Of a DNA stretch of 57,786 nucleotides, positions 1-57,786 are shown piece by piece (position 1 is the first letter of the stretch; every line of letters begins with the position of its first letter). The translations under genes and the position numbers were made by a program. Under the pieces are notes generated by a model that was given only the letters and a program-made list of their open reading frames with translations, had not been told where the DNA came from and ran no database searches. This DNA is from Flavobacteriaceae bacterium. Lineage in GTDB: Bacteria > Bacteroidota > Bacteroidia > Flavobacteriales > Flavobacteriaceae. Where the stretch lies: NCBI GenBank assembly GCA_017851655.1, contig JAFMMH010000004.1, positions 1-57,786 of the forward strand. The letters are read 5' to 3'.

Positions 1-8
1 AGAGTGTG

Positions 9-16
9 TACTTTTG
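9..16 (+). promoter_or_regulatory. -7 promoter box, TACTTTTG
   Basis: Exact match to the Bacteroidota -7 consensus TAnnTTTG, 16 nt before the start codon of the RNA methyltransferase gene at 33. The -33 element would lie off the left edge of the window, so it cannot be checked. Confidence 0.6.
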
Positions 17-32
17 TTTTTTCTAACAATTT

Positions 33-569
33 ATGCGCAAACTCAAAAACGAAGAGCTGGATCGAAAATCAGTAGCTGAATTTAAAGCCGCAAAAAAAAT
101 ACCGCTTTGTTTAATTTTAGACAATATAAGGAGCTTAAATAATATCGGATCTGTTTTCCGTTCAGCAGATGCTTTTATGGTGGAAAAAATTTACCTCTGT
201 GGGATCACTGCTAAACCTCCGCACAGAGACATTCATAAAACTGCCCTTGGAGCTACTGAAAATGTGACATGGGAATACGCAGAAAATACTCTGGAAGTAG
301 TGCAAAAATTACAAAATGAGGGGGTTTCCGTTTGGGCGATTGAACAAACCGAACTTGCCACTCCATTAAATGAATTTTATCCTAAAGAAAATATCCCCCA
401 TGCATTTGTGTTTGGCAATGAAGTTCGGGGAGTTGACCAAAAAGTAGTAAATGCCTGTAATCAAGCGCTCGAAATCCCACAATTCGGAACCAAACATTCA
501 TTGAACATTAGTGTGAGTGCAGGTATTGTACTTTGGGATTTCTTTTCTAAAGTGAAGCCCGAATTATAA
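33..569 (+). CDS. TrmH/SpoU-family RNA 2'-O-methyltransferase
   Basis: This 178-aa protein is a SPOUT-class methyltransferase that uses SAM to methylate a ribose 2'-OH in tRNA or rRNA. The three family motifs are visible: the N-terminal NxxxxxNxGxxxRxxD stretch (residues about 31-46), GNEVRGV (about 128) and the knot-forming SLNISVSAG (about 155-163). It is near the minimum length for the family, with no extra RNA-binding domain. The ATG at 33 follows a TAnnTTTG box. The last 23 bp overlap the 3' end of the convergent folK fusion. The substrate cannot be read from sequence; TrmH (tRNA G18) and rRNA targets are both possible. Confidence 0.88.
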   Translation: MRKLKNEELDRKSVAEFKAAKKIPLCLILDNIRSLNNIGSVFRSADAFMVEKIYLCGITAKPPHRDIHKTALGATENVTWEYAENTLEVVQKLQNEGVSVWAIEQTELATPLNEFYPKENIPHAFVFGNEVRGVDQKVVNACNQALEIPQFGTKHSLNISVSAGIVLWDFFSKVKPEL

Positions 570-1662
570 GCCTAAGAATGTCCTGAAAATCATTCTCACT
601 TTTCTCAAAATCCAAACTTTTGGTATCAATAGAGAGCACAGGATATTCTAATTGTGATTTAATCAATTTTAAATAACCCTCTTCAATTTTTTCTAAATAT
701 GTCCTTTTGATTTGCTGCTCATAAGGACGCCCTCTCCTTTTAATTTGTTCAAGTAACTGATCAATATCAGTATACAGGTAAATCAATAAATCTGGTTTTT
801 TTTGCTGAGGATAAATTTTTTCAAAACGATTTCGATAATTTTCAAAGTCTTTTTTATTCAAATTTTGACGTGCAAAAATTAATGACTTTAAAATGGTATA
901 ATCAGAAACGGCATTTGCTTTATTCTGCTGCCAAAATTCCTGCATTTGTAGTAAACGATCATCTAAGAAAAATTGTTCTACCGGCAAGGCATAGACCTCT
1001 GGATCTTTATAAAATTTTTCTAAATATGGATTTTTAGCAAAGGCTTCTTGAAGCAAAGGTACCTTGAAGGTGTTTGCTATTTTTTGAGCAAGGGTAGATT
1101 TGCCAACACCAATATTTCCCACTATAGTGATATAAGAAAATGAATTGAAAATAGATGGAGACCACTTTTTAAATGGAAGTTTTTTTAATTGATCCCGATC
1201 CGTAGATTTATGCAAAAGCTCCTCCACAGTAGCATTTAGTCCTGGATGTAACCAGTACGGTGCAATTTCATGAAGCGGAACCAGAACAAAGTTTCTAAGA
1301 TGAAGTCTTGGATGGGGGAGTATCAAGTTTTTTGCTGAACTCAAAAGGTCACCGTAAAATAACAGATCTATGTCAAGCTGCCTTGCACTATAGCCCGCTG
1401 AACTATTTCTGAAACGTCCCAATTGCTTTTCAATTTTTAAAAAAACGAGAAGTAAAGCCTCAGGAGTAAAATCAGTTTCAATCTCAGCACAAGCGTTATA
1501 AAAAGGAGTGCTTTCAAAACCCCATGCAGGTGTTTCGTATATAGAGGATAGTGTTTTGATTTGAATGGACTGATTTTCAAGCAGAATCAAAGCTTTTTGA
1601 AGCAATTCTAATCGATTGCCCAAATTACTTCCTAAAGATATGATTGCGCGTTGTTTTATCAT
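547..1662 (-). CDS. folK: Bifunctional HPPK (FolK) fused to deoxynucleoside kinase
   Basis: A 371-aa fusion. Residues 1 to about 165 are 6-hydroxymethyl-7,8-dihydropterin pyrophosphokinase of folate synthesis, with SLGSNLGNR at the N-terminus, GRFRNSSAGYSARQLDIDLL and the HPRLHLRNFVLVPL segment. Residues about 175-371 are a P-loop deoxynucleoside kinase (dNK/dAK-dGK type), with GNIGVGKST and the RGRPYEQ arginine/glutamate lid. Both halves look complete. The arrangement is known in Bacteroidota. The 3' end overlaps the RNA methyltransferase gene. Its promoter sits back to back with that of sppA. Whether the kinase prefers purine or pyrimidine deoxynucleosides is not clear from sequence. Confidence 0.92.
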   Translation of the reverse strand: MIKQRAIISLGSNLGNRLELLQKALILLENQSIQIKTLSSIYETPAWGFESTPFYNACAEIETDFTPEALLLVFLKIEKQLGRFRNSSAGYSARQLDIDLLFYGDLLSSAKNLILPHPRLHLRNFVLVPLHEIAPYWLHPGLNATVEELLHKSTDRDQLKKLPFKKWSPSIFNSFSYITIVGNIGVGKSTLAQKIANTFKVPLLQEAFAKNPYLEKFYKDPEVYALPVEQFFLDDRLLQMQEFWQQNKANAVSDYTILKSLIFARQNLNKKDFENYRNRFEKIYPQQKKPDLLIYLYTDIDQLLEQIKRRGRPYEQQIKRTYLEKIEEGYLKLIKSQLEYPVLSIDTKSLDFEKSENDFQDILRLIIRASL

Positions 1663-1680
1663 GTTTCCCTACCTATTGGG

Positions 1681-1688
1681 CAAAGCTA
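1681..1688 (-). promoter_or_regulatory. -7 promoter box for folK fusion, TAGCTTTG
   Basis: Minus-strand TAGCTTTG matches TAnnTTTG exactly. It lies 18 nt upstream of the ATG at 1662. No good -33 TTG is seen at the expected distance. It faces away from the sppA box at 1697-1704. Confidence 0.55.
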
Positions 1689-1696
1689 CAAAACCC

Positions 1697-1704
1697 TATA
1701 TTTG
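1697..1704 (+). promoter_or_regulatory. -7 promoter box for sppA, TATATTTG
   Basis: Exact TAnnTTTG match with a TTG at 1676-1678, 18 nt upstream, as a plausible -33 element. Transcription would begin near 1710, giving a leader of about 14 nt to the ATG at 1724. This decides the sppA start: the in-frame ATGs at 1616, 1640 and 1661 lie upstream of the promoter. Confidence 0.65.
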
Positions 1705-1723
1705 TATCGTTAAAAGTTATTCA

Positions 1724-3490
1724 ATGAATTTTTTTAAAAATTTTCTCGCCTCAGTCTTGGGTTCATTAACAGCCTTTGCTCTATTCTTTGCCATTATTTT
1801 ACTAATTATTTCTGCTTCAGCAAGTCTTCTGGTAGCTCCTTCAGGAGCGAACTCTATCCAACCCAATAGTATTTTAGACCTTAACCTAAACGTTTCTATT
1901 AAAGACCGCAACCCTTCGTTTGACCAAATAGAAATTCTTCTTGAATTAAATGAAGAAGTATTGGGACTTCCTGAGGTTATCAGTGCTATTTACAAAGCAG
2001 CAGCTAACCAAAATATCAAAGGAATTCGGTTACGTTCAGATTATATTAGTATGGGATGGTCTCAAACTAGAAGTATTCGTACTGCGTTACAACACTTTAA
2101 AAAGCAAGGGAAATTCATTTATTCCTACGCAGACATATTAACTCAAAAAGGATATTATTTGGCATCTGTCGCTGATTCAATTTTTTTGAATCCCATTGGG
2201 CTTATTGAATTTAAGGGATTGGCCTCAGAGGTTTTATACTTCAAAGATTTTCAGGATGAGTATGGAGTAAAAATGGAGGTAATTCGCTTAGGCAAATACA
2301 AAAGTGCAGTAGAACCTTACATCGAAAATAAAATGAGTGCTGCCAATCGTTTTCAGATAAAATCATTGCTTACAGATTTGTGGGAAACCCTTCGTAATGA
2401 AATCGGAGCTGAACGAAATCTCAGTCCTGAATCTTTGGATCTCCTTGTTAATCAACATAAAATTGCAACGCCTGAAGATGCATTAAGAGAACAATTAATA
2501 GATGGACTTGGTTATGAATTAGATCTTGAGGATCTCATTAAAAGCAGGCTCCAACAAAAGGAAGAGGAAGAAATTCATTTCACATCTATTAATGATATCA
2601 ATCAATCAGTACCAGACTACAATACCGAAATTAAAGATCGTATCGCTATTGTTTATGCTAATGGACCCATACTTTATGGCGAAGGAACTGAAAGTACAAT
2701 AGCCCAAGGCGTATTTGTAGAAACCCTCGAAGAATTAGCGAAAGACAATATGGTAAAAGCAGTAGTACTTCGTGTAAATTCCCCCGGGGGGAGTGCACTA
2801 ACCTCTGAGCTTTTATGGCAAAGTATTCAACAACTAAAGCAGCAAAAACCCGTATTAGTCTCTATGGGAAATGTAGCCGCTTCTGGTGGATATTATATAG
2901 CCGCTGGTGCAGATCAAATTTTTGCTGATCCATTAACTATAACGGGTTCTATAGGGGTTTTTGCTACACTTCCTAATGCAAGCGGCTTCGTTGAAAATAT
3001 GGGTATTCATGTAGAAAAAGTTGAAACACATCCTGATGCACTAGGCTATAGCGTTTTTCAGCCCATATCTGAGGCTTTTAAAATGCAAACAAAAAAAGGG
3101 ATAATAAATACTTACACTACCTTTAAAAAAAGAGTATCAGACGGACGTGATTTAAATGAAGTTGCAGTTGAAAATATCTCACAAGGACGAGTTTGGACTG
3201 GAAAACAAGCTTTAGAAATCGGTCTAATTGATTCTATCGGTGGACTTCAAGAAACCATAGTCGCTGCTGCAAAACTTGCAGGTATTGAGCAGTATAACGA
3301 GGTAGATTATCCAAAATTTGAAAAAGATATTTCTTCCTTTCTTGGAGGCATGAACATCTCCCTAGGTATTGCTGATTTTTGGAACCTCTTTTTACCTAAT
3401 CAACTTAAACCTCACTGGAATAGAATTCAAGAGAGTAACCCAGCTTCACTAATGCAGCTGAGACTTCCTTATGAACTAAATATTCATTAG
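1724..3490 (+). CDS. sppA: Signal peptide peptidase SppA, 67-kDa type
   Basis: The 588-aa protein is a membrane-anchored serine protease that clears cleaved signal peptides. One N-terminal membrane helix (residues about 8-30) is followed by two tandem ClpP/crotonase-like domains, as in E. coli SppA. The general-base lysine is in RLGKYKSAVEPY of the first half, and the nucleophilic serine is in MGNVAASGGYYIA of the second half. The frame is open upstream to 1616, but the start at 1724 is chosen because it places the hydrophobic anchor at the N-terminus and follows a TAnnTTTG promoter. The next gene starts one base after the stop, so yhhQ and rluF are probably co-transcribed. Confidence 0.93.
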   Translation: MNFFKNFLASVLGSLTAFALFFAIILLIISASASLLVAPSGANSIQPNSILDLNLNVSIKDRNPSFDQIEILLELNEEVLGLPEVISAIYKAAANQNIKGIRLRSDYISMGWSQTRSIRTALQHFKKQGKFIYSYADILTQKGYYLASVADSIFLNPIGLIEFKGLASEVLYFKDFQDEYGVKMEVIRLGKYKSAVEPYIENKMSAANRFQIKSLLTDLWETLRNEIGAERNLSPESLDLLVNQHKIATPEDALREQLIDGLGYELDLEDLIKSRLQQKEEEEIHFTSINDINQSVPDYNTEIKDRIAIVYANGPILYGEGTESTIAQGVFVETLEELAKDNMVKAVVLRVNSPGGSALTSELLWQSIQQLKQQKPVLVSMGNVAASGGYYIAAGADQIFADPLTITGSIGVFATLPNASGFVENMGIHVEKVETHPDALGYSVFQPISEAFKMQTKKGIINTYTTFKKRVSDGRDLNEVAVENISQGRVWTGKQALEIGLIDSIGGLQETIVAAAKLAGIEQYNEVDYPKFEKDISSFLGGMNISLGIADFWNLFLPNQLKPHWNRIQESNPASLMQLRLPYELNIH

Positions 3491-3491
3491 A

Positions 3492-4193
3492 ATGACAGAA
3501 CAAAAAATTGAACTTGCTAAAAAAATATACCTTTATCTTGCAGGACTTTTTATCACTTCTCTAGTTGTTTCTAATCTCATCTTTCAAAAATTTTTTTACT
3601 GGAGACCTTTTGAAATGTCTGTTTTTGGAAATCAACTTTTTGAACTTTCAGTTGGGATTCTTCCCTACCCTATTACCTTCTTAATCACCGATTTAATCTC
3701 TGAAATTTATGGGAAGAAAAAAGCCAATCAGGTCGTCGTAGCAGGTATTTTTGCTTCCTTTTTCTCCATGGGAATTTTGTGGATGGCGAATATCGTACCT
3801 GCACTAGAAAACTCACCAATTGATGACAATACTTTTCAAAAAGTATTTGCGCTTTCTCCAATTGCAGTGCTTGCCTCCATGATGGCTTACTTGAGTGCAC
3901 AATTTGTAGACATACGCTTGTATCATTTCTGGAAAAAACGCACCAAAGGACGCATGCTTTGGTTGCGTAACAACTTTTCAACATTTAGCTCTCAATTCAT
4001 AGACACTGTTTCTGTAATTAGCCTTTTATGCCTATTTGGTGTTTTGGAATGGAAACTCTTTTGGGGCTTGGTACTCTCGGGTTTTCTTTTTAAAGTTTTA
4101 GTTGCTGCACTTGACACTCCTTTACTTTATTTTTTTGTTTACCTGTTCCGAAAAAAATTTGATTTAAAACCCACTGATGAAATTGAAATTTAA
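3492..4193 (+). CDS. yhhQ: Queuosine precursor transporter, YhhQ family
   Basis: This 233-aa integral membrane protein has about six hydrophobic segments and matches the YhhQ/QPTR (former DUF165) family, which imports queuosine precursors such as preQ0 or preQ1. The family signature PITFLITDLISEIYGKKKA is near residue 58. Length is typical. It starts one base after the sppA stop and ends three bases before rluF. The neighbourhood (RNA methyltransferase, pseudouridine synthase) is RNA-modification themed, which fits a supplier of tRNA queuosine. Confidence 0.88.
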   Translation: MTEQKIELAKKIYLYLAGLFITSLVVSNLIFQKFFYWRPFEMSVFGNQLFELSVGILPYPITFLITDLISEIYGKKKANQVVVAGIFASFFSMGILWMANIVPALENSPIDDNTFQKVFALSPIAVLASMMAYLSAQFVDIRLYHFWKKRTKGRMLWLRNNFSTFSSQFIDTVSVISLLCLFGVLEWKLFWGLVLSGFLFKVLVAALDTPLLYFFVYLFRKKFDLKPTDEIEI

Positions 4194-4196
4194 ACT

Positions 4197-4931
4197 ATGG
4201 ATATTGATAATCAAGAGGTAAGACTAAATAAATATTTAAGTGAAATTGGGCATTGTTCAAGACGTGCAGCAGATAAACTAATAGATGCTGGACGAATACA
4301 AGTCAATGGGCAGAAAGTGGTAATGGGACAAAAAGTTACGTCAAAAGATCGCATTGAAGTTGATGGTATATTAGTGGAAGATCACAGAGAACGAAATGTG
4401 TATTTGGCTTTTAATAAACCCGTAGGTATTGTTTGTACTACAGATACGCGAGTAGAAAAAGATAATATCATCGATTATATCAATTACCCTTCCAGGATTT
4501 TTCCAATAGGGAGATTAGACAAACCTAGCGAGGGCTTAATTTTATTGACCAATGATGGAGATATTGTCAATAAAATTTTACGTGCCAGAAACAATCATGA
4601 AAAGGAATACATCGTCACGGTAAACAAACCTATCACTGAGGAATTTATTGAAAAAATGGCCAATGGTATCCCAATTTTAGATACGGTAACTAGAAAATGT
4701 GAGGTTAAACAATTACATAAAAAAGAATTTAGAATCGTATTGACACAGGGATTAAATAGACAAATCAGACGGATGTGTGAGTATTTAGACTATCGTGTAG
4801 TAAAACTCAGGAGAGTCCGAATAATGAATATTGATTTAAATATTGGAGTAGGTAAATATCGTGATTTGACCAAAAAGGAGTTGAATGAGTTAAATCAACT
4901 ATTGGCTGAATCAGAAAAGCATATAGATTAA
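4197..4931 (+). CDS. rluF: 23S rRNA pseudouridine synthase, RluF-like
   Basis: The 244-aa protein has an N-terminal S4 RNA-binding domain (residues about 8-60, VRLNKYLSEIGHCSRRAADKL) and an RsuA/RluB/E/F catalytic domain. The catalytic aspartate is in PIGRLDKPSEGLILLTND, and the late motif GLNRQIRRMCEYL is present. The overall pattern is closest to RluF, which makes pseudouridine at 23S U2604, though RluB or RluE activity cannot be excluded by eye. It is the last gene of the sppA-yhhQ-rluF run. Its TAA interlocks with the TAA of the convergent DUF2797 gene in the 4-bp sequence TTAA. Confidence 0.88.
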   Translation: MDIDNQEVRLNKYLSEIGHCSRRAADKLIDAGRIQVNGQKVVMGQKVTSKDRIEVDGILVEDHRERNVYLAFNKPVGIVCTTDTRVEKDNIIDYINYPSRIFPIGRLDKPSEGLILLTNDGDIVNKILRARNNHEKEYIVTVNKPITEEFIEKMANGIPILDTVTRKCEVKQLHKKEFRIVLTQGLNRQIRRMCEYLDYRVVKLRRVRIMNIDLNIGVGKYRDLTKKELNELNQLLAESEKHID

Positions 4932-5722
4932 ATTATCGAGAGTTTCACACATTGACCCTCATTAGAACGCACATTAAAAACAGTAGCATCCTCAAAAATT
5001 AAATACTGCCCTTTAATCCCCATTAATTTTCCTTCAAATAGTGGCGTTTTAACAAGGTTTAAACTTTTTACTTTTTCTGGATATTGGAGTACTGGAAATT
5101 CTAAATCTTGTATTTCATTGGGTTCATGAATAATGTAGGGTTTTAAGTCTTTAGGAATTCCTTCCAAGGCTTGGTTTCGTGCTTCTTCCCAATTGATGGG
5201 TTCCGCATCATTTTGCAACATTTTTCTCCAATTTGTTTTGTCAGAAAAAAAATTTTTGAGAGCCACCTCACCGATACCAGCAAGATAGCGATTAGGCACT
5301 TCTAAAAGTACAGTTGCTTGATGAGCCCCTTGGTCAATCCATCGTGTAGGCAGTTGGCTTTTACGTGTAACTCCAACTTTTAGATGACTGCTTAAAGCCA
5401 GATATACCACATGTGGCTGCAATTGCATTTTAGACTCGTATTCTAAATCTCTATCCTCCTGTCCTAAATGTGCTTTGCTGAGTTCCGGACGCATTATCCA
5501 ATCTCCAGTGGCTGGACTATCAAAAAAACAAGATTGACAAAATCCTTGTCTAAAAATTGATTTATCCAAACCACAATTTAGACATTGTGAACCGTTATGG
5601 GTGATTTGAATCATTTTACCCAAAAGCTGGTTGACGTGAAGATAGCCTGATTCAACATCTAAAAAGTAGTTGATAGGTTGTGAATTTTCAGTCTGCATTT
5701 TTTTTAAGGTTGCCTGAAACAT
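4928..5722 (-). CDS. DUF2797 protein with zinc-finger cysteines and GIY-YIG-like segment
   Basis: This 264-aa cytoplasmic protein resembles the DUF2797 family, whose function is not established. A four-cysteine cluster (CLNCG and CQSC, residues about 47-71) should bind zinc. Further on (about 115-175), VVYLALSSHLKVGVTR, then RWIDQGA, then a glutamate in GIGEVALKNFF, follow the order of the GIY-YIG nuclease core, with VYL in place of GIY. There is no signal peptide. The start at 5722 is used; a second ATG at 5698 is possible. It shares a palindromic TAAATTTA promoter candidate with the divergent GH3 gene. Confidence 0.7.
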   Translation of the reverse strand: MFQATLKKMQTENSQPINYFLDVESGYLHVNQLLGKMIQITHNGSQCLNCGLDKSIFRQGFCQSCFFDSPATGDWIMRPELSKAHLGQEDRDLEYESKMQLQPHVVYLALSSHLKVGVTRKSQLPTRWIDQGAHQATVLLEVPNRYLAGIGEVALKNFFSDKTNWRKMLQNDAEPINWEEARNQALEGIPKDLKPYIIHEPNEIQDLEFPVLQYPEKVKSLNLVKTPLFEGKLMGIKGQYLIFEDATVFNVRSNEGQCVKLSII

Positions 5723-5740
5723 GTACTGAGGAATATTATT

Positions 5741-5748
5741 TAAATTTA
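5741..5748. promoter_or_regulatory. Palindromic TAAATTTA, possible shared -7 box
   Basis: The 50-bp gap between the divergent DUF2797 and GH3 genes contains TAAATTTA, which differs from TAnnTTTG only at the last base and reads the same on both strands. It could act as the -7 element in both directions. Weak evidence; no clear -33 TTG. Confidence 0.3.
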
Positions 5749-5772
5749 CAGTCCTAAGTTAACGATAATTTT

Positions 5773-7287
5773 ATGCCCACTTCACTATTTAATTCGATTG
5801 CTTCTTGGATACTCAAAAAAAGAATTCATCAAATGGAACTTTTTATGAAATACCCTCAAGAAGTGCAAGAAGAATTACTTCGTGAATTAATTAGTACAGC
5901 TCAAAATACTGAAATGGGAATTCGGTATGGGTTTAAGAATATCAAAAATTATCAGGAATTCAAAGCAGAAGTTCCTTTAAGCTCCTATGAATCTATAGCA
6001 TCTCAAATTGAACGTTGTCGGAATGGTACTCAGAATATTTTCTGGCCATCACCTATCAAATGGTTTGCCAAGTCAAGTGGGACAACTAATGCAAAAAGCA
6101 AGTATATTCCTGTAAGTACAGAAGCTTTAGAGAATTGTCATTACAAAGCTGGAAAAGATATGTTATCGCTCTATTTTAACAACAATCCAGACTCGCAATT
6201 GTTAAGTGGTAAATGCCTTCGATTAGGAGGTAGTCATGAGCTTTACAATGAAAATAACAGTTATTTTGGAGATTTATCAGCAATCATAATTCAAAACCTC
6301 CCTTTTTGGGCAGAATTGGGGAGTACCCCCAGCAATAAAACCTCATTAATACCGAAATGGGGTGACAAAATGAACGCGATAATCACTGAAACGATCCCAG
6401 AGAAGGTTACTAGTCTTGCAGGTGTACCTTCATGGATGCTCATCCTTCTTCAAAAGGTACTCCAGGAGACAGAAAACAAAACCATTACAGAGGTATGGCC
6501 CGACATTGAAGTCTATTTTCACGGGGGAGTAAGTTTTAAACCATATCGGGAATTATATCAAAAATTACTCCCAAAAGATAACTTTCATTTTTATGAAATT
6601 TACAATGCTTCAGAAGGCTTCTTCGGTATTCAGGACAGAAATGATGCTGACGACTTATTATTGATGCTTGACTATGGAATTTTTTATGAATTTATTCCAT
6701 TTTATCCCAGTGGACCTGCAAATGAAGATGAAATCATTTCCTTATCCGAAGTTAAACTCAATACTAATTATGAACTTGTGATCACTACAAATGCCGGGCT
6801 GTGGCGTTATAGAATTGGGGACACTATCCGTTTTACTTGCCTTTCACCATATCGGATCCAAGTTACTGGAAGAACAAAACATCACATCAATGCTTTTGGA
6901 GAAGAACTGATTATCGACAATGCTGAAAGGGCCATAGCAACAGTAAGTACTCAAACTCAAAGTATTGTTTCTAATTACAGTGCTGCACCTATATTTATGA
7001 ACAATAATACGAAGGGAGCACACGAATGGATTGTAGAATTTGAAAAAGAACCTAAAGATATTGAGTTGTTTTCAAGACTTTTAGACGAATCTCTTCAAAA
7101 TGAAAATTCAGATTATGAAGCAAAACGGAATTCAACTCTAGAACCTCTTCGCCTTCACTTGGCAAAGACTGGATTATTTTATCAATGGCTATCAAAAAAA
7201 AATAAACTTGGTGGACAACACAAAGTGCCGCGTCTTTCAAATACAAGAGAACTTTTAGAGGAACTTTTAAAAATGAATACGTCTTAG
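5773..7287 (+). CDS. GH3-family acyl-adenylate/amido synthetase-like protein
   Basis: This 504-aa protein belongs to the GH3 superfamily, named for plant auxin-responsive amido synthetases, which adenylate an acyl acid and transfer it to an amino acid. Visible landmarks are the ATP-binding loop [18 protein letters not shown] (residues about 100-117), YNASEGFFG in the middle, and [13 protein letters not shown] followed by [14 protein letters not shown] towards the C-terminal domain. The bacterial members are widespread in Bacteroidota, and their substrates are largely unknown. The gene stands alone; its TAG overlaps the clpX TAA at the 3' side. Confidence 0.85.
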
Positions 7288-8519
7288 GAAACTACTTTGA
7301 GCTTAGGCAACTCAATTTTAGAAAGTTTCTGATCTGCATATTGTTTGGTGACTTTCAATGATTTCACTCCGGAATTAGGCAATTCAAACATGGCATCATT
7401 TAATACCGCCTCACATAGAGAACGGAGTCCACGAGCACCCAACTTATACTCCATTGCTTTCTCTACAATATATTCCAAAGCTCCTGCTGTGAATTGTAGT
7501 TTAATATCATCCATTTCAAAGAGTTGGATATACTGTTTCACCAATGCATTTTTGGGAGCAGTTAATATTTCTAGCAAGGTTGTTTTATCTAGTGGGGTCA
7601 TGTATGTCAGTACAGGAAGCCTTCCTATGATCTCTGGAATCAGACCGAAAGACCGAACATCACGTGGAGTGATGTATTGCAGCATATTTTCCTTGTCCAT
7701 CTTGTTCTGCTCCAGGGTAGTTTTATAACCTATAGCTTGAAGGTTTAATCTTTTGTTAATGTGTCTTTCCACACCATCAAAAGCTCCTCCAGCAATAAAC
7801 AAGATATTGGAAGTATCCACTTCAATAAATTTCTGATCAGGATGTTTTCTTCCTCCTTTGGGTGGAACATTTACAACTGTACCCTCCAAAAGTTTTAGTA
7901 AAGCTTGTTGAACCCCCTCACCAGATACATCTCTAGTGATTGATGGGTTGTCGCTTTTTCTAGCAATTTTATCAATTTCATCAATAAATACAATCCCTCT
8001 TTGAGCTTTTACTACATCATAATCTGCAGCTTGAAGTAAGCGGGATAAGATACTTTCTACATCTTCACCCACATAACCCGCCTCTGTTAGGACTGTGGCA
8101 TCCACAATCGCCAAAGGCACCTTAAGCATCCGAGCTATGGTTTGCGCCAAAAGAGTTTTTCCAGTACCTGTAGGGCCAACAATTAAAACGTTACTTTTTT
8201 GAATCTCAACAGCTTCATTTTCTTTAGTGGTCTTTTGAGATAATCGTTTATAATGATTGTAAACAGCTACAGAAAGGACTCTTTTTGGAGCCTCTTGACC
8301 AATCACATAGGTATCTAAAAAAGATTTGATCTCCTTTGGTGGCTTGAGTTCAATTTGTTCTACTTCTGCAGCCTTTTCGTCATTGGTTTCTTCTTGTACA
8401 ATTCCATGAGCTTGAGTAATGCACCGATCACAAATATGTGCGTCTAATCCTGCAATAAGCAATTGAGTTTCGGGTTTTGGCCTTCCACAAAACGAACAAT
8501 TTAAATCGGGTTTACTCAT
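7284..8519 (-). CDS. clpX: ATP-dependent Clp protease ATP-binding subunit ClpX
   Basis: The 411-aa AAA+ unfoldase recognises tagged or unfolded proteins and feeds them to ClpP. The N-terminal C4 zinc domain is complete (CSFCG and CDRC). Walker A is GPTGTGKT, the pore-loop region contains GYVGEDVE, and Walker B is [10 protein letters not shown]. Length is typical. It starts 3 bp after the clpP stop, and the tig-clpP-clpX order is a widely conserved operon. The stop codon interlocks with that of the convergent GH3 gene. Confidence 0.97.
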
Positions 8520-8522
8520 GGT

Positions 8523-9188
8523 TTATTTTGTAGTATTTTCTAGAACTTCATCTACCATTCCGTAGATTTTAGCCTCCTCGGCCTTCATCCAATAGTCACG
8601 GTCACTGTCATGTGTTACTTTTTCCATATTCTGACCAGAATGCTTGGAGATTATTTGATACAATTCATCCTTTAATTTCAAAATTTCTCTTGTCGTGATT
8701 TCAATATCAGATGCTTGACCTTGAGCCCCTCCTAATGGCTGATGAATCATGACTCTTGCATGAGGTAATGCAGAACGTTTACCTTCATGACCTGCACACA
8801 ATAATACTGCACCCATTGAAGCTGCAATACCCGTACAAATTGTAGCTACGTTTGGCGTTATAAATTGCATCGTATCATAAATCCCAAGTCCAGCATATAC
8901 GCCTCCCCCAGGAGAGTTTATGTACATCTGGATATCTCTGTTGGCATCCGTACTTTGTAAAAACAAAAGCTGTGCCTGAATTATGTTAGCAACATTATCG
9001 TCAATAGCGGTTCCTAAAAACATTATACGGTCCATCATCAAACGGGAAAAAACATCCATCTGAGCAACATTCAGTTGGCGTTCTTCAATAATATAAGGCG
9101 TCATACTACTCACAATTTTGTCGTAGTACATCGCATTAATTCCGTGATGTTTGGTTGCGTACTTTTTGAATTCTTTACCGTAGTTCAT
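8523..9188 (-). CDS. clpP: ATP-dependent Clp protease proteolytic subunit ClpP
   Basis: The 221-aa serine peptidase forms the tetradecameric barrel that degrades substrates delivered by ClpX. The nucleophile serine is in CTGIAASMGAVL and the catalytic histidine in ARVMIHQPLGG. The reading frame stays open upstream to 9257, but that would overlap tig. The ATG at 9188 (MNYGKEFKKY) gives the normal length for a Bacteroidota ClpP and a 31-bp gap after tig. Co-transcribed with tig and clpX. Confidence 0.96.
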   Translation of the reverse strand: MNYGKEFKKYATKHHGINAMYYDKIVSSMTPYIIEERQLNVAQMDVFSRLMMDRIMFLGTAIDDNVANIIQAQLLFLQSTDANRDIQMYINSPGGGVYAGLGIYDTMQFITPNVATICTGIAASMGAVLLCAGHEGKRSALPHARVMIHQPLGGAQGQASDIEITTREILKLKDELYQIISKHSGQNMEKVTHDSDRDYWMKAEEAKIYGMVDEVLENTTK

Positions 9189-9219
9189 CGTATAAGTTTT
9201 ATTAAAAATAAGGAAAATA

Positions 9220-10551
9220 TTATGCTTTACCGTAAGCCTCTTTGACGAAAGTATCAAAACCGACTTTCTTTTGCTTTAAAGGAGCATTTTCTTTGAAAAA
9301 AGTTAATAATTTTTTACTCATCAATTGCTCTGAAATTCTTCTAGTTTCCTCTTGATTTGTCAATACATTCGAAACAATCCCTTCAATTTGTTTTTCATCA
9401 GGCTGTTGTCCGTATTGCATCATCTGATTGGCTACCAAAGAACCTGCAAAAGATTTAAGTTCATCATAAGAAATATCCAACTTATTTTCGGTAATAATTT
9501 GTCCCTCAATAAGCTGATAACGAATTCCTTTTTCAGACTTTTCAAATTCCGTTTCGGCTTCTTCAGCTGAAAGTGTTTCCTTACCAGAGGTTTGCATCCA
9601 TCTTTTAAGAAAATCTTCTGGTAATTTGAATTTTGTTTTTTCTACTAAAAACTCAGTGATATCATTCAGTAATTTTTGATCTGCTTGAGGCTCAAATTGT
9701 TTCTGTAAACTTTCTTTAACCTTTTCTTTGAGCTCTTTCTCATTGGTCACAGTTCCTTCGGGATAGAGTTTGTCAAACAACTCCTGATTAAGTTCAGCAG
9801 GAATTCTTTCGTTGATCTCTTTAAGCTCCAAAGTGATCGAAGTTGCACTGAGTTCATTAAACTGGTCTTCGTCTAAATTTAATGCTCTTTTAAGGGTCTC
9901 ATTCTCTTTAAACAATCCCTTTACTGGGAATACCAAAACAGAATTGGTTGTTTCAGACTCCAAGCTAGAAATGGCTTTCTTAGACTTAAGGTCGTCTAAT
10001 TTAAAAGTACTCATCTTCTCAATCTCTAGAGCTTCATTTCTAAATTGTGCTGTGATTTCGTATCCTTTCTTTGGATTCTTTTGAGAAACAAGCTTTCCGT
10101 ATTGGTTTGTAATATAATCTATCTGTTCGTTGACCATCTTTGCTTCGGGATCAATCTCGTAACGAATAACTTTTTTTAGTTGATCTAGTTTCACTTCAAA
10201 TTGAGGTGCCAAACCCAATTCAAATTCAAAATCCAATTGTTCTGCGCTCCAATCCAATTCTTCTTCCGAATCTTTTGGAAGTGGGTTTCCTAGCAATTCT
10301 ATCTTTTCTTCTCTAATGAATTTTTCAAGATTTTCGCGGAGCAACTTATTTATCTCGTCAGCAGTTACAGCCTTCTCATATTGCTTTTTAATCATACCCA
10401 TAGGCACATTTCCTTTGCGAAACCCTGGGATATTTGCATTTTTACGATAATCGCTAAGAACAGTATTCACCTTAGTTTCGTAATCTGAACGATCTAAAGT
10501 GATCTTAATGGTTGCATTTAAAGCGTCTAAGTCCGTTTTACTGATATTCAT
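9220..10551 (-). CDS. tig: Trigger factor, ribosome-bound chaperone
   Basis: The 443-aa protein binds nascent chains at the ribosome exit tunnel. The N-terminal ribosome-binding domain has the signature FRKGNVPMGMIKKQY (GFRxGxxP type) at about residue 46. The middle prolyl-isomerase (FKBP) domain is weakly conserved, as is common in Bacteroidota, followed by the helical C-terminal chaperone domain. A longer frame begins with TTG at 10575, but that codon lies inside the promoter -7 box, so ATG 10551 is used. First gene of tig-clpP-clpX. Confidence 0.93.
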   Translation of the reverse strand: MNISKTDLDALNATIKITLDRSDYETKVNTVLSDYRKNANIPGFRKGNVPMGMIKKQYEKAVTADEINKLLRENLEKFIREEKIELLGNPLPKDSEEELDWSAEQLDFEFELGLAPQFEVKLDQLKKVIRYEIDPEAKMVNEQIDYITNQYGKLVSQKNPKKGYEITAQFRNEALEIEKMSTFKLDDLKSKKAISSLESETTNSVLVFPVKGLFKENETLKRALNLDEDQFNELSATSITLELKEINERIPAELNQELFDKLYPEGTVTNEKELKEKVKESLQKQFEPQADQKLLNDITEFLVEKTKFKLPEDFLKRWMQTSGKETLSAEEAETEFEKSEKGIRYQLIEGQIITENKLDISYDELKSFAGSLVANQMMQYGQQPDEKQIEGIVSNVLTNQEETRRISEQLMSKKLLTFFKENAPLKQKKVGFDTFVKEAYGKA

Positions 10552-10572
10552 TTTAGGATAAATTTTAGTGCG

Positions 10573-10603
10573 CAAAAATACATTTTTTTATTCCCTTGAA
10601 CAA
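10573..10603 (-). promoter_or_regulatory. Promoter of the tig-clpP-clpX operon
   Basis: On the minus strand, TATTTTTG (10580 to 10573) matches TAnnTTTG, and a TTG at 10603-10601 lies exactly 20 nt upstream. This is the best two-part Bacteroidota promoter in the window. Initiation would fall near 10567, leaving a leader of about 15 nt to the ATG at 10551. Confidence 0.75.
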
Positions 10604-10725
10604 GTTTATAATGTCTCGTTTTACTAGAAACACCATATGGCCCTGGGATTAAAATCGAATACGTTAATCTTTGCAATAGATTCAACAATTATTGAAAGAT
10701 ATAGTTTACAAAACAGAATTTAAAC

Positions 10726-10733
10726 TATATTTG
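10726..10733 (+). promoter_or_regulatory. -7 promoter box of rpsP-rimM, TATATTTG
   Basis: Exact TAnnTTTG match 52 nt before the rpsP ATG, which leaves a leader of roughly 45 nt. No convincing -33 TTG is found at 19-21 nt. Confidence 0.6.
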
Positions 10734-10785
10734 CAGCCCAGAATTAATAACCAGAGGATCGAGAATCTTCACAAATTAATATGTA

Positions 10786-11463
10786 ATGCCAGTAAAAATA
10801 AGACTTCAAAGACACGGTAAAAAAGGTAAACCATTCTATTGGATCGTTGCCGCCGATGCACGTTCAAAAAGAGATGGACGTTTCCTTGAAAAATTAGGAA
10901 CATACAATCCAAATACAAATCCAGCTTCGGTTGACATCAACTTAGACAACACTGTTTCTTGGTTAGAAAAAGGTGCACAACCCACAGACACCGCTCGTAC
11001 ATTACTTTCCTACAAAGGTGTAATGATGAAGCATCATCTTAACGGTGGAGTTAAAAAAGGAGCACTAACACAAGAAGAAGCAGATAAAAAATTTGCAGCC
11101 TGGTTAGAAGAAAAACTTGCAAAAATAGAAGCCAAAAAAGACGGTCTTTCTAAAAGTGAAAGCGAAGCAAGAACAAAAAGGTTAGCTGATGAAAAAGCTG
11201 TGAGCGATAAGCGTATTGCCGATGCAAACGCAGCTTTAGCAGAAGAAGAAGCTGCTGCAGATGCAGAAGCAAAGGCAGCTGAAGAAGCAACGGCTGAAGC
11301 AGAAGCTCCAAATGCTGAGGTAACTGAAGAAGCTGCTGTAACTGAAGAAGCTGCGCCTGAAACAGAAGCAACTGTGACTGAAGAAGCTGCACCTGAAGCT
11401 GAAGCTCCTGCTGCAGAAGCAACTGAGGAAGCTACGCCAGAGGCAGAGGATACTAAGGAGTAA
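10786..11463 (+). CDS. rpsP: 30S ribosomal protein S16 with long Ala/Glu-rich tail
   Basis: The first 85 or so residues are a normal S16 ([21 protein letters not shown] onward), a small-subunit protein needed for 30S assembly. The total is 225 aa, against about 80-90 aa in most bacteria. The extra part begins with a lysine-rich helix (about residues 105-160) and ends in a strongly acidic, alanine-rich repeat region with VTEEAAxE units from about residue 160. Long S16 tails are seen in Bacteroidota; this one is at the repetitive extreme. rimM follows after 16 bp, as in many bacteria. Confidence 0.95.
11320..11400 (+). repeat. Short tandem coding repeats in the S16 tail
   Basis: A 17-bp unit beginning GTAACTGAAGAAGCTGC occurs at 11320-11336 and again, identical, at 11338-11354, with a one-base variant (GTGACTG...) at 11374-11390. 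Each codes for V-T-E-E-A. They are in frame, and spacing varies between copies. Confidence 0.75.
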
Positions 11464-11479
11464 TAATCTTTCCCCATCG

Positions 11480-11998
11480 ATGAAAAAGGATGACTGCTTT
11501 TACGTAGGAACCGTCGTCGGAAAATATAGTTTCAAAGGAGAGGTGCTCGTCAAAACAGACAGCGATAATCCTGAAGACTACACTAAATTGGAATCAATCT
11601 TTGTGGAATTATCCACTGGATTGGTTCCTTTTTTTATTCGCAAATGTCAATTACATAAATCCTCTCTTTTAAGAATCGACTTTGAAGAAGTTAATTCTGA
11701 GCAAGACGCAGACGCAATCCTGAAAAAAAATCTTTTTTTACCACTGGATCTTTTGCCGCCATTGGAAGGAAATAAATTTTATTATCACGAAGTTATCGGA
11801 TTTAGCATTACTCAAAACGGTACTCAAATCGGCACCATATTGCGTATAATAGAACAAGGTCTTCAGGCTTTGTTCGAAATTACGGATAACCAAGGAGCAG
11901 AGCGTCTTATTCCAATACATGACGACTTTATTTTAGAAGTTGACAGAGCAAGTCGAAATATCACTGTTCAGCTCCCAGAAGGTCTTTTGGAATTGTAA
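11480..11998 (+). CDS. rimM: Ribosome maturation factor RimM
   Basis: The 172-aa protein assists 16S processing and maturation of the 30S head, where it contacts S19. The N-terminal RimM barrel opens with YVGTVVGKYSFKGEVLVK. The C-terminal PRC-barrel contains YYHEVIGFSI and ERLIPIHDDFILEVD. Length is typical. Pairing with rpsP is a common conserved arrangement and supports the assignment. It ends one base before the stop of the convergent TonB-dependent receptor gene. Confidence 0.94.
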   Translation: MKKDDCFYVGTVVGKYSFKGEVLVKTDSDNPEDYTKLESIFVELSTGLVPFFIRKCQLHKSSLLRIDFEEVNSEQDADAILKKNLFLPLDLLPPLEGNKFYYHEVIGFSITQNGTQIGTILRIIEQGLQALFEITDNQGAERLIPIHDDFILEVDRASRNITVQLPEGLLEL

Positions 11999-11999
11999 A

Positions 12000-14360
12000 T
12001 TAGAAATAAAGTACAAATCCAAAAGAAGGTAATGGAGTACTATTCCCTTCTGTTGTTGACAATTGCACCAAACTTCTTGGCAATACTTCAGAGCCATCTG
12101 TTCCTCTATTAAGTCCATATTCTGGTGGGGTTGGATTAGGTTGGGCCAGGAAGTTTTGAACTTCAAAAAAGAGATTAAAAGAGAGGTTCTTAAAATTCCA
12201 TTTTTTATCAATACGTATGTCTGCCAAGTTAAAACTATTGAGCGTAACCTCACCCAAACGATCATAATCTAAAATTAGTTCTGGATAAGAGGCTATACTC
12301 TGATCTACATCAATAGGGACATAGGGATTTTTTCCTGCAAAACGCCAACGAGCACTAAGCTCCCAATTTCGTCTTAATTTATAGCCTCCTGAAAATGAAA
12401 TTAGATGACGGCTATCCCATACAGAGGGTCTGAGCAAACCATCTGCACCTGTAAATTCACTAGAAAAATAAGTATATGCAAAAACTCCATAGAAATTATT
12501 GGATAGCTTTTGCTGAAACAAGACTTCTATACCAGAACTCTGTCCTTCTCCATCAGAAACAATAGCCTCGTTCCCTAAAACTTCAAAACCACCTCCTTTG
12601 TTAGCAAGTGATACTCCATCAATTACAGATATTGGATAGTTTGCGTATTTTTTCACAAAACCTTCAACTGTAAATCTAGATGCTGGGGTTAAATTATATT
12701 CTACCCCTCCCACTAAATGATCACTCCTCGTGTAGGCTGCTTGTTGATTTTCAAAAAGACCTTGCTGATTCTGAAAACCCAGCATGGTATATGTTGGTAT
12801 CTTAAAATAGCGACCCGCAGAAGCGTTTAGCTTCCATCTTTGATTTTCTGTAAGTGCGTATGAAAAAGAAAGTCTTGGAGATATATTATCCATTAGATTT
12901 GATCCTTTTGAAAAACTATCTGCATCCGTTCGAATACCCCAAGAAAAATCTAAGCGATCATTAAGAAATGCTCGTGAAGCTTTAAAAAAAAGTCCATATT
13001 TTACAAAATTCAGCTCAGTGTTATAAGCGATATTATAAAACAAAAAACGGGTACTGTTCTGGTAGGCTGAATTTTGAAAATTGAATCCAGAAGACCACTT
13101 CCACCGATCCGTATATTGGGTAGCTTGAAAACGAAATTTTGTTTCCCATTCGTAAGAATCATTTTGGAAAATTGTTCCTGTTTTGGTGGTGTTATCTTCA
13201 TAACGGGCAAAGATATTTTCCAAACGATTAGAGCTCACTACTGTATTCATAAAGCCTTTGCCGTTTTTGTATTTTCTTTTCCATGATAAGCCTACTGTAG
13301 TGCTACGTTGATCTATAATGGGGACTTGTTCTAAGGCAGCTTGTTGTTCTTCATCAAATTCATCTGGAGCTTTGACAGAAAAATCATCTATTGCACCAAT
13401 ACCTATAAAAGTCAATGAATTATAAGCATCAATTTCGTGTTTGATTTTCCATTGATAATCCCAATAATCTGGGCGAATAGGAAGCCCAATCAACTCAAAA
13501 AGGAATTGTAAATAACTTCTCCGTATGGAAAACAGAAAGGTGGTTTGGGCAGGTTCGTCTTTATTTTTTCGAAATAAAGGTCCCTCTAAGGTCAGTGCTG
13601 TTTCACTAGCACCCAATCGGAAATTACCACCAAATGAATTGGGATCCCCCTCTCGCTGCTCAAAAGCTAAAACTCCCGAGAGAGGATTGTCATATTCCGC
13701 ACCAAATGAGGAACTGGATAGAGTCACTTCACGAATAAAGGATACGTTGACCATCCCTACTGGTCCTCCTGCACTACCTTGGGTACTAAAATGATTGATG
13801 TTTGGTATTTCGATACCATCTAGATAATAAACCGTTTCATTCGGTGCACCTCCACGTATGATAATATCATTCCGAAATCCACCTATAGAAGGAGAGATCC
13901 CTGGCATACTTTGAACTACTTTGGTAATGTCATTATTTCCTCCAGGATAGGTTTCAATTTCTACAGCTGAAAATGTTTGAGTAGACAATGGGGTTTCACT
14001 ACTCGATTTGAAAGGACTTTGAATCACAACAACTTCCTCCAAACTTTCAGTCACTTCTTCAAGACGGAACAATAAAGGAATATTTCCTGCAGATTTTAAA
14101 ATTACATTGAACAAAGTTTGTGATTCATATCCTAAATAGCTTACCTCAACATTGTAAGTCAATGTTGGGACGTCTTTAATAGTAAAATATCCATCTTCAT
14201 CAGTTACAACACCCACTGAAGTACCTTTCAAAATTACCGAAGCCCCTTCCAAAGGTTGTTCGCTTTGGGAATCAATAATTCTTCCGTTTAAAGAACCGGT
14301 ATTTTGTGCGAAAAGTGAGAAACTAAAAAGTGTAAATAAAAAAAGTATGTGTATTTTCAT
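12000..14360 (-). CDS. TonB-dependent outer-membrane receptor
   Basis: The 786-aa protein has a signal peptide (to about residue 18, SLFAQ), a carboxypeptidase-like regulatory domain (GSLNGRIIDSQSEQPLEGA, about 23-105), a plug domain (SMPGISPSIGGFRNDIIIRGG) and a C-terminal beta-barrel ending in phenylalanine (GFVLYF), as expected for BamA-dependent insertion. It should carry a nutrient across the outer membrane by TonB energy, but the ligand is unknown: no SusD partner, metal chaperone or hydrolase is adjacent. It is a single gene, convergent with rimM and divergent from the Rieske lipoprotein gene. Confidence 0.9.
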   Translation of the reverse strand: MKIHILFLFTLFSFSLFAQNTGSLNGRIIDSQSEQPLEGASVILKGTSVGVVTDEDGYFTIKDVPTLTYNVEVSYLGYESQTLFNVILKSAGNIPLLFRLEEVTESLEEVVVIQSPFKSSSETPLSTQTFSAVEIETYPGGNNDITKVVQSMPGISPSIGGFRNDIIIRGGAPNETVYYLDGIEIPNINHFSTQGSAGGPVGMVNVSFIREVTLSSSSFGAEYDNPLSGVLAFEQREGDPNSFGGNFRLGASETALTLEGPLFRKNKDEPAQTTFLFSIRRSYLQFLFELIGLPIRPDYWDYQWKIKHEIDAYNSLTFIGIGAIDDFSVKAPDEFDEEQQAALEQVPIIDQRSTTVGLSWKRKYKNGKGFMNTVVSSNRLENIFARYEDNTTKTGTIFQNDSYEWETKFRFQATQYTDRWKWSSGFNFQNSAYQNSTRFLFYNIAYNTELNFVKYGLFFKASRAFLNDRLDFSWGIRTDADSFSKGSNLMDNISPRLSFSYALTENQRWKLNASAGRYFKIPTYTMLGFQNQQGLFENQQAAYTRSDHLVGGVEYNLTPASRFTVEGFVKKYANYPISVIDGVSLANKGGGFEVLGNEAIVSDGEGQSSGIEVLFQQKLSNNFYGVFAYTYFSSEFTGADGLLRPSVWDSRHLISFSGGYKLRRNWELSARWRFAGKNPYVPIDVDQSIASYPELILDYDRLGEVTLNSFNLADIRIDKKWNFKNLSFNLFFEVQNFLAQPNPTPPEYGLNRGTDGSEVLPRSLVQLSTTEGNSTPLPSFGFVLYF

Positions 14361-14364
14361 AGTT

Positions 14365-14372
14365 CAAAAATA
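14365..14372 (-). promoter_or_regulatory. TATTTTTG box directly before the receptor gene
   Basis: Exact minus-strand TAnnTTTG match, but only 4 nt from the ATG at 14360. If used, the mRNA would be nearly leaderless. A chance match in this AT-rich gap is quite possible. Confidence 0.3.
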
Positions 14373-14442
14373 ATTTATTTTCTACCCATTGAAAAAATAT
14401 TGTTTAATTTTTTTTTATTATTTTTAAACAAAATTATTTATC

Positions 14443-14883
14443 ATGAAAGACAGACGTTCATTTTTAAAAACAGCCTGCAAGCCAATTGTTTTAGCAACCC
14501 TTGGAATTCCAATTCTAGAAGCATGTAGTTCAGAAAATGATGAATCCTACGATTATGGAAGTTCAGGTAGTACCACTAGTACTCTTCCATCTACTGATCC
14601 CCTTGTTATTGATATCTCATCCGAGAGCTTTAAAGAGCTTCAGGTTGTGGGTGGCTGGATAAACAATACTTCGAATAACATTTTGTTAGTAAGAATTAGT
14701 AATTCAGAGATTCGTGTTTTTGACAATAAGTGTCCACATCAAGGAAATAGAAATAAATGGTCTTATGATGGCAATAATTTTGAATGTGGATATCACGGAA
14801 ATTCTTTTTCGGACAACTGTTCTGGTGCATTGACTTGTTATGATTCTAGTCTAGAAGGAAATATACTCACAATTACATTCTAG
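14443..14883 (+). CDS. Tat-exported Rieske [2Fe-2S] lipoprotein
   Basis: The 146-aa protein carries a twin-arginine start (DRRSFLK, residues 3-9) and a lipobox ending in Cys28 (ILEAC), so it is probably folded with its cluster, exported by Tat and lipidated. A Ser/Thr/Gly linker (about 35-50) leads to a small Rieske domain with ligands Cys97 and His99 (CPHQG) and Cys115 and His118 (CGYHG). It is likely a periplasmic electron carrier, but no oxidase, reductase or cytochrome gene is next to it. Single plus-strand gene; its TAG interlocks with the stop of the next, convergent gene. Confidence 0.85.
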   Translation: MKDRRSFLKTACKPIVLATLGIPILEACSSENDESYDYGSSGSTTSTLPSTDPLVIDISSESFKELQVVGGWINNTSNNILLVRISNSEIRVFDNKCPHQGNRNKWSYDGNNFECGYHGNSFSDNCSGALTCYDSSLEGNILTITF

Positions 14884-15434
14884 TTTTTAGACTTCTTGCG
14901 TTCAGCCTTTCTCTGAGCTTTTTCCAACTGCTCCTTATGCATGTTTTGTTGCTCGCTTTGTAGTGCTTTTTGCTTTTTTTCGTATTGTCCTCTCAGACCT
15001 TCAATGTCTTCACCAGAAATTTTAAACTGATCGTTCGCTTGAAGACCGATGTCTTCTGAGTTAAAATTTGCTTTATCTGTCTGCTTTCTCATAATTTCCC
15101 TTGCGCTATTCAAATTATAGTACAATCCTGGATCAATCATCTTATTGGCGACATAGTGTTCTTTTTTATTTTTATCCCATCGAACAAAAATAAACCCTCC
15201 GTTTACAGAATCTAACGTTACTCTGTAAACATGTGCATGATTGGGAAGCGTCTGGTACACCCTAATCTTTTCGGGAACATATCCTGCGATGTATAATAAC
15301 TCTTGAACAAAAGCAAATTGGGTTTCAAGAGAAGGGTCAGCATAATCAGCAGGATTTTCTATTAACGATTCTTGACCAAATCCTGTAATAGAAATAAACA
15401 AAAGTGCCAGAATATAAAAATACTTTTTCACCAA
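14880..15434 (-). CDS. Secreted protein of unknown function with charged coiled-coil tail
   Basis: I do not recognise this 184-aa protein. A signal peptide ends near ITGFGQ (residue about 21). The middle is a compact alpha/beta region with VYRVTLDSVNGGFIFVRW. The C-terminal 45 residues are highly charged (EKKQKALQSEQQNMHKEQLE and then KAQRKAERKK) and probably form a coiled coil. The start is TTG at 15434 or GTG at 15431; no in-frame ATG fits. It follows the YhhN-like gene by 7 bp and is the last gene of a long minus-strand run. Confidence 0.75.
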   Translation of the reverse strand: MVKKYFYILALLFISITGFGQESLIENPADYADPSLETQFAFVQELLYIAGYVPEKIRVYQTLPNHAHVYRVTLDSVNGGFIFVRWDKNKKEHYVANKMIDPGLYYNLNSAREIMRKQTDKANFNSEDIGLQANDQFKISGEDIEGLRGQYEKKQKALQSEQQNMHKEQLEKAQRKAERKKSKN

Positions 15435-15441
15435 TAAATTT

Positions 15442-16122
15442 TCACTGAACGATTTCCTTTTGAGTTTCTAAATGCTGTTTCTCAAAATGTAAAAATGCGC
15501 TTATAATAATAAAAAATCCAATTCCATGTAAGATAGGAATTGAATACGTAAAAAAGTCCTCATTGAAATATTTTTTATTGTAGGTTAAAAACACATCTCG
15601 AATAGAGAAAATCAAAATCCCAAAACACAATAAAATATTCTTCATAGTGGCCTTAGCCAGTAAATTCATGATGGTAATGCTTCCAAAAGCAGAAAGAGTA
15701 AGGCCATATATAATTCCATGAAGCTTCATATCTCCTAAAGAGCTATAGACATGATTTAAAAAAACAGAAAAGTATGAGCCGTAAATTAAAAATCCTAAAA
15801 AATGAGCCTTGAATGAATACCCTTTCCAATAGTTACTATACAATTTAAAAAAGCACAATTGCATTATCCAATAAAAAAAGACAGCCCATTTTAAAAAATC
15901 AGGTGAAAGCTCGATCATCAAAAACATATCCCCCATCCAGACAAATAGGAAAGCTAAAAAAATCATTAGACTTTTCTTTTTGGAACTGATTAAATAATAA
16001 AGAAAAATAGAGGGTATTATTAAAGGTTCTACGTAAAACTGGTAGTTTTTAAGATCCTGTCCATAAAGATAGGAATCCAACAAGGTAACGAGAATAAATA
16101 CCGTAATAATGAGGGGCTTCAT
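15442..16122 (-). CDS. YhhN/TMEM86-family membrane protein (lysoplasmalogenase-like)
   Basis: This 226-aa protein has about seven or eight membrane helices. Two conserved acidic helix motifs of the YhhN family are visible: VWMGDMFLM (residues about 61-69) and LIFSIRDVFLTYNK (about 169-182). The human relative TMEM86B hydrolyses the vinyl-ether bond of lysoplasmalogens; the substrate in bacteria is not settled. It begins 12 bp after the ZnuD-like receptor stop and may be in its transcript, without an obvious functional link. Confidence 0.75.
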   Translation of the reverse strand: MKPLIITVFILVTLLDSYLYGQDLKNYQFYVEPLIIPSIFLYYLISSKKKSLMIFLAFLFVWMGDMFLMIELSPDFLKWAVFFYWIMQLCFFKLYSNYWKGYSFKAHFLGFLIYGSYFSVFLNHVYSSLGDMKLHGIIYGLTLSAFGSITIMNLLAKATMKNILLCFGILIFSIRDVFLTYNKKYFNEDFFTYSIPILHGIGFFIIISAFLHFEKQHLETQKEIVQ

Positions 16123-16134
16123 GTGAAATTATAT

Positions 16135-18546
16135 TCAATATTTTAAAACAAGTTGAAGTTGAACTGAGCGCCCAATTTCAGCTGCATAATATCGTAATCT
16201 ATTTAAGTAGTCATTGTAGGTTGTATTGGTTAAATTCAATACGATTAGTCTTATCGTACTTTTAAAACTAGTTTGGTTTGTTAAAGGTAATGAAAAATAA
16301 ATATCTAAGTTATGATACCCAGTAGGTGGAGTACTTACATCTAATTGTTTTTGAATTATTGTCCCTGACTCAATAAGATTTACACTAAAATTTGTGTCAG
16401 GAAATCGATTTTGAGTTCCTGTAAAACGATGTGACAACAAAATTTCAATATTCTTTTTTGAGAAAGTATAGGCCATCTGCTGATTAAAAGCAAATGGAGG
16501 AACTAATATTAGGGGTTCATTTTTTGTAAGATCTTGGGCGTAGGTGTAAGCAGCATTAAACGTATACTCTAAATCTTGAGCAAACTGAATTTCCCCAAAA
16601 ACATCCCATCCCCACATAAAAACCTTCGTCGAGTTGTACGACCATACAGGAAAAGCACCCCTTGTAGTTTGCTCTACCCCAGTAGGTTCAATATAAATAA
16701 AATTAGAAACTGAATTTAAATAAGAATCTATCCCAAAACTTAATCTAGTATTTTCTTTTTTAAAACCGAGGAGTACTTTATGAGACGTCTCTTTATCAAG
16801 GGTAAGATTTCCATACTCAATGGTTGCAAGTGAATGGTGTAATCCATCACTGAAAAGCTCTGATACATTGGGTGCGCGCTGGGTGAGAATATATGAAAGA
16901 GTTGTTTTATCTGAATCACTTAAACGAATTGCTATTCCAGTCTGTGCACTAATATTTAAAAAATTTAACTTTGGATTAACCAACAACTGTGTTCCAAAAT
17001 TTTTTTGTTCGTAATCCGAATACATAAGATTGTAACCCCTTTCAATCCAGTCCTCAGTATCATAGAATTTTTGGGCATCCATAAAAACTTTGTCAAAACG
17101 CAATCCCCATTCCCAATTAAAAATATTGGACGGCTTATAATTTCCAGTGATAAAGCTTCCTATTTGATACTTGAGATAATCAGGAATGAGTCTTTTTACT
17201 CCAGTTTCGGGATTCGAAAAATTATCTTGAAGCAAGCCGTTTAGACCCCATTCAAACTCCCAATCAAATCCATTCCTCCACTTGATACTTCCCAGAAAAT
17301 CGTGTGTCTGTAGGGTTAGGTCAATTGCGGGGAGTTCTGATCGATTTGCCCTACGAACATCGAACTCTTTTCGAGAATTGATTTGGTAATTATAATCTAT
17401 TCGAATTAATGATTGATCCGAAATTTGATTAAAATAGCTTGCCTGTAAGCTTTGGTGTAATGCTTGCTGTTTAGGTGCCTCTATTGCATAATCAAATGGT
17501 TCTACTCTAAGGGGAATTTCTGATTCAACAGCACGCAATAAATCTTGAATATTCCCGATGTGGGCAGAACGTAAGATACCGGTCTCGTTTTGAAAACGAG
17601 TGTATTTCAATTGCCAACCTTTTAAAATTCTCGAACGACCAAAGGTAAACCCCAAACTAGACTCTTTTAAAGCTGTATTTGTCAAGAAGTAATCTGGAGC
17701 TTGACGATCGCCAAAATACTTGGTTGCTAACTGACCTGAAAAATAGAAACCGTTGTCATACGATTTGGTCAATCGACTACTTAGACCCCCTCCTTTTCCG
17801 TTATCGACCCCATTGAGGATAGTATTTCCATAGAGACTGTCTTTTAATCTGATTCGTTGAGGAGAAAGCACAATCATCCCCCCTGAAGCATCCCCTCCGT
17901 ATTTTAGTGCTGCTGCACCTTTGACTACTTGCACACTCTCAAATCCATTTAGATCAATGTTGGGAGCGTGGTCTGCACCCCACTCCTGATCTTGTAATCT
18001 CATCCCATTTGCAATGATTGCAACTCGACTTCCATATAGTCCATGAATCATTGGTTTTGCAATGGAATTTCCTGTTTTTAGAGCAGATACTCCGGGTAAA
18101 ACATTCAGGGTTTCTGCCAAACTTTGATTACTCATTCTAGCCAACTGGTCCGCATTCATTTGAGACTCACTGACACTAGTATTTACCTGGGTAATCCCAT
18201 TTTCAATAAGGATAATTTCTTCGAGTTCGTTGATATGATGCTCTAAAGCAAAACTCAATTCTACATCTGACTCAATGGTCAAGCTTCTTTCGACAGGATT
18301 ACATTGAATGTGTGAAACAATAATTTGGACGGAACCTTCACAAATACCAGTAAGTTCAAAATAACCTTCTTTATTCGTTTGCCCATAAAAGTCAGTTCCT
18401 TTAATTTCGACAACAGCACCAAAAATTGGCTCCCCATCATGCAAATCCTTTACGATACCTAGGATACGAAAATCACAAGTTTGACCGTGAATAATTGAAG
18501 TGAGGAGCAAAATAAAAAATAAGACTAACCGCTTAATGATGTTCAA
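16135..18546 (-). CDS. TonB-dependent receptor, ZnuD-like (probable metal uptake)
   Basis: The 803-aa protein has a signal peptide (to about SIIHGQ), a carboxypeptidase-like domain (about 25-110), a plug (LNVLPGVSALKTGNSIAKPM) and a beta-barrel. The plug motif LQDQEWGADHAPNIDLNGFE is typical of receptors related to ZnuD and iron-complex receptors. Together with the lipoprotein and His-rich protein just upstream, it suggests uptake of zinc or another transition metal; this is inference. The start is TTG at 18546. The closest upstream ATG (18557) is out of frame and stops at once. It lies 14 bp after the lipoprotein stop. Confidence 0.85.
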   Translation of the reverse strand: MNIIKRLVLFFILLLTSIIHGQTCDFRILGIVKDLHDGEPIFGAVVEIKGTDFYGQTNKEGYFELTGICEGSVQIIVSHIQCNPVERSLTIESDVELSFALEHHINELEEIILIENGITQVNTSVSESQMNADQLARMSNQSLAETLNVLPGVSALKTGNSIAKPMIHGLYGSRVAIIANGMRLQDQEWGADHAPNIDLNGFESVQVVKGAAALKYGGDASGGMIVLSPQRIRLKDSLYGNTILNGVDNGKGGGLSSRLTKSYDNGFYFSGQLATKYFGDRQAPDYFLTNTALKESSLGFTFGRSRILKGWQLKYTRFQNETGILRSAHIGNIQDLLRAVESEIPLRVEPFDYAIEAPKQQALHQSLQASYFNQISDQSLIRIDYNYQINSRKEFDVRRANRSELPAIDLTLQTHDFLGSIKWRNGFDWEFEWGLNGLLQDNFSNPETGVKRLIPDYLKYQIGSFITGNYKPSNIFNWEWGLRFDKVFMDAQKFYDTEDWIERGYNLMYSDYEQKNFGTQLLVNPKLNFLNISAQTGIAIRLSDSDKTTLSYILTQRAPNVSELFSDGLHHSLATIEYGNLTLDKETSHKVLLGFKKENTRLSFGIDSYLNSVSNFIYIEPTGVEQTTRGAFPVWSYNSTKVFMWGWDVFGEIQFAQDLEYTFNAAYTYAQDLTKNEPLILVPPFAFNQQMAYTFSKKNIEILLSHRFTGTQNRFPDTNFSVNLIESGTIIQKQLDVSTPPTGYHNLDIYFSLPLTNQTSFKSTIRLIVLNLTNTTYNDYLNRLRYYAAEIGRSVQLQLVLKY

Positions 18547-18560
18547 AATAATTACATGAT

Positions 18561-19106
18561 TTAATCTTTAACAAGGATAGAAAAATCAACTTCTACGTCT
18601 GTTTCGCCTCCAAAGCCATTTCTGTCTGAACTATTTTTTTGAATCGGTTCATGAATTAAATAAACTCTTACTGCTCCGCTTCCAGGACTTGAAGTAGACC
18701 AAAGACTATTTATATATAAAGGGTTTTGATTAGTATCCAATACATCCGAAACAGCTTGACCAAATTCGATGGGTACGCCAGAGAACTCAAAAAATACTTG
18801 ATGCTCGTCTGCTTCCATTTTCACCTCAGTTGTAATATCTTCAACGTCAGTAGGGTCACTTTCATCTAAAAAAGAAACTGCCACTTCATACTCGCTGTTA
18901 GAATTTAATGTAATGGTAGGATTTTCGTTTAATTGAGTGGTCCAACGAACTTGTTGATCTTCTTCGCCATCACTAGTAAAAGTTAGGATAACCGAGGTAA
19001 TTAATTCTTGCTCATCTACAAGTTCTGGATCTGTTTTTGTGCAAGAGAATACAGTTGTTAATATTAATATTGATGCAATATGCATCATTGATATGTTTAC
19101 TTTCAT
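18561..19106 (-). CDS. Small lipoprotein paired with TonB receptor
   Basis: This 181-aa lipoprotein has a lipobox ending at Cys22 (TTVFSCTK). The mature part is acidic and beta-rich, with LITSVILTFTSDGEEDQQVRW, a Glu/Asp/Thr stretch around DITTEVKMEADEHQVFFEFSG, and VRVYLIHEP. It resembles the roughly 180-aa lipoproteins that databases label 'type 1 periplasmic binding fold' and that sit next to metal-related TonB receptors in flavobacteria; I recall this from family knowledge and did not search it. EADEHQ and the acidic patches are possible metal ligands. Its stop is 14 bp before the receptor start. Confidence 0.75.
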   Translation of the reverse strand: MKVNISMMHIASILILTTVFSCTKTDPELVDEQELITSVILTFTSDGEEDQQVRWTTQLNENPTITLNSNSEYEVAVSFLDESDPTDVEDITTEVKMEADEHQVFFEFSGVPIEFGQAVSDVLDTNQNPLYINSLWSTSSPGSGAVRVYLIHEPIQKNSSDRNGFGGETDVEVDFSILVKD

Positions 19107-19177
19107 TAGAATATAATTATTGATTTTAACATGTCATCCCTAGTAAGAGATAGACTCTGAATTAGGTTTTGATAAAA

Positions 19178-19513
19178 TCAACAATTAGGAGGTCCTCTTG
19201 TCGAGGAAAAAAGGAGTTCTGATTTGTATAGTGAAAAACGATAATCTGCAGATTTTTTTCTGAAAATCAGCGGGGTATCTATATCAAATGATTTTGATTG
19301 AGATTCAGCTAAAACGTGAAAATAATAATCCAAAACATCATTGTGCAAACTGCTAGCATGGATATGTGTTGTACTATGTTTACATTCATTTTGAATAGTA
19401 TGAAACTCATAAGCATGGATTAGCTTGAGTCCAGAAGGAACAAGAAAGAAAAAAACCAATCCAAAAGCATAGATTTTATAAATAAGGGGCAATATGCTTT
19501 TTTGAAAATTCAA
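19178..19513 (-). CDS. Short His-rich membrane/exported protein ending in RGPP
   Basis: The 111-aa protein has one long hydrophobic segment (residues about 10-28, KIYAFGLVFFFLVPSGL), then a histidine/cysteine-rich stretch (HAYEFH, ECKHSTTHIHASSLHND, YYFH) that looks metal-binding. It ends with STRGPPNC. A C-terminal RGPP or RAPP motif recurs in small proteins beside metal receptors, including the DUF2946 type. The only start is TTG at 19513 (two rarer ATA codons precede it), 2 bp after the stop of the DUF1080 gene. It probably works with the lipoprotein and receptor downstream. Confidence 0.65.
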   Translation of the reverse strand: MNFQKSILPLIYKIYAFGLVFFFLVPSGLKLIHAYEFHTIQNECKHSTTHIHASSLHNDVLDYYFHVLAESQSKSFDIDTPLIFRKKSADYRFSLYKSELLFSSTRGPPNC

Positions 19514-19515
19514 TA

Positions 19516-20259
19516 TTATAGCTTTCTGATTTTGATATTTCTATATGAAATGATACCGGGATGATCTTGAAGGCAAAGATGTCCCTCTTTGTATTTCCCA
19601 AATCCTTCCATGTCGGAAAACTTACTGTTTTCTACCAAATTATCCCATTCAGGTCCATGAAGTGGAAAACGGTTAATTTCTTCACCGTTATGGACAACTG
19701 TGCCCACATTGGCTTCTTGATTTATTGTGATGTGATAAGTATTCCAATCCCCTGCTGCTTTTGCCATAACACGGTCTGGAGCTATCATATCATAAAGTGC
19801 AGCAGTTGTATGAATCTGATTTTTAGGATCGTCTCCATAGATTTCAGCATCGATAATTTGAATTTCGGGCCCCGTTAAATATGGATGATCGTATTTTGAA
19901 TCCTCACTCACTCCCCACATAAATCCGCTGTTAGAGTTGGGAGAAAGTTTCCAATCAAACTTTATTTCAAAGCTGCTATATTTCTCATCCGTAATTAAAC
20001 TTTTATTACCATTCCCTTCTGCCATTTCAGAATTGTATGTAAAAACTCCCTCTGAAACAGACCAACCTGTCTTCTCACCCGATTCATTTTGATAAATGTG
20101 CCATCCCTCCAGTGAATTTGAATTACTCAGGTTAATCCAATCTTCTGATTTAATCTCAGTAGACTCTGGGGTTTTTTCTTGTTGTTTTTTTTGTGAGTTT
20201 TGACAACTAAGAAGTAAAAATGCAATGCTAAATGTAGTGAACAGGAATCTTGTTTTCAT
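19516..20259 (-). CDS. DUF1080 lipoprotein (3-keto-disaccharide hydrolase-like)
   Basis: The 247-aa lipoprotein (lipobox LLLSC at Cys19) has the DUF1080 concanavalin-like beta-sandwich. Recognisable parts are WHIYQNESGEKTGWSVSEGVF, FEIKFDWKLSPNSNSGFMWG, the region around DHPYLTGPEIQIID, and the C-terminal LCLQDHPGIISYRNIKIRKL. Members act on glycans, and some are linked to 3-keto-sugar hydrolysis. It sits between the CoA-transferase genes (62 bp upstream) and the RGPP gene (2 bp downstream), with no other sugar gene beside it. A TACTTTTA sequence in the 62-bp gap could be a weak promoter. Confidence 0.85.
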   Translation of the reverse strand: MKTRFLFTTFSIAFLLLSCQNSQKKQQEKTPESTEIKSEDWINLSNSNSLEGWHIYQNESGEKTGWSVSEGVFTYNSEMAEGNGNKSLITDEKYSSFEIKFDWKLSPNSNSGFMWGVSEDSKYDHPYLTGPEIQIIDAEIYGDDPKNQIHTTAALYDMIAPDRVMAKAAGDWNTYHITINQEANVGTVVHNGEEINRFPLHGPEWDNLVENSKFSDMEGFGKYKEGHLCLQDHPGIISYRNIKIRKL

Positions 20260-20321
20260 GATAGTGATATTTAAATAAAAGTATAAAAAAATATGAAAAT
20301 AACGCTAGGGTAATTCGATTA

Positions 20322-20981
20322 TCAATCCAATTGCATTTGAGGAACATCCTCAGGAACAATTAATTTACCCTCTGTAGCGTGAATAATTTGATCAATCTGG
20401 ACTCCTGGGGCTCGCTCTTTTAAATAAAAACCCTCAGGAGTAATATCAACTACAGCGAGGTCTGTTACAATTCGATTTACACAACCAACACCTGTAAGGG
20501 GAAGAGAGCACTTTGCCTTAAGCTTTGAAATCCCTTGCCGATCAGTATGCATCATCGCTACAATAATTTGTTTTGCGGAAGCGACCAGATCCATTGCGCC
20601 TCCCATACCCTTCACTAATTTTCCTGGAATTTTCCAATTGGCTATATTTCCTTGCTGATCTACCTGCATAGCTCCCAAAACTGTGAGATCGATATGCTTT
20701 CCTCTAATCATTCCAAAACTAGTAGCAGCATCAAAAAAGCTGGAACTTCCAAGAGTCGTTATAGTTTCTTTGCTCGCATTAATTATATCCGGATCTTCTT
20801 CTCCTGCATCAGGAAAAGGGCCTACTCCTAAAATGCCATTTTCACTTTGAAATTCTAGTTGAATTCCAACTGGAACAAAATTTGCAACCAAGGTTGGAAT
20901 ACCAATTCCTAAATTAACATAAAAACCATTTTGAAGTTCTTGAGCAATACGCTTTGCAATCTGATTTTTATTAAGTGCCAT
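20322..20981 (-). CDS. scoB: 3-oxoacid CoA-transferase subunit B
   Basis: This 219-aa beta subunit of succinyl-CoA:3-ketoacid CoA-transferase moves CoA between succinyl-CoA and acetoacetate in ketone body and branched-chain degradation. The catalytic glutamate lies in SENGILGVGPFP (residues about 46-57). The N-terminal QELQNGFYVNLGIGIPTLVANF and the SFGMIRGKHIDLTVLGAMQV segment are also family features. Length is typical for a separate subunit. It starts 3 bp after the subunit A stop and closes the etfB-etfA-scoA-scoB run. Confidence 0.93.
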   Translation of the reverse strand: MALNKNQIAKRIAQELQNGFYVNLGIGIPTLVANFVPVGIQLEFQSENGILGVGPFPDAGEEDPDIINASKETITTLGSSSFFDAATSFGMIRGKHIDLTVLGAMQVDQQGNIANWKIPGKLVKGMGGAMDLVASAKQIIVAMMHTDRQGISKLKAKCSLPLTGVGCVNRIVTDLAVVDITPEGFYLKERAPGVQIDQIIHATEGKLIVPEDVPQMQLD

Positions 20982-20984
20982 AAA

Positions 20985-21683
20985 TCAAGGTTTTGATAAA
21001 GTTAGCTTCTCAATTTTTCTTTCATAAGAATCCCCTTGAAAAATACGATCGACAAAAATTCCAGGAGTATGGATTTGATTGGGATCCAATTCCCCTACTT
21101 GAACTAATTCTTCTACCTCAACAACAGTAGTCGAAGCTGCACCACACATGATAGCGTTAAAATTTTTAGCTGTTCCTCTAAAAATGAGATTTCCTGCTTG
21201 ATCTCCTTTCCAAGCTTTTATTAATGCAAAGTCTGCTTGATATGCTTCTTCTAAAATATACTTTTTAGAATGAAAAGATCGAACCTCTTTACCAATAGCA
21301 ACTTCCGTTCCATAACCTGCTGGTGTGTAAAAAGCGGGGATTCCCATTTTTGCTGCCCTACACTTTTCTGCTAATGTACCCATAGGTGTAAGGATCACAT
21401 CTATTTCTTTGTTTAGCATCTGACGTTCAAACTCTTCGTTTTCTCCTACATAGGAACCTATCATGGTTTTAATTTTTTTCTTTCTAATCAAAAGACCTAA
21501 ACCATAATCATCTGTACCTACATTTGCTGAAATACATTTGAAATCATAAAAATTGGATTTTGAAATTTCCTTGATTAAATTTTCTGGAATACCGCATAAA
21601 CCAAAACCTCCAAGCATTAAGGTCATTCCGTTTTGAATTCCTTCAAGGGCAGTTTTTACATTCTCTACGGATTTATTAATCAT
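20985..21683 (-). CDS. scoA: 3-oxoacid CoA-transferase subunit A
   Basis: This 232-aa alpha subunit has the family signature MTLMLGGFGLCGIPENLI near the N-terminus (residues 20-37) and the second glycine-rich segment FYTPAGYGTEVAIGKE (about 117). It forms the heteromeric SCOT enzyme with scoB, which starts 3 bp downstream. It lies 14 bp after etfA, so electron transfer flavoprotein and CoA-transferase are probably made together, which fits oxidation of fatty acids or branched-chain amino acids. Confidence 0.93.
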   Translation of the reverse strand: MINKSVENVKTALEGIQNGMTLMLGGFGLCGIPENLIKEISKSNFYDFKCISANVGTDDYGLGLLIRKKKIKTMIGSYVGENEEFERQMLNKEIDVILTPMGTLAEKCRAAKMGIPAFYTPAGYGTEVAIGKEVRSFHSKKYILEEAYQADFALIKAWKGDQAGNLIFRGTAKNFNAIMCGAASTTVVEVEELVQVGELDPNQIHTPGIFVDRIFQGDSYERKIEKLTLSKP

Positions 21684-21697
21684 GTCTTTTACATCAC

Positions 21698-22654
21698 TTA
21701 AGCTCCTTTTAAAACTTTCAATTTTGAAATTAGTTCAGGAACCACTTCAAAAGCATCACCTACAATACCATAGTCAGCGGCTTTAAAAAAGGGAGCTTCT
21801 GGATCATTATTAATTACAACTTTCACTTTTGAGGAATTAATTCCTGCCAAATGCTGAATTGCTCCAGAAACACCTATAGCGATATAGAGGTTAGAAGCAA
21901 CAGGTTTTCCTGTTTGTCCTACATGTTCGCTATGTGGACGCCAACCCATATCAGAAACTGGCTTTGAACAGGCTGTGGCTGCTCCCAAAACTGTTGCAAG
22001 ATCTTCAATTAAATGCCAATTTTCTGGACCTTTTAACCCCCTCCCACCGGAGATCACAATCTCCGCATCTGCGATGCTTACCTTATTGGAAGATTTTTCA
22101 ACGGATTCAACCCTCAAATCACAAGTTGAGGCCGCATATTCAGCTGTCTTTAAGTCACCTTTTCCATCCTTTTCTATTATTCCAAAAGAATTTGAGGATA
22201 AAGAAATGACTACTCGAGCTTTTTGACTGGTGCTTTGATTAAAAGCCTTGTTAGTAAAGCAAGAACGTTTTACTGTTAGTGGATCATAACTGAGTGGCAA
22301 TCCAATAACATTAGAAAAATAGGTGGATTGAAATTTTGTTGCTACGATAGGCCCAAGATAACGTCCGTTTGCAGAACTGCTTATAATGAGAAGTTTTGCA
22401 CCTTCGTTGTCCGCTATTTTAGCTAAAGTCGAACTATAACGATCGGCATTAAAATACTGTTCGCCCTCTGTTGGAACGTTAATTATAGTATCGACACCAT
22501 ACTGCTTCAAAGCTGATCCATTTTCTAATCCAAAGGTAACAGCCACTAAAGAAGTTTCTTGAGCATCGGCTATTGCTCTTCCATAGGAAGCTACCTCTAA
22601 ACTGGATTTTTTAATTTCCTGATCTTGTGTTTCAATGTAAACTATTACTGACAT
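21698..22654 (-). CDS. etfA: Electron transfer flavoprotein alpha subunit
   Basis: The 318-aa protein is the FAD-carrying subunit of ETF, which takes electrons from acyl-CoA dehydrogenases. The C-terminal FAD domain shows SGGRGLKGPENW, GWRPHSEHVGQTGKPVASNL and YIAIGVSGAIQHLAG. The loop continues into VVINNDPEAPFFKAADYGIVGD, all standard. It starts 9 bp after etfB. The ETF:quinone oxidoreductase partner is not in the window. Confidence 0.96.
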   Translation of the reverse strand: MSVIVYIETQDQEIKKSSLEVASYGRAIADAQETSLVAVTFGLENGSALKQYGVDTIINVPTEGEQYFNADRYSSTLAKIADNEGAKLLIISSSANGRYLGPIVATKFQSTYFSNVIGLPLSYDPLTVKRSCFTNKAFNQSTSQKARVVISLSSNSFGIIEKDGKGDLKTAEYAASTCDLRVESVEKSSNKVSIADAEIVISGGRGLKGPENWHLIEDLATVLGAATACSKPVSDMGWRPHSEHVGQTGKPVASNLYIAIGVSGAIQHLAGINSSKVKVVINNDPEAPFFKAADYGIVGDAFEVVPELISKLKVLKGA

Positions 22655-22663
22655 AATTTTTTT

Positions 22664-23410
22664 TTAAAGGACTTTGGCTTCGTTTTGTAAAAGGTCTATC
22701 AAACCATCAATATTACTTGAGTCTATAAGTTTAACTGGACCCTTTGCTGGTGGTTTCTCAAATGATTCAATTGAACTTCCTGCCTCCAAATTAACAGCAG
22801 GAACAACCTCCAGTGGTTTTTGTCTTGCCTGCATAATTCCTCTCATGTTTGGAATAATTAAATCTTTCTCCTCTACCAGACCCTTTTGAGCTCCTATAAC
22901 TATGGGGAAACTCGCTTTCAGTAATTCCTTTCCTCCATCCATTTCTCTTTCTAAATTGAAAGTTGTTCCGTCTTTCTCCAATCCATTACAATTCGCTAGA
23001 TAAGGAAGTCCCAGAAATGTAGCTAATATTCCGCCTACCATACCACCATTGTAATCAATAGACTCTCTACCTGTAATTATTAAGTCATACGTCTCTTTTT
23101 TTGCTAATTCTGACAACTGGGAGGCAACATAAAAACCATCCATGGGTGTAGCATCAATTCTGATAGCACGATCAGCTCCAATAGCGAGACATTTCCTCAA
23201 GATCGGTTCACAGCTAGAATCTCCAACGGTGACTACAGTAACATCCGCACCCTCTTTCTGTTGAAACCAGATAGCTCTTGTTAAACCAAATTCATCATTA
23301 GGATTGATAATAAAAGTTACACCCTGAGTGTCAAAGGCTTGGTTTTGATTAACAAAATTGATTTTTGAAGTGGTATCTGGTACCGTACTAATGCACACCA
23401 AAATTTTCAT
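22664..23410 (-). CDS. etfB: Electron transfer flavoprotein beta subunit
   Basis: The 248-aa ETF subunit binds AMP and docks dehydrogenases. Typical segments are MKILVCISTVPDTTSKI at the N-terminus, INPNDEFGLTRAI, and DLIITGRESIDYNGGMVGGILA. The open frame continues to 23458, but that would run through the promoter and palindrome region, so the ATG at 23410 (matching the usual MKILVC start) is used. First gene of the etf-sco run. Confidence 0.95.
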   Translation of the reverse strand: MKILVCISTVPDTTSKINFVNQNQAFDTQGVTFIINPNDEFGLTRAIWFQQKEGADVTVVTVGDSSCEPILRKCLAIGADRAIRIDATPMDGFYVASQLSELAKKETYDLIITGRESIDYNGGMVGGILATFLGLPYLANCNGLEKDGTTFNLEREMDGGKELLKASFPIVIGAQKGLVEEKDLIIPNMRGIMQARQKPLEVVPAVNLEAGSSIESFEKPPAKGPVKLIDSSNIDGLIDLLQNEAKVL

Positions 23411-23427
23411 AAATAGGTTATTTTGTA

Positions 23428-23469
23428 CGAAGTTAATAAAAAAATGACGGTGTGTCATTTTTTTATTAA
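23428..23469 (-). promoter_or_regulatory. Perfect 16-bp inverted repeat overlapping the etfB promoter region
   Basis: Arms 23433-23448 and 23454-23469 are exactly complementary (TTAATAAAAAAATGAC and its reverse complement) around the 5-nt centre GGTGT. The core is TGAC-N5-GTCA. A near -7 box, TAACTTCG, occupies 23435-23428 on the minus strand, so the repeat covers the -33 area of the etfB promoter. It may be a repressor operator, or a terminator of the upstream xylose operon, which stops at 23486. Confidence 0.6.
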
Positions 23470-23485
23470 TAGAATTTAAATTCTT

Positions 23486-24553
23486 TTATAAGTCCAATGA
23501 TTTAACTAATCTAAAACCTGTATGTTGCAATCCTGTATCAGGAGTTGATTTCATTCTGGAAGCTACTCTGTAGCCAGAACAATATGCATCATTACAGAGG
23601 AAAGACCCGCCTCGCATTACTTTTTGTTTGAGATATGGTTGATAGGGATCAAAGGAGTCCACAGGACCTTGAGGATTAATCGTTTTTTTGTTTTCAATGG
23701 TTTTATAATATCTAAAATCATACCAATCGGAACACCATTCCCACACATTACCGGCCATATCGTAAAGACCAAAAGAATTGGGTTTAAATGATGCAACTGG
23801 AGCAGTGTAAAAAAACTGATCTTTCATAGTGTTTTGATATGGAAAACTACCTTCCCAACTATTTGCTTTTGGGCTCCCTTTGCTAATGGATTCATTTCCC
23901 CATGGATATACATTCCCCTGATTCCCTCCGCTGGCAGCCCACTCCCATTCTGCTTCTGTTGGCAATCTTTTTCCAGCCCATACTGCATAGGCCTGAGCAT
24001 CATACCAAGAAATATGAACTACTGGATGATCTAATTTATTTTCAATTGAACTTCCTGGACCTTTTGGATTTCGCCAATTGGACTTGGGTTTCCATTGCCA
24101 CCATGATCCAAAATCATTTAAATTAACTGGACCGTCTGTTGCCTCAAAAACTAAAGAAGCTGCTTGTAAAAGAGAGTCATGCGGTTTGGGGGTGTTGGGA
24201 GGAAGCTCTTTTTTTAAAGTTTCCCAATCTGGTTTTATTTCAGCTGTGGTGATATATCCTGTATCATCAACAAATGCTTTAAACTGTGCATTGGTCACTT
24301 CTGTTTGATCCATCCAAAAAGCATCTACAGAAACCATGTGAATTGGGGATTCATCTTGCCGAGCAAATTCACCTTCACTCCCCATCTGAAAACTCCCAGC
24401 AGGAATCAAAACCATTCCATCTTTTACAATGGAGGGGGGGGTTGTTGAACTTGTTTCAGCACATCCCCCACTCGTAAGAATCACAATTATAAAAAATAAT
24501 CTAGCTCCTAATGAAAATAGTCTTCTATATGTATTGATTAAGTATGTTCTCAT
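23486..24553 (-). CDS. Formylglycine-generating enzyme, lipoprotein form
   Basis: The 355-aa FGE/SUMF1-type oxidase converts a sulfatase active-site cysteine to formylglycine. The N-terminus has a long signal segment with lipobox Cys31 (LTSGGC). Domain landmarks are [33 protein letters not shown] and [16 protein letters not shown]. The last contains both copper-binding cysteines (C-x4-C), so the enzyme should be active, unlike many FGE-fold proteins. The ATG at 24553 puts the signal segment first and overlaps xylA by 29 bp; an in-frame frame extends to 24604. No sulfatase is in the window. GldJ/GldK-type structural relatives are less likely. Confidence 0.85.
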
Positions 24554-25850
24554 ACCTTTCTTGCTTTCCACTTGTTCGTTGTGGTTCATTTTTGTCCAAA
24601 GCAATTTTGGACAACTCCTGAAGATTTAACTTTCCTTGTTCAAAACGCTGTCCTTCTCCCTGATCAAAAGAAGCATAGCGAGCTTTTCTTAGTTTTTCTA
24701 TACCTCCATCATTAATCACTTTTTCTGCGGTCAATAAGGCTCTGGCAAAAACATCAGCACCTCCAATATGCGCATGAAAAATATCTTCCAAATCCGTTGA
24801 ATTTCTTCTTATTTTCGCATCAAAATTTATTCCTCCACCTTGTACTCCTCCCGCTCTTAAAAATACCAGCATAGCTTCGGTAACTTCATAAATGTTCACA
24901 GGAAATTGATCTGTATCCCATCCGTTTTGATTGTCGCCTCTATTGGCATCTATACTTCCTAACATACCTGCATTCGCTGCTACAGTCAATTCATGTTCAA
25001 AAGTGTGATGTGCTAGAGTTGCATGATTGACTTCTATATTGAGCTTAAAATCTTTATCAAGATTGTACTCTTTTAAAAATCCTATCGCTGTAGCTGCATC
25101 AAAATCGTATTGGTGTTTCATTGGCTCCATAGGTTTTGGTTCAATAAAGAAATTACCTTTAAAGCCTTGAGAACGAGCATAATCTCTTGCCATCGTTAAG
25201 ATTTGTCCCATATGATCCAATTCTCTGCCCATATCAGTATTCAATAAAGACATATAGCCTTCCCGACCACCCCAAAACACATAATTTTCTCCTCCTAAAG
25301 CAATCGTAATGTCCAATGCCATTTTTATTTGAGCACCTGCTCGTGCTACTACATTAAAATCTGGATTGGTTGCCGCACCATTCATATAGACTGGATTCGA
25401 AAAGCAGTTTGCTGTACCCCAAAGTAATTTTACTCCAGAGGCTTTCTGTTTGGCTGCAACATAATCTGCAATTGTTTTTAAACGTTTTTCATTTTCTGCT
25501 AAAGTTGGTGCTTCATCTACTAAATCAACATCATGAAAACAAAAATAATCGAAGCCCATTTTTGTAATAAATTCAAAAGCAGCATCGGCTTTATCTTTAG
25601 CTCGCTGAATAGGATCTGTAGATTCATCCCAAGGAAATTGTTGTGTCCCTGGTCCAAAAGGATCTCCACCTTGTCCGCAGAAGCTATGCCAGTATGCAAT
25701 GGCAAATTTAAAATGATCTCTCATGCTTTTCCCCATTACAAGCTGATCGGGATTGTAATATTTAAATGCTAGTGGATTATCCGAATTTTTTCCTTCGAAT
25801 TTAATTTCACCTATACCCTTATAAAATTCTTTATTTCCTGTAGTTATCAT
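24525..25850 (-). CDS. xylA: Xylose isomerase
   Basis: The 441-aa class II enzyme interconverts D-xylose and D-xylulose using two divalent metals. The catalytic histidine is in [12 protein letters not shown] (about residue 100), and the signatures [18 protein letters not shown] and [19 protein letters not shown] (metal ligands) are present. Length and sequence are typical of Bacteroidota XylA. Its start overlaps the xylB stop by 4 bp (ATGA), and its 3' end overlaps the FGE gene. Confidence 0.97.
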
Positions 25851-27346
25851 AATTCTACTTTTAAGTTTTCTAATTTAGACTTTAATTCTATTTTCCATTT
25901 ATCGTATGCCAAACGATACAAGCTAGCTTCTTTTTGAGGCAATATTTCACTCATACGATCTATTGATGAGATACTTTGACTGTACTCTTCTAAACCATTA
26001 TATCCTACTCCTGCGGCACGAGCGGCACCTACTGCTCCAGTTGTATTATAAATCTCAATGGGTTGGCCAATAAGACTTGCGACAGTATCTGCAAAAATTT
26101 TAGAGCGGAAAAGATTATCGTTTCCTGCGCGTATAACATTTATATTCAACGCGTCTTTTTGCATGATTTCCATACCATAAGCAAAAGAAAATGCTATCCC
26201 CTCAAGTGCAGACCTGAATAAATGTCCTTGTTGATGCTGATTTAGGTTTAAGTTTGAAAACTGTGCTCCAGGTGTTTTGTTGTTCAGCATTCGTTCTGCC
26301 CCATTACCAAATGGAAGATTGATCAAACCTTCACTTCCAATAGGCACTTTTTCCGCCAAACTATTCATTGTATTAAAATCAGTATGATTTGCCATTTTAC
26401 GCAACCAACTGTATTGAATTCCTGCCCCATTCACACACAAGAGTGTTCCTATTAGGGGTTGCTCTGGGGTATAATTAACATGTGCAAAATGATTGACACG
26501 ATAAAATTCCTTTGATGAATTTCTGTCAGAAACTGCAAACAATACTCCTGAAGTACCCCCTGTGGCAGCTACTTCTCCGGGTTTTAAAATATTTAATGCC
26601 AGAGCATTATTGGGTTGATCTCCTGCACGATAACGCAAGGGAATTCCTTCTAATAAACCACTCTGAGCTGCCGCCTGTGCATTGACTTGCCCTTGATCAT
26701 CAAAATTATTGACACATGGTGGGGTAAGACTGTTATCAATACCATAATAATCCAATAACCAATTTGCGACTTTTTTTTCTTTAAAATCCCAAAGCATCCC
26801 TTCTGACAAACCATTGATGGTTGTGGCTATTTCGCCAGTAAATTTGTAGGCGATAAAATCACCTGGTAACATATAATAAGCGATTTTCTCATAGATGTGG
26901 GGTTCATTATCTTTTACCCATTTTAACTTAGAAGCGGTAAAATTTCCAGGTGCATTAAATAAGCGAGTACCAAATTTTTCCTCACCAATATCTTGTGCTG
27001 CTTTTTCACCAATAGCGACAGCCCTACTGTCACACCAAATTATAGAATCACGTAAAAGTGCTTTATTTTTATCCAATACCACAAGTCCGTGCATCTGATA
27101 GGAAATACCAATTGCTAATATCTGATTTGCATTTACATTATTTTCACTTAAAATCCTTTGGGTACCTACACACAAATGTTGCCACCACATTTCGGGATCT
27201 TGTTCTGCCCAATTTGCTTTAATCGCCAATATGGGCATTTCCTCATGAGGTTCTGAAATCACTGCCATTTTCCTGTTTGAATTTGTCTCAACCAGAGCTA
27301 TTTTTACAGAAGAGCTGCCTATATCATACCCTATAGTATACTTCAT
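25847..27346 (-). CDS. xylB: Xylulokinase
   Basis: This 499-aa FGGY-family kinase phosphorylates D-xylulose for the pentose phosphate pathway. Family features are the N-terminal phosphate loop [14 protein letters not shown], the substrate segment [22 protein letters not shown], and the ATP-site [10 protein letters not shown]. Length is typical. It overlaps the upstream alpha-hydroxy-acid oxidase stop and the xylA start by 4 bp each (ATGA), which indicates translational coupling. Confidence 0.95.
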
Positions 27347-28494
27347 TTCTTGTTCAAGAATTTAGGTAAATCAATTGTTTTTTCACATCCAATTTGCTCC
27401 ATTACTTGTTGCAACTCTGTTTTAATTAAATCCATTGTATGCATTGCACCTTTATTCCCTAGTGCACCAACACCATACATAAAAGATCTTCCTAAAAAGG
27501 TGAAGGCTGCTCCTTCAGCAAGAGTTCTAGCAACATCTGGTCCGGAACGAATTCCACTGTCCATCATTATGGTAATTTTATCTTGGTATTTTTCACGAAG
27601 TGTTTGCAAAGTGTGAATAGTAGAAGGGCCAGCGTCTAACTGACGGCCTCCATGATTAGAAAGAATGACTCCATCAATTCCCAATCGAATTGCTTTTTCC
27701 ATATCGGCTTCGCAAGCTACACCCTTCAATACAATCTTCCCTTTCCATTGTTCCCTAATGGGCTTTATCTTTTCTTCATTCAATCGACCATCAAAAGTTT
27801 CATCCATAAACTTTCCCAATTGACTCAAATTCAAACCTTTGGGCATGTATGGTTTTAAGGTTTCGAATTCAGGTTGACCATTAAATAATGTTTTCAAAGC
27901 CCACTCAGGTCGTTTAGCTATTTGATAAAAATTGCGAAGGGACATTTTTGGTGGCATAGCCAAACCGTTACGTATATCACGAGGTCTAAATCCAAAACTT
28001 GGCACATCACTGAGTAAAACCAGTACAGGATAACCTGCATCTGCTGCTCGATTTATTAGATCTTTTCTTACAACCTCTTTGGCAGGATAATACAACTGAA
28101 ACCAGGCTTTACCTTCTGTTATTGTTCCTATTTTCTCAATGCTTGATGTTGTTACAGTACTCAATATAAAGGGTAAGTTGTTCTCAAAAGCAGCCTGAGC
28201 TAAAATCTCTGGTGCCTTGGGCCACATTAATCCCTGGAGTCCTATGGGAGCGACACCAAAGGGAGCGTCATATTGAGTGCCAAATAATTTTGTTTTTAAA
28301 CTGACATGAACCTTTTTTTTGAGATATTCAGGGAGTAGTTCAACAGCTCTAATCTCAGAAGTATTTTTATGTATATTAAAATCATCATTACAACCTCCGT
28401 CTAAATATTCGAATGCAAATTTGGGCATTTTAGACTTTGCCTTTTGGCGCAGATCAATTATGGAAGGATATTTTGGATTGAATTTTTTTAACAT
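27343..28494 (-). CDS. FMN-dependent alpha-hydroxy-acid oxidase/dehydrogenase
   Basis: The 383-aa TIM-barrel flavoprotein is of the L-lactate dehydrogenase/glycolate oxidase family. The catalytic His-Gly-Gly-Arg site is intact in ILSNHGGRQLDAG; the FMN-phosphate region (MMDSGIRSGPDV, then FLGRSFMYG) and FRPRDIRNG are present. It heads the xylose operon and overlaps xylB by 4 bp. A sugar-derived hydroxy acid (such as an aldonic or lactic acid) is therefore a reasonable substrate guess, but the family's substrate cannot be read from the sequence. Confidence 0.88.
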   Translation of the reverse strand: MLKKFNPKYPSIIDLRQKAKSKMPKFAFEYLDGGCNDDFNIHKNTSEIRAVELLPEYLKKKVHVSLKTKLFGTQYDAPFGVAPIGLQGLMWPKAPEILAQAAFENNLPFILSTVTTSSIEKIGTITEGKAWFQLYYPAKEVVRKDLINRAADAGYPVLVLLSDVPSFGFRPRDIRNGLAMPPKMSLRNFYQIAKRPEWALKTLFNGQPEFETLKPYMPKGLNLSQLGKFMDETFDGRLNEEKIKPIREQWKGKIVLKGVACEADMEKAIRLGIDGVILSNHGGRQLDAGPSTIHTLQTLREKYQDKITIMMDSGIRSGPDVARTLAEGAAFTFLGRSFMYGVGALGNKGAMHTMDLIKTELQQVMEQIGCEKTIDLPKFLNKK

Positions 28495-28608
28495 CTGTTA
28501 AATATAAAGAAAAGTCTAGCTATTATAATTTTTTTAAAAAAAAAGAGGTGAGATTCATATGATAAAAAATCATTAAATTGGTGCTTAACAAATGGAGACA
28601 CTTATATT

Positions 28609-29658
28609 ATGAAGACGAAAACACAAGATCAATCACGGCGTGCTTTTATTGGAAAGGTTGCTGCAGTGACATCAGGAATTTCACTAGGCACCTCTAAGAT
28701 ATGGGGAGCGCCTTCTTATATTCCCAATTTATTAAACCCAAATAGTCGTATTAATGGCGTACAATTGGGACTCATTACCTATTCTTTTAGAGCCCTTGAA
28801 GATCAAAGTGCAGAAGCTACACTTCAATATATTTTGGATTGTGGAGTAAATTCAATCGAATTAATGGGAGGTGTTGCAGAATCCTTTATCGGACGCCCTG
28901 AAAATAAAATGGATCGAAGAATGTACTACCGTCTAAGACGCAAAGAAAGTAATAATGAATTGACAAAAGAGGAAGAAAAAGAATTTGCAGATCTCAAAAA
29001 ACAACAAGAATCCTTCGATAAAGAAGTAGCCGCTTGGGAAAAAACAAGATCCATTGATGGTTTTTCCGAGCTTCGAAAAATGTACAATAGTGCAGGTGTT
29101 GAAATTTACGCTTTCAAACCTGATTACTTATTGCGAGAAGGAAATTCCGACGAAAATATCAATTATGCCATGCAGGCAGGAAAACTATTAGGTGCTAGTC
29201 ACGTTACCTTAGAACTTCCTAAGGAAGCTTCTCATAGCCTAAAATTGGGACAGTTGGGAGAAAAAAATGGAATGAAAGTTGCATACCATGGGCATGAACA
29301 ACAACATCCTCATTGGTGGGATACCGCACTAGAACAATCTCCAAATAATGCAATGAATCTTGACTTAGGTCATTACATTGCAGCAGGAAATACCGATGCA
29401 ATAGATTTTATTCAGAACAACCATCAACATATCATGAGCATGCATGTGAAAGACCGTCAAAACCCAGAAAACGGGAAAAAGAATGTTGTTTTTGGGCAAG
29501 GAAACACTCCCATAGCAGAGGTACTCCAGCTTATGAGAGACAACAAATATCAATATGCAGCAACGATAGAATATGAATATGATACCCCAAAAGACTCAAC
29601 GATTATTAAAGAGATCCAAAAAAGTGTGATGTATTGTAAAAATGCTCTAGAGTCTTAA
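28609..29658 (+). CDS. Tat-exported sugar isomerase/epimerase-like TIM-barrel protein
   Basis: The 349-aa protein starts with a twin-arginine signal (QSRRAFIGKVAAVTSG) and continues with an AP-endonuclease-2/xylose isomerase-like TIM barrel (INGVQLGLITYSFR onwards). Metal-binding candidates are in VAYHGHEQQHPHWWD, MNLDLGHYIAAG, MSMHVKDRQ and ATIEYEYD. A charged insert (about residues 105-150) interrupts the barrel. Related exported proteins epimerise or dehydrate sugars or inositols. It is divergent from the xylose operon across a 114-bp gap with no clear TAnnTTTG box, and it ends in a strong terminator. Confidence 0.87.
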   Translation: MKTKTQDQSRRAFIGKVAAVTSGISLGTSKIWGAPSYIPNLLNPNSRINGVQLGLITYSFRALEDQSAEATLQYILDCGVNSIELMGGVAESFIGRPENKMDRRMYYRLRRKESNNELTKEEEKEFADLKKQQESFDKEVAAWEKTRSIDGFSELRKMYNSAGVEIYAFKPDYLLREGNSDENINYAMQAGKLLGASHVTLELPKEASHSLKLGQLGEKNGMKVAYHGHEQQHPHWWDTALEQSPNNAMNLDLGHYIAAGNTDAIDFIQNNHQHIMSMHVKDRQNPENGKKNVVFGQGNTPIAEVLQLMRDNKYQYAATIEYEYDTPKDSTIIKEIQKSVMYCKNALES

Positions 29659-29690
29659 TTCTTTTTTTCCTCCAAAATGTAGAAATAGAA

Positions 29691-29730
29691 TAAAAAATAA
29701 ACCCTCCATATAGGAGGGTTTATTTTTTTT
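29691..29730. terminator. Bidirectional Rho-independent terminator
   Basis: Stem AAATAAACCCTCC / GGAGGGTTTATTT around a 5-nt loop (29708-29712), flanked by an A-run on the left and a T-run on the right. It serves the TIM-barrel gene on the plus strand and the secreted-protein gene ending at 29729 on the minus strand. Confidence 0.9.
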
Positions 29731-30466
29731 ATCTCATTGAATAATGCTTCTTTAGAAGAACTCTATAACGCAGGTCTCTTAACTTCATCATTTGCTGATA
29801 TTCTTTACTAGCATCTGAAATATTTCGTCCCATCATAGTTTTTAGATAATCTTCATGGCTAGCATACCAGTCTACAGTAACGTGGGTATGCGAAATATCT
29901 GTTCCATAGTCATCTATTCTTCTTGCAAAATCCCAGCCTTCTCTTAAAGAATTAGCAGCAATACTTTTAGTGCCATTTATTTCAGCATTTTCATAAGATT
30001 TCCATTTATCTCCTTTTAGCTTTATGACATTAAAGCTCATAAAATCTGGGATTTCTGCACCTCCTTCTTTTCGGATTTGAGCTAGACCCATGTATTTTAC
30101 AACCGCTACGATTTCTCTTATTTCCGATAAATCTTTCCCTCTCAACTGCATATCTCTTTGACTGACATTTTCGGGTCTTTCCCATTTAAAATCGTCAATT
30201 TTACCTTGCATTTCAACATCGTAAACTGTTGTTAGCATATGGGTGAAATTTTCTGCTGGATTATCTAAAACCTTCCAAACATCCCACCCTATGATAATTC
30301 CTGCATCTAATCTTTGTTGATGCGTCTTTGAGAAAACATTTTCAATGTAATTATCGTAAGCTTGAATATTTTTTGCATTAATAAAAGTCTGTTCAAAAAC
30401 AAGGTTTTGTGCAGTTATTGTAATGGAAGAAAGAAGTAAAATAAATAAATAATATTTTTTTTTCAT
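29729..30466 (-). CDS. Secreted protein of unknown function, possible dimeric alpha/beta-barrel fold
   Basis: A 245-aa protein with a signal peptide (cut near SITITAQ, residue about 20). The segment KTHQQRLDAGIIIGWDVWKVL and the later DISHTHVTVDWYASHEDY, each following a strand-helix unit, resemble secreted ferredoxin-like/NIPSNAP-type barrel proteins of marine Bacteroidota, probably as a tandem repeat of the fold. Function unknown. It follows the next gene upstream by 16 bp and shares its CATAAATCAATT leader. The 3' end lies in a terminator. Confidence 0.75.
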   Translation of the reverse strand: MKKKYYLFILLLSSITITAQNLVFEQTFINAKNIQAYDNYIENVFSKTHQQRLDAGIIIGWDVWKVLDNPAENFTHMLTTVYDVEMQGKIDDFKWERPENVSQRDMQLRGKDLSEIREIVAVVKYMGLAQIRKEGGAEIPDFMSFNVIKLKGDKWKSYENAEINGTKSIAANSLREGWDFARRIDDYGTDISHTHVTVDWYASHEDYLKTMMGRNISDASKEYQQMMKLRDLRYRVLLKKHYSMR

Positions 30467-30481
30467 TGTAATTGATTTATG
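30467..30481 (-). promoter_or_regulatory. Leader element CATAAATCAATT, copy 1
   Basis: Reading on the minus strand, CATAAATCAATT is followed by ACA and the ATG at 30466. It is identical in sequence and spacing to copies before 31157 and 39759. Here it lies in the 16-bp gap between two co-directional genes, so it is in the mRNA and not a promoter. Confidence 0.6.
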
Positions 30482-30482
30482 A

Positions 30483-31157
30483 TTAATGTTTGTTAAAAAG
30501 GTGAATATTGTTTGTGAAATAGCTTTTGACTAGTTTAACCTCTCCACGCTCTTTCAAAAAATCTTTGAAAGCTTTCGTTTTTTGAATAGCTCTTTCAACT
30601 AGAACTATATCATTCAAATTTTCTCCATTAAGTGCTGTAGAGTGCGTTCCTCCAAGTCCTCCCATGTCTATAGAAGTAACACTTGTAATTCTATCTCCCA
30701 AAATACCATCTATAGATTTGATAAACTTATCATAAGCTGTAAGAAATTGCTCCGGATTTTCTGGGATAATCTCCCAGTGTTTAGCAGCCTTACTCTTTGC
30801 TCGATCACCTTGTCTCCACCTGAGATTAGTCAAGACCATAGATCTATCAACACTATTAAAATGAGTTCTTAGTTTTCCAACATAGGCTTCCCATTCTACA
30901 TCTGATTTTTGGACTTTTTCGCCCCAATTGGCAGGGTCGCCTGCAAAAATAATACGATGGGTTACACCATCTAAATAATGTGCTACTTGAAGAACAGCTG
31001 CTCCGGATTTACGCTCTACATTGTGGTATCCTTCAAACAGTCTCGCTACCTCATCGGCCTCACCCATTTTAACATCTAAGTTAATTACCCGAATACTCAT
31101 CTGAGAAACAGCAGACAGTGAGCTAAATAAAAATAGTGACAGAATTAATTTTTTCAT
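30483..31157 (-). CDS. Secreted protein of unknown function, second member of pair
   Basis: The 224-aa protein has a signal peptide (LFSSLSAVSQ, cut near residue 19). The body appears as two similar strand-helix units (IRVINLDVKMGEADEVARLF and HWEIIPENPEQFLTAYDKF), with GGLGGTHSTAL near residue 165, compatible with a tandem dimeric alpha/beta-barrel fold. Not identified with a known enzyme. First gene of the pair; a TACTTTGG near-promoter sequence lies 31192 to 31185 on the minus strand, and the CATAAATCAATT leader immediately precedes the start. Confidence 0.72.
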   Translation of the reverse strand: MKKLILSLFLFSSLSAVSQMSIRVINLDVKMGEADEVARLFEGYHNVERKSGAAVLQVAHYLDGVTHRIIFAGDPANWGEKVQKSDVEWEAYVGKLRTHFNSVDRSMVLTNLRWRQGDRAKSKAAKHWEIIPENPEQFLTAYDKFIKSIDGILGDRITSVTSIDMGGLGGTHSTALNGENLNDIVLVERAIQKTKAFKDFLKERGEVKLVKSYFTNNIHLFNKH

Positions 31158-31172
31158 TGAAATTGATTTATG
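31158..31172 (-). promoter_or_regulatory. Leader element CATAAATCAATT, copy 2
   Basis: Minus-strand CATAAATCAATT plus TCA before the ATG at 31157. A near -7 box (TACTTTGG) ends exactly 13 nt upstream, the same distance as at copy 3, so the element would be in the 5' untranslated region. Confidence 0.6.
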
Positions 31173-31261
31173 ATTATTTATATAACCAAAGTAGAGAGAG
31201 TTAAACTGATATCAAAACAATATTGTAAAAAATATCTAAGTGTTGAAAAAAGTACTCCAAT

Positions 31262-33547
31262 TTATGTGGATAGGAAGTGAGTGGTATTATCTAAAAGAAC
31301 CGAAACTTCTTTCCCTTCTAAAAGGACTAGTTTCGTTTTCTCATGACTAACATCTACATATATCAGACGTTCTCTGAAGTTTAAATGAAAAGAATATGAC
31401 GTCCATTTGTCTGGAATTTTTGGTGCTAAACTAAGCTTTCCGTCTATAATTCTCACCCCTGCAAATCCTTCAATAAGACTCATCCAAGTTCCTGCCATTG
31501 AAGTTACATGTAGGCCTTCATGAACTTCTTTATTATAATCATTCAGATCTAGACGTGCTGTTTGTAAAAAATAAGTGTACGCCTGATCCAGGTAATCTAA
31601 CCTAACGGATTCAATACAATGTATACATGGGGAAAGTGAAGATTCGTGAACGGTGAAATTTTCATAAAAGTCAAAATGGCGTTTAAGTTCCTCCGTAGTA
31701 AAATCATCTTCAAAAAAATAAAAGCCTTGCAATAGATCAGCTTGTTTAATGTAGGGGGAGCGTAAAATACGATCCCAAGACCAATTTTGATTGATAGGGC
31801 GTTGATCTACAGGAATTTGTGATGCAGGAATCAATTCTTTATTTAAAAAACCATCGTGCTGAATGTAAAGACTTAAATCACTTGAATACGGCAAATACAT
31901 TTGATTTTCTATGGTTTCCCATTGATTAATTTCAGTCTTGCTTATTCCTGTTTTTTGACAAATACGCTCATGATTTTCACTGTCTTCTTTAGACATCTTT
32001 TCAATCACTTCACGGGTATATCTAAGGCACCATCTTGCGCTGTAGTTCGTATACCAGTTGTTATCTACATTATTTTCATATTCATTTGGACCGGTAACAC
32101 CCAGAATCACGTATAGATTCAAATGAGTTGAAAAACTTGCCCTTTGTGCCCAAAAACGACAAATCCCGATAAGGACCTCTAAGCCCATCTCCGCCATGTG
32201 TCCTTCATCATTGGTGTACTCTATGTATTTTTTAATTGCAAAAGCGATTGCTGAATTCCGGTGAATTTCTTCAAAAGTAATTTCCCATTCATTATGACAT
32301 TCTTCACCGTTTGCTGTGACCATAGGATAGAGCGCTGCCCCTGATTTAAATCCCAATTTCGATGCGTTTTCTATGGCTTTATCCAATTGATTATAGCGAT
32401 AACGCAATAGGTTTTTAGCTACACTTTTGCTCTTTGTACCTAAATAAAAAGGAAGACAATAGGCTTCCGTATCCCAATAGGTAACCCCACCGTATTTTTC
32501 ACCTGTAAATCCTTTGGGGCCGACGTTTAAATTGGCGTGTTTCCCAGTGTAAGTTTGATTGAGATGGAAGATGTTAAAACGAATGGCCTGCTGTGCACTA
32601 ACATCACCATGAATTTTAATATCAGAATTCTTCCAAATTGTTTCCCATTCAGATACATGCTGTTTTAAAAGCGCATCAAATCCATAGGACTCTGCCTTAA
32701 TAAGGGTGTGAAGGGCGATATTTTTTAAATTCTGTTCTGGAAAATCTACAGAATTGGTGTACCCTCCAAAGGTAATTACAGATAAACTGCTATTTTGTTC
32801 AACTTCTATCTTGTAGCTTATACCTGCAATGGAATCATTGGTCAATGGTTCTCCTTCAAGCTCAAATCCATTCCCATTCATCTGAAATTGGGTGCTGTTA
32901 AAAGTACAGATTTGAAAATCTGACTTCAACACACGAGAGTGATGGAGAATGTGGTTTTTTTCGATACTTGTGTCTAAATCTTCTGTAAATGGTTCGTTCC
33001 AATTAGAGTCTTTATTTTTAGTATCGTGCTTGATATTGGGTATTACTTGAAGCGTCACAGCTTGATTCAGCGGAGTAAGTGTGTATTTCAATGCTCCTAG
33101 CTGCTCCATTGCCATTGAGATAAAGCGAATTGAAGATACCTGAAGTTGAATTCCATTTTGTAGTTCAACGGTAAAATCCCTTCGGTACCATCCCTCTTTC
33201 ATATTGAGTTCTCGAGAGAAATGATTTACTTTTTTACATCGATTTAAATCAAGCAGCTCCCCATTTACTTCAAAACGGATACCTCCCCAAGCTGGACAAT
33301 TCACTGTTTTGGCAAAATATTCAGGATATCCCTTTTTCCACCAACCTACTTTTGTTCGGTCTGGATAATATATCCCCGAGATATAATTACCATAAAGGTG
33401 TTCGCCTGAATAATCCTCTTCAAAATTGGCTCGTTGACCAAATTTTCCATTACCAATACTAAAAATACTTTCTGAAGCTAGAATATGACTTTGATCAAAA
33501 CCTTCTTCTATAATAGACCATTCATCTTCTTTGATGTAGTTGATCAT
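31262..33547 (-). CDS. Glycoside hydrolase family 65 phosphorylase (maltose phosphorylase-like)
   Basis: The 761-aa cytoplasmic enzyme has the three GH65 parts: an N-terminal beta-sandwich (starting EDEWSIIEEGFDQSHILASESIFSIGNG), an (alpha/alpha)6 catalytic barrel, and a short C-terminal beta-sheet. The catalytic acid glutamate is in GVTGPNEYENNVDNNWYTNY; GGVTYWDTE is also typical. It should phosphorolyse maltose to glucose and beta-glucose-1-phosphate, which fits the adjacent beta-phosphoglucomutase. Trehalose or kojibiose specificity cannot be excluded by eye. Starts in an ATGA overlap with pgmB. Confidence 0.92.
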   Translation of the reverse strand: MINYIKEDEWSIIEEGFDQSHILASESIFSIGNGKFGQRANFEEDYSGEHLYGNYISGIYYPDRTKVGWWKKGYPEYFAKTVNCPAWGGIRFEVNGELLDLNRCKKVNHFSRELNMKEGWYRRDFTVELQNGIQLQVSSIRFISMAMEQLGALKYTLTPLNQAVTLQVIPNIKHDTKNKDSNWNEPFTEDLDTSIEKNHILHHSRVLKSDFQICTFNSTQFQMNGNGFELEGEPLTNDSIAGISYKIEVEQNSSLSVITFGGYTNSVDFPEQNLKNIALHTLIKAESYGFDALLKQHVSEWETIWKNSDIKIHGDVSAQQAIRFNIFHLNQTYTGKHANLNVGPKGFTGEKYGGVTYWDTEAYCLPFYLGTKSKSVAKNLLRYRYNQLDKAIENASKLGFKSGAALYPMVTANGEECHNEWEITFEEIHRNSAIAFAIKKYIEYTNDEGHMAEMGLEVLIGICRFWAQRASFSTHLNLYVILGVTGPNEYENNVDNNWYTNYSARWCLRYTREVIEKMSKEDSENHERICQKTGISKTEINQWETIENQMYLPYSSDLSLYIQHDGFLNKELIPASQIPVDQRPINQNWSWDRILRSPYIKQADLLQGFYFFEDDFTTEELKRHFDFYENFTVHESSLSPCIHCIESVRLDYLDQAYTYFLQTARLDLNDYNKEVHEGLHVTSMAGTWMSLIEGFAGVRIIDGKLSLAPKIPDKWTSYSFHLNFRERLIYVDVSHEKTKLVLLEGKEVSVLLDNTTHFLST

Positions 33548-34200
33548 GCCTTAAAATCGTTTAATGCTATTTCTATAAAATTTTTGCAGATACGAGATGC
33601 CATTGACAAGTCATCTGCATTTCCAATGCCTACAGTAGTCATTCCAATTTGATTTGCAGCTATAACACCCGCACTTGAATCTTCAAAAACTACACATTTA
33701 GAAGGTGGAGAGTTTGCTAATTTCGCTGCAATTTCGAATCCTTCTGGATGAGGCTTAGACTGGGTGACATCATTACCATCTACACGAACATCAAATAGAT
33801 CAATGATTTTCAATTTAGATAGAATAAATTCTGCATTTTTACTCGAGGAGTATAATGCTATTGTATGTTGATGATTTCTGGCGTCTAAAATAAATTCATA
33901 AACGCCTTCAATGATATCCTTTTCAGATAGTTCCGTTAAAGCTTTTAGATACCGATCGTTTTTTTCCTTTAACAATCGCTCAAACATTTCTGTTGAAATT
34001 TCACTATCTGACCATTCAAGAATTTTTTTCAATGAATCTACTCGACTCACACCTTTCAATTGTTCGTTATTCTCATGGGTAAGTTCATAATCAAAAAGAG
34101 AAGCTGTTTGCTTCCAAGCTTGAAAGTGATAGGCCTCTGTTTTTGTAATGACTCCGTCAAGATCAAAAATAAAAGTTGGATAGTTCTGTTTTGTCTTCAA
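33544..34200 (-). CDS. pgmB: Beta-phosphoglucomutase
   Basis: This 218-aa HAD-family enzyme turns beta-glucose-1-phosphate into glucose-6-phosphate. The catalytic pair Asp-x-Asp is in FIFDLDGVITKTEAYHFQAW, the cap motif is LKGVSRVDSL, and the later motifs SSSKN and VVFEDSSAGVIAA are present. No ATG fits: the start is TTG at 34200, overlapping the MFS stop as TTGA. It completes the phosphorolytic maltose pathway with GH65 downstream. Confidence 0.94.
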   Translation of the reverse strand: MKTKQNYPTFIFDLDGVITKTEAYHFQAWKQTASLFDYELTHENNEQLKGVSRVDSLKKILEWSDSEISTEMFERLLKEKNDRYLKALTELSEKDIIEGVYEFILDARNHQHTIALYSSSKNAEFILSKLKIIDLFDVRVDGNDVTQSKPHPEGFEIAAKLANSPPSKCVVFEDSSAGVIAANQIGMTTVGIGNADDLSMASRICKNFIEIALNDFKA

Positions 34201-35555
34201 GATAAATTATGATCTTTTATTAAAAAATTTAGTGCTGCCGCAATGAATAGTGATAATCCCGCAACTACCATTGCAAAAATTGGTTGATCCCCAAGAAAAG
34301 AAGTCAGAAAATTTATCCCGCCTGTAGCTGCAATAATTTGAGGTAGGACAATAAACATATTGAATAAACCCATAGAAACTCCTAAATTATTTTCATCTAC
34401 AACACCTGACAGCATTGCATAGGGCATTGATAAAACACTCCCCCATGCAAAACCGATTAGGATGAAAGAAAGTGTTAAATAACTTGGATCCTCAATATAA
34501 AACATGATTAGAAATCCCAACCCACCAAGGAATAGAGATGCCATGTGAACGTATTTTTGACTGATTTTTCTCGTAGCAGTATAGAGTGTCAATAAAAGGG
34601 CAAAAACCATAGAGGATAACCCATAAATTCCCATGTAAGAACCCGTACTATTGGAAGCTTCTTGAAATCTAAAATTAGCCGCTGAAAATTCATTTGCCTG
34701 AGCTGGAATGGATAAATCATAGTCTGATTCAATTGGAACTGGAGCATTAAAAATGTGTTCCGTTATGGCTGGATTGGCCATACTCCACATGGTGAAAAAA
34801 GCAAACCAACTAAAAAATTGAATAAGCCCAAGCTTTTTCATAGTGGTCGGCATAGATAAAAATTGATTGAAAAATTCTTTTAAATTTTGACTAAAATTCT
34901 GTTTTTTCTTTGCCCGAAATGCTTCTAAATCCTCAGGTGGATATTCGCTGGTAGTTAAGATAGTGAACAAAATAGACAAAAAGAACACTAAAGCTCCAAT
35001 AGCAAAAGCAACCTTTATTGACATAGGGATTTCTCCTGCTATTGCTTCGTTACTCACTCCCATTTTCGTAACAAACCAGGGAAGATTACTTGCAACCCAA
35101 GTCCCTATACCAATAATTAATGTTTGTAAAACAAATCCATAAGTTCTTTGGTCTTCGTTTAACTTATCTGCAACCAAAGCTCGAAAAGGCTCCATACTTA
35201 TATTAATCGATGCGTCAAGTATCCATAGAAAACCAGCTGCAATCCATAATGTAGGTGAATAAGGAACAAAAAATAAAGCAACAGAACTGAGTATGGCACC
35301 TATCAAAAAATAAGGTTTCCGACGACCTAGTGTCGGGTGCCAAGTGTTATCACTCATGTATCCAATAATGGGCTGTACAATCAATCCCGTGAGAGGGGCA
35401 GCAATCCAAAGCAAAGGAATTTCAGACTCTTCCGCTCCTAAGGTTTGAAATATTCTGGACATGAATCCTCCTTGCAAAGCAAAACCAAACTGTATCCCTA
35501 GAAACCCAAAACTCATGTTCCAGATCTGCCAGAAACTCAAATATTTTTTTTTCAT
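34197..35555 (-). CDS. MFS sugar permease, SLC45/GPH-like (probable maltose importer)
   Basis: The 452-aa membrane protein has 12 predicted helices and a central cytoplasmic loop (about residues 205-230). The N-terminal SFWQIWNMSFGFLGIQFGFAL and the loop GYMSDNTWHPTLGRRKPYFLIGA are typical of the sugar/H+ symporters that precede maltose phosphorylase genes in flavobacteria. It is the first gene of a three-gene unit (permease, pgmB, GH65), so maltose import is inferred from context. Confidence 0.88.
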   Translation of the reverse strand: MKKKYLSFWQIWNMSFGFLGIQFGFALQGGFMSRIFQTLGAEESEIPLLWIAAPLTGLIVQPIIGYMSDNTWHPTLGRRKPYFLIGAILSSVALFFVPYSPTLWIAAGFLWILDASINISMEPFRALVADKLNEDQRTYGFVLQTLIIGIGTWVASNLPWFVTKMGVSNEAIAGEIPMSIKVAFAIGALVFFLSILFTILTTSEYPPEDLEAFRAKKKQNFSQNLKEFFNQFLSMPTTMKKLGLIQFFSWFAFFTMWSMANPAITEHIFNAPVPIESDYDLSIPAQANEFSAANFRFQEASNSTGSYMGIYGLSSMVFALLLTLYTATRKISQKYVHMASLFLGGLGFLIMFYIEDPSYLTLSFILIGFAWGSVLSMPYAMLSGVVDENNLGVSMGLFNMFIVLPQIIAATGGINFLTSFLGDQPIFAMVVAGLSLFIAAALNFLIKDHNLS

Positions 35556-35627
35556 TTAAGACAAAAAGTAGAAAGGAAATCTTTCAAATTAATATTTTAT
35601 TGTGCAGTTGATTTTTACCTTGAAATC

Positions 35628-35635
35628 CAAATATA
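35628..35635 (-). promoter_or_regulatory. -7 promoter box of the maltose operon, TATATTTG
   Basis: Minus-strand exact TAnnTTTG match 72 nt upstream of the MFS ATG. This gives an unusually long leader for the window (about 65 nt). No clear -33 TTG. The rest of the 179-bp gap shows no other feature. Confidence 0.5.
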
Positions 35636-35734
35636 GTTATTTTTTTGAAAGAATAATCCCTGAAGAGAACATCTCTAAACCTTCATATTTCATTGATTAG
35701 GATCAAAGGGATTTGCAAAAAAACTCCTCTAATA

Positions 35735-37471
35735 TTACATTCTAGTTTGATAGGTATATAATTCATAATACCTCCCTTTTGCATCTATAAGTTCATCATG
35801 TTTTCCTTGCTCTACGATGTCTCCGTCTTCTATGACTAAAATTTGGTCAGCCTTTTGGATTGTACTCAGACGGTGTGCGATAACGAAAGTAGTTCTGTTG
35901 CGCATAAGAACGGCTAAGCTTTTTTGAATAAAAGACTCACTTTGAGTATCTAAATTGGAAGTGGCCTCATCCAAAATAACGATTTTAGGTTTGGCTAACA
36001 AAGCACGGGCAATAGATATTCGCTGACGCTGTCCACCAGATAATTTAACCCCTCGCTCACCAATAACAGTATCCAGACCATTCTCAAAACGATCTGTAAA
36101 TTCATCTACATAAGCGCCTTTCACCGCTTCTAAAAGATCCTCATCTGAGGCTAAGGGTCTTGGGAAAAGTATATTTTCTCTTATGGTTCCTTCATATAAA
36201 AAATCATCTTGAAGAACCACGCCTAATTGACTTCTAAAGCTTCTTAAATCGACTTTTGACAAATCAATACCATCAATTAATACCTGACCTGAATTAGGAT
36301 TCAAAAAGGCAGAAACTAAACCAGCAATGGTAGATTTTCCAGAACCCGAAGAACCAACCAAAGCGGTAACACTTCCTTGGGGTGCATTAAAAGAAATATC
36401 GTGGAGGACCTCTGTTGAATCATCATAACTAAAAAAAACATTTTTAAAAGAAACATTCCCTTGAATATCGTCAAAGGAAATAGCTCGTATTTCAAGATCA
36501 TTTTCTTCCTTAATCCCCATTAAATCTTGGGTTCTATCCAGTCCGGCAAAAGCTTCTGTTAATTGACTACCAATATTACTCATCTGTACAATTGGAGCTA
36601 TCATAAAACCAAGAAATAGCGTAAAAGAAACAAACTCACCATAAGTCATGGAATCATTCATAATAAAATAACCTCCCATCCCCATGATACCTGCAGAAGC
36701 TAATCCCAATAACAAGGTCGAAGAACTTGTTATAAATGCCGTAGCCGTTAGACTTTTCTTTACATTTTCATATAAATCTGCTACACCCTTTTCAAATACT
36801 TTCTCCTCTTGAGCTTCAGCGTTAAACCCTTTAATTACCCTTATGCCATTTAAGGTTTCAGTAAGGCGTCCTGTTACTTCTGCATTAATTTTACTACGAG
36901 CTCTAAAAATAGGACGAATGTATCCAAAGGCTTTTAAAGCAATTCCAGCAAATACAAGAACTGGTAACAATACAAATAAGGTCATTTTTGCATTGATCTG
37001 TATTAAAATAAAAAGGGAAATTAGAGCAGTAATACTTCCGCCAATTAACTGAACTAAACCTGTACCAACTAAATTTCTAACACCTTCTACATCCGTCATT
37101 ACTCTTGAAACAAGTGCACCTGACTTATTATTGTCAAAAAAACTAACAGGAAGGGTCAACAGTTTTTGCTGTACTTTAGCTCGAAGAATTGAAATTAGAT
37201 GTTGCGCTTCTACACTTAAAAGACGAGTTAATGAAAATGCACTAATTGACTGAAAAAGCAACGCAATACAAACAATTATCAACAACAATGTTAGGGCTTG
37301 TGTATCTTTTGAAGGAATGACATCATCGATTAACGACTTGCTCGCATAGGGTAAAACCAAACCAGAGAGACTTCGTACCAGAATTAAAAATAGACCAATA
37401 AAGAGTATTTTTCTTCTTGGCCAGATAAATTCTTTAAATGCCCATTGAAAGGAAACGTTTTTTTTGATCAT
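35735..37471 (-). CDS. ABC exporter, MsbA-like fused permease/ATPase
   Basis: The 578-aa half-transporter has six membrane helices (residues about 20-310) and a C-terminal ATPase with Walker A GSSGSGKST, signature LSGGQRQRISIA, Walker B IVILDEATSNLD and H-loop IAHRLST. It works as a homodimer. The type includes MsbA, the lipid A flippase, and general multidrug exporters; the flavobacterial versions are usually called MsbA-like without proof. It is a single gene with its own promoter box at 37511. Confidence 0.9.
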   Translation of the reverse strand: MIKKNVSFQWAFKEFIWPRRKILFIGLFLILVRSLSGLVLPYASKSLIDDVIPSKDTQALTLLLIIVCIALLFQSISAFSLTRLLSVEAQHLISILRAKVQQKLLTLPVSFFDNNKSGALVSRVMTDVEGVRNLVGTGLVQLIGGSITALISLFILIQINAKMTLFVLLPVLVFAGIALKAFGYIRPIFRARSKINAEVTGRLTETLNGIRVIKGFNAEAQEEKVFEKGVADLYENVKKSLTATAFITSSSTLLLGLASAGIMGMGGYFIMNDSMTYGEFVSFTLFLGFMIAPIVQMSNIGSQLTEAFAGLDRTQDLMGIKEENDLEIRAISFDDIQGNVSFKNVFFSYDDSTEVLHDISFNAPQGSVTALVGSSGSGKSTIAGLVSAFLNPNSGQVLIDGIDLSKVDLRSFRSQLGVVLQDDFLYEGTIRENILFPRPLASDEDLLEAVKGAYVDEFTDRFENGLDTVIGERGVKLSGGQRQRISIARALLAKPKIVILDEATSNLDTQSESFIQKSLAVLMRNRTTFVIAHRLSTIQKADQILVIEDGDIVEQGKHDELIDAKGRYYELYTYQTRM

Positions 37472-37510
37472 ACTCTAGTTAATGTTTTAATATATAGTTT
37501 TTACCTGTCA

Positions 37511-37518
37511 CAAAACTA
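37511..37518 (-). promoter_or_regulatory. -7 promoter box of the ABC exporter gene, TAGTTTTG
   Basis: Exact TAnnTTTG match on the minus strand, 39 nt upstream of the ATG at 37471. A -33 TTG is not evident. Confidence 0.5.
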
Positions 37519-37545
37519 AAGTAATCTTACATCAGATAAATTATT

Positions 37546-37720
37546 TTAGTAGATTAAATAATTTGGATTATGTCTTTTGCTACCAGTTGCTTTAGAAGGT
37601 TTTTCTTTTAATAATTCTAGCCACTGTTCCCATTTTATCCTAAATAGAATTGAAAACAGCCAAATCTAAGTATTGGGGATTGGTCCATTTAATTTCATAA
37701 AATAATGCAATAGGATTTTG
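37546..37720 (-). pseudogene. Frame-disrupted remnant of an unidentified gene
   Basis: On the minus strand, QNPIALFYEIKWTNPQYLDL then AVFNSI reads in one frame up to a TAG near 37643. A one-base frame change there continues as KWEQWLELLKEKPSKATGSK then RHNPNYLIY and a stop at 37546. Together the two pieces look like one protein end with LDKWEQW across the join, so this is probably a decayed gene whose upstream part is lost. I could not name the family. It accounts for about half of the 364-bp gap (37472-37835); the rest of that gap shows nothing else but the ABC promoter. Confidence 0.45.
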
Positions 37721-37835
37721 TTAAATTTTGAAGATTCAGGAATCCCTGCAGTTCTCTAACCTTAATTGGACTTATGTGTATCGGAGAAAATTAAAACCAT
37801 TGAATTTTAGGGCTTGACCAATTTCAAATCTAAAG

Positions 37836-38045
37836 CTATTTTCTAGACTTACACGCTTTGCACTTATGTTCTATCCCGTCAATTTCTTTTTTATTTTTAG
37901 CGAATTCGCTAAGGGGCTTAAATGTTTTACAACTACTGCAAATCACTTCAGTCAACTTCCCCTCTTGATCAAATTTTCTTCTACTTAAATATAAAGGGGT
38001 TTTTTTACTGTAGTCTTTGATTTTATTTTTGTCTTGTTCATTCAT
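37836..38045 (-). CDS. Small zinc-ribbon protein
   Basis: The 69-aa protein has a basic N-terminus and a C-terminal zinc ribbon: ICSSCKTFKPLSEFAKNK, then a short DGxxHKCKACKS, giving two CxxC pairs about 25 residues apart. This CxxC-x(4-5)-LSEF...CxxC pattern is a common small motif in phage and bacterial proteins, often beside HNH nucleases, but no HNH residues follow it here. ATG at 38045. The function is unknown; DNA or RNA binding is a guess. Confidence 0.6.
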   Translation of the reverse strand: MNEQDKNKIKDYSKKTPLYLSRRKFDQEGKLTEVICSSCKTFKPLSEFAKNKKEIDGIEHKCKACKSRK

Positions 38046-38191
38046 TTTTATAGTGCTTCAACAACTGTAAAAGTAGGGCTATTTTGAGTTTCTACCATTG
38101 CATTCATTTCAGGAGTTATCAGGATACTATATTCCCTATATTTCTAGTATTTCTATTCATAATATCGAAGGGGTTTTTGTAAGTTTACTAT

Positions 38192-38560
38192 ATGGATAAT
38201 ATCAAAATCTACGGGGCAATTTTCTCATTATTATCAGTAATCTTAGGAGCTTTTGCAAGTCACTTGTTAAAAAAGTTTCTTTCAGAATCAGCATTGCAAT
38301 CTTTTGAAGTTGGTATTAAATACATGATGTATCATGGTCTCGCTTTATTGCTTTTATCTGTACTGCCTTTAGACGATAAGAAATGGATAGGCAGACTTTT
38401 TATTAGTGGAACCTTTCTTTTTTCATTTAGTATTTTCTTTCTATCACTTCAGTCTATTCTTAAACTGAAACTAAAATGGTTAGGGCCTATCACTCCCATA
38501 GGTGGAACTTTATTAATAATAGGGTGGTCAATACTTTTATTTAAATTTCTCTTTAATTAA
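38192..38560 (+). CDS. DUF423 membrane protein (YgdD-like)
   Basis: The 122-aa protein has four hydrophobic helices and matches the DUF423 family in length and motifs: LGAFASHLLKKFLSESALQS near residue 18 and VGIKYMMYHGLALL near residue 45. GPITPIGGTLLIIGW near the C-terminus is also characteristic. The function is not established. A Gre-like gene follows after 20 bp. Confidence 0.85.
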   Translation: MDNIKIYGAIFSLLSVILGAFASHLLKKFLSESALQSFEVGIKYMMYHGLALLLLSVLPLDDKKWIGRLFISGTFLFSFSIFFLSLQSILKLKLKWLGPITPIGGTLLIIGWSILLFKFLFN

Positions 38561-38580
38561 AATTTGATCAATCCTTTTCC

Positions 38581-39027
38581 ATGATAAAAGAAGCGCTATT
38601 TATTCATTGTGAAGTCCATCTTAAAGAAAAGTTAGATGTTTTAGAGAAGCGTAAAATCGAATTAAAAAACGCCTTAAAGTCCGAATCAAAAAGTAGTGCT
38701 GGCGACAAACATGAGACCGGAAGAGCAATGATTCATCTAGAACGGGAAAAACTTGGAAATCAGATTGCAATGATAGAACAAGAGACTCTTGCTTTAAGAC
38801 CACTTAAAAATCATGTCAAAAAAACAGGAATAAGTATTGGCTCTGCAGTACATACTGACAAAGCAAATTATTACATTGCTATAGCTGCCTCGCCCTGTAA
38901 AATTGATCTTAAAACATATTTTTGTATTTCACCCCGTAGCCCAATTGGAAAATTACTTATTGGAAAAAAAACAAAGGAGCACATCACTTTTAATAATACA
39001 AAAAGCACTATTCTAGAAATATTATAA
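38581..39027 (+). CDS. GreA/GreB-like coiled-coil protein
   Basis: The 148-aa protein has an N-terminal antiparallel coiled coil (about residues 1-75) and a C-terminal FKBP-like Gre domain (about 80-148). SSAGDKHETGRAMIHLERE is the hallmark of a flavobacterial family often mislabelled '3-oxoacyl-ACP synthase'. SPRSPIGKLLIGKK is the Gre C-terminal motif. It lacks any thiolase residue. It probably binds the RNA polymerase secondary channel or ribosome-related sites; whether the coiled-coil tip supports transcript cleavage is unclear. Confidence 0.8.
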   Translation: MIKEALFIHCEVHLKEKLDVLEKRKIELKNALKSESKSSAGDKHETGRAMIHLEREKLGNQIAMIEQETLALRPLKNHVKKTGISIGSAVHTDKANYYIAIAASPCKIDLKTYFCISPRSPIGKLLIGKKTKEHITFNNTKSTILEIL

Positions 39028-39333
39028 TTAAAGGATAGCTGTTTGGTCAAAAAAAAATGAATTTTATATTTCGTACGAACTATACTTTTTAACTAAAGGT
39101 TTAATCATAATTAACGACTAAAGGAATACTACTTTTTTCTAACCAACCTCGATGAGTTTTTATCTAAGATCGATCATCAATTTTGAAAATAGTAGGTTAA
39201 AAAATCCCTAGAGTTACTGGTGCGTTCCTCTTTACAATCAAAAAGGCACTGACTTCAATGAATTGCATGTATCAATTGATACAAAAAAACCCTCCACTAG
39301 GGAAGGCTTTTTTTGATTCTAAAGGCTTTATTG
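39028..39333. other. Intergenic gap, no gene
   Basis: I found no open frame, RNA gene or repeat in these 306 bp apart from a terminator at 39283-39315 and a 10-bp palindrome TTCGTACGAA at 39070-39079. A similar TTTGTACGAA lies before etfB, but two sites are too few to call an operator. Confidence 0.5.
39283..39315. terminator. Terminator-like hairpin between convergent genes
   Basis: A-run, CCCTCC, short loop, GGAAGG and T-run form a hairpin with two mismatches and flanking A/T tracts, of the form seen in flavobacterial bidirectional terminators. It is 18 bp before the end of the secreted-protein gene at 39334 (minus) and may also terminate the Gre-like gene. Confidence 0.65.
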
Positions 39334-39759
39334 TTATTCAATTTGCTGAACTTCTAATTCAACGGTTTTATTTACAAAATCGAATTCTCCTTTCCACATC
39401 ATTACTTTACCATCAGATAAAGCATCAAAGCTATAAACTGTAAATGTTTTACCATTGAACTTTGAAACACCTTGCAAAGAAGCTTCTGTGATAACTCCTT
39501 CAACTTGACTCCAAGCCATACCAGTAAATTCACCTAATCCTGTTTGATTATTTAACTTGTTAGTAAAATGAAAATTGGTAAACACCCTTCCATATGGACC
39601 TGCTTGACCTGAAGCAGTTAGCTTATATTCTCCACCACCTAAGGATTCTGCAGAATCCATGGTAAAACTTGCTTTGAATTTATCAAGTGATTTTAATTCT
39701 TGGGCACCGACTAGATTAATAGTTGAAATAATAAATAGACAAAAAAATAATTTTTTCAT
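39334..39759 (-). CDS. Small secreted beta-rich protein, unknown function
   Basis: The 141-aa protein has a signal peptide (STINLVGAQ, cut near residue 20). The mature part looks like all beta strands, with GEYKLTASGQAGPYGRVF, GLGEFTGMAWSQVEGVIT and SDGKVMMWKGEFDF, suggesting a small barrel. Not recognised. Stand-alone gene with the CATAAATCAATT leader and a near -7 box TAACTTAG, sharing both with the gene at 31157. Confidence 0.72.
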   Translation of the reverse strand: MKKLFFCLFIISTINLVGAQELKSLDKFKASFTMDSAESLGGGEYKLTASGQAGPYGRVFTNFHFTNKLNNQTGLGEFTGMAWSQVEGVITEASLQGVSKFNGKTFTVYSFDALSDGKVMMWKGEFDFVNKTVELEVQQIE

Positions 39760-39774
39760 TTTAATTGATTTATG
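39760..39774 (-). promoter_or_regulatory. Leader element CATAAATCAATT, copy 3
   Basis: Minus-strand CATAAATCAATT plus AAA before the ATG at 39759. The near -7 box TAACTTAG ends 13 nt upstream, as at copy 2. The gene is about 8 kb away from the other two. Confidence 0.6.
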
Positions 39775-39940
39775 GTTAATAATTCCTCTAAGTTACAGAG
39801 AATGAATTATATATCAAATCCCATCCTCCCGTTTCTATAAAAAAATCGTTTTATAAAACTCATGCCCCTAAGTATGAATAAGAAGTACTTGAGGCGATTT
39901 AGCTTTTAAATAGTCTAAAATGTAATATGTTGCCAAAAAG

Positions 39941-39986
39941 AAAATAAAAAATCCGCAACATCATGAAAAACAATCTGTTACGGATT
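39941..39986 (-). terminator. Rho-independent terminator of tRNA-Leu
   Basis: Downstream of the tRNA on the minus strand, AATCCGTAACA pairs with TGTTGCGGATT (one G-T pair) across a loop of about 15 nt, followed by TTTTTATTTT. It begins 7 nt after the tRNA 3' end. Confidence 0.8.
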
Positions 39987-39992
39987 AAAAAG

Positions 39993-40074
39993 TACCTCGG
40001 GTGGGAATCGAACCCACACTCCCGAAAGAACTGGATTTTGAATCCAGCGCGTCTACCAGTTCCGCCACCGAGGC
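39993..40074 (-). tRNA. tRNA-Leu(CAA)
   Basis: The minus strand folds as an 82-nt class II tRNA. Acceptor arms are GCCTCGG / CCGAGGT with discriminator A; the D region is GGCGGAACTGGTAGACGCG; the anticodon arm CTGGA-TTCAAAA-TCCAG gives anticodon CAA; a variable arm and the T arm with GGTTCGATTCC follow. The 3' CCA is not encoded. A spurious 67-aa open frame overlaps it and is not a gene. Confidence 0.95.
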
Positions 40075-40168
40075 AAAATATACTTTGTCTAAAGTAGGGC
40101 ATAAAAATACTAAAATAATTAAGCTACCAATTTAAAAAATTCAATAAGGTGAAGCATTAATTTATTTT

Positions 40169-40176
40169 TACATTTG
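40169..40176 (+). promoter_or_regulatory. -7 promoter box of prs, TACATTTG
   Basis: Exact TAnnTTTG match 16 nt upstream of the prs ATG at 40193. The -33 region lacks a clear TTG. Confidence 0.6.
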
Positions 40177-40192
40177 TGCAGATATATTTTCT

Positions 40193-41125
40193 ATGGAAAC
40201 TCCCGCTAAAATTTTCGCTTGTACTCAAAGTGCAGTACTGGGCAAAGCTATTGCAGATAAATTTGGAATCGAGATTGGTAAAATCAACTTTTCACGCTAC
40301 AGCGATGGTGAATTTCAACCATCATTCGAAGAATCCGTTCGTGGTGTTCGGATCTTTATCGTAGGATCTACTCACCCTTCTTCTGAAAATCTGATGGAAA
40401 TGCTCCTTATGTTAGATGCTGCCAAAAGGGCTTCGGCAAGACATATCACTGCTGTAATCCCTTATTTTGGCTGGGCAAGGCAAGACAGAAAAGACAAGCC
40501 AAGAGTTCCAATAGGAGCAAAATTAATTGCCAAACTCCTCGAATCTGCAGGTGCTACAAGAATCATTACAATGGATTTACATGCAGATCAAATTCAAGGA
40601 TTTTTTGAAAAACCAGTGGACCACCTATTTGCTTCTACGATTTTCCTTCCTTATATCAATTCATTAAAATTATCTGACCTAACGATTGCCTCGCCAGACA
40701 TGGGTGGTTCAAAACGTGCCTATGCTTATTCTAAATTTCTAAGTAGTGATGTGGTAATTTGTTACAAACAGAGAGAAAAAGCGAATATTATTTCTCATAT
40801 GGAGTTGATTGGAAATGTTGAAGGAAAAAATGTTATCCTCGTAGATGATATGGTAGATACAGCGGGAACACTCACCAAGGCTGCAGATTTAATGAAAGAA
40901 AGAGGTGCCATTTCTGTTCGCGCTATCTGTACACACGCCTTACTCTCAGGCAATGCATATGAGAAAATTGAGCAGTCTCAACTCGAAGAATTGATCGTAA
41001 CAGATTCTATCCCCCCAAAAGTTAGTCACCCTAAAGTAAAAGTATTATCTTGCGCCCCATTATTCGCTGAAGTAATGAGAAATGTTCATTACAATCAGTC
41101 AATAAGTTCAAAATTTATAATGTAA
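40193..41125 (+). CDS. prs: Ribose-phosphate pyrophosphokinase
   Basis: The 310-aa enzyme makes PRPP from ribose-5-phosphate and ATP for nucleotide, histidine and NAD synthesis. Motifs are [20 protein letters not shown] (ATP region), [19 protein letters not shown] and the PRPP-binding loop [17 protein letters not shown]. Length is typical. The rplY gene follows after 10 bp, the usual prs-rplY arrangement in Bacteroidota. Confidence 0.97.
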
Positions 41126-41135
41126 ATACAAATTC

Positions 41136-41777
41136 ATGAAATCAATTACTATTAAAGGATCTAAAAGAGAAAGCGTAGGCAAGGTTGCGACTAAGGCTAT
41201 ACGCAATGCTGGAAGTGTTCCCTGTGTATTGTATGGTGGAGGAGAACCTCTTCACTTTTCAGCACCGGAACTTGGTTTCAGCAAACTAGTGTACACCCCT
41301 AATGCCCACACGGTGGTCATTAAACTAGAAGACGGCACAGAAGTAAATGCCATTCTTCAAGACATCCAGTTTCACCCATTAACAGACAGAATTCTTCATG
41401 TCGATTTCTATCGTCTTTTTGATGATAAAGAAATTTCTTTGAATATTCCAGTTCAATTAGAAGGTGCAGCTCCTGGAGTTTTAAATAGTGGTGGAGTACT
41501 CCGATTAAATAAAAGAAAACTACGTGTAAAAGCACTTCCTAAAAATTTACCAGATGTTATTGTAGCCAATATTTCAGGTTTAGAATTAGGAAATAAACTG
41601 TACACCTCAGAACTTCAAACAGAAACTTATTCCATTCTTCACCCTGATAACACAGTGGTTTGTCAAGTTAGAACCTCAAGAGCTTCTGCTAAAACCACAG
41701 ATCTTCCTGAAGGTGATACTGCAGCATCAGAAGAAGGAGCAGAAACTGGAGCTGGTGAAGCATCAGAAGAGAACTAA
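41136..41777 (+). CDS. rplY: 50S ribosomal protein L25/general stress protein Ctc
   Basis: The 213-aa protein has the N-terminal 5S-rRNA-binding L25 domain (about residues 1-95) with the region around [19 protein letters not shown], and the C-terminal TL5/CTC beta domain (about 96-185). The last 25 residues are acidic ([18 protein letters not shown]), so, as with S16, this organism adds an acidic tail to a ribosomal protein. Ends in a strong terminator. Confidence 0.94.
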
Positions 41778-41799
41778 ACGGATTTATCCCTTTAGCAAG

Positions 41800-41837
41800 A
41801 AAAAAGCATGTGAGTTCTCACATGCTTTTTTTATTTT
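41800..41837 (+). terminator. Rho-independent terminator after rplY
   Basis: A-run, GCATGTGAG, 2-nt tip, CTCACATGC and T-run; a 9-bp perfect GC-containing stem extended by A-T pairs. It lies 22 bp after the rplY stop and only 6 bp before the pth start. Confidence 0.92.
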
Positions 41838-41842
41838 AGTAC

Positions 41843-42454
41843 ATGTTTTACTTCAAACGTTTCTTTAAAAAGAGTGAACCCTTAGCTATGAATAAATTCT
41901 TAATTGTTGGATTAGGAAATATCGGATCAGAATATGAAAACACAAGACATAATGTGGGTTTTAAAATATTAGATGATCTAGCAAAGCAACAAACTTGTGA
42001 ATGGGAATTAAAAAAACTAGCATATTACAGCGTTTTTAAAAAAAAAGGGAGACAATTCATTTTGATCAAACCCACAACTTTCATGAATCGAAGTGGGAAG
42101 GCTGTTAGACATTGGGCTCTTAAAGAAAAAATTCCTTTGGAGAATATTCTGGTTCTTACAGATGAACTGCATCTCCCCTTTGGAACTATACGAATCAGAG
42201 GGAAAGGAAGTCCTGCTGGACACAATGGATTAAAAGATATAGAATCTGAATTAAATACTCCTAATTATTCCCGACTGCGTTTTGGAATTGGTGCTGAAAC
42301 AAAGCCGCTTGATCAAGTTAAGTTTGTCTTGGATCCTTGGACTGAACAGGAAACTGCTCTTCTGTTTGAACGATTTAAACTCTGTTCTGAAGCTATACTA
42401 TGCTTTGGTCTTGAGGGAATACAAAACACCATGAACAAATACAATGGAAAATAA
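41843..42454 (+). CDS. pth: Peptidyl-tRNA hydrolase
   Basis: The 203-aa enzyme releases peptides from peptidyl-tRNA. The core motifs FLIVGLGNIGSEYENTRHNV (containing catalytic His), KPTTFMNRSGKAV, LVLTDELHLPFG and SPAGHNGLKDIE are complete. Two ATGs are possible: 41843, giving a 15-residue basic leader like other flavobacterial homologues, or 41888, giving the usual M-KFLIVGLGN start. The upstream terminator ends only 5 bp before 41843, so a start at 41888 with a promoter in between is possible. Confidence 0.93.
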   Translation: MFYFKRFFKKSEPLAMNKFLIVGLGNIGSEYENTRHNVGFKILDDLAKQQTCEWELKKLAYYSVFKKKGRQFILIKPTTFMNRSGKAVRHWALKEKIPLENILVLTDELHLPFGTIRIRGKGSPAGHNGLKDIESELNTPNYSRLRFGIGAETKPLDQVKFVLDPWTEQETALLFERFKLCSEAILCFGLEGIQNTMNKYNGK

Positions 42455-42457
42455 AGA

Positions 42458-43138
42458 TTAGTCCGTTGTTTGAAAATTAAAAACTAAAGAGCTTGAGCTA
42501 TTATTTTCTGAATCGTAAGTAACTATCTGCCAAAAATATTTCGTGTTACTATCCAGATTCAACAAGGCTTGGTTTACACTTAACCCATCTTGCTCCAAAA
42601 CTAGTGAACCTATATTAGAACCAAGATATAAATCATAGCCAATGATATCTTGATCCAAATCATTTCCTTCCCACCTAAGGGTAACACTCCCATTAGAATC
42701 AAGCGATACTGTAGTATTATTTTCTGGCTGCATTAAAACCGCTGGAAAGGGAATTGTGCTTTTTTGCTGATCACCTTCTAAATAAAAATACCAAACCTCA
42801 CTTTTTCCTATATCCGATGTTAATATGGATTTTGAATTGACATACCAACTGTATGGAACTCCACTTGGAAGAGCTACTGACTCAGTTAGCAATGAAGAAC
42901 TCCTTTTAATTTGATTATTCGACAATGTGTTTTGAATTACCAACTCATAGGTCTCCGAATTCAATGCAGCAGTCCATTGAAAACGAACTTGACTTTCAAA
43001 ATCGTTGATAGGGGTTGCTGTGGTACAAGAATTTAGGTTTTCTGGGCTGATGAGAGTTGTTGGTTCAGGAGATGGTATAGGATCTGGACCGCATCCCCAT
43101 ATTAATATTAGTACAAAAAGTAAAAACTGTTTTTTCAT
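42458..43138 (-). CDS. Fibronectin type III lipoprotein coupled to the metalloprotease
   Basis: The 226-aa lipoprotein (lipobox LIWGC, Cys16) carries two fibronectin type III-like domains: about 45-125 (VRFQWTAALNSETYELVIQN) and about 135-225 (TLRWEGNDLDQDIIGYDLYL, NTKYFWQIVTYD). No catalytic residues are seen. Its ATG overlaps the protease stop as ATGA, so both are made together. A surface partner or substrate-capture role for the protease is inference. Four bases separate its stop from the pth stop. Confidence 0.85.
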   Translation of the reverse strand: MKKQFLLFVLILIWGCGPDPIPSPEPTTLISPENLNSCTTATPINDFESQVRFQWTAALNSETYELVIQNTLSNNQIKRSSSLLTESVALPSGVPYSWYVNSKSILTSDIGKSEVWYFYLEGDQQKSTIPFPAVLMQPENNTTVSLDSNGSVTLRWEGNDLDQDIIGYDLYLGSNIGSLVLEQDGLSVNQALLNLDSNTKYFWQIVTYDSENNSSSSLVFNFQTTD

Positions 43139-46100
43139 CGCTTTAACAATTTTAAAGTTTCTACATTATTGGGGTATATTATCTGAAGTATATAAAACCC
43201 TGATCCTAAAACTCCCATGGGGATTTCTATTGTATTTCCCTGACTTGGATCATGCTCCCTACTCCAGACGATCATTCCTGAACTTGATGAAAGATTCAAT
43301 TGGGCATTGATGTTTTGAGGAAGTACAATCGTTGCGTTTTCGACTACTGGATTAGGAAATACGGTTGCTAAATTTGAAATGTTAATCCACTCCTCGAAAA
43401 CACCCTGACATGGATTACTGGTTTTAACTACTACGTGATTTAGTTTTTGTGTTAAAGTTAACGCTAATTCCTTTTTATCTGTCTTAATAAAAGATTCGTC
43501 ATTTATAGACACCCAAAAAGAATCACTTCCATTTAAGTCAATATTTAAAATTGAGGATGCTTTATTAAATGAAGTTAATACCTGAAGAGATTCTGGAGAT
43601 GTAATTTCTGATTCAAAGCAGAATTCGTATTCAGGAAAATCTTCAACATAGATACATATAGAATATAAACCTTCCGCAAGATTTGAAATCGAATTTCCAT
43701 AATTAGAAAACGAAAGGGTTTTTTGAAAGCCATTATCAGAACGAATATCGGCATTGTATGCAAAATCCGCTAAAGCATTAAAACTTAAACTTCCATTTGC
43801 CTTATTTGGACAACTAGTATCTTCTTTTGTAATGGTAATATTCTGAGTTGAAAATAAATCACAAACATCTCCTATTCCATTTTGATCAATATCAGATTGA
43901 TCTTGGTTCGAAATTTCAGGACAATTATCAAGTTCGTCAACGATCGTATCTGTATCGCTATTCGGCAGTGGTGTTCCCTCTAAACAAAAAGAAATTTTAA
44001 AATCTACCAAACGTCCTGTATCTTCAATGAATCTATCTTCGACGATGAGCTGCCAGGTTCCAGCAGCAGAACTGCCATAAAGATCTTTTATGCTCTCAAG
44101 GGGTTTAAAACTACCTGTAAAAGGGGAAATACCCTCATCAATAGATAGTACTCCCTCTTCATCAAAAATCGTATTGGTATAGTTTTCAGAATCACCTCCT
44201 AGCCCACTTGCCAATAAATATTTTATCCCTTCAGGAGTTTGAAGGAACAAGGTTAAATCTTCTGTAAAGGTGTGTTCTATGTCCACAAAAACATCAATAT
44301 CTTGAATTGGCAAATCGTAATTAACTTCAATTGAACTTGATAGGACTCCATAAGAGTTACTGTCAGCATCATTTAAATTCTGTGGCAAATTACCGGCTTC
44401 TACCTCAACACAAGACAAAACATTGGTAGAAAAAGAATAAGTCTCAGAAAAGTCAGATAAGCCACAATAATTTTCTCCTTTAATTCGCCAATAATACTTT
44501 TGATTTGGAGATAAATCGGAAATTGTCAGTTGAGTTTGTGTCGTTGTGGCTTCTAAAGTTTTATTTTGAAATAAAGCATCTGTGGCTACTTGAACTAAAA
44601 TGGAATCAATGTTTTCATCCCCTTCCCAGCTTAAAAGAGTGCTGACACTTTGATCAACAGCTTTATCGATTGGACTTAATATCTTAGGGGGTGATTGAAT
44701 AGACTCCCTATTTTTTAAATTTAGATGAAATACTTCCCGCTGTAAACCGTAAACTGCTTCTACAGAAAAGTCATAATCCCCAGGAGGCAATTCACTAAAT
44801 CCATTCAAAACAATTGAACCTATTCTATCAGAACTAGTGTAATTATTTTTTGAAACTACTGCTGAAACATCCTCAGGCAAGTCATTCATCTGAATTGTAA
44901 AGGATGAGTCAAATGTGTCTTTACGCTCAATTTCAAAATTATATTGTATACTATCTGAATCACAATTTTCTTGCTGAAAATCTTCAAAATTCAAAACAAG
45001 ATCACGAGATACAATTGAAAAATTAGCTGAATTCAAAGCAAAAAATATCCCTTGATTTGCCTTGACCTTTAGTCGAGCTTTTGAAGTATCAATATTATTT
45101 GGAATAGAAACCCATGCCTCTCCTGTATTTGGAGCACTTCCTGAAAGCGCCAAAGAAAAATTCTCTCCTCCGTCTATGGAAAGTAGAATTTCTACAGTAC
45201 TTACATTAAATGGTGCTTCGTTAGTTTGGGCTACATCCCAAAGGATTTTTTGATTCGATCCCCCGTACCAGACTAAAGATTCACTTGCCTGTGACTTTAC
45301 GGCAAAAGGAGTCGTTGTTTTCACAACTGCGATTTCCATTTTATCCTGAGCAACTTGAACAAAATCTCCCTGCTCTTTTCGTACGCTCAATCCCCAATTC
45401 AATTTTCTTTCAACCAAAGAGGTAGTTTCCCATGCGTCATCTACACCAGGATTTTCTTGTGTTAGTGAATTAGATAAAAGCTGTTCCTTATTCGGTATTA
45501 TTCTGGATGGAATGGATTTTGGCGGAAGTGACCGTGCCATACTTCCAAAAACTTCATAAGGACCAAAGTTCTCAGAAGTTACTAGACCACTATCTAACTG
45601 TTCCCAGCAATAAGTAATCCCTTCTCCTTCAATTTCAGGAATGGATAATTCATAAGGAGTGCCGATTGGAATAGAATAATCTGACCCAGCATCTACAGTA
45701 AAAGATTCTTGAAAAATAGTTTCCGATTCCCCACAGCTTAATTCTTCTACTGTATCCCGAATGTTTTGAATACTGTAATAATGAAAATAAGGATCACCAT
45801 GTAACTGAAGATCGTCTTTTCCAGTGATACCGGCATAACCCATTATCGTAGAACCACTTCCTGGCTCTGCATTAAACCCTCTGCCCTCTGTCTGAAAAGA
45901 AAAGGAATGGTATGCCCCAAACTGGTGTCCAATTTCATGTGCAGCATAATCCAAGTCGAAATAATCATTTCGATACTCTCCTCCATATATATCTATAAAT
46001 GGGTGTGTAGAAAATCCTTGTCCTTTTTTGTTTGATTCGCAGACACAACCTATGCATCCTGCATCACCATCTGGATCTCCAAAATCAAATAAATGACCTA

Positions 46101-46974
46101 CATCGTAAGCTTCATCACCAATCACCTCGTCCAAAGTAGTTTGAAGCTCTGAGGCAAAATTTCCTGTAAATGGATCTGTATTAGCATCTTCATACATTAA
46201 TGTTGCATCTGAAACTAACTCAAGACGGACACCAACCTCATCTTCAAAAACCTGACTGATCCGATTAATTGTACTTACTACAGCACCAAAAGCATCCTCA
46301 GTATTATTCCCGTTACTGGGATCATCATCGCCCCAATAATTCGTGAATTCTCCAGTACCTACAATTGCAATTCTAAAGGTCCGCAATTGTGTATTTGCTT
46401 GAGTTGATTTTTTAGTCTTTATTTGATTCTTTAAGCCGGCAGCTTTTTCAATTGTTTTACAATAAAATTCTTGAGCTTTATCGTTTTTTGTTTTCTGATA
46501 GACAAAATGCACTTTCGCTTTACCCTTAACAGGTTGAATAAACAGATCTTCTTTTCCAGGCAATTGAATCCAAGCATTCACTCCAGAAAGATGCTTACTC
46601 AAACGAACTTTCACTTGAGGCCTCTGAACACTTTTCCCTTTAAAAGTCTGAATGTTGTTGTACTGTTTTGATAATGCCAAAGAAAGTACTGGAACTGGTC
46701 TCAGTTCAAATAGTTCTTCTTGACCTTTTTCATTTGGCAATAGCACCCTTATAGTGTTAGATTTTGCAGAAGAAAATTCAAAAGTATTTTGGGTATCTGT
46801 AAACTCAAAGTAATTTTCCTTAACAAGTGGTAAAGGATTTTTAGATATTATATCTTGCTGTATGGGCCTCCAAGATGTTTGACTAAAAAGGAAGTGCCCG
46901 AATAATAGAAGACAAGAACTTATTAAAATAGGACTCGTTCTGAATCTGTAAGTTTTCTTTTGCACTAAAAACAA
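43135..46974 (-). CDS. Secreted metalloprotease with P-domain and T9SS sorting tail
   Basis: The 1279-aa protein has a signal peptide (LFGHFLFSQ), a propeptide (to about 190), a reprolysin-like zinc domain with HEIGHQFGAYHSF (about 343-355) and Met-turn TIMGYAG, a fibronectin III domain (about 765-850), a proprotein convertase P-like domain (about 860-1000) and a calcium-type thrombospondin-3 stretch (DTDTIVDELDNCPE, about 1005). It ends with a type IX sorting domain (VFPNPVVENATIVLPQ to the terminal LKLLKR). It should be secreted or cell-surface. Start is TTG at 46974 (GTG at 46965 is the alternative). Confidence 0.92.
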   Translation of the reverse strand: MFLVQKKTYRFRTSPILISSCLLLFGHFLFSQTSWRPIQQDIISKNPLPLVKENYFEFTDTQNTFEFSSAKSNTIRVLLPNEKGQEELFELRPVPVLSLALSKQYNNIQTFKGKSVQRPQVKVRLSKHLSGVNAWIQLPGKEDLFIQPVKGKAKVHFVYQKTKNDKAQEFYCKTIEKAAGLKNQIKTKKSTQANTQLRTFRIAIVGTGEFTNYWGDDDPSNGNNTEDAFGAVVSTINRISQVFEDEVGVRLELVSDATLMYEDANTDPFTGNFASELQTTLDEVIGDEAYDVGHLFDFGDPDGDAGCIGCVCESNKKGQGFSTHPFIDIYGGEYRNDYFDLDYAAHEIGHQFGAYHSFSFQTEGRGFNAEPGSGSTIMGYAGITGKDDLQLHGDPYFHYYSIQNIRDTVEELSCGESETIFQESFTVDAGSDYSIPIGTPYELSIPEIEGEGITYCWEQLDSGLVTSENFGPYEVFGSMARSLPPKSIPSRIIPNKEQLLSNSLTQENPGVDDAWETTSLVERKLNWGLSVRKEQGDFVQVAQDKMEIAVVKTTTPFAVKSQASESLVWYGGSNQKILWDVAQTNEAPFNVSTVEILLSIDGGENFSLALSGSAPNTGEAWVSIPNNIDTSKARLKVKANQGIFFALNSANFSIVSRDLVLNFEDFQQENCDSDSIQYNFEIERKDTFDSSFTIQMNDLPEDVSAVVSKNNYTSSDRIGSIVLNGFSELPPGDYDFSVEAVYGLQREVFHLNLKNRESIQSPPKILSPIDKAVDQSVSTLLSWEGDENIDSILVQVATDALFQNKTLEATTTQTQLTISDLSPNQKYYWRIKGENYCGLSDFSETYSFSTNVLSCVEVEAGNLPQNLNDADSNSYGVLSSSIEVNYDLPIQDIDVFVDIEHTFTEDLTLFLQTPEGIKYLLASGLGGDSENYTNTIFDEEGVLSIDEGISPFTGSFKPLESIKDLYGSSAAGTWQLIVEDRFIEDTGRLVDFKISFCLEGTPLPNSDTDTIVDELDNCPEISNQDQSDIDQNGIGDVCDLFSTQNITITKEDTSCPNKANGSLSFNALADFAYNADIRSDNGFQKTLSFSNYGNSISNLAEGLYSICIYVEDFPEYEFCFESEITSPESLQVLTSFNKASSILNIDLNGSDSFWVSINDESFIKTDKKELALTLTQKLNHVVVKTSNPCQGVFEEWINISNLATVFPNPVVENATIVLPQNINAQLNLSSSSGMIVWSREHDPSQGNTIEIPMGVLGSGFYILQIIYPNNVETLKLLKR

Positions 46975-46990
46975 TTTATTAAGTCAGATC

Positions 46991-46998
46991 TAAAAATA
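46991..46998 (-). promoter_or_regulatory. Possible -7 box of the protease gene, TATTTTTA
   Basis: One mismatch to TAnnTTTG on the minus strand, 16 nt upstream of the TTG start at 46974. It supports a start at 46974 or 46965 over a lost upstream ATG, since the frame closes at 46984. Confidence 0.35.
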
Positions 46999-47031
46999 AG
47001 GAAACAATTTAGTCTTTGCGTGATATTGGTG

Positions 47032-47039
47032 TACTTTTG
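47032..47039 (+). promoter_or_regulatory. -7 promoter box of ribF, TACTTTTG
   Basis: Exact TAnnTTTG match 30 nt upstream of the ribF ATG. No good -33 TTG. No FMN riboswitch is visible in the short leader. Confidence 0.6.
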
Positions 47040-47069
47040 TAACTAAATCAATCAGATTATCTTGGGAGA

Positions 47070-48008
47070 ATGAATGTTGTCCAAAATATTGAAAATTTTA
47101 AACCTAGGAATAAATCTGTACTCACAATTGGCACATTTGACGGTGTGCATATAGGGCATCAAAAAATCATTCGAAGTCTTGTAGAATTGGCACATCAACA
47201 AAAATATGAGTCAAGTATCTTGACCTTCTTTCCGCATCCAAGAATGGTTTTACAGCAAGAATCTAATATCAAATTGATCGATACTTTAGAAGAAAAAAAA
47301 AGAGAATTGGAACGACTTGGAGTCGATAACCTGATCATTCATCCGTTCACAAAATCTTTTTCAAGACTTTCAGCTCTTGAGTTTAGTAGAGATATTTTAG
47401 CTGATCAATTACAAGTTAGTTCTCTTCTCATAGGCTATGATCATCGTTTTGGAAGGAACAGAGAGGCTACTGCTGAAGACTTAGTCAATTTAGGCAAAAC
47501 CTATGGATTCAATGTTCATATCATACCCGCACAGGATATCGATTCAATTACCGTAAGTTCTACCAAAATAAGAACCGCTATTGATGAAGGAAATTTCGAC
47601 CTTGTTCATGATTTCTTAGGGCGACCTTTCGAATTAAGCGGCACTGTAATTCGGGGGCAGGGCCTTGGAAGAACAATAGATTTTCCCACAGCCAATATAC
47701 TAATCAAAGAGGATTACAAATTAGTACCCCCAAGAGGAGTGTACCTCGTTGCAATAGAATACGGGGATATTCCTTTTTTTGGTATGATGAATATTGGTGT
47801 CCGGCCAACATTAAACGGTGATCATGAAACTTTGGAAGTTCACCTTTTTAATTGCGATGAAAACCTTTACGACCAAAATTTAAAAATCAAATTTCTGGAC
47901 AAAATTAGAGATGAAGAAAAATTCCAGTCTTTTGACCATTTAAAAATCCAACTAAAAAAGGACAAAGAAATTTGTAAAAGAACCTTAATCAAAAAAGGGT
48001 TCCATTAA
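47070..48008 (+). CDS. ribF: Bifunctional riboflavin kinase/FAD synthetase
   Basis: The 312-aa enzyme makes FMN, then FAD, from riboflavin. The N-terminal nucleotidyl-transferase half starts TIGTFDGVHIGHQKIIR and includes FFPHPRMVL and GYDHRFGRNREAT. The C-terminal kinase half has GRPFELSGTVIRGQGLGRTI, FPTANI and MMNIGVRPTLNG. Divergent from the protease; serS follows after 30 bp. Confidence 0.96.
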   Translation: MNVVQNIENFKPRNKSVLTIGTFDGVHIGHQKIIRSLVELAHQQKYESSILTFFPHPRMVLQQESNIKLIDTLEEKKRELERLGVDNLIIHPFTKSFSRLSALEFSRDILADQLQVSSLLIGYDHRFGRNREATAEDLVNLGKTYGFNVHIIPAQDIDSITVSSTKIRTAIDEGNFDLVHDFLGRPFELSGTVIRGQGLGRTIDFPTANILIKEDYKLVPPRGVYLVAIEYGDIPFFGMMNIGVRPTLNGDHETLEVHLFNCDENLYDQNLKIKFLDKIRDEEKFQSFDHLKIQLKKDKEICKRTLIKKGFH

Positions 48009-48038
48009 AATTCCATTATTTTTGTAAAAAGAAATTTT

Positions 48039-49310
48039 ATGCTTGCATTGCACTACATAAGAGAAAATAAAGACACTATTCTGCTTGGACTCAAAAAAAG
48101 AAATTTTAAGTCGCCTGAAAAAATAGATCAGATTCTTAGTCTTGATCAAGATCGTAGATCACAGCAAGCGAAATTAGATCAACATTTAGCTAAAGCAAAT
48201 TCTTTAGCAAAAGAAATTGGAACACTGTTTAAGAGCGGAGAAGTTGAAAAAGCAAATGAGCTCAAAAAAGAAACATTGCTCCTTAAAGAACAAACCAAAA
48301 CATTACAAGATCAGCTACATGAGACTACTGAGGAATTAAATGAATTACGCACTCAAATTCCAAACGTTCCCCATGAAACAGTTCCCTCTGGAAGTACAGA
48401 AGAGGACAATGAAGAGATTTTTCGTTCTGGAACAATTCCAGAACTTGGAGATCAGGCACTGCCTCATTGGGATTTGGCACAGAAATATGATCTTATTGAC
48501 TTTGAGTTAGGAAACAAAATTACCGGAGCAGGGTTTCCTGTTTATAAAGGAAAAGGGGCTAAACTTCAGCGGGCACTCATCAATTATTTTTTAGACAAAA
48601 ATACTCAGGCTGGTTACCGAGAAATGCAAGTCCCTCACTTGGTCAATGAAGCTTCAGGGTTTGGAACTGGCCAACTTCCAGATAAAGAAGGACAAATGTA
48701 TCATGTTCAAAATGATGATCTATACCTTATCCCAACTGCAGAAGTCCCTCTCACAAATTTATATAGAGACAGCCTTTTAGAAGCTAAAGAACTACCAATT
48801 TGTTTAACCGGCTACACACCATGCTTCAGAAGAGAAGCTGGAAGTTATGGGGCTCATGTCAGGGGACTAAATAGATTACATCAATTTGATAAAGTAGAAA
48901 TTGTAAGAATTGAGGAGCCTCAAAACGCAATGCAAGCACTTGATAAAATGGTTGAACATGTGAAAGGTATCCTAAACGACTTAGAACTACCTTACCGAAT
49001 TCTTCGACTTTGTGGGGGTGACTTAGGTTTTACTTCCGCATTAACTTATGACTTCGAAATATACTCTACCGCCCAAAGTCGATGGCTAGAAATAAGTTCT
49101 GTATCTACATTCAATAGCTTTCAAGCAGAACGACTTCAGCTGAGATATAAAACTGCTGAAGGGAAAAAACAAAGTGTCCATACTCTAAATGGTAGTGCAC
49201 TTGCTTTGCCTAGAGTAGTTGCTGGAATGCTTGAAAATTGTCAATCAGAAGACGGAATCATTATCCCTAAAGCATTGATCCCTTATACTGGATTTGATAA
49301 AATTAATTAA
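48039..49310 (+). CDS. serS: Serine--tRNA ligase
   Basis: The 423-aa class II synthetase has an N-terminal tRNA-binding coiled coil (residues about 30-105). Catalytic motifs are: motif 1 region LINYFLDKNTQAGYREMQVP; motif 2 TPCFRREAGSYGAHVRGLNR; motif 3 LNGSALALPRVVAGMLEN. Length is typical. It is followed, with a one-base gap, by the DUF4286 gene. Confidence 0.97.
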   Translation: MLALHYIRENKDTILLGLKKRNFKSPEKIDQILSLDQDRRSQQAKLDQHLAKANSLAKEIGTLFKSGEVEKANELKKETLLLKEQTKTLQDQLHETTEELNELRTQIPNVPHETVPSGSTEEDNEEIFRSGTIPELGDQALPHWDLAQKYDLIDFELGNKITGAGFPVYKGKGAKLQRALINYFLDKNTQAGYREMQVPHLVNEASGFGTGQLPDKEGQMYHVQNDDLYLIPTAEVPLTNLYRDSLLEAKELPICLTGYTPCFRREAGSYGAHVRGLNRLHQFDKVEIVRIEEPQNAMQALDKMVEHVKGILNDLELPYRILRLCGGDLGFTSALTYDFEIYSTAQSRWLEISSVSTFNSFQAERLQLRYKTAEGKKQSVHTLNGSALALPRVVAGMLENCQSEDGIIIPKALIPYTGFDKIN

Positions 49311-49311
49311 G

Positions 49312-49626
49312 ATGCTTATTTACAATGTTACCGCGCATGTAGAAACCTCCATAGAGAAAGCTTGGCTTGAGTGGATGAAGGAGTTTCATATCCCAGAAAT
49401 GAAAGCAACAAAAAAATTTACTCAAACGAAAATATTTAAAGTCATCACGGATCAAGATACTGGTGGAGTCAGTTATGCTGTTCAATACTATTGTGAAAAT
49501 CAAGAGCAATACCTAGCTTACCTCAAGCATGATGCAGCCCAACTTCGACAAAAAGCGGAAAATCAATTTGGAAATAAAGTTCTTTTCTTTAGAACTGAGC
49601 TCCAACTTATTGAAAACTTCTCATGA
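49312..49626 (+). CDS. DUF4286 family protein
   Basis: This 104-aa protein matches DUF4286, a small Bacteroidota family of unknown function. The fold looks like a ferredoxin-type alpha/beta unit: MLIYNVTAHVETSIEKAWLE, then HIPEMKATKKFTQTKIFKV, then YAVQYYCENQEQYLAYL. The start at 49312 begins with the typical MLIYNVT; an earlier ATG at 49294 would overlap serS. Its stop overlaps the ksgA start as ATGA. Confidence 0.82.
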   Translation: MLIYNVTAHVETSIEKAWLEWMKEFHIPEMKATKKFTQTKIFKVITDQDTGGVSYAVQYYCENQEQYLAYLKHDAAQLRQKAENQFGNKVLFFRTELQLIENFS

Positions 49627-50408
49627 AAAGTGTCCGTCCGAAAAAAAAATTAGGGCAACACTTTTTGACCGACCTCAATATCGCTGAAAAGATTGCAAAC
49701 CTTCTTGATTTTGAAAACTATGAACATGTACTTGAAATTGGTCCTGGAACGGGTGTTCTAACTCAATTTTTAATTCAAAAAACAAAAAAATTACACTTGA
49801 TTGAAATCGATGAGGAGTCTATCGAATACTTGCAAAATAAATATATAATCGACCACTTTAATCTGATCAAAGGGGACTTTTTAAACTATGATTTTAAGCC
49901 TGTTTTTGGGACTAATCCCTTTGCAGTGATCGGAAATTTTCCTTACAATATTTCATCTCAAATTATCTTTAAAGTAATTGAAAATAAAATGCAAATTCCC
50001 TTTTTTGCTGGGATGTTTCAAAAGGAAGTAGCTGAGCGTATTTGCGAACCTCCAGGATCTAAAAAGTACGGAATTATCTCGGTAATTTCACAACTATACT
50101 TCAAAACTGAGTATTTATTTAGTGTTTCTCCAAACGTTTTTAATCCCCCACCTAAGGTAGAATCAGGAGTCATTCAATTGACTCGAAAAGAAAATATCAC
50201 TTTAGATTGCGATGAAAAACTCCTTGTTAAAATTGTGAAATTGAGTTTTCAACAGAGAAGGAAAACATTAAGAAACAGTTTAAAAACCTTGAATCTACCC
50301 GATAATTTGAGAGAAGATGCTATCTTTGATCTACGACCTGAGAAGCTCTCAGGGGATGATTTCATCAAGTTGACAAAAAGGATCGAGCATGGCAACATTT
50401 CAAATTGA
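49623..50408 (+). CDS. rsmA: 16S rRNA dimethyladenosine transferase KsgA/RsmA
   Basis: The 261-aa enzyme dimethylates A1518 and A1519 of 16S rRNA late in 30S assembly. Motifs are KKKLGQHFLTDLNIAEKI, VLEIGPGTGVLT for SAM, and the catalytic NFPYNISSQI (NLPY class). C-terminal KLSFQQRRKTLRNSLK is typical. The start overlaps DUF4286 (ATGA), and the 3' end overlaps mgtE by 20 bp. Confidence 0.96.
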   Translation: MKSVRPKKKLGQHFLTDLNIAEKIANLLDFENYEHVLEIGPGTGVLTQFLIQKTKKLHLIEIDEESIEYLQNKYIIDHFNLIKGDFLNYDFKPVFGTNPFAVIGNFPYNISSQIIFKVIENKMQIPFFAGMFQKEVAERICEPPGSKKYGIISVISQLYFKTEYLFSVSPNVFNPPPKVESGVIQLTRKENITLDCDEKLLVKIVKLSFQQRRKTLRNSLKTLNLPDNLREDAIFDLRPEKLSGDDFIKLTKRIEHGNISN

Positions 50409-51747
50409 CGCCCCTTTTTTAGAGAAAATCAAAGAACTAATTAGTGAAGGTGAAAATACCAAACTAAAAAAGAAGTTCAACCCCATACATTACGCTGATC
50501 TTGCTGAAATCTTAGAGCTACTCTCCAATGACGAAGCTACTTACATAGTTAAACTCCTTGGTAGTGACACTACAGCTGACGCTCTTGCTGAAATAGATCC
50601 CGATATTAGAGAATCTATTTTAGAAAACCTTTCTGCTAAAGAGATTGCCCAAGAAATTACAGAGCTAGATACTGATGATGCCGCCGATCTGATCCTTGAA
50701 TTACCTCAAGAGCGTCAAGAAAAAGTCATGTCCCAAATCGATGATCATGAGCATGCTAAAGATATTCGTGACCTCCTCAAATACGACGAAAACACTGCTG
50801 GTGGTCTTATGGCAAAGGAATTAGTGAAAGTACAAGAGGATTTAAGCGTCCTCAAATGTCTTAATGAAATGAGGGCACAAGCTGAGGATGTGAAACGCGT
50901 TCATTCCATTTATGTAGTAGATCAAAAAAACAGATTAAAAGGGCGTTTATCTCTTAAAGATCTGATTACCGCAAAATCAAATGATAAAGTCAAAGACATT
51001 TACATTCCTAAAGTTGATTTTGTAAACGTTGATGAAGAAAAAGAAGAAGTTGTAAAAATAATGTCTAAATACGACTTAGAAGCAATTCCTGTAATCAATC
51101 ATAAAAAAGAATTATTAGGACGAATTACCATAGATGATATAGTAGACGTTATTAAAGAAGAAGCTGAAAAAGACTATCAACTTGCTGCAGGTATCTCAAA
51201 CGATGTGGAGGCTGATGACTCAATTTTTGAACTCGTTAAAGCGCGCTTACCTTGGCTCTTTCTTGGTCTGTTAGGTGGATTGGGAAGTGTATTTATTCTT
51301 CAAGATTTTGAAAATATCATGAGCGAACCCAAATTAAGAAATTTATTTTTTTATACCCCACTAATTGCTGCAATGGCAGGAAATGTTGGGGTGCAATCTT
51401 CTGCTATTATTGTACAAGGTTTGGCAAATGATATTGTCAAAGGTTCTTTATTTAACCGTTTAATTAAGGAAGTCAGTCTCAGTCTTATCAATGGTTTTGC
51501 CCTAGCAGTCGTTCTTCTTTTGTTTGGTAAGATTATTAATCAAGAGCTTCTTGTGAGTATTACTATAGCAGGTTCCATGATGTTAGTTATTGTTGTCGCG
51601 GCTTTAGTAGGAACTTTTGTCCCCATCATACTTGATAAAAGAGGTATTGACCCAGCAATTGCAACAGGACCATTCATCACAACTGCAAACGATATCTTTG
51701 GTATTTTCTTGTTTTTCTATATTGCTAAACTTGCCCTTGGTTTTTAA
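50389..51747 (+). CDS. mgtE: Magnesium transporter MgtE
   Basis: This 452-aa Mg2+ channel has an N domain (about residues 25-130), two CBS domains (about 135-255; MAKELVKVQEDLSVLKCLNE, then VHSIYVVDQ) and five membrane helices (about 285-450). IAAMAGNVGVQSSAIIVQGL is a family signature in the pore. The CBS/N domains close the channel when cytoplasmic Mg2+ is high. Its start codon lies inside the ksgA 3' end. Confidence 0.95.
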   Translation: MATFQIDAPFLEKIKELISEGENTKLKKKFNPIHYADLAEILELLSNDEATYIVKLLGSDTTADALAEIDPDIRESILENLSAKEIAQEITELDTDDAADLILELPQERQEKVMSQIDDHEHAKDIRDLLKYDENTAGGLMAKELVKVQEDLSVLKCLNEMRAQAEDVKRVHSIYVVDQKNRLKGRLSLKDLITAKSNDKVKDIYIPKVDFVNVDEEKEEVVKIMSKYDLEAIPVINHKKELLGRITIDDIVDVIKEEAEKDYQLAAGISNDVEADDSIFELVKARLPWLFLGLLGGLGSVFILQDFENIMSEPKLRNLFFYTPLIAAMAGNVGVQSSAIIVQGLANDIVKGSLFNRLIKEVSLSLINGFALAVVLLLFGKIINQELLVSITIAGSMMLVIVVAALVGTFVPIILDKRGIDPAIATGPFITTANDIFGIFLFFYIAKLALGF

Positions 51748-52698
51748 ATGAAATCAAAACTAATTCTTCATATTGATGAAAATCACCCCCTTCTCTTGGA
51801 AGGACTAAAAAAAATTGGGTATGAAAATCATCTAGCTTATACTACTCCTCTAGCAACTTTGTTAAACGACTTAGATCGCTATGAAGGTATAGTGATCCGA
51901 AGTCGTTTCCCGATTAATCGTGCTTTTATGAATAAAGCACCTCTGTTAAAATTCATCGCTCGTGTAGGTGCTGGATTAGAGAATATTGATCTTGACTATG
52001 CACATAAAAAGAAAATAACCTTAATAGCTGCACCTGAGGGAAATCGAAACGCAGTGGGTGAACACACTCTTGGCATGTTGTTGGCACTGATGAATAAACT
52101 GCGCCAATCACACCTCAGTATCCAAAACGGAAGGTGGGAAAGAGAAGAACACCGAGGTTGGGAACTGGAAGGTAAAACTGTTGGTATAATTGGTTATGGA
52201 AATACAGGGAAAAGTTTTGCCCAAAAACTCAAAGGTTTTGATGTTGAGGTACTTTGCTATGATATAAAACCCGGTCTTGGTGACGAGAATGCAAATCAAG
52301 TTTCTCTTCAAAAACTTCAGAAAAAAGCGCAAATACTGAGCTTGCATATCCCCCAATCTCCAGAAACAATAGGGATGATTGATAAAAATTTCATTGACAA
52401 TATGTCCAATCCATTCTGGTTTTTAAACAGTGCCAGAGGGAAAGCAGTAATTACTGAGGATCTAGTAGATGGTATCGAAAAGGGGAAAATACTCGGTGCT
52501 GGGCTAGACGTTTTTGAATATGAGTCTTCCTCATTTGAATCAATTTTCAATCAATCTAATAGGCCAAAAGCATTAGACTACCTTCTTAGCTCTGACCGTG
52601 TACTTTTGAGTCCTCATGTAGGAGGGTGGACCAGAGAGAGTCATGTAAAACTTGCTCAAACTATTTTGGATAAAATTGTAGACTTAACTACTCGATAA
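51748..52698 (+). CDS. D-isomer specific 2-hydroxyacid dehydrogenase
   Basis: The 316-aa NAD-dependent enzyme resembles 3-phosphoglycerate dehydrogenase and related hydroxyacid dehydrogenases. The dinucleotide fold is TVGIIGYGNTGKSFAQKL. The catalytic arginine is in NSARGKAV, a downstream acid lies near GAGLDVFEYE, and the histidine is in LLSPHVGGWTRESHVKL. There is no C-terminal ACT domain, so it is a short form. Substrate uncertain. The ATG directly follows the mgtE stop with no gap. The 3' end overlaps aspartate kinase. Confidence 0.85.
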   Translation: MKSKLILHIDENHPLLLEGLKKIGYENHLAYTTPLATLLNDLDRYEGIVIRSRFPINRAFMNKAPLLKFIARVGAGLENIDLDYAHKKKITLIAAPEGNRNAVGEHTLGMLLALMNKLRQSHLSIQNGRWEREEHRGWELEGKTVGIIGYGNTGKSFAQKLKGFDVEVLCYDIKPGLGDENANQVSLQKLQKKAQILSLHIPQSPETIGMIDKNFIDNMSNPFWFLNSARGKAVITEDLVDGIEKGKILGAGLDVFEYESSSFESIFNQSNRPKALDYLLSSDRVLLSPHVGGWTRESHVKLAQTILDKIVDLTTR

Positions 52699-53953
52699 CG
52701 GCCTCTAAAACAAATTGAGCTGTTTCTTCAGTTCGCTGCTCTAAAAGGATTTGCCTATTGTATTTTCGAATAGATTGTACTGCTTTTTCATTAAAATGAC
52801 GGACAGTAAACAAATCCACATGCTCATTAACTTCCACATTAAATCGAGAACGAAGTACTAAAACCAATTCTTCTAAACGCTTGTATTTATTATTTATGCA
52901 GACAGAAAAACTGATTGCTGAATTTTGAATCAACTCAACTGGCATCTGATATTCGTGAAGTAAACCAAAAATATAACTGATATTTTCCTCAACAATAAAT
53001 GAAAAGTCTATGGAAGACAAACGGAGTAAAACTTGGTCTTTCTTTAATATATAACATGGAATCAATGGCTCTATTTTTTTTCCTTTAGAAACGGATGTTC
53101 CCAGTCCTTCTGGATTTTCAAACGATTTTACAAATAGAGGAATTTCTTTTCTTTGAAGTGGTTGTAGTGTTTTAGGATGAATTACAGAAGCTCCATAGAA
53201 GGCCAATTCAATTGCTTCTCGATAAGATATTTGATTCAGTAATTCAGTATTTTGAAAAACTCTAGGATCCCCATTCAATACACCTGGAACATCTTTCCAA
53301 ATAGTGACTGAATCTGCATTTAGAGCGTATGCAAAAATTGCAGCACTGTAATCTGACCCCTCTCTCCCTAAAGTAGTTGTGAAATTGTTGGAATTACTTC
53401 CTATAAACCCCTGTGTTATAATTAAATTATGCCCCTTGGTTTCATTTTTAATTTGAGATTGTGTTTCCTCCCAATTTAAGTTTGCAGCACGATAATAATC
53501 GTCTGTTTTAATACAATTTCGCGCATCCAACCAAAAACTATCCCAGCCTTTTTCTAGAAAATAATGTTGAATAATAGTCGTTGACAAAAGCTCTCCATAG
53601 CTAACCACCTGATCATAAACAAAACTGTAGTTTGGAGCCTTATTATTCTTTAAAAAAAGTTGTAATTCATCAAAATAAAAGTGAATTCTTTCTGAAACCA
53701 AAGTTTGATTCTCTTCAAACAATTCCTTGACAATTTGAAGATGATACTCTTTTAACTCAATGATTCCCGAGGGAATTTGTGTTTTATTTATAAAATATTC
53801 ATCGATAATTTTTTCTAGGGCATTTGTAGTTTTTCCCATTGCAGACACTACTACCAAGGTCTCCTTGTACCCAACAGTTTCAAGTACATGAATTAAATTT
53901 CTAACTCCTGCTGCATCTTTAACTGAAGCTCCTCCAAACTTAAATATTTTCAT
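52688..53953 (-). CDS. Aspartate kinase (monofunctional)
   Basis: The 421-aa enzyme phosphorylates aspartate at the entry to lysine, threonine and methionine synthesis. The N-terminus is MKIFKFGGASVKDA, where the usual KFGGTSV has Ala for Thr. TTLGREGSDYSAAIFA and WKDVPGVLNGDPRVF are standard. A C-terminal ACT region (about 310-420) should bind a feedback inhibitor. No homoserine dehydrogenase is fused. The start overlaps the GNAT stop by 4 bp. Confidence 0.93.
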   Translation of the reverse strand: MKIFKFGGASVKDAAGVRNLIHVLETVGYKETLVVVSAMGKTTNALEKIIDEYFINKTQIPSGIIELKEYHLQIVKELFEENQTLVSERIHFYFDELQLFLKNNKAPNYSFVYDQVVSYGELLSTTIIQHYFLEKGWDSFWLDARNCIKTDDYYRAANLNWEETQSQIKNETKGHNLIITQGFIGSNSNNFTTTLGREGSDYSAAIFAYALNADSVTIWKDVPGVLNGDPRVFQNTELLNQISYREAIELAFYGASVIHPKTLQPLQRKEIPLFVKSFENPEGLGTSVSKGKKIEPLIPCYILKKDQVLLRLSSIDFSFIVEENISYIFGLLHEYQMPVELIQNSAISFSVCINNKYKRLEELVLVLRSRFNVEVNEHVDLFTVRHFNEKAVQSIRKYNRQILLEQRTEETAQFVLEAVIE

Positions 53954-54435
53954 TTTATATGTAATTTAATATAGTTCTCCATTTCAGGACGATGCATTTG
54001 AACGGTACACCACTCATGTAGAACTGTCGCACCACTTTTTTCATAAAACTTAACTGCTGGAGTATTCCAATCCAGAACATTCCATTCGATGCGCTCCACA
54101 CCTTTTTCATAAGCAATTTGAATAAACCTAGAATATAACTGTGTTCCAATTCCTTGACCTTTAGAGGCCTCTGAAACAATTAAATCTTCCAAATGAAAAG
54201 TAGGCCCTTTCCATGTTGAAAATCGCGAGTAAAAAAGAGCCATCCCAACTACTTGATTATTGATTTCAGCAACTAAGCATTGGAATAAAGGTTGGGTGCC
54301 AAAACCAAAATTTTCGATATCAGATAATGTCAATTTTACGCTTTCAGGTTCCTTTTCAAACTCGGCTAACTCTTGAATAAGCATTAGGATGGAAGCGCTG
54401 TCTGTAATCTTTGCAAATCTAATATGAGCTTTCAT
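53950..54435 (-). CDS. GNAT acetyltransferase, spermidine/diamine type
   Basis: The 161-aa protein follows the SAT1-like (diamine/spermidine N1-acetyltransferase) pattern in the GNAT fold. Key parts are IQELAEFEKEPESVKLT, YSRFSTWKGPTFHLEDLIV and the acetyl-CoA loop SKGQGIGTQLYSRF; WNVLDWNTPAVKFYEKSGA follows. The substrate may be a polyamine or a lysine-like amine; not proven. First gene of a two-gene unit with aspartate kinase. Confidence 0.85.
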   Translation of the reverse strand: MKAHIRFAKITDSASILMLIQELAEFEKEPESVKLTLSDIENFGFGTQPLFQCLVAEINNQVVGMALFYSRFSTWKGPTFHLEDLIVSEASKGQGIGTQLYSRFIQIAYEKGVERIEWNVLDWNTPAVKFYEKSGATVLHEWCTVQMHRPEMENYIKLHIK

Positions 54436-54452
54436 AATTTAATCTTAAGCTG

Positions 54453-54460
54453 CAAAAATA
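54453..54460 (-). promoter_or_regulatory. -7 promoter box of the GNAT-aspartate kinase unit, TATTTTTG
   Basis: Exact TAnnTTTG match on the minus strand, 17 nt upstream of the GNAT ATG at 54435. No -33 TTG at standard spacing. Confidence 0.55.
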
Positions 54461-54519
54461 CTATAACTACCTCGCACCACCTTAAGTTCAAAATAAATAT
54501 CACATATTTAAGAGAAATG

Positions 54520-55308
54520 TTAAAAAAATCTGCCCTTATCTTCTAACCATTTTGTTACGATATCGAAAAACTGTACAGGTTTTTCTGCATGTAACCAATG
54601 TCCAGCATTTGAAATAGAAACTTGTTCAGCATTTGGAAAATAATGTTTGATTAAAGGAGTATCCGAATCAAGAATGTGATCGGATAACGTGCCTTTTACA
54701 AATAAACATGGATGCTCAGATCTCGATCCATCATTTAAGGTTTCTCCAATTGTTTCACTTGCGTGTTTAAGTACATCTATATTGATTCGCAATCCCAATT
54801 TTCCAATTTCTACCCAATACAGGTTTTTTAACAAAAATTGACGAACACCCTTTTCTGGAACATATTCTGAAAGTTTCTTGTCAGCTGCTGCTCTATCTTT
54901 TATTATTTCAAAATCTAATTCTGATAAGCCTTTTAAAATTCTTTGATGATTAGGGGGGTATTTCTTCGGAACAATATCTGCTACCACAAAAGCGTGTAAA
55001 AGTTCAGGATATTTACATGCGAATTGCATAACGGTTTTCCCTCCCATAGAATGCCCAAGAATAAGAGCCTTAGCAATACTATGTTGCGAACAATAATATG
55101 CTATATCATCTGCCATCAATTCATAGGAGAAGTCTGAACTCCAAAAACTTCTTCCGTGGTTTCTCTGGTCAATAAGATGGACCCTATAGCCCATAGTAGA
55201 CCAATTCTTAGCGTGGGTTTTCCAGTTATCACTCATTCCTAAAAAACCATGAAGTATGAATAAATCCTTACCCGAATCTCCTAAAATAGTACTGTGTAGT
55301 AAACTCAA
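54520..55308 (-). CDS. Alpha/beta hydrolase, YbfF-like esterase
   Basis: The 262-aa protein is a cytoplasmic alpha/beta hydrolase. The oxyanion region is FILHGFLGMSDNWKTHA, the nucleophile elbow LILGHSMGGKTVMQFA, and the catalytic histidine is in ISNAGHWLHAEKP. The overall pattern is near E. coli YbfF, a broad acyl-CoA/carboxyl esterase. The only fitting start is TTG at 55308, which overlaps the pdxJ stop as TTGA; translation is probably coupled. Confidence 0.9.
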   Translation of the reverse strand: MSLLHSTILGDSGKDLFILHGFLGMSDNWKTHAKNWSTMGYRVHLIDQRNHGRSFWSSDFSYELMADDIAYYCSQHSIAKALILGHSMGGKTVMQFACKYPELLHAFVVADIVPKKYPPNHQRILKGLSELDFEIIKDRAAADKKLSEYVPEKGVRQFLLKNLYWVEIGKLGLRINIDVLKHASETIGETLNDGSRSEHPCLFVKGTLSDHILDSDTPLIKHYFPNAEQVSISNAGHWLHAEKPVQFFDIVTKWLEDKGRFF

Positions 55309-56021
55309 AACTTTAAGCGTTCAAGGTACATAGGAATTACATTTTGAAACCCTAAATAAAGACTTTCACAAATTAAAGCATGTCCAATTGAAACCTCCAA
55401 AAGATCTGGAATATGCTTAGAAAAAAAATGAATATTCTCAAGACTTAAATCATGCCCTGCATTCACTCCCAAACCTATTTTTTTTGCCATTTCAGCAGCT
55501 TTAACGAAAGGTTCTATAGCTTTTTGTGGATTAGACGAATACTCTTTTGCGTATGATTCGGTGTAGAGTTCGATTCGGTCTGTTCCAGTTTCTTTAGCTC
55601 CTTGAATCATTTGCACATCAGCATCCACAAAAATTGAAGTCCGAATTCCTTTGGCTTTCAGTTGTTTAATAATCCCCGCTAAATACGCTTGATTTTTTAT
55701 CGTATCCCAACCGGAGTTCGAAGTCAATGCATCTACTGCGTCGGGTACTAAAGTGACTTGCGTAGGTTTAATGGAAAGAACCATGTCTAAAAACTCTGGA
55801 ATTGGGTTCCCTTCAATATTGTATTCCGTATGCAAAACCTTTGGTAATGCAAAAGCATCCTCGTATCGAATATGACGCTGATCCGGTCTTGGATGAACTG
55901 TAATACCTTGCGCACCATACTCTTGTAAATCCTTAGCGACTTGAAGTACATCGGGAAGCATTCCTCCTCTGGAATTTCGAAGTGTAGCAACCTTGTTGAT
56001 GTTTACACTGAGTGCTGTCAT
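55305..56021 (-). CDS. pdxJ: Pyridoxine 5'-phosphate synthase
   Basis: The 238-aa TIM-barrel enzyme condenses deoxyxylulose-5-phosphate with amino-acetone phosphate derivative in vitamin B6 synthesis. Motifs are LSVNINKVATLRNSRGG, ITVHPRPDQRHIRYED, VTLVPDA and GLGVNAGHDLSLEN. Length is typical. A CACATTTG sequence (one mismatch to TAnnTTTG) lies about 30 nt upstream on the minus strand. It is the first gene of a unit with the esterase. Confidence 0.95.
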   Translation of the reverse strand: MTALSVNINKVATLRNSRGGMLPDVLQVAKDLQEYGAQGITVHPRPDQRHIRYEDAFALPKVLHTEYNIEGNPIPEFLDMVLSIKPTQVTLVPDAVDALTSNSGWDTIKNQAYLAGIIKQLKAKGIRTSIFVDADVQMIQGAKETGTDRIELYTESYAKEYSSNPQKAIEPFVKAAEMAKKIGLGVNAGHDLSLENIHFFSKHIPDLLEVSIGHALICESLYLGFQNVIPMYLERLKF

Positions 56022-56131
56022 CTTTTTTTTTGTAAATGTATTGGCTTCTACGCAAATGTGAAATAAAAAGTTTGTTTTTTCGCTCCCATATCATTTTGAC
56101 CCCTAAATCAAATTGATTCTCGGGAGTTTTG

Positions 56132-56139
56132 TACCTTTG
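56132..56139 (+). promoter_or_regulatory. -7 promoter box of nadK, TACCTTTG
   Basis: Exact TAnnTTTG match 17 nt upstream of the nadK ATG. TTG at 56113-56115 lies 16 nt upstream, a little closer than the usual -33 spacing. Confidence 0.6.
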
Positions 56140-56156
56140 AATTAAGATTCAACGCC

Positions 56157-57038
56157 ATGTATATTGCTTTATATAGTGCTTTTTTTTCAGAGGAAACGCT
56201 CCAGTATGTAAAAGCCACGATAGACTATTTAGACAACCATGGTCATCGTTTTACTATTATACATCGTTTAAAAAAGCAGCTAGACTCTGAAAGTCCTGAT
56301 TATTCCTACTATAACGAAGAAGAGCAGCTTGATGATTCTATTGATTTTTTATTTTCTATAGGTGGAGATGGCACTATTCTGAGGGCAGTAACACTCGTTC
56401 GAGATTCTGAAATACCAATTTTGGGAATAAATACAGGACGTTTAGGCTTTCTAACCTCACTTCATCGGGATGCCCTAAATGAAGGATTGAATCTGTTTTT
56501 TGAGAAAAAATATAGTTTTATAAATCGTTCACTTCTTCAAGTACGAACTAAAGAACCGCATCCAATTCTAGAAGAAACAGGATTTGCTCTTAATGAGGTA
56601 AGTGTAAACAGGAAAAACACAACTTCCATGCTCAGCATCCATACTGAATTAGATGGTCAGCACTTAACCACCTACTGGTCTGATGGGCTTATAATAGCGA
56701 CACCTACTGGATCTACTGGATATTCTTTAAGTAGTGGGGGTCCTATTGTCTCTCCAAGTTCTCAATGCTGGATCTTAAACCCAATTGCACCTCACAATAT
56801 CAATATGCGACCTCTTATTGTTCCTGACAGTACTGAAATTAAAATCTCTGTACAGGGGAGAAGTAAGTACCATCTGCTTTCCTTAGATTCAAGAATTCTC
56901 ACACTTGAAAATGGAAACGATATTTATCTCAAAAAAGCGCCCTTTGTTATTCAGACTGTTCAACTTGATGGATCCAACTTCTTCAACACCTTGAGAGAAA
57001 AACTTTTTTGGGGTCAAGACAGGCGAAATACACAATAA
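56157..57038 (+). CDS. nadK: NAD kinase
   Basis: The 293-aa enzyme makes NADP from NAD and ATP. The catalytic GGDGT motif is FLFSIGGDGTILRAVT (about residues 61-76), and the second signature is TPTGSTGYSLSSGGPIVSP (about 181-199). GINTGRLGFLTSLHRD is typical. The flavobacterial order nadK, porG, uppS, bamA is expected; the window ends inside the porG-like gene. Confidence 0.96.
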   Translation: MYIALYSAFFSEETLQYVKATIDYLDNHGHRFTIIHRLKKQLDSESPDYSYYNEEEQLDDSIDFLFSIGGDGTILRAVTLVRDSEIPILGINTGRLGFLTSLHRDALNEGLNLFFEKKYSFINRSLLQVRTKEPHPILEETGFALNEVSVNRKNTTSMLSIHTELDGQHLTTYWSDGLIIATPTGSTGYSLSSGGPIVSPSSQCWILNPIAPHNINMRPLIVPDSTEIKISVQGRSKYHLLSLDSRILTLENGNDIYLKKAPFVIQTVQLDGSNFFNTLREKLFWGQDRRNTQ

Positions 57039-57053
57039 ATTACTGCTTTTTGG

Positions 57054-57094
57054 GTTAGTATTTAAACTAACAAATAGCCCGTTCATGTTAGTTT
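57054..57094 (+). promoter_or_regulatory. Three complementary segments, attenuator-like
   Basis: Segment 1 GTTAGT (57054-57059), segment 2 ACTAAC (57066-57071) and segment 3 GTTAGT (57087-57092) allow two exclusive pairings. Segments 1-2 give a 6-bp hairpin. Segments 2-3 give a 9-bp stem (AAACTAACA / TGTTAGTTT) followed by a T-run, which looks like a terminator. It sits between nadK and the porG-like gene. Confidence 0.4.
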
Positions 57095-57104
57095 TTTGTC
57101 TCCC

Positions 57105-57786
57105 ATGTTAAAAACACTAATTTTTACTTGTTCGTTATTATATTTTTCAAATTGTCTTTCGCAGTTTCATGAAGTCGGTTTATTTTTAGGTGGAAGTAAT
57201 TATATTGGTGATATTGGAACGGATCAGTACATAGATCCCAATTCCCCTGCCGTTGGATTGATCTATAAATGGAATGTAACCGATCGGTATTCTTTAAGAG
57301 CTGGATTTACAACCACCAAATTATTAGAAACAGAATACAACAACAACGATTTAAACCGTTTTTTTAGATCTTATAAGCTAGATAACAGCCTGCAAGAAGC
57401 CACCTTAGGAATAGAAATCAACTTTAAAGAATTTAACCTTCACGATGCTGATTTTAACTTTACACCCTATCTTTTCTATGGGTTAACTTACTTTAGATAC
57501 GATCAATTTTTTGTGACTCAAAACGGTGCATTTCAACCTCCAACATATAATAACTATGGAAAAGATGAGAAAATGGCCATCCCTTTTACTTTGGGATTAA
57601 AATTAAATCCTAATCCTTATTTTATTTTAGGTTTTGAATTAGGAGCACGATATACTTTTACTGATAATTTGGACGGAAGCAACCCTGAAAACCAATATGC
57701 AGATGAAATGAACTATAAATTTGGAAATATTGCGAATAATGACTGGTATATTTTTATGGGTTTCACAATTTCATTTACCTTTGGCG
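57105..57786 (+). CDS. porG: PorG-like (DUF6089) outer-membrane protein, 3' truncated by window
   Basis: The frame opens at ATG 57105 and stays open to the window edge (227 codons). The translation starts with a signal peptide (MLKTLIFTCSLLYFSNCLSQ). FHEVGLFLGGSNYIGDIGTD follows, and later alternating aromatic strands such as FTPYLFYGLTYFRYD and FELGARYTFTDNLDG suggest an outer-membrane beta-barrel. This is the DUF6089 pattern, which includes the type IX secretion component PorG. The position after nadK also supports it. The 3' end is outside the window. Confidence 0.75.
   Translation, partial: MLKTLIFTCSLLYFSNCLSQFHEVGLFLGGSNYIGDIGTDQYIDPNSPAVGLIYKWNVTDRYSLRAGFTTTKLLETEYNNNDLNRFFRSYKLDNSLQEATLGIEINFKEFNLHDADFNFTPYLFYGLTYFRYDQFFVTQNGAFQPPTYNNYGKDEKMAIPFTLGLKLNPNPYFILGFELGARYTFTDNLDGSNPENQYADEMNYKFGNIANNDWYIFMGFTISFTFG

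Follow-up and report, generated by a model that had tools for sequence, protein, structure and literature searches.

What does a small histidine-rich protein with a C-terminal RGPP motif do beside a lipoprotein and a ZnuD-like TonB-dependent receptor? The window analysed here (57,786 nt of a Flavobacteriaceae bacterium, contig JAFMMH010000004.1; all coordinates are counted within it) raises this question with three consecutive genes:

19178..19513, minus strand: leader ORF of 111 aa, a candidate arrest peptide, with a TTG start and C-terminal STRGPPNC
18561..19106, minus strand: lipoprotein, 181 aa
16135..18546, minus strand: TonB-dependent receptor, ZnuD-like, 803 aa, plug motif EWGADHAP

To our knowledge, little is known about the control of outer-membrane metal uptake in Bacteroidota, one of the major bacterial groups in sea, soil and gut. 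An earlier note had read the small protein as part of a surface metal-capture system. In this study, we propose that it is probably a metal-responsive arrest peptide which, coupled to an mRNA hairpin, controls the lipoprotein-receptor pair, whatever the metal.

The leader, lipoprotein and receptor are real genes and form a conserved unit. All three ORFs lie where the earlier note had placed them, but the range that it gave, 16135-20259, also takes in a DUF1080 gene (19516-20259) foreign to the unit; DUF1080 adjoined the unit in only 2 of 90 and 4 of 80 loci when flanking ORFs were clustered, and was ruled out as a member. In the family set (90 of 96 receptor genomes, six being left out for short contig ends), the receptor is accompanied by a leader in 89/90 loci, L096 being the sole locus where none was found, and by the lipoprotein in 86/90, with one of 75 downstream lipoprotein placements implausible (offset -2968). 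A leader-type ORF was also present in 79/80 named-genome loci and in 51 of the 67 analysable class loci; none was seen in the stretch examined at the other 16, one of which (L151) has almost no upstream sequence. The class set consists of 68 loci from 113 matching class genomes, 28 supplied by the search and 40 picked by hand, and includes one locus without a receptor match (L164). Marine flavobacterial genera with the unit include Cellulophaga, Leeuwenhoekiella, Dokdonia and Polaribacter. In all three sets the leader lies directly upstream of the receptor or lipoprotein gene, some class leaders being up to 800 nt from the next start and possibly misassigned, and the lipoprotein and receptor genes behind it are presumably the regulated ones. 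Such an ORF was found at none of eight other TonB-receptor loci of the window's genome (8 of 20 plug matches, with the stretch around each). In the same-genus locus L010, too, a TTG is the only candidate start. In the window the leader follows the DUF1080 gene by 2 nt; whether the leader heads an operon at this locus is not certain.

Two features of the leader bear on its function:

19187..19198, minus strand: arrest motif codons AGA GGA CCT CCT (R106 G107 P108 P109)
19316..19417, minus strand: sensor segment, residues 33-66, with H33, H38, C44, H46, H50, H52, H57 and H66

The RGPP of the window leader ends two residues before the C terminus. A leader with C-terminal R[GAP]PP occurs in 81/90 family loci, or in 89/90 if L087, which has a longer tail, and seven K/N variants are counted; the same loci hold 1249 further ORFs of 70-200 codons, just 4 of which end in this way, thus the occurrence of the motif beside the receptor is not due to chance. 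Among the 88 aligned leaders (L087 and L096 excluded), 81 end in R[GAP]PP, six in K[AP]PP and one in NKPP, and K[AP]PP was found in 9/79 leaders of the named-genome set. Motif, ligands and spacing are conserved together with the gene association: the best columns are two prolines (88/88 and 87/88), Arg (81/88), Cys (86/88) and His (82/88), joined in the main leader subtype by Cys (66/67) and His (64/67 and 63/66), whose ligand set reads H-x(3-4)-H-x-H-x2-C...TH-x-H...C. Apart from these and a few hydrophobic columns the sequence evolves fast. The stretch between ligands and RGPP holds hardly any conserved residue, but its length is nearly fixed, with a median sensor-to-stall distance of 51 aa (5-95% range 50-57, n=87). 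His and Cys make up on average 27% of the sensor segment in the family vs 3.7% downstream of it.

The window protein had been called His/Cys-rich, which is correct for histidine (seven residues) but not for cysteine, since only C44 and C111 are present; the second Cys, kept in 86/88 aligned relatives, is Asn in the window leader and one other. CxxC occurs in about 50/88 leaders (columns 58 and 61); the window leader lacks it and has C44-K-H46. The single membrane segment described earlier is borne out by the relatives, 95% of the 88 having a hydrophobic 19-mer (mean hydropathy >1.6) within the first 64 aa. As judged from its sequence, the leader has the traits of RAPP/RGPP arrest peptides, namely the motif, a hydrophobic N terminus and a position upstream. 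DUF2946 (Pfam PF11162) was absent among the window leader's matches at E up to 1, and scans of the family gave weak DUF2946 matches in 4/88 leaders (best E 0.0074). Single weak matches of relatives included CzcI (E 0.02) and CbtB (E 0.0085), and five were to LIC10965 (best E 0.006).

The motif and its position have precedents, so the statement that small RGPP/RAPP proteins are undescribed has to be withdrawn: both CruR, which senses copper (PMC9426467), and a survey of RAPP/RGPP leaders before TonB receptors (PMC12992588) have been published. According to the available part of the survey, RGPP/RAPP is a proven ribosome-arrest motif in which G is best at position 2, A and P being partially active, and no substitute for Arg was accepted in any of the three mutated peptides; small secretory uORFs of this kind before TonB-receptor genes are said there to be universal in Gram-negative bacteria. 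The window leader, a small secretory ORF with a C-terminal RGPP before a TonB receptor, belongs to this class. The existence of K[AP]PP and NKPP leaders is counter-evidence to arrest in our family, given the published requirement for Arg. For Bacteroidota, the same part of the survey specifies neither the type of receptor nor a sensor spacing nor any mRNA structure, and the words 'stem-loop', 'hairpin' and 'secondary structure' do not occur in it.

How a stall might reach the downstream genes is suggested by a predicted mRNA hairpin:

19173..19187, minus strand: 5' arm of the main stem (15 bp), from the final base of Pro109 through Asn110, Cys111 and the stop codon into the bases that follow
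19114..19128, minus strand: 3' arm, -22 to -8 relative to the lipoprotein ATG

The 5' arm would be largely under a ribosome stalled at RGPP. Across the 79 of 88 loci with a leader-to-start gap of 0-110 nt, matched arms pair at -7.9 kcal/mol vs -4.1 for permuted pairings (z about -16), the lowest of 10,000 permutations reaching -5.1 kcal/mol, and the covariation is limited to P+0..P+30 against start-21..-3. With a wider gap of 0-160 nt, it recurred in 63 further loci, near-copies of the first 79 being excluded (63 of 69 in the named-genome set; z -13.6), and in 45 of 51 class loci (z -5.3, a set in which off-target windows also reach z -2.3); three kinds of control junctions gave |z| <= 1.2. 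Masking the stall footprint opens the start site more than shuffled footprints do (p 4.5e-8, 79 loci). A SecM-type stem linking the stall site to the next initiation region is thus present as a family trend, and it is not universal: in 13/79 loci the matched arms pair more weakly than -3 kcal/mol, mean pairing is -6.0 kcal/mol in the RPPP subtype vs -8.9 in RGPP, and the 3' arm that suits a 5' arm best comes from the same locus in just 20/79 cases, being among the top five in 37/79. The window region alone folds modestly better than shuffles (z -2.06, 6/200). Example stems, looked at with an intrinsic terminator in mind, are mostly A+U-rich and adjoin the start codon.

Since the arms co-vary and the controls are clean, a stalled leader should make the next start site accessible, much as SecM does for secA. 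In the available part of PMC10987492, the stalled ribosome disrupts a start-masking stem-loop both in SecM-secA and in an Alteromonas RAPP-family leader before secDF2, as proposed here; those leaders, however, serve as monitors of protein export, and what they mask is a Shine-Dalgarno sequence, whereas Bacteroidia do not recognise Shine-Dalgarno sequences (PMC9976891, as far as available). The manner in which a hairpin at -21..-3 blocks initiation is therefore an assumption in our model. CutF of Rhodobacter capsulatus is similar in being a nascent exported metal sensor with a stem-loop before the next gene, but it responds to copper excess, drives a detoxifying oxidase and has a different proline motif; the accessible part of that report (PMC9973294) assigns 19% of CutF-like proteins (40% normalised) to Bacteroidota with TonB-like proteins as frequent neighbours, and for other CutF-like genes gives intergenic lengths but no hairpin analysis.

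We propose that the N-terminal hydrophobic segment would bring the nascent leader chain to the membrane, and that the ribosome would stall once the RGPP codons reach the peptidyl-transferase centre. At that point the His/Cys segment, about 50-75 residues behind, would have just cleared the exit tunnel or be passing through the translocon. When metal is scarce, the stall would persist and the ribosome cover the 5' arm, leaving the start site open so that lipoprotein and receptor are made. When metal is ample, the ligands would bind it, the chain would fold or be pulled and arrest be relieved; the ribosome would then leave, the hairpin re-form and expression drop. The conservation of motif, ligands, spacing and gene neighbourhood is a computed result of this study, as are the covarying hairpin and where it lies. 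Stalling by RGPP/RAPP and hairpin opening by stalling are published for other proteins; arrest in the window leader itself, its relief by metal, the metal and the direction of control are what we infer.

The nearest relative of this scheme is CruR (bp2923) of Bordetella pertussis (PMC9426467), which like the leader is a small exported ORF, ending in RAPP rather than RGPP, stands at the head of an operon that includes a TonB-dependent receptor, and has a metal-ligand motif upstream of the arrest motif, the spacing between the two being important. CruR is, however, a DUF2946 protein with CXXC alone, goes with CrtA and PepSY rather than with a ZnuD-like receptor and a lipoprotein, and its synteny account, in the part available, names no Bacteroidota homologs. 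CruR acts through RAPP and Rho in a long intergenic region, and the leader might work in the same way, with metal binding freeing stalled ribosomes and Rho terminating before the receptor gene, which would make the hairpin an mRNA stability or pausing element. We regard this as unlikely, because the hairpin, whose arms covary, links stall site and start codon, as would suit initiation control, and because the stall-to-start distance is 48-60 nt in 42/86 loci vs the 162-nt intergenic region of CruR; hairpin coupling is what we predict for the window unit.

The capture reading of the earlier note, a stable membrane-anchored metal-binding subunit, would account for the conserved His/Cys cluster, the membrane segment and the constant place beside receptor and lipoprotein. 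It gives no role to the Pro-Pro beside the stop or to the hairpin, nor does it fit a ligand-to-RGPP stretch that is kept in length and hardly in sequence. Drift everywhere except in motif, ligand cluster and spacing, together with an mRNA hairpin tied to the arrest site, argues for a regulatory arrest peptide rather than a capture subunit, and we hold the latter to be very improbable. A Zur/Fur box before the leader, another expectation of the earlier note, did not appear: perfect inverted repeats with arms of 7 and a spacer of at most 3, sought in the 130 nt before rule-picked leader starts, occur in 7/88 loci vs 9.2 expected, a test which degenerate boxes would escape. TAnnTTTG, which we take to be a flavobacterial promoter element, is enriched there (38/88 loci vs 14.5 expected), thus the leader often heads its own transcript.

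The arrest-hairpin reading leaves room for more than one metal. In line with the ZnuD-like receptor of the earlier note, ZnuD is the best match of the receptor by both profile and fold, and conserved His or Cys occur in all three proteins. The receptor keeps, by alignment, residues matching three of the four zinc ligands of Neisseria meningitidis ZnuD (PDB 4rdr, PMC4557270): Asp-99 and His-100 correspond to plug D192-H193, and His-499 to H570 of the barrel, which is the GLHH histidine (numbering in the paper and in the chain was inferred to differ by 14, consistently for both sites), and the fourth, Glu-340, falls outside the aligned stretches. His193 is conserved in 89/89 receptors (L026, with an in-frame stop, excluded), position 192 is Glu in 77/89 and Asp in 12/89, and His570 is kept in 85/89. 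Unlike ZnuD, the receptor carries a CarbopepD domain at its N terminus, outside the aligned part, in which C24, C69, H79, C82, H103 and H104 are conserved. Given this resemblance, zinc appears the likeliest metal, with about an even chance, followed by copper. Recurrent neighbours beyond the unit, named by eye, are presumably serC, serA, a LolD-like ATPase, ferredoxin, folE and msrA. No recurrent zinc, copper or other metal gene was seen by eye among the clustered flanking ORFs of the 90 and 80 loci, so that the assignment rests on receptor similarity. folE lay near 17/90 loci and was not counted as evidence.

A system for copper, heme or another metal would share the same regulatory logic and be compatible with the arrest-hairpin mechanism, and we consider it a serious possibility, somewhat short of even. 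Copper is what CruR and CutF sense, the copper receptor OprC is second in the profile search and among the top fold matches, and CxxC in many leaders would suit copper or another metal; the heme-receptor model TIGR01785 gives the receptor's top NCBIfam score (112.9 bits, below its cut-off of 316.85), the ZnuD model NF038289 giving 77.2 bits against a cut-off of 950. Against a non-zinc system stand the plug acidic-His pair and the GLHH histidine aligned with ZnuD ligands, and against copper in particular that OprC entries, mutants included, have Asp at the place of His193 and that the copper receptor CrtA belongs to another family, which usually has PepSY genes behind it.

We put forward only tentatively, as somewhat less likely than not, a switch for outer-membrane zinc uptake across Bacteroidia with no dedicated DNA-binding regulator, in which the nascent chain senses zinc on leaving the ribosome or on entering the periplasm, and the RGPP stall under zinc scarcity opens the hairpin over the start site of the receptor unit. 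If true, the leader would be an arrest peptide for zinc, whereas those in the literature searched respond to copper, to export activity or to small molecules, and the start site under its control would have no Shine-Dalgarno sequence to hide; no description of a covarying hairpin with a ZnuD-type unit was found in that literature. Many proteins of no known family would then be sensors acting only during their own synthesis, and the metal supplied by the receptor family could be tested directly with simple reporters. The hairpin evidence offers a specific route by which a stall would be coupled to expression in bacteria that initiate without Shine-Dalgarno sequences, and the motif, the ~51-residue spacing and arms from P+5 and near start-20 provide a signature for finding more switches.

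The lipoprotein is predicted to consist mostly of beta strands (mean pLDDT 91), and its H102 and H152 are invariant (85/85). A PDB fold search with the model gave nothing at E <= 1e-3 (best 2.2e-3), and the window lipoprotein itself does not match the NCBIfam Mfa1 fimbria-subunit model. Among its relatives 52/85 do (E <= 0.01, best 3.7e-7), a match that may reflect a shared lipoprotein start alone, or more.

The three genes of the unit lie in the window as follows:

19178-19513, minus strand, small ORF (leader) of 111 aa with a TTG start and the C-terminus RGPPNC
18561-19106, minus strand, lipoprotein of 181 aa
16135-18546, minus strand, TonB receptor of 803 aa with CarbopepD, plug and barrel domains

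Neither the small ORF, whose only hit was DUF5014 at E 0.076, below the cut-off, nor the lipoprotein matched a family in Pfam or NCBIfam. Facing the locus, on the plus strand, lies an ORF whose product carries a Rieske iron-sulfur domain (14443-14883).

At E <= 1e-60, 96 of 199 Flavobacteriaceae genomes have the receptor, each as a single copy, and 90 of the 96 loci make up the family set. A first scan recovered an upstream ORF with a terminal R[AGSD]PP and a short tail in 66 of these 90, and inspection of the other 24 revealed a similar ORF ending in RPPP, KPPP, KAPP or NKPP in all except locus L096. The earlier note had suggested that the three genes belong together, and their co-occurrence was borne out: a leader is present in 89/90 family loci, counting L087 with its tail of 11 residues, and the lipoprotein gene lies after the receptor in 75 (one placement being implausible) and before it, the order seen in the window, in 11, while no lipoprotein gene was detected in the remaining 4. 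Measured from stop to stop, the leaders span about 95-145 codons, with L054 (195) and L087 (175) as exceptions. Beyond the family, the receptor was detected at E <= 1e-50 in 113 of 295 Bacteroidia genomes, and a sample of 68 of these 113 gave a receptor match in 67 loci and a leader in 51 of the 67. Among named-genome loci a leader was found in 79/80, including 69/69 of those not near-identical to the family set. As a control, R[GAP]PP ends were counted among the remaining ORFs of 70-200 codons in the family loci, where 4 of 1249 have one, and none of 8 other TonB-receptor loci of the window genome has an R[GAP]PP-type leader ORF.

The mean column identity of the leader alignment is 19%, and the columns that stand out are the two prolines and the arginine of the motif, together with a His/Cys cluster and some hydrophobic positions. 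The cluster reads H-x(3-4)-H-x-H-x2-C ... TH-x-H ... C in the main subtype and H-x3-H ... CxxC in the other; the window leader retains H..H, C and TH-x-H and carries Asn for the second Cys, as do five relatives from the named-genome set. The interval from the last ligand column to the motif retains almost no conserved residue and keeps a nearly fixed length of 51 residues (5-95%: 50-57, n=87). About 51 residues roughly span the distance from the peptidyl-transferase centre to just past the exit tunnel. In CruR, the distance between its two motifs was found to matter (PMC9426467). By our own start-choice rule, TTG and GTG are the sole candidate starts ahead of the membrane segment in 25/88 leaders (the window TTG is 19511-19513), and a further 2/88 have no start codon at all; weak initiation of the arrest peptide may be under selection.

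The motif tally of the 88 leaders was RGPP 37, RAPP 28, RPPP 16, KPPP 3, KAPP 3 and NKPP 1. In a published study with E. coli and B. subtilis systems, RGPP was, in several contexts, the strongest arrest sequence among RAPP-like motifs; the second position fully tolerated A and G and partly P, S and D, and the Arg was not replaceable (PMC12992588). The natural second-position variation fits this tolerance, whereas the K/N variants (7/88 leaders, and 9/79 K variants in the named set) do not fit an irreplaceable Arg.

Folding of the junction revealed long stems in which codons immediately following the motif pair with bases immediately preceding the next start codon; the stem sequences differ between genera. 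When each 5' arm was paired with 3' arms from other loci, the mean arm energy over 79 loci was -7.92 kcal/mol for matched versus -4.08 for permuted pairs, and none of 10,000 permutations fell below -5.08 kcal/mol; since related sequences share arms and thus improve the permuted pairs, this test is conservative. The own 3' arm was the best partner in 20/79 loci and among the top five in 37/79, and 13/79 matched pairs were weaker than -3 kcal/mol, so that pairing is a trend, not a rule. Sliding windows placed the signal only between P+0 to P+30 (P being the first base of the P-site proline codon) and about -24 to the start, strongest at -21 to -3 with z to -16, versus z of 0 to -2 upstream of the motif and |z| <= 1 inside the next gene, apart from one value of -3.3 at +36. 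The covariation recurred in both further sets, with z -13.6 for 63 named loci that have no near-identical counterpart in the first set and z -4.5 to -5.3 for 45 class loci, where off-target windows reached -2.3. Three kinds of control junction all stayed within |z| <= 1.2: 29 between the previous gene and the leader, 62 between receptor and lipoprotein, and 74 between the 5' arm and the second gene.

With a stall footprint of P-12 to P+15 covered, the start region gained 0.076 in unpaired probability, versus 0.019 with shuffled footprints (79 loci; Wilcoxon p 4.5e-8, uncorrected for relatedness). In 42/86 loci 48-60 nt separate stall and start, which would leave room for one ribosome to initiate while another is stalled. 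The main stem of the window's hairpin is:

19173-19187 with 19114-19128, minus strand, 15 bp, ending at position -8 relative to the lipoprotein ATG

The window region folds only modestly better than its shuffles (z -2.06; 6/200 as good), and its 5' arm finds its own 3' arm as best partner among all 79.

We propose that scarce metal would lead to arrest in the leader and expression of the downstream uptake genes, and that metal binding would release the arrest and let the hairpin close; arrest with expression under metal scarcity would be the sensible logic for a target that is an uptake receptor. By analogy, such a mechanism would combine the direction of control described for CruR (PMC9426467) with a hairpin element like those of SecM, the Alteromonas secDF2 leader and CutF (PMC10987492 and PMC9973294). 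Bacteroidia ribosomes do not recognise Shine-Dalgarno sequences (PMC9976891), and the 3' arm would therefore have to block by structure as such. The CruR homologs reported in PMC9426467 belong to Proteobacteria, with a few in Planctomycetes, Firmicutes and Deinococcus. Among the papers listed by our search of the open-access literature, none dealt with the receptor unit, the ligand pattern or the hairpin.

The description of the receptor as ZnuD-like in the earlier note held: ZnuD is its top PDB match by sequence, its first profile match (E 6.6e-29, OprC second) and, with a structure model of pLDDT 90, its first fold match (E 3.2e-35, then the heme receptor PhuR and the copper transporter OprC). 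D192-H193 (EWGADHAP) and H570 (GLHH) align with ZnuD zinc ligands, while Glu-340 of ZnuD falls outside the aligned stretches; among 89 relatives' receptors, position 193 is His in all, position 192 is Glu in 77 and Asp in 12, and position 570 is His in 85. In the N-terminal CarbopepD domain, C24, C69, H79, C82 and H103 are each kept in 87/89 and H104 in 85/89, and these Cys/His (residues 24-104) form a possible periplasmic metal hand-over site; the lipoprotein alignment has two invariant His. Two results speak against a firm assignment to zinc: the receptor stays below the NCBIfam cut-offs of the ZnuD, copper and heme models, with its highest score for the heme one, and the genes that recur next to the unit in the 90 family and 80 named-genome loci showed no metal gene. 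We regard zinc as the receptor's metal with about an even chance.

Additional ORFs with R[GAP]PP ends occur in L050, L056, L087 and L098. Locus L054 holds a second His/Cys leader-like ORF of 129 codons, of the CxxC subtype, with the Pro-rich end NKPPPLSQWDRLFL, about 3.0 kb past the receptor start, and more than one gene per genome may therefore be controlled in this way. The leader-lipoprotein gap is 324 and 394 nt in L170 and L171, relatives of the window genome, versus 70-74 nt in L167-L169. Two uncharacterised conserved genes, one encoding a lipoprotein-like product with the end YNYFIYFQRKYNQRLGPF and the other a small membrane protein starting MEKLKERWGI, often lie directly ahead of the unit, upstream of the leader in 42/90 family loci.
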